Below, one piece after another: positions 1-11,542 of a DNA stretch of 11,542 bases (the first letter of the stretch is position 1; each line of letters opens with the position of its first letter). Under the pieces are notes generated by a model. It worked only from the letters and a program-made list of their open reading frames with translations. It was not told the DNA's origin and searched no databases. The stretch is taken from the NCBI GenBank assembly GCA_021820675.1, contig JAKADI010000016.1, positions 1 through 11,542 of the forward strand, given 5' to 3'. This DNA comes from Bacillota bacterium (GTDB lineage Bacteria; Bacillota; Sulfobacillia; Sulfobacillales; Sulfobacillaceae). Both the position numbers and the translations under genes were made by a program.

Positions 1-800
1 AAGCGGTCGAAGAGTTGATCGTTGAGAACCACATCGTCTAAGACAATTGCTGGATCATTTCCGCCCAGTTCCAAGCTGACATTCTTAATATGCTGGGACG
101 CTACCGCCATCAGCTCGCGCCCGGTTTCGGTACTCCCCGTAAAAGCAATCCGCCGCACTTCCGGATGAGAGGCTAATGCCATGCCCACACTTCGGCCATC
201 ACCAGTCACCCAATTTACCACACCCTCCGGCAACGCTTCCGCGAGAATACGTAAACATTGTCCCAGCGCTAAAGGGGAAAAACTAGCGGGCTTGACGACC
301 ACTGTATTTCCGGAAAGGATTGCCGGAATCACCATTAAGAAACCTAGCGTTAACGGCGAATTCCAAGGCACAATCACGGCCGTCACACCGATAGGGTCAC
401 GCGTATAGAGACTTGGGCCCCGGCGGCTCGGTTCGGTCCACTTCCAAGGAAACGTCTCTGCCAGGTCTGAATAATAACGGATGATGCGTACCGTGGTATG
501 CACATTACGCAAAGACTCCTGATAGACTTTGCCGTGTTCCAGCGTTTGGATTTTCGCAATAACTTCCTGCTGTTCTTCGATTCGCTGAGCGGCGATTCGT
601 AAGACCTCGGCTCGTTTAAATGGATCCCACCCCCGCCATTGCATGAAGGCCTTCCGAGCGGCCCGTACCGCTGAGCCCACCAGGTCCAACGGTGCCTGAC
701 CCAGCGTCCCAACAACATGGTCCAGATTAGCGGGATTTCGCACGACGATTTCCTGGCCGCAGTCCATCGGCTGATGGTCAATGTAACTCGGTAATACCAT
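1..800 (-). CDS. Aldehyde dehydrogenase (NAD(P)+-dependent), N-terminal part only
   Basis: The gene is cut by the left edge; 266 codons of a family usually near 480-500 residues are visible. It would oxidise an aldehyde to an acid with NAD(P)+ in the cytoplasm. The cofactor-binding half is clear: PWNSP (residues 145-149), the NTVVVKPAS strand with Lys170, FTGSTETG (220-227), and LELGGNDP (243-250) with the general-base Glu244. The catalytic Cys would lie just outside the window and cannot be checked. The ATG start follows a GGAGG nine bases upstream; an in-frame GTG lies one codon before it. It is 29 bp downstream of a CoA-transferase gene in the same direction. In this context it probably oxidises the aldehyde released by the proposed retro-aldol step (inference), as vanillin dehydrogenase does in ferulate breakdown. 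Substrate unknown; family assignment secure. Confidence 0.93.
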   Translation of the reverse strand, partial: MVLPSYIDHQPMDCGQEIVVRNPANLDHVVGTLGQAPLDLVGSAVRAARKAFMQWRGWDPFKRAEVLRIAAQRIEEQQEVIAKIQTLEHGKVYQESLRNVHTTVRIIRYYSDLAETFPWKWTEPSRRGPSLYTRDPIGVTAVIVPWNSPLTLGFLMVIPAILSGNTVVVKPASFSPLALGQCLRILAEALPEGVVNWVTGDGRSVGMALASHPEVRRIAFTGSTETGRELMAVASQHIKNVSLELGGNDPAIVLDDVVLNDQLFDR

Positions 801-829
801 CACGTTGTTCCTCCGTTCCTGTTTAGTGG

Positions 830-2029
830 TCAATTGAACACGCCGGCTACATCAAATACCTCATATTCGTCCCGGGTATAGCCTAATAGTCCACAGATGA
901 TATCTGGGTTGTGTTCTCCTAGCAGTGGAGCATGATGGGTATATTGCGCGGGGGTGTCCATGAGATCTACCGGACACCCCGGCATCACTAAACCGGGTAA
1001 ATATGGATGCTGCGTATCAATTAAAAACTTACGCACTTCCAGCTGCGGATCATGAGTCAAGTCTTCGCCGGTAGCCACTACACCAGCAGGGATACCGACC
1101 TTTTGGCACTGCTCCATGACAATCTTGGGATCCTGGGTGAGTGTCCACGCCGCTATTTGTTGGTCTAACGCCCCCTGATGGTCACGGCGTCCAGAAAATG
1201 TACGGAGATTTTGATCCGTCAGCCAGTCATCTCGTTCCATCAGACGACATAACGCTATCCACTGCGCGTCGCTTGTGACCGTAATCACGCACCATCGATC
1301 ACTCCCTAAGCATGGATAACAACCATGTGGGGCGTACGCGGAATGGTGGTTCCCCATCGGGTTTGGATCATCATCGCCGTGTAACACGCTCATATAATAG
1401 GGAGCGAGCAGTGTTGCGGACATTTCCGCTTGAGATAAATCAATCCAGCACCCTTCGCCCGTAACATCTCGGCTTATTATGGCGGCCAAAACCAACGCGC
1501 CGACATGCGCACCGACCACATAATCGGGATACGACGTTTGAGATCCCACGGGTTCCGGCCCATCTTCTTGATTCCATAGGTACGTCAATCCCGATAGTGG
1601 CATAATGCTTGGCCCCCAAGTCACCCAGTGCCGATGGGGGCCTGTGCTTCCTAGCCCTGGTACGCTCACAACCACAAGTTTGGGGTAGTGCGTGCGGAGT
1701 TGTTCATGTCCCATGCCCAGTCGATCCATGACCCCGACACTGAAATTATCGATGACGGCGTCACAAACCTGCAGTAATCGGTCCACGATCGTATGGGCCA
1801 GCGGATGCTTCATATTTAAGGTCAAGCCCAGCTTGTTCTTATTATGGTCGGCAAATGGTCGCGAGGCTTCAATGTGCGAGGCGCTATCCCGGATCCGCCA
1901 TCCATCGGGGCGCTGACGGGATTCGACCTTGATCACCTCGGCACCAAAATACGCAAGTTGTAATGTTCCATAGGGTCCTGCCGCAATATGACTAAAATCA
2001 AGAATGCGAACGTCGTCCAACGGTCCCAT
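830..2029 (-). CDS. Class III (CaiB/BaiF family) CoA-transferase, catalytic Asp present
   Basis: A 399-residue CoA-transferase of normal family length, moving CoA between acyl-CoA and a free carboxylic acid. The N-terminus has the family signature (LDDVRILDFSHIAAGPY, then FGAEVIKVE). The segment YPDYVVGAHVG followed by TGEGCWIDLS carries Asp169, aligned with the catalytic Asp of formyl-CoA transferase that forms the acyl-aspartyl anhydride. ATG at 2029 is preferred over the in-frame GTG at 2032 because GAGGAGG then lies seven bases upstream. The gene follows, after 22 bp, a second CoA-transferase of the same length that lacks this Asp. Together they resemble two-subunit enzymes of this family such as BbsEF (benzylsuccinate CoA-transferase). 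I infer that this is the catalytic subunit or partner and that it activates the acid processed by the neighbouring hydratase. Donor and acceptor are unknown. Confidence 0.93.
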   Translation of the reverse strand: MGPLDDVRILDFSHIAAGPYGTLQLAYFGAEVIKVESRQRPDGWRIRDSASHIEASRPFADHNKNKLGLTLNMKHPLAHTIVDRLLQVCDAVIDNFSVGVMDRLGMGHEQLRTHYPKLVVVSVPGLGSTGPHRHWVTWGPSIMPLSGLTYLWNQEDGPEPVGSQTSYPDYVVGAHVGALVLAAIISRDVTGEGCWIDLSQAEMSATLLAPYYMSVLHGDDDPNPMGNHHSAYAPHGCYPCLGSDRWCVITVTSDAQWIALCRLMERDDWLTDQNLRTFSGRRDHQGALDQQIAAWTLTQDPKIVMEQCQKVGIPAGVVATGEDLTHDPQLEVRKFLIDTQHPYLPGLVMPGCPVDLMDTPAQYTHHAPLLGEHNPDIICGLLGYTRDEYEVFDVAGVFN

Positions 2030-2051
2030 CACTTAGCCTCCTCAGTTTGTT

Positions 2052-3251
2052 CTAGATGACTGCAAGAGCCCGCAATCGGTCGAGATCAGCGACCGACAAG
2101 CCTAGCGTCTCGTGGTACAGGTGTTCATTATATTCGCCGGATTCCGGCAAGGGAGCGAGCGATCTTCGGTTACCGTCCACCATCCATGGCGATGTGAGAT
2201 AGTCGTACTCCAATAACGGATTGCCCACAGTTTTTGCCACAAACCCTCGGGCTCGCACTTGTTCGTCCTGCAAATACTCGTTTAGGGTATTTACGGGCGC
2301 ACAGGGAATTTTTCGCCGTTGGGCTTCCTTATAGAGGACCTGTTTCGTAAAATTCCCGGTCCACTTGCTCACTGCCGCATCAATCTCTTCCGCATGACGT
2401 CGCCGATACCGTGCATCCGCCCACTCCGTGCCGGCAAAAGCTGGCGGATTGCCCATCCATTCCATCAGCCTATCCCAAGCCCCTTGTTGGGCGGGGCTCA
2501 CAAAAAAGTGCACCCATCCATCTTGGCAGGCATACACACGGCCTGGTGTGGCCACACGATGCTGGCTTCCCAATCGCGGCGTTGAGCGCCCCTCTCCCGT
2601 ATAAGCCGAGATCAGGTTTTCTTGGGCCGCAAAACAGGCTTGGATGGATACATCAATAAATTGCCCGTGTCCGGTTCGCTGTTTAACACGCAATGCCGTC
2701 AATATCGCAAACGCCGCATGCGCCCCACCGATTATGGCCCCATGCGGTCCTGGCGCGCCAGTGGGAGGCCCTGCTGCCGATCCGCTCACTGCCATGAGAC
2801 CCCCCATCGCAAAATTAACCAGTTCTGTGGCCAACCATTCGCTCCGTGGCCCAGACTGGCCGAACGGAGTAACGGCCGCCTGAATCAAACCCGGATTGTC
2901 TGATTGCAATGTGCCGTAATCCAGCTGCCACGCCACCAATTGCCCTGGTATGGTGCCGTCAAGAATCACGTCCGCGTGCTGTGCCAACTGCCTAAATAAT
3001 GACTGGCCATCCGCCTGTCTGAGATCTAACGTAATGCTGTGCTTTCCCACGTGAAAATACGCAGCACTAGCGCTTTGCCCATGGAGAGGTCCGTGATGGA
3101 TTATGGGCATCTCATGCCGTGATACATCCCCCGCAGGAGGCTCTACCAGCACAACCTCCGCCCCAAATTCGGCCAGCAAACGTCCACAATACATCACATT
3201 AGGATGAGCAATCTCTAATACCCGCAGGGTTCCGATCGTTAATCCAGCCAT
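2052..3251 (-). CDS. Class III CoA-transferase family protein lacking the catalytic Asp
   Basis: A 399-residue CaiB/BaiF-family protein. The CoA-binding N-terminal region (TLRVLEIAHPN, FGAEVVLVEPPAGD) and the later TGHGQFIDVS motif are clear. Aligning the latter with the neighbouring paralogue puts Ala172 (in GPHGAIIGG) where that protein has catalytic Asp169; no nearby acidic residue substitutes. It may therefore be a non-catalytic partner subunit of a heteromeric CoA-transferase, or have changed chemistry (inference). The reading frame opens further upstream, to 3317, but ATG 3251 is chosen because GGGGAGG lies seven bases before it and the longer version would overlap the hydratase gene by about 60 bp. 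The spacer to the hydratase is only 4 bp and the binding site lies on that gene's last codons and stop, so coupled translation is likely. Confidence 0.9.
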   Translation of the reverse strand: MAGLTIGTLRVLEIAHPNVMYCGRLLAEFGAEVVLVEPPAGDVSRHEMPIIHHGPLHGQSASAAYFHVGKHSITLDLRQADGQSLFRQLAQHADVILDGTIPGQLVAWQLDYGTLQSDNPGLIQAAVTPFGQSGPRSEWLATELVNFAMGGLMAVSGSAAGPPTGAPGPHGAIIGGAHAAFAILTALRVKQRTGHGQFIDVSIQACFAAQENLISAYTGEGRSTPRLGSQHRVATPGRVYACQDGWVHFFVSPAQQGAWDRLMEWMGNPPAFAGTEWADARYRRRHAEEIDAAVSKWTGNFTKQVLYKEAQRRKIPCAPVNTLNEYLQDEQVRARGFVAKTVGNPLLEYDYLTSPWMVDGNRRSLAPLPESGEYNEHLYHETLGLSVADLDRLRALAVI

Positions 3252-3255
3252 ACTC

Positions 3256-4041
3256 TCACCTCCCCTGATAATTCGGCGGGCGTTTCTCACGAAACGCGCG
3301 GATTCCCTCTTCCGCATCCTCCGTGTGGCGATTACGTAGTGCGAATAGATTATCCTGCACGAGCGCGGCCGACAGCGTCATGTCCAATCCCCGGTATACT
3401 GATTCTTTAATGGTTCTAACGGCCAGTGGCCCGTTTTGGCAAATTTGGTTTCCCAATGCTATGGCCCGATCTAATAATTCGGCCGCGGGCACCACCGCTT
3501 GAACGAGGCCGATGCGATGAGCTTCCTCCGCCCCAATCGTTTCACCGGTAAACAACAGCCACAGCGCAGTGCCCAAGGGGATCGTACGCGGTAAGCGCTG
3601 GCATCCTCCCGTGCCGGGAATCAGGGATCGTTTAACCTCTGGAAATCCAAATTGAGCGTTTTCGGTAGCAATGCGGATGTCGCACGCGAGTGCCAACTCT
3701 AATCCCCCACCCAGCGTATATCCATTTACCGCCGCGATCACAGGCTTCCATAGTGTGATCGGATTATGCCCTGTGAGCCCTGGGGGTCGCCGTTGGCGGC
3801 CAACCGCTCGCGCTGCCACACTTAAATCGAGCCCCGTGGAAAATGCCTTTCCGGTACCCGTGATGATCAACACCCAAGCATCATCGTCAATTTCAAATTC
3901 TTGCAGATATTGCGATTGGGCCTCGACCCCTTCTGGTGTCAGGGCATTCAACTTGGCGGGGCGGTTAAGGGTCATAATTCTAAGATGCTCGCACGACTCC
4001 CATCGGATCTCTGACTCTAGTCCTATTTCTTCCGGTGCCAT
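3256..4041 (-). CDS. Enoyl-CoA hydratase/isomerase family protein (crotonase fold)
   Basis: A 261-residue crotonase-fold protein of typical length, expected to add water across the 2,3-double bond of an enoyl-CoA. The oxyanion-hole segments are present: GTGKAFSTGLDLS (residues 62-74) and AVNGYTLGGGLELALACD (104-121). Both glutamates of a true hydratase are there: Glu115 (GGGLE) and Glu135 (FGFPE), 20 residues apart, as are Glu144 and Glu164 of rat mitochondrial hydratase. This argues for a hydratase rather than an isomerase or hydrolase lacking one of them; a combined hydratase-lyase of the feruloyl-CoA type cannot be excluded. ATG 4041 follows an AGGAGGAG about six bases upstream; the longer frame to 4083 would overlap the DUF35 gene. 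It lies 29 bp after that gene and 4 bp before a CoA-transferase, so it most likely hydrates the CoA thioester made by the transferase pair. Confidence 0.93.
   Translation of the reverse strand: MAPEEIGLESEIRWESCEHLRIMTLNRPAKLNALTPEGVEAQSQYLQEFEIDDDAWVLIITGTGKAFSTGLDLSVAARAVGRQRRPPGLTGHNPITLWKPVIAAVNGYTLGGGLELALACDIRIATENAQFGFPEVKRSLIPGTGGCQRLPRTIPLGTALWLLFTGETIGAEEAHRIGLVQAVVPAAELLDRAIALGNQICQNGPLAVRTIKESVYRGLDMTLSAALVQDNLFALRNRHTEDAEEGIRAFREKRPPNYQGR
3259..3265 (-). promoter_or_regulatory. Ribosome binding site that decides the CoA-transferase start
   Basis: On the minus strand GGGGAGG lies within the last codons of the enoyl-CoA hydratase gene, right before its TGA, seven bases before ATG 3251. 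It supports the short start of the downstream CoA-transferase and suggests translational coupling between the two genes. Confidence 0.75.
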
Positions 4042-4070
4042 ACGCAACTCCTCCTTTTGACTGATAGATC

Positions 4071-4475
4071 TTATTGAGGGCAAAAATAGGGTAGGGAAAT
4101 GGTGTCATCTAGGGCCTCGAATAAAACCCTGACCGACATTCCAATTTCCACGGCTTCCGGTTCACACCCAACAATCCGCGAGGTCATCCGAGGGCCTTCT
4201 TCCAGATCGATAAGGGCTAACACATACGGGACCTCCTCCCGAAAGCTCGGCAACACACCGCTCCGTACCACTCCAAACGTATATACCCGTCCCTTCCCAC
4301 TAACTGGAGTCCATTTGAATTGGTCTGACAAACATTCAGGGCAGACTGGACGCGGTCGAAATCGTAGTGTATGACACTCCGAGCACTCTTGCATTCTGAG
4401 TTCTTCCGCTCGGCACCCTTCCCAAAAAACTTCTGAATCTTCATCTGGTCTTGGTAGTGGACGTTTCGTATTCAT
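4071..4475 (-). CDS. DUF35 zinc-ribbon/OB-fold protein, likely partner of the thiolase-like protein
   Basis: A 134-residue protein with the two-part DUF35 layout. A short N-terminal helix leads into a rubredoxin-like zinc ribbon with Cys31-x2-Cys34 and Cys45-x2-Cys48 (CSECHTLRFRPRPVCPEC). An OB-fold follows (about 55-130) with GKGRVYTFGVV and PYVLALIDLEEGPRMTSR. Known members bind thiolase-fold enzymes and are needed for their activity: ChsH2-DUF35 with the aldolase Ltp2, and BbsA with BbsB. A thiolase-fold gene lies just upstream in the operon, separated by the transporter gene, and is the obvious partner (inference). ATG 4475 follows AGGAGGAG by eight bases; an in-frame GTG lies directly before it. 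The upstream TTG at 4502 is an unlikely start. By itself the protein is not expected to be an enzyme. Confidence 0.9.
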   Translation of the reverse strand: MNTKRPLPRPDEDSEVFWEGCRAEELRMQECSECHTLRFRPRPVCPECLSDQFKWTPVSGKGRVYTFGVVRSGVLPSFREEVPYVLALIDLEEGPRMTSRIVGCEPEAVEIGMSVRVLFEALDDTISLPYFCPQ

Positions 4476-4526
4476 CACGATATCTCCTCCTGGTTTTTTC
4501 AAAACTGCCGAAAGAACTCGGACTAG

Positions 4527-5795
4527 CTACGCTGTGATGGTCTGGACCCGACCCAATAACAGTCCATATGACAACCCAGCCCCGACTTGGATCACCGCGG
4601 CCACCAACAGGGGCCCCATAAATGAATGAGTCATAGTCAACAAAATGCCAGTAACAATTGGGGCCACTATCCCTCCCAGTCCCGCTGCGGTATTCATAAT
4701 CCCACCGACTTGGCCTGCCGCATTGAGGGGCGCAATATCGGCGCCAGTGGCCCAACACATAGATCCACCTGCCGTACTAAAGGCCTCGGCTATCGCAAGA
4801 AAGATCGCGGCGAGTACCGCGTTGTGAATAATCGCTGCCAAGACCATGCTCGTACCCAATACGGCTGTTGGCACCAGCACCCATTTGCGTGCGGCTGTCA
4901 GCGAATATCCCTTCGCGAGGATGCGCCCCGAAATCCAGCCGACAAACGGTTTCCCAACAAGACCCGCTAGGAACACGAGCCCCGTGAAAATACCACTTTT
5001 GAGAATGCTAAAATGAAAGTGCAACACGAAATAGGTGGGCAACCAGGTCAAAAACAGATAGAGGCTGTAATTACTGCCAAAGTAACCAATCGTAAGAGCC
5101 CAGACATTCCTTTCCTGCAGCAGCCGTCGCATCCCGCCCGAGAATGGTGTTGATGGAGCCTTCGGGTTGCCAGCCTTCTGCTTATCTCGATAGGTAACCC
5201 ACCATAAAATCCCCACCAATGCCGACAGGATGCCCGTCACGATAAACATTAACCGCCAACCATACGCCGCGATCAAAGCTCCAGACAGCGCCGCACCTAC
5301 AAAACTTCCCACCGGTAAACCCATCCCAATAATCCCCATCATGAGTGCACGTTCTCGTTCGTGAAACCATCGTTTAAGGAACGGGATCAAGCCGGGATAC
5401 ATCGGGGATTCGGCCACCCCCAGGCCCCCCCGTACTAGCCCCAGACCGAAGGGCGTGCCTGCGGCAGCCGTAAGTGCCGAGAAAATGCCCCAAAACCAGA
5501 ACATACCCGTAAAGGTCTTCCGTATTCCCAATCGGTCAATCAAATAACCCGACGGTATTTGAAGGATGGTGTAGCTCCAAAAGAAGGTCGATAAGACCAC
5601 TCCCATTTCCGCGTGTGACATATGCATCTGTTTAGTAATCAACGGAGCCGCAACGGAAAGATTAACGCGATCGATGAATGTCACCATAATCCCTAAAAAA
5701 GCCAACACTAATACCCAATATCGGTAACCCGATCGCTGTTCTTGAACGTCGACCCCATCGCCACTCGAGGCCTTTGAGCCCACGGCATTCGCCAT
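4527..5795 (-). CDS. MFS transporter of the anion:cation symporter type
   Basis: A 422-residue membrane protein with about 12 hydrophobic segments and a hydrophilic middle loop (about 202-230, TYRDKQKAGNPKAP). Signatures of the MFS and of its anion:cation symporter branch are visible: IDRVNLSVAAPLI at the end of helix 1 (41-53), GYLIDRLGIRK between helices 2 and 3 (83-93), and GLGVAESPMYPG with KRWFHERERA (125-150). Known members of this branch carry sugar acids, tartrate, phthalate and 4-hydroxyphenylacetate by proton symport. In this operon it probably imports the pathway's acidic substrate or an aromatic acid intermediate (inference). ATG 5795 has AGGAGG six to seven bases upstream. Spacers on both sides are about 50 bp, the widest inside this gene block. 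Its placement between the thiolase-like gene and its presumed DUF35 partner is slightly odd. Confidence 0.93.
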   Translation of the reverse strand: MANAVGSKASSGDGVDVQEQRSGYRYWVLVLAFLGIMVTFIDRVNLSVAAPLITKQMHMSHAEMGVVLSTFFWSYTILQIPSGYLIDRLGIRKTFTGMFWFWGIFSALTAAAGTPFGLGLVRGGLGVAESPMYPGLIPFLKRWFHERERALMMGIIGMGLPVGSFVGAALSGALIAAYGWRLMFIVTGILSALVGILWWVTYRDKQKAGNPKAPSTPFSGGMRRLLQERNVWALTIGYFGSNYSLYLFLTWLPTYFVLHFHFSILKSGIFTGLVFLAGLVGKPFVGWISGRILAKGYSLTAARKWVLVPTAVLGTSMVLAAIIHNAVLAAIFLAIAEAFSTAGGSMCWATGADIAPLNAAGQVGGIMNTAAGLGGIVAPIVTGILLTMTHSFMGPLLVAAVIQVGAGLSYGLLLGRVQTITA

Positions 5796-5847
5796 TGGTA
5801 ATCCTCCTTATCTTTACTCATCTACTGAGTGCCTCACGATCAACCTT

Positions 5848-7002
5848 TTAAGGCTCGTCCCGACTAAGAATCAGCGTGCCATGGGTACTCATTTGACCCC
5901 CATGACCGGATACGAGTGCCCGCCGAGCACCAGGCACCTGCCGCTTAGGCTCTACCTCTCCTCCCCGCAACTGACGTACTCCTTCCACCACATGCAACAT
6001 GCCTTCTACATGGCCTTGAGATAATAGTCCGCCATGTGTGTTAACCGGCAATCGTCCACCAATTTCGATTTGTCCATCCTGCACAAACTCCGCGCCTTCT
6101 CCTTTTTCACAAAATCCATAGTCCTCCAATTCTGATAACACGACATACGTAAAACAGTCATATAGTTCCGCAACGTCGATATCTTTGGGCGTAATCCCGG
6201 CCCGTCGAAATGCATCGGGTCCCGATATATGGGCCCCCAACCGCGTCGCATCCGCATGTTGGTCCGAAATAAAGCGATGCGGATGAAATTGCCCGTAGCC
6301 AGCGATGTAAATTGGAGCTTTCCGGAGATCTTTAGCACGGTCAGCGCTCGTTACAATGAACGCCCCAGCTCCGTCACTAACCTGGCAACAGTCGAGTAGA
6401 CGGAATGGTTCAACCACCCACCGAGAGGCCCAGTAGTCGTCTAACGTCATCGGCTCACGGCGCTGAGCATTAGCATTGAGAGAAGCATGTTTCCGCATGG
6501 CCATCGCAATGTTCCCGAAGGCTACATTGGGTGTGCCATATTCGTACATGTGTCGCTGGGCAGCCATGGCATGCACGGCGATCGCACCGGGATGCCCAAA
6601 AGGTCGGTCGAATTCATCAAATCCCCGGTCCACGGGCGGTGTATGGCGGGGCCGTGTGGGCCCAGTTTGCTGCTTTTGCGCATGAATGCATAAGACGGTT
6701 TCACATAACCCCGCGTCGATGGCTGCCATCGCTTGTTGCGCCATACAGACAGAAGTGGCCCCACCCAGTTCCATTACGGTGGTATACCGCGGTTGAATGC
6801 CTAATAACGTGGCAACTTCTAAGCTGTAAATGAAGGTTCCCCCCATCTGCGACGTAAGCACTCCATCAATCTCCTTGTGATTCATCCCGGCGTCTTCGAT
6901 CGCGCGTTTGGCCGCCAATAGCGCGAGACCGGTTTTGCTCCATTCCGGCACCTTACCTACCGGGGTCTCCCCAACACCCACGATGGCATACGTTCCATTC
7001 AT
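5848..7002 (-). CDS. Thiolase-fold protein without thiolase cysteines; candidate acyl-CoA retro-aldolase
   Basis: A 384-residue thiolase-superfamily protein of the lipid-transfer/SCP-x-like group. The N-terminal AIVGVGETP and the middle GLCETVLCIH match the family. Where thiolases carry the nucleophilic Cys, this protein reads MELGGATSVCM (78-87), which aligns Gly81 with that Cys. Near the C-terminus LVSGHGG replaces the second catalytic Cys region. The His of the GH motif is kept (THGGLLSQGH, His331), and AELYDCFT (279-285) is typical of the group. Loss of both cysteines fits Ltp2-like proteins, which with a DUF35 partner cleave 3-hydroxyacyl-CoA by retro-aldol chemistry; a DUF35 gene is nearby. 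I infer release of acetyl-CoA (or a homologue) and an aldehyde, matching the aldehyde dehydrogenase downstream. ATG 7002 lies 11 bp after the lyase stop, with a G-rich, less canonical binding site on that stop. Confidence 0.88.
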   Translation of the reverse strand: MNGTYAIVGVGETPVGKVPEWSKTGLALLAAKRAIEDAGMNHKEIDGVLTSQMGGTFIYSLEVATLLGIQPRYTTVMELGGATSVCMAQQAMAAIDAGLCETVLCIHAQKQQTGPTRPRHTPPVDRGFDEFDRPFGHPGAIAVHAMAAQRHMYEYGTPNVAFGNIAMAMRKHASLNANAQRREPMTLDDYWASRWVVEPFRLLDCCQVSDGAGAFIVTSADRAKDLRKAPIYIAGYGQFHPHRFISDQHADATRLGAHISGPDAFRRAGITPKDIDVAELYDCFTYVVLSELEDYGFCEKGEGAEFVQDGQIEIGGRLPVNTHGGLLSQGHVEGMLHVVEGVRQLRGGEVEPKRQVPGARRALVSGHGGQMSTHGTLILSRDEP

Positions 7003-7013
7003 CACAATCCCCC

Positions 7014-8630
7014 CTAATTCCACACGGATTCTACTGCCGCACTGATAGCGCCGGTGCGAATCAACTGCACGACTGACTCGATATCGTCTTCTAATTCTCG
7101 GTCGCGATCGACAAAACGGCTGACCTTGCGAACTAGCTCATATACCGGACGCGTGGCACCGAGCTTGTCGACTCCACGTAGATCTGCGGCTTGGCAGAGA
7201 CCTATCAAATGGACAGCCAGCGCGTCTTCCACTAAGTGAATGACGTCGCGTGTTTTACGCGACGACGTGGCGCCCATACTGACCTTGTCCTGGTTATGCG
7301 CCGCAGTGGATCGGGAAAATACGCTCATCGGCATACAGGCTTGAAGCGCTTCCGCAGTCAGCGCCGACATCAGTAGTTGCATGCCCTTAAATCCGTGATA
7401 CACCCCTTTATCAGGATGATCGTCGGCGAGAGGCACAATAAGGCCCGGTGTCAATCCCTGATTAAACTTGTCGTCGACCAATAAAGCAAATTGCCGATCA
7501 ATAAGATCGCAGACACTAGCCACGGCCGTTCGCAAACTGTCCATCGCTAACGACATATGCCCTCCCGTGAAATTGCCTCCGCTGTGTACCGTCCCGGTTG
7601 CGACATCGTATAAAGGATTGTCGTTGCTAGAGTTGAGTTCCGTTTCTACCCACCCTTTAACCCATTGGCACGTATCGTAGAGCATCCCGTTGAAATGCGG
7701 TGCACACCGTAATGAATACTTGTCTTGGATCCGGACCGATAGCAAACGGAACCCTTCCTTCATCACACCGAGTCCGCTCACGACATCTTGATAATTCCTG
7801 GCGAGTTGGCTTCCTTCTAATAATCGCCCCAAATGCTGGCTCGCTTGCTGCAATCCCGCATGCGTTTTGTGTTCCGACAAAAATGGATCAAACGGCCCAT
7901 CGATGCCCAAGAGAACCTCCACAGCCAATGCCGTGCAGATATCGACCACTCTGGCAATCTCCATGGCATCCACCACGGCCAACGCGGCCAAGCCTGTCAT
8001 AAATTGCGTCCCGTTGGTCATGGCGAGTCCCTCTTTGGGCTCCAACGTAAGCGGTTCTAGTCCGATATCCTCCAGTGCAACTTGCGAAGCCACCAATTCG
8101 TTGCGATAGTAAGCGGATCGATCGCCCATTAATGTCGCGGCAATGTATGACCCGGGAATGAGGTCCCCGCTGGCCCCCACGGATCCAATTTCCCGAATCG
8201 CAGGGGTCACCCCCTCGTTCAACAGGGTGAGGAGATTTTCCACTAGTTTCAATCGTACCCCAGAATTCCCACGTGCTAAGCAGTTGGTTCGGGCGAGCAC
8301 CACGGCTCGCGCTTCATCAGGAGGCAAATATGGCCCGCGTCCGCACCCATTTTTACGGATCTGCGCCTCGGGTAATCGGGCAGCGCGATCGCGCCCCACT
8401 TGACGATTGACTGAATCTCCGAATCCCGTGGTGACGCCATACACTGGACGTCCCGCTCCGATAAGTTTCTGATTCAATGTATAACTTCCAATAATACGCT
8501 CCGCAGTCTGGCCATCGGTATCGAGGGCCACGCTAGTACCGTGTCGGGCGACACGGGCAACATCGTCCACGGTAACCGAATATCCGTCCACTACCACCAC
8601 ATCATGCTCTCTCGAAGTGTCCTTCTCCAT
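7014..8630 (-). CDS. MIO-dependent aromatic amino acid ammonia-lyase family protein (HAL/PAL/TAL superfamily)
   Basis: A 538-residue member of the ammonia-lyase superfamily, of normal bacterial length. The MIO cofactor is formed from Ala153-Ser154-Gly155 in GSVGASGDLIPGSYIA. Other active-site elements are present: Tyr64 (VYGVTTGFG), Asn206 (MTNGTQ), Arg308 (YSLRC) and NSSNDNP (333-339). The ASGDLIPxSYIA, GFKG (413-416) and HNQD (445-448) segments look more like phenylalanine/tyrosine lyases than histidase, which has QED in the last motif. The selectivity dyad, Phe-Leu in PAL, His-Leu in TAL and Ser-His in HAL, is here Lys93-Asn94 (IRKNGCGRG), so the substrate cannot be read off. RCxPQ has become RCAPH, and the PAL-type Glu before HNQD is Ala. 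No urocanate hydratase or other hut gene is nearby. First gene of the eight-gene block; ATG follows GAGGAGG by nine bases. Ergothionase-type or other non-canonical lyase activity is possible. Confidence 0.92.
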   Translation of the reverse strand: MEKDTSREHDVVVVDGYSVTVDDVARVARHGTSVALDTDGQTAERIIGSYTLNQKLIGAGRPVYGVTTGFGDSVNRQVGRDRAARLPEAQIRKNGCGRGPYLPPDEARAVVLARTNCLARGNSGVRLKLVENLLTLLNEGVTPAIREIGSVGASGDLIPGSYIAATLMGDRSAYYRNELVASQVALEDIGLEPLTLEPKEGLAMTNGTQFMTGLAALAVVDAMEIARVVDICTALAVEVLLGIDGPFDPFLSEHKTHAGLQQASQHLGRLLEGSQLARNYQDVVSGLGVMKEGFRLLSVRIQDKYSLRCAPHFNGMLYDTCQWVKGWVETELNSSNDNPLYDVATGTVHSGGNFTGGHMSLAMDSLRTAVASVCDLIDRQFALLVDDKFNQGLTPGLIVPLADDHPDKGVYHGFKGMQLLMSALTAEALQACMPMSVFSRSTAAHNQDKVSMGATSSRKTRDVIHLVEDALAVHLIGLCQAADLRGVDKLGATRPVYELVRKVSRFVDRDRELEDDIESVVQLIRTGAISAAVESVWN

Positions 8631-8834
8631 TTACTGATACCTCCTCATAGTCTCGACAAGCTTGCTTCTTCTAAGTAGGTAAGTCACCACTCGCCATCGT
8701 TTTTTCTTTGTTGCACCCCCTCGCTCGCTCTACATTCTCGATCACTTTTTCGCTTTTTTTTGTGGAGGAGGACTTGAGCGGCCTAAGTTTTTTGTTGGCC
8801 GTCCCCGTCGCCCGGTTAAGGCGTGATCGAACGC
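8631..8834. other. Intergenic region between ring-cleavage block and ammonia-lyase block
   Basis: A 204-bp non-coding gap, the largest between genes here. It holds three T-rich clusters on the plus strand (about 8700-8705, 8745-8761 and 8788-8793), which read as A-tracts in the direction of transcription, and the GAGGAGG site of the lyase gene. I find no good promoter hexamer pair and no strong hairpin followed by a U-run for the dioxygenase gene. A separate promoter for the lyase block is plausible from the gap size only. Confidence 0.4.
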
Positions 8835-9812
8835 TTAATTTTCAGCGAGGTTCGGTCTCCACACGCCAAACGCCATTCCCATTCCGGTTCCCGCCGGCGA
8901 CCGATAAGCCGGAATATAGTCAATTACGTCAAACGTATGGTCGTGAAGCGCCGCCCCCACGCACACCCAATTTCGAATCTCCGAAGTGCCGGACATCATT
9001 GCTTCTTCCGGCAGGGTTTGGAGCACGGCGGTATCATGATCTCGCAGGGCACCCAATACTCGGCGATCGAGGTCTTCGTCGACGACAAAATGACTCAGTC
9101 CTCCAGAGGCAATCAGGGCCACTCGCTCGCACCCAGTCCATCGGTCAATCGCTTGGCGTACACCTTGACCTAACCGCCAACATTGCGCGACCGTGGGTTG
9201 ATTAGGGGGATAGTACGTATTGAGAAAAATCGGGACCATCGGGATAATCTCTTGCCCCATAAGTCGCCGACGTACGAAAGTGTAGGCATGCCCCAGAGTG
9301 CGAGCGGGTGGTTGGCGTGTAAACCACGTTACATCAATTCCTCCTGTTGTTAGGCTCCTAACGATAAATTCTGCCAGGCCATTATCAGTTGGGTAGGCTT
9401 CCCGCCGATTTCCGTGGCGCGCCCAATACGCGGGCCAAATGGCTGGATGGTAGGCATCCAGCCCTGGGGGGATATCGTCCAGATGGTCCCCTCCAAAGAT
9501 CGCCACCGCGGGACGCAAGTCGGCCGAAAAAATCTCGTCCTGATCGTCCCCAATCACCACTACCACGTCTGGCTTAACCACCCGGAGAGCATCTGCCAAG
9601 GCCCAAATCCCTCGCTGGCACCGTTCGTATTTTTGCCTCCAACAATCAAAGGTTAACTCAGATGACAATGAGTGACCCCGTTCAGCAAGAAGTACGTCAT
9701 ACGGAATGTCATTGTTACGGCGGTCGCGTTCCGCGTGCACAATCCATTGCTCTGCAGGGGTGCTACATTGTGGGCTATGCGACGTGCCTATCCCGAGTAC
9801 AATCTGTGCCAT
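8835..9812 (-). CDS. Class III extradiol ring-cleavage dioxygenase (LigB family)
   Basis: A 325-residue single-chain LigB-fold protein, expected to open a catechol-type ring with O2 and Fe(II). His12 (GIGTSHSP) matches a metal ligand of LigB, Glu278 (GTSEIRNW) matches its metal-binding Glu242, and His241 (ASGGLSHF) matches the catalytic His195. The second metal His of LigB, in YNDHATAF, aligns with Gln91 here (GDDQDEIF). VPIFLNTYYPPNQP (193-206) and the C-terminal YRSPAGTGMG recall the 3-O-methylgallate dioxygenase (DesZ) branch as I remember it. With GalC- and GalB-like genes directly upstream, gallate, a methylgallate or protocatechuate is the likely substrate (inference). ATG 9812 follows AAAGGAGG by about ten bases. 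It is 24 bp after the aldolase gene. An AMMECR1/Memo-like protein is less likely because of the GTSHSP and GGLSHF motifs. Confidence 0.87.
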   Translation of the reverse strand: MAQIVLGIGTSHSPQCSTPAEQWIVHAERDRRNNDIPYDVLLAERGHSLSSELTFDCWRQKYERCQRGIWALADALRVVKPDVVVVIGDDQDEIFSADLRPAVAIFGGDHLDDIPPGLDAYHPAIWPAYWARHGNRREAYPTDNGLAEFIVRSLTTGGIDVTWFTRQPPARTLGHAYTFVRRRLMGQEIIPMVPIFLNTYYPPNQPTVAQCWRLGQGVRQAIDRWTGCERVALIASGGLSHFVVDEDLDRRVLGALRDHDTAVLQTLPEEAMMSGTSEIRNWVCVGAALHDHTFDVIDYIPAYRSPAGTGMGMAFGVWRPNLAEN

Positions 9813-9836
9813 AGGGGTCCGCCCTCCTTTGTCCGT

Positions 9837-10538
9837 TTACTCAATGGCTGATTCCTCGTCATAGCGAACACCAAGCTTTTTTAGTAAGGGCCGCAATTGG
9901 TAAAAATCAACACTTAATTCCCCTCGGCGGATTTTGGCCCGGGTATCTTCTTCTTTGGCCGCGCGTTGCGTGGCCAAAGCACGCACTTGATCCACGGCAC
10001 CTCTGTCTATCACAACAATTCCGTCGTCATCAGCTACCACAAAATCGCCCGGATTAACCGTCACGCCTCCCGCGACAATCGGTACATTGACCCAGCCGGC
10101 GGAAGCCTTAACGGTACCTGCGGCGCTTACGTGCCGGGACCACACCGGAAATTCCATAGCCCTTAAACGGGCCGTATCTCGGACACCAGTTTCCAACACT
10201 GCCCCAACCACTCCGCGAGCACGACAGGCTTCTGCTAACAGTTCGCCGAATGCTCCATGCGACGACGGAGCCAACGTGGCCACAACCAAGATATCTCCCG
10301 GTTGGCACGCCGCGATTGCCGCATGGATCATCAGGTTATCGCCTGCTGGACACAATACCGTTATGGCCGGCCCCGCAACACATATCCCCTGTTGGATTGG
10401 CCGCAACTCCGACGCCCACAGTCCGCGCTTGGCTTGCGACTCCGCTAAGGTGGCGACACCAAATTCCTTAAGTGCTTTCGCGGTCATCACGTCGTCGCCA
10501 CTCCGCATAATCGTCAACTTCACTGAATACGGATTCAT
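9837..10538 (-). CDS. RraA/HMG-aldolase family protein, probable 4-carboxy-4-hydroxy-2-oxoadipate aldolase (GalC-like)
   Basis: A 233-residue RraA-fold protein with the C-terminal extension seen in class II pyruvate aldolases (about 190-233, charged). The active-site stretch GELLAEACRARGVVGAVLETGVRD contains Arg120 and the metal-binding Asp121, equal to Arg123-Asp124 of the Pseudomonas HMG/CHA aldolase. AGTVKASAGWVNVPIVAGGVTVNPGDFVVADDDGIVV follows the family closely; in plain terms residues 140-177 are conserved. Two usual Asp positions are Glu here (Glu99 and Glu116). The aldolase would split 4-carboxy-4-hydroxy-2-oxoadipate to pyruvate and oxaloacetate, the last step of gallate and protocatechuate 4,5-cleavage. 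Context supports this over the RNase E-inhibitor role: it lies between a GalB-like gene (4-bp ATGA overlap) and a LigB-type dioxygenase. The start is set by a GGGGAG site within a run of eight G. Confidence 0.87.
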   Translation of the reverse strand: MNPYSVKLTIMRSGDDVMTAKALKEFGVATLAESQAKRGLWASELRPIQQGICVAGPAITVLCPAGDNLMIHAAIAACQPGDILVVATLAPSSHGAFGELLAEACRARGVVGAVLETGVRDTARLRAMEFPVWSRHVSAAGTVKASAGWVNVPIVAGGVTVNPGDFVVADDDGIVVIDRGAVDQVRALATQRAAKEEDTRAKIRRGELSVDFYQLRPLLKKLGVRYDEESAIE

Positions 10539-11248
10539 CGCAACTCCCCCCCCACCAATGGATATGATCGTACGAAGGCCTCAGCGTACCGATACGTTCC
10601 CTTACCCGATATCCTCCGGGCATGATTTCCGCGAATCGCTGCACGCATGGCATAATATTCGATGAGGTGTTGCTGAGTTTGAAAGCATTCCATTGCAGCC
10701 CGCTTCTTTTCGAAGACGTCGGTTATATCGACAATGATATCAGGATGAAACTGAGACAGTTCCGATTGATGATGTTCGAAGCCAAACAATGCCGGTTGCT
10801 TACACACGGGGAGGATCGGCAACACCCCATGGGCTATAGATAATACCGATGCGCGGTGGACCGCGACAGCCGTAGCCTCGTGATCAGGATTAAACGGGTC
10901 ATGAGGGCCATGGGTTAATATCGTGGAAGGACGCCACTCCCGCAAATATTCCACGAGACATAAAACGCGGTCATTTGAAAATTGTAGTGGATAATCATCC
11001 CAATCCAAAAACAATATGGGTGCACCCAAAATGTCTGCCGCTCGCTGGCTTTCCTCTCTGCGATGCGCTTTAATAGAATCCAGCGTACCGCCGTGTTTCC
11101 AGAGTTCTGCAGATTCTCCTCGCTCGCCATAACTTAAAGCAACGATTTGGACCGTTTTTCCCTGTTGTACGTAGCTCGCAATAGTCCCCCCGCTACGCCA
11201 GACATAATCCGCCGCATGTGCACTAATAACCACCAAGTCTGTCACCAT
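10535..11248 (-). CDS. PIG-L/LmbE-fold protein, probable 4-oxalomesaconate hydratase (GalB-like)
   Basis: A 237-residue PIG-L/LmbE-superfamily protein. Deacetylases of this fold have AHPDDE; here the motif is SAHAADYVWRSGG, keeping the zinc ligands His11 and Asp14 but replacing the general-base Asp with Ala13. A third likely zinc ligand is His123 in DPFNPDH. HAAD with VWR, and the SYGERGES and FGFEHHQ segments, match my memory of Pseudomonas GalB, a member of this fold that hydrates 4-oxalomesaconate to 4-carboxy-4-hydroxy-2-oxoadipate in gallate degradation. The next gene encodes the enzyme for that product, which strongly supports the call. ATG 11248 is chosen over the in-frame GTG 11257 because GGGGAG then lies eight bases upstream. 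It is the first recognisable gene of the block. The end overlaps the aldolase start by four bases. An N-acetylglucosaminyl deacetylase is less likely given the missing base. Confidence 0.82.
   Translation of the reverse strand: MVTDLVVISAHAADYVWRSGGTIASYVQQGKTVQIVALSYGERGESAELWKHGGTLDSIKAHRREESQRAADILGAPILFLDWDDYPLQFSNDRVLCLVEYLREWRPSTILTHGPHDPFNPDHEATAVAVHRASVLSIAHGVLPILPVCKQPALFGFEHHQSELSQFHPDIIVDITDVFEKKRAAMECFQTQQHLIEYYAMRAAIRGNHARRISGKGTYRYAEAFVRSYPLVGGELR
10544..10553 (-). promoter_or_regulatory. Ribosome binding site of the aldolase gene within a run of eight G
   Basis: On the minus strand eight consecutive G (10553-10546) followed by AG form the only plausible ribosome binding site for the aldolase ATG at 10538. 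The run lies inside the last codons of the GalB-like gene (Val-Gly-Gly-Glu). A length change would shift that gene's final codons and alter the site. Confidence 0.55.
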
Positions 11249-11314
11249 TGTCCTCACTCCCCATATAAAGGTATTGGGCTTGGACCTGCTTCTTTAGGAA
11301 GTAAGTCCCACGGA

Positions 11315-11350
11315 CTTCGGTGAGGGCCTTGGCCATGGTTCTCACCGAAG
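11315..11350. repeat. 10-bp perfect inverted repeat (stem-loop)
   Basis: CTTCGGTGAG at 11315-11324 is the exact reverse complement of CTCACCGAAG at 11341-11350, with a 16-base GC-rich spacer holding GGCC twice. It shares three bases with the small hairpin at 11303-11317, so the two cannot form fully at the same time. There is no U-run after it on either strand, so it is not a typical intrinsic terminator. Confidence 0.7.
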
Positions 11351-11463
11351 CCGGGCCCGATCTGGATATATCTGTCTTGCTTTTCAAGACCCAGTCCCAG
11401 CCGATGATTCTGGATCTGACCCGGACAACTGCTGCACATCGCCCCTGTCTCGAGGGGTACCCA

Positions 11464-11482
11464 TACGGGCTGCTGACCCGTA
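11464..11482. repeat. 19-bp dyad, TACGGG-N7-CCCGTA
   Basis: Two perfect 6-bp arms flank a 7-base spacer. On the minus strand TTGACT (11487-11482), a good -35-like hexamer, runs directly into the dyad. With a 16-base spacer the -10 would be TATGGG, which is weak. It could be an operator or one more hairpin of the structured segment. Confidence 0.4.
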
Positions 11483-11542
11483 GTCAACTTTTACCGCGGG
11501 TCGGTCACATTCTTTATTGCAACAATGTTTTCGGATTGGTGC

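Follow-up and report, generated by a model that had tools for sequence, protein, structure and literature searches.

A candidate catabolic operon joining an aromatic amino acid ammonia-lyase, putative aldolytic side-chain shortening and gallate-type ring cleavage in a Sulfobacillaceae genome

Aldolytic shortening of side chains occurs in bile-salt and sterol degradation, in which the Shy1/Sal1/Sad and Ltp2-ChsH2 systems are the examples. The feruloyl/p-hydroxycinnamoyl-CoA hydratase-lyase route, which usually includes a ligase, converts the CoA ester of a cinnamate to an aldehyde and acetyl-CoA, and the aldehyde is then oxidised. Other relevant systems are the GalA-GalB-GalC pathway for gallate, the bbs operon of anaerobic toluene degradation (BbsEF, BbsH and BbsAB), and the tyrosine ammonia-lyases BagA and FevW of bagremycin and ferroverdin.

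The window analysed here, a stretch of 11,542 nucleotides, shares parts with each of these systems, and we establish its gene content and order, the fold and family assignments and catalytic residues of its products, and the conservation of the gene set in another genome. Like the sterol and bile-salt systems, the window encodes a hydratase, a Cys-less thiolase fold with a DUF35 protein and an aldehyde dehydrogenase (ALDH); unlike them, it has these in a single gene run with an ammonia-lyase for aromatic substrates and with ring-cleavage genes of the gallate type. The same kind of cinnamate CoA ester would be processed as in the hydratase-lyase route, except that a separate aldolase would perform the cleavage, and a CoA-transferase is present instead of the ligase. 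GalB (5cgz) and GalC (NF006731) are common to the window and the gallate pathway, whereas the window dioxygenase is not GalA and neither a tautomerase nor a regulator is found among the eleven genes. The pairing of CoA-transferases with a hydratase and a thiolase/DUF35 pair recalls the bbs operon, but the window lacks dehydrogenases and its thiolase-fold protein lacks the Cys. The BagA/FevW model is the best-scoring NCBIfam model of the window lyase, yet its score of 549.7 bits is under the cut-off of 1000, the lyase pocket differs from those of 80 of the 82 aligned sequences, and the neighbouring genes are catabolic.

The genes, in order of transcription, are as follows.

10535..11257, minus strand: PIG-L family 4-oxalomesaconate hydratase, GalB-like (match to 5cgz_A)
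9837..10538, minus strand: RraA-fold 4-carboxy-4-hydroxy-2-oxoadipate aldolase, GalC/LigK-like (NF006731)
8835..9812, minus strand: class III (LigB/DesB-fold) extradiol dioxygenase of a divergent branch, with Gln91 at the position of a LigB iron-ligand His
7014..8630, minus strand: MIO aromatic amino acid ammonia-lyase with an unusual substrate pocket (PF00221, 497.6 bits)
5848..7023, minus strand: thiolase-fold protein, proposed retro-aldolase (PF22691, 178.6 bits), with Gly88 in place of the nucleophilic Cys; the start is perhaps Met8 (7002)
4527..5795, minus strand: MFS transporter (PF07690, 191.5 bits; TIGR00893, 244.7 bits, under the cut-off of 395)
4071..4502, minus strand: DUF35 protein, zinc ribbon and OB (zf-ChsH2 and OB; PF01796 and PF12172 over cut-off)
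3256..4083, minus strand: enoyl-CoA hydratase (PF00378, 193.5 bits; EchA19 model, 240.6 bits, under the cut-off of 400)
2052..3317, minus strand: class III CoA-transferase subunit a (PF02515, 275.6 bits); the start is perhaps near 3251
830..2032, minus strand: class III CoA-transferase subunit b (PF02515, 323.3 bits)
3..833, minus strand: aldehyde dehydrogenase, N-terminal 277 aa, ending at the contig edge (PF00171, 239.8 bits)

The eleven ORFs follow one another closely on the minus strand, from 11257 down to 3, some of them overlapping, and their coordinates, strands and gaps bear out the tight packing on one strand claimed in a preliminary description of this DNA. The gene families named there also stand, although the MFS transporter, which presumably serves in substrate uptake, had been left out. 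The ten intergenic gaps range from -62 to 204 bp and nine of them are at most 52 bp; the sole large one, of 204 bp, lies between the dioxygenase and the lyase, so that transcription as two units split at this point is possible. A scan of 11150-11542 and of 8600-8860 revealed neither a promoter nor a terminator consensus, and no Rfam model matched the window at gathering score. The window is an entire contig (G000:C437) of a 2.6-Mb MAG that is 61% complete, and the ALDH gene is truncated at the contig end, which indicates that the operon may extend further. As for a continuation of the cut gene, contig C24 of the genome starts with the C-terminal half of an ALDH, but an N-terminal half likewise stands at the end of contig C479, so C24 is left unassigned. 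The GC content of the window (0.538) falls within the range of 0.481-0.548 spanned by 19 usable contigs of the same bin (one of the 20 sampled read as N and was dropped), and its tetranucleotide correlation is 0.89, compared with 0.75-0.95 for the same 19 contigs and 0.42 for an actinomycete locus (L136). We reject contamination of the bin on the basis of this fit to the sampled contigs.

On balance we favour the view that the window holds most of one catabolic operon, whose encoded route would start from an aromatic amino acid with ring hydroxyls and reach central metabolites by way of a benzoate. We infer every reaction, the retro-aldol step and the substrate. Loss of ammonia through the MIO lyase would turn the amino acid into a cinnamate-type acid, whose CoA ester would be formed by the two-subunit class III CoA-transferase, and the crotonase-type hydratase would add water to yield a 3-hydroxyacyl-CoA. 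The thiolase-fold/DUF35 pair, which is without the thiolytic Cys, would split this product by a retro-aldol reaction into an aromatic aldehyde and acetyl-CoA. Oxidation of the aldehyde by the ALDH would yield gallate or protocatechuate, whose ring the LigB-fold dioxygenase would open; GalB and GalC would convert the cleavage product into pyruvate and oxaloacetate. If the ring substrate is protocatechuate, the ring-cleavage semialdehyde would need further oxidation, possibly by an ALDH.

The ring-cleavage end of the route is marked by GalB and GalC. The GalB-like protein matches the solved 4-oxalmesaconate hydratase 5cgz_A over its full length (residues 8-234, E 5.9e-53) and far better than other PIG-L proteins (next PDB match, 1.8e-10). 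The GalC-like protein scores 277.8 bits with NF006731, above the curated equivalog cut-off of 179, and 233.4 bits with TIGR02798, below the cut-off of 304.5. Of the dioxygenase, GalB-like and GalC-like trio described earlier, these two members are upheld, whereas a GalA-type dioxygenase is rejected with only 32.3 bits in the gallate dioxygenase model NF009904 against a cut-off of 412. The LigB fold covers most of the dioxygenase, which places it among the class III extradiol enzymes. Compared with the residues that we take to be the iron ligands of LigB (H12, H61 and E242), H12 and E278 are present in the alignment and the second His is replaced by Gln91, so the His, His, Glu set is incomplete. 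Gln91 is found in all 11 aligned members of this family, and two near-identical copies carried by virus-like contigs have it too. GalB and GalC imply a carboxylated ring with vicinal hydroxyls, which shortening of a hydroxycinnamate side chain would yield. A search of the 61%-complete host genome for a 4-hydroxybenzoate hydroxylase (TIGR02360, E 1e-20) gave no match; a lyase acting on a ring that already carries vicinal hydroxyls, as in DOPA, would require no ring hydroxylase.

The lyase and the dioxygenase family with its Gln substitution provide the most unusual observations, in the former case because of the pocket. The catalytic residues of the lyase (Y64, A153-S154-G155, N206, Q302, Y305, R308 and F354) are kept in all 82 aligned sequences, which makes it an MIO lyase; these roles, and those of the substrate-pocket positions, are presumably as in related enzymes. 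The substrate-facing positions are K93, N94, Q209, T355 and A443. The combination K93/N94/T355/A443 occurs in only two of the 82 sequences, those of the window and of an Actinomycetes MAG contig designated L052 (one of 81 relatives). At the K93-N94 dyad the others have YH (48), FH (17), FL (12) or LN, FM and QH (one each), position 443 is Glu in all but these two (80 of 82), and the tyrosine aminomutase 2rjr aligns Ser-His at the dyad. The window lyase thus has neither the usual ring-pocket dyad nor the amine-site Glu of tyrosine and phenylalanine ammonia-lyases; DOPA or a trihydroxyphenylalanine is our guess for its substrate. This divergent pocket would also suit a lyase for another substrate, such as an amino acid with a heteroaromatic or a carboxylated ring, or an aminomutase, with the operon degrading that compound. 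Such a reading is unlikely, since a benzoate-type intermediate suits the GalB and GalC genes found upstream and the CoA-transferase pair is tied to cinnamates. A narrower form of the favoured route, in which a polyhydroxylated amino acid would be degraded by a lyase of new specificity (Lys/Asn pocket, Ala for the amine-site Glu), a steroid-type retro-aldol step and a dioxygenase with a Gln-for-His iron centre, is put forward tentatively and falls short of probable.

The tie to cinnamates comes from the neighbours of related CoA-transferases. On contig C270 of the same genome, a p-hydroxycinnamoyl-CoA hydratase/lyase (386.8 bits against the equivalog cut-off of 276) is followed by a fused CoA-transferase pair with 34% and 45% identity to the window pair (45% to subunit b). 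A 10.8-kb contig of a family relative (C265) carries a fused pair (44% to subunit b) and, on the opposite strand, genes for a DesA/LigM-like protein (under cut-off with 480 and with 415 bits), a RidA-type protein and GalB (47%). Together, these neighbours indicate cinnamate-type acids as substrates of the CoA-transferase pair, in keeping with the place first proposed for it in a cinnamate route.

The window hydratase has both catalytic Glu positions filled (E129 and E149), the first of which is absent from two aligned hydratase-lyases, and the p-hydroxycinnamoyl-CoA hydratase/lyase model NF006588 is not among the best 25 of its 73 models; with a cut-off of 276 bits, this model scores 386.8 at L186 and 447.3 at L034. 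The window protein is rejected as a p-hydroxycinnamoyl-CoA hydratase/lyase on these grounds. The thiolase-fold protein matches 4u4e_A (E 5.7e-87) and the lipid-transfer protein 6ok1_A (E 1.2e-65), which we take to be an Ltp2, and has Gly88 and no Cys at the thiolase nucleophile position. Its presumed partner, the DUF35 protein, is encoded one gene away in the same run, with the transporter between, so that a Cys-less thiolase fold is encoded together with a DUF35 protein as in Ltp2-ChsH2. Among three thiolase paralogues of the same genome, the Cys is likewise missing from two, and in the third a Cys lies one residue later. Further thiolase/DUF35 pairs occur in the host, one of them with CoA-transferases. 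Retro-aldol shortening of the side chain is the likely reaction, given the Cys-less fold, a hydratase that is not of the hydratase-lyase type, the ALDH, and the lack of a 3-hydroxyacyl-CoA dehydrogenase in the window.

A dehydrogenase might be encoded elsewhere, given a cut contig and a MAG that is 61% complete, and in ordinary beta-oxidation the thiolase-fold protein would then cleave the resulting 3-oxoacyl-CoA thiolytically to an aryl-CoA. The bbs operon also combines a two-subunit CoA-transferase, a hydratase and a thiolase/DUF35 pair, and the BbsA and BbsB models do match, far under their cut-offs (35.5 bits against 250 for BbsA, 111.3 against 750 for BbsB). However, Gly88 at the nucleophile position, the absence of a dehydrogenase from the window and an ALDH that would be idle make this course quite improbable.

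An independent genome bears on whether the side-chain and ring blocks belong together. The L052 contig ranks first among the best 80 of 584 lyase relatives retained in a search of genome contigs, and it carries homologues of eight of the eleven window genes on one strand within approximately 13 kb: lyase (67% identity), hydratase (68%), CoA-transferase subunits b (53%) and a (49%), GalC (49%), GalB (46%), ALDH (38%) and dioxygenase (37%). Chance adjacency of the eleven genes is ruled out by this locus, and the co-occurrence supports the linkage of the two blocks that the preliminary description had put forward and shows most of the gene set conserved outside the host. The dioxygenase and the ALDH may have been recruited separately in the two loci, as their identity is only 37-38%. 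Further products encoded at L052 are a CADD/PqqC-like protein and a PaaK-like ligase, both below cut-off, a GntG-type PLP aldolase that exceeds its cut-off, a DUF6282 protein and a fused electron-transfer flavoprotein.

The support from L052 does not extend to the thiolase step. No thiolase or DUF35 gene is present on the contig, which ends approximately 75 bp past the matched end of the lyase; the sole thiolase and DUF35 matches of that bin lie side by side on another contig (32-34%), and the thiolase has the nucleophilic Cys. Of the aldolase assignment made at the outset, the Cys-less fold, the DUF35 gene in the run and the hydratase-type crotonase stand, and the recurrence of the pair in the second locus does not. 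The thiolase-fold, MFS and DUF35 genes might accordingly form a separate, interleaved acyl-CoA module. In that case, hydrated cinnamoyl-CoA would be split either by the hydratase or by some other protein, for instance the PLP aldolase-like one of L052, a locus that keeps the lyase, CoA-transferases, hydratase, ALDH and ring cleavage. Within the host, a 4.5-kb contig (C161) carries an MFS-thiolase-DUF35-CoA-transferase-CoA-transferase cassette (thiolase 52%, DUF35 53%, subunit b 62% over 77 aa), which ties the thiolase/DUF35 pair to CoA-transferases, yet shows that the module also occurs without a lyase or hydratase on the contig. Thiolase and DUF35 genes are also common neighbours, with a DUF35 match within 1.5 kb in 13 of 14 thiolase loci (L038-L051). 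We nevertheless regard an interleaved module as rather unlikely: the hydratase has both Glu positions and not the hydratase-lyase pattern, the thiolase and DUF35 genes flank the transporter gene within the one run, and the L052 contig stops directly after the lyase, where the window has its thiolase gene.

If the proposed route is correct, it would extend aldolytic side-chain removal from sterols and bile salts to phenylpropanoids. Its ammonia-lyase, with so distinctive a pocket, would be of the DOPA type, and its dioxygenase would allow the replacement of an iron-site His by Gln to be tested in class III extradiol enzymes. With the second locus at hand, the proposed connection of side-chain to ring catabolism can be tested directly. 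The operon would combine known kinds of enzyme, and its novelty is judged against known systems and the databases searched here.

The gene set is rare within the genomes searched. At 1e-60 the lyase matches 48 of 61 genomes of relatives, its own included; the others are only 34-41% identical and are not taken as orthologues. At 1e-120 it matches one of 298 genomes of the L052 order, namely that of L052. Across 398 genomes of the host phylum, the dioxygenase (1e-15) is found in its own genome alone and the thiolase (1e-60) in 12, its own included, and CoA-transferase subunit b (1e-60) is found in two of 34 family genomes, again including the host. Among the best 80 of the 584 lyase relatives, many of which have short flanks, two carry another window gene at 1e-8, L052 and L121 (39% hydratase). 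In the plasmid collection, CoA-transferase subunit b has no match at 1e-70. On plasmids, the lyase has its nearest relative (55%) in Pseudonocardia, within a cluster annotated with a ketosynthase, an ACP and an acyltransferase, which is not catabolic. A phage collection yielded nine records for the lyase, with at most 35% identity among the five listed. Additionally, the thiolase matches 67 plasmid records at 1e-70 (best 44%), and the hydratase matches 97 at 1e-40, with 42-48% identity for the best matches listed.

In the alignment of the dioxygenase family, a glutamine occupies the position of the LigB iron-ligand histidine in all members (11/11), including the dioxygenase of the window (8835-9812, minus strand) and its relatives at plasmid loci L033-L035, L141-L145 and L148. 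On the Bradyrhizobium plasmids of L035 and L148, the window-type dioxygenase gene is grouped with genes for RidA, an amidohydrolase, RraA and two cytochromes P450, which would together make up a pathway.

LigB-type dioxygenase-like genes are also present on three IMG/VR contigs:

1910-2923, contig L198, LigB-type dioxygenase-like gene
2567-3580, contig L199, LigB-type dioxygenase-like gene
1-426, contig L200, LigB-type dioxygenase-like gene

These genes exhibit 39-49% identity to the window dioxygenase, and both copies that span the position in question carry the same glutamine. The three contigs additionally contain phage-like genes, namely DNA-polymerase-like and Hsp20-like ORFs (assigned by eye only), and the dioxygenase-like gene may possibly be an auxiliary metabolic gene.

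CoA-transferase genes are found at other loci of the host genome. Contig L138 (G000:C161) contains a second cassette, MFS-thiolase-DUF35-CoAT_a-CoAT_b. On contig L186 (G000:C270), a fused CoA-transferase pair is encoded together with a LysR protein and a p-hydroxycinnamoyl-CoA hydratase/lyase, and these genes apparently constitute a hydroxycinnamate route driven by the CoA-transferase. In a family relative, contig L204 (G023:C265) encodes GalB, a RidA-type protein, a DesA/LigM-like protein and a fused CoA-transferase pair, a gene set that is likely used for the catabolism of methoxylated aromatics. The second locus, L052, on an Actinomycetes contig, additionally encodes a CADD/PqqC-like protein (1248-2024) and a GntG-family PLP aldolase (8817-9839).
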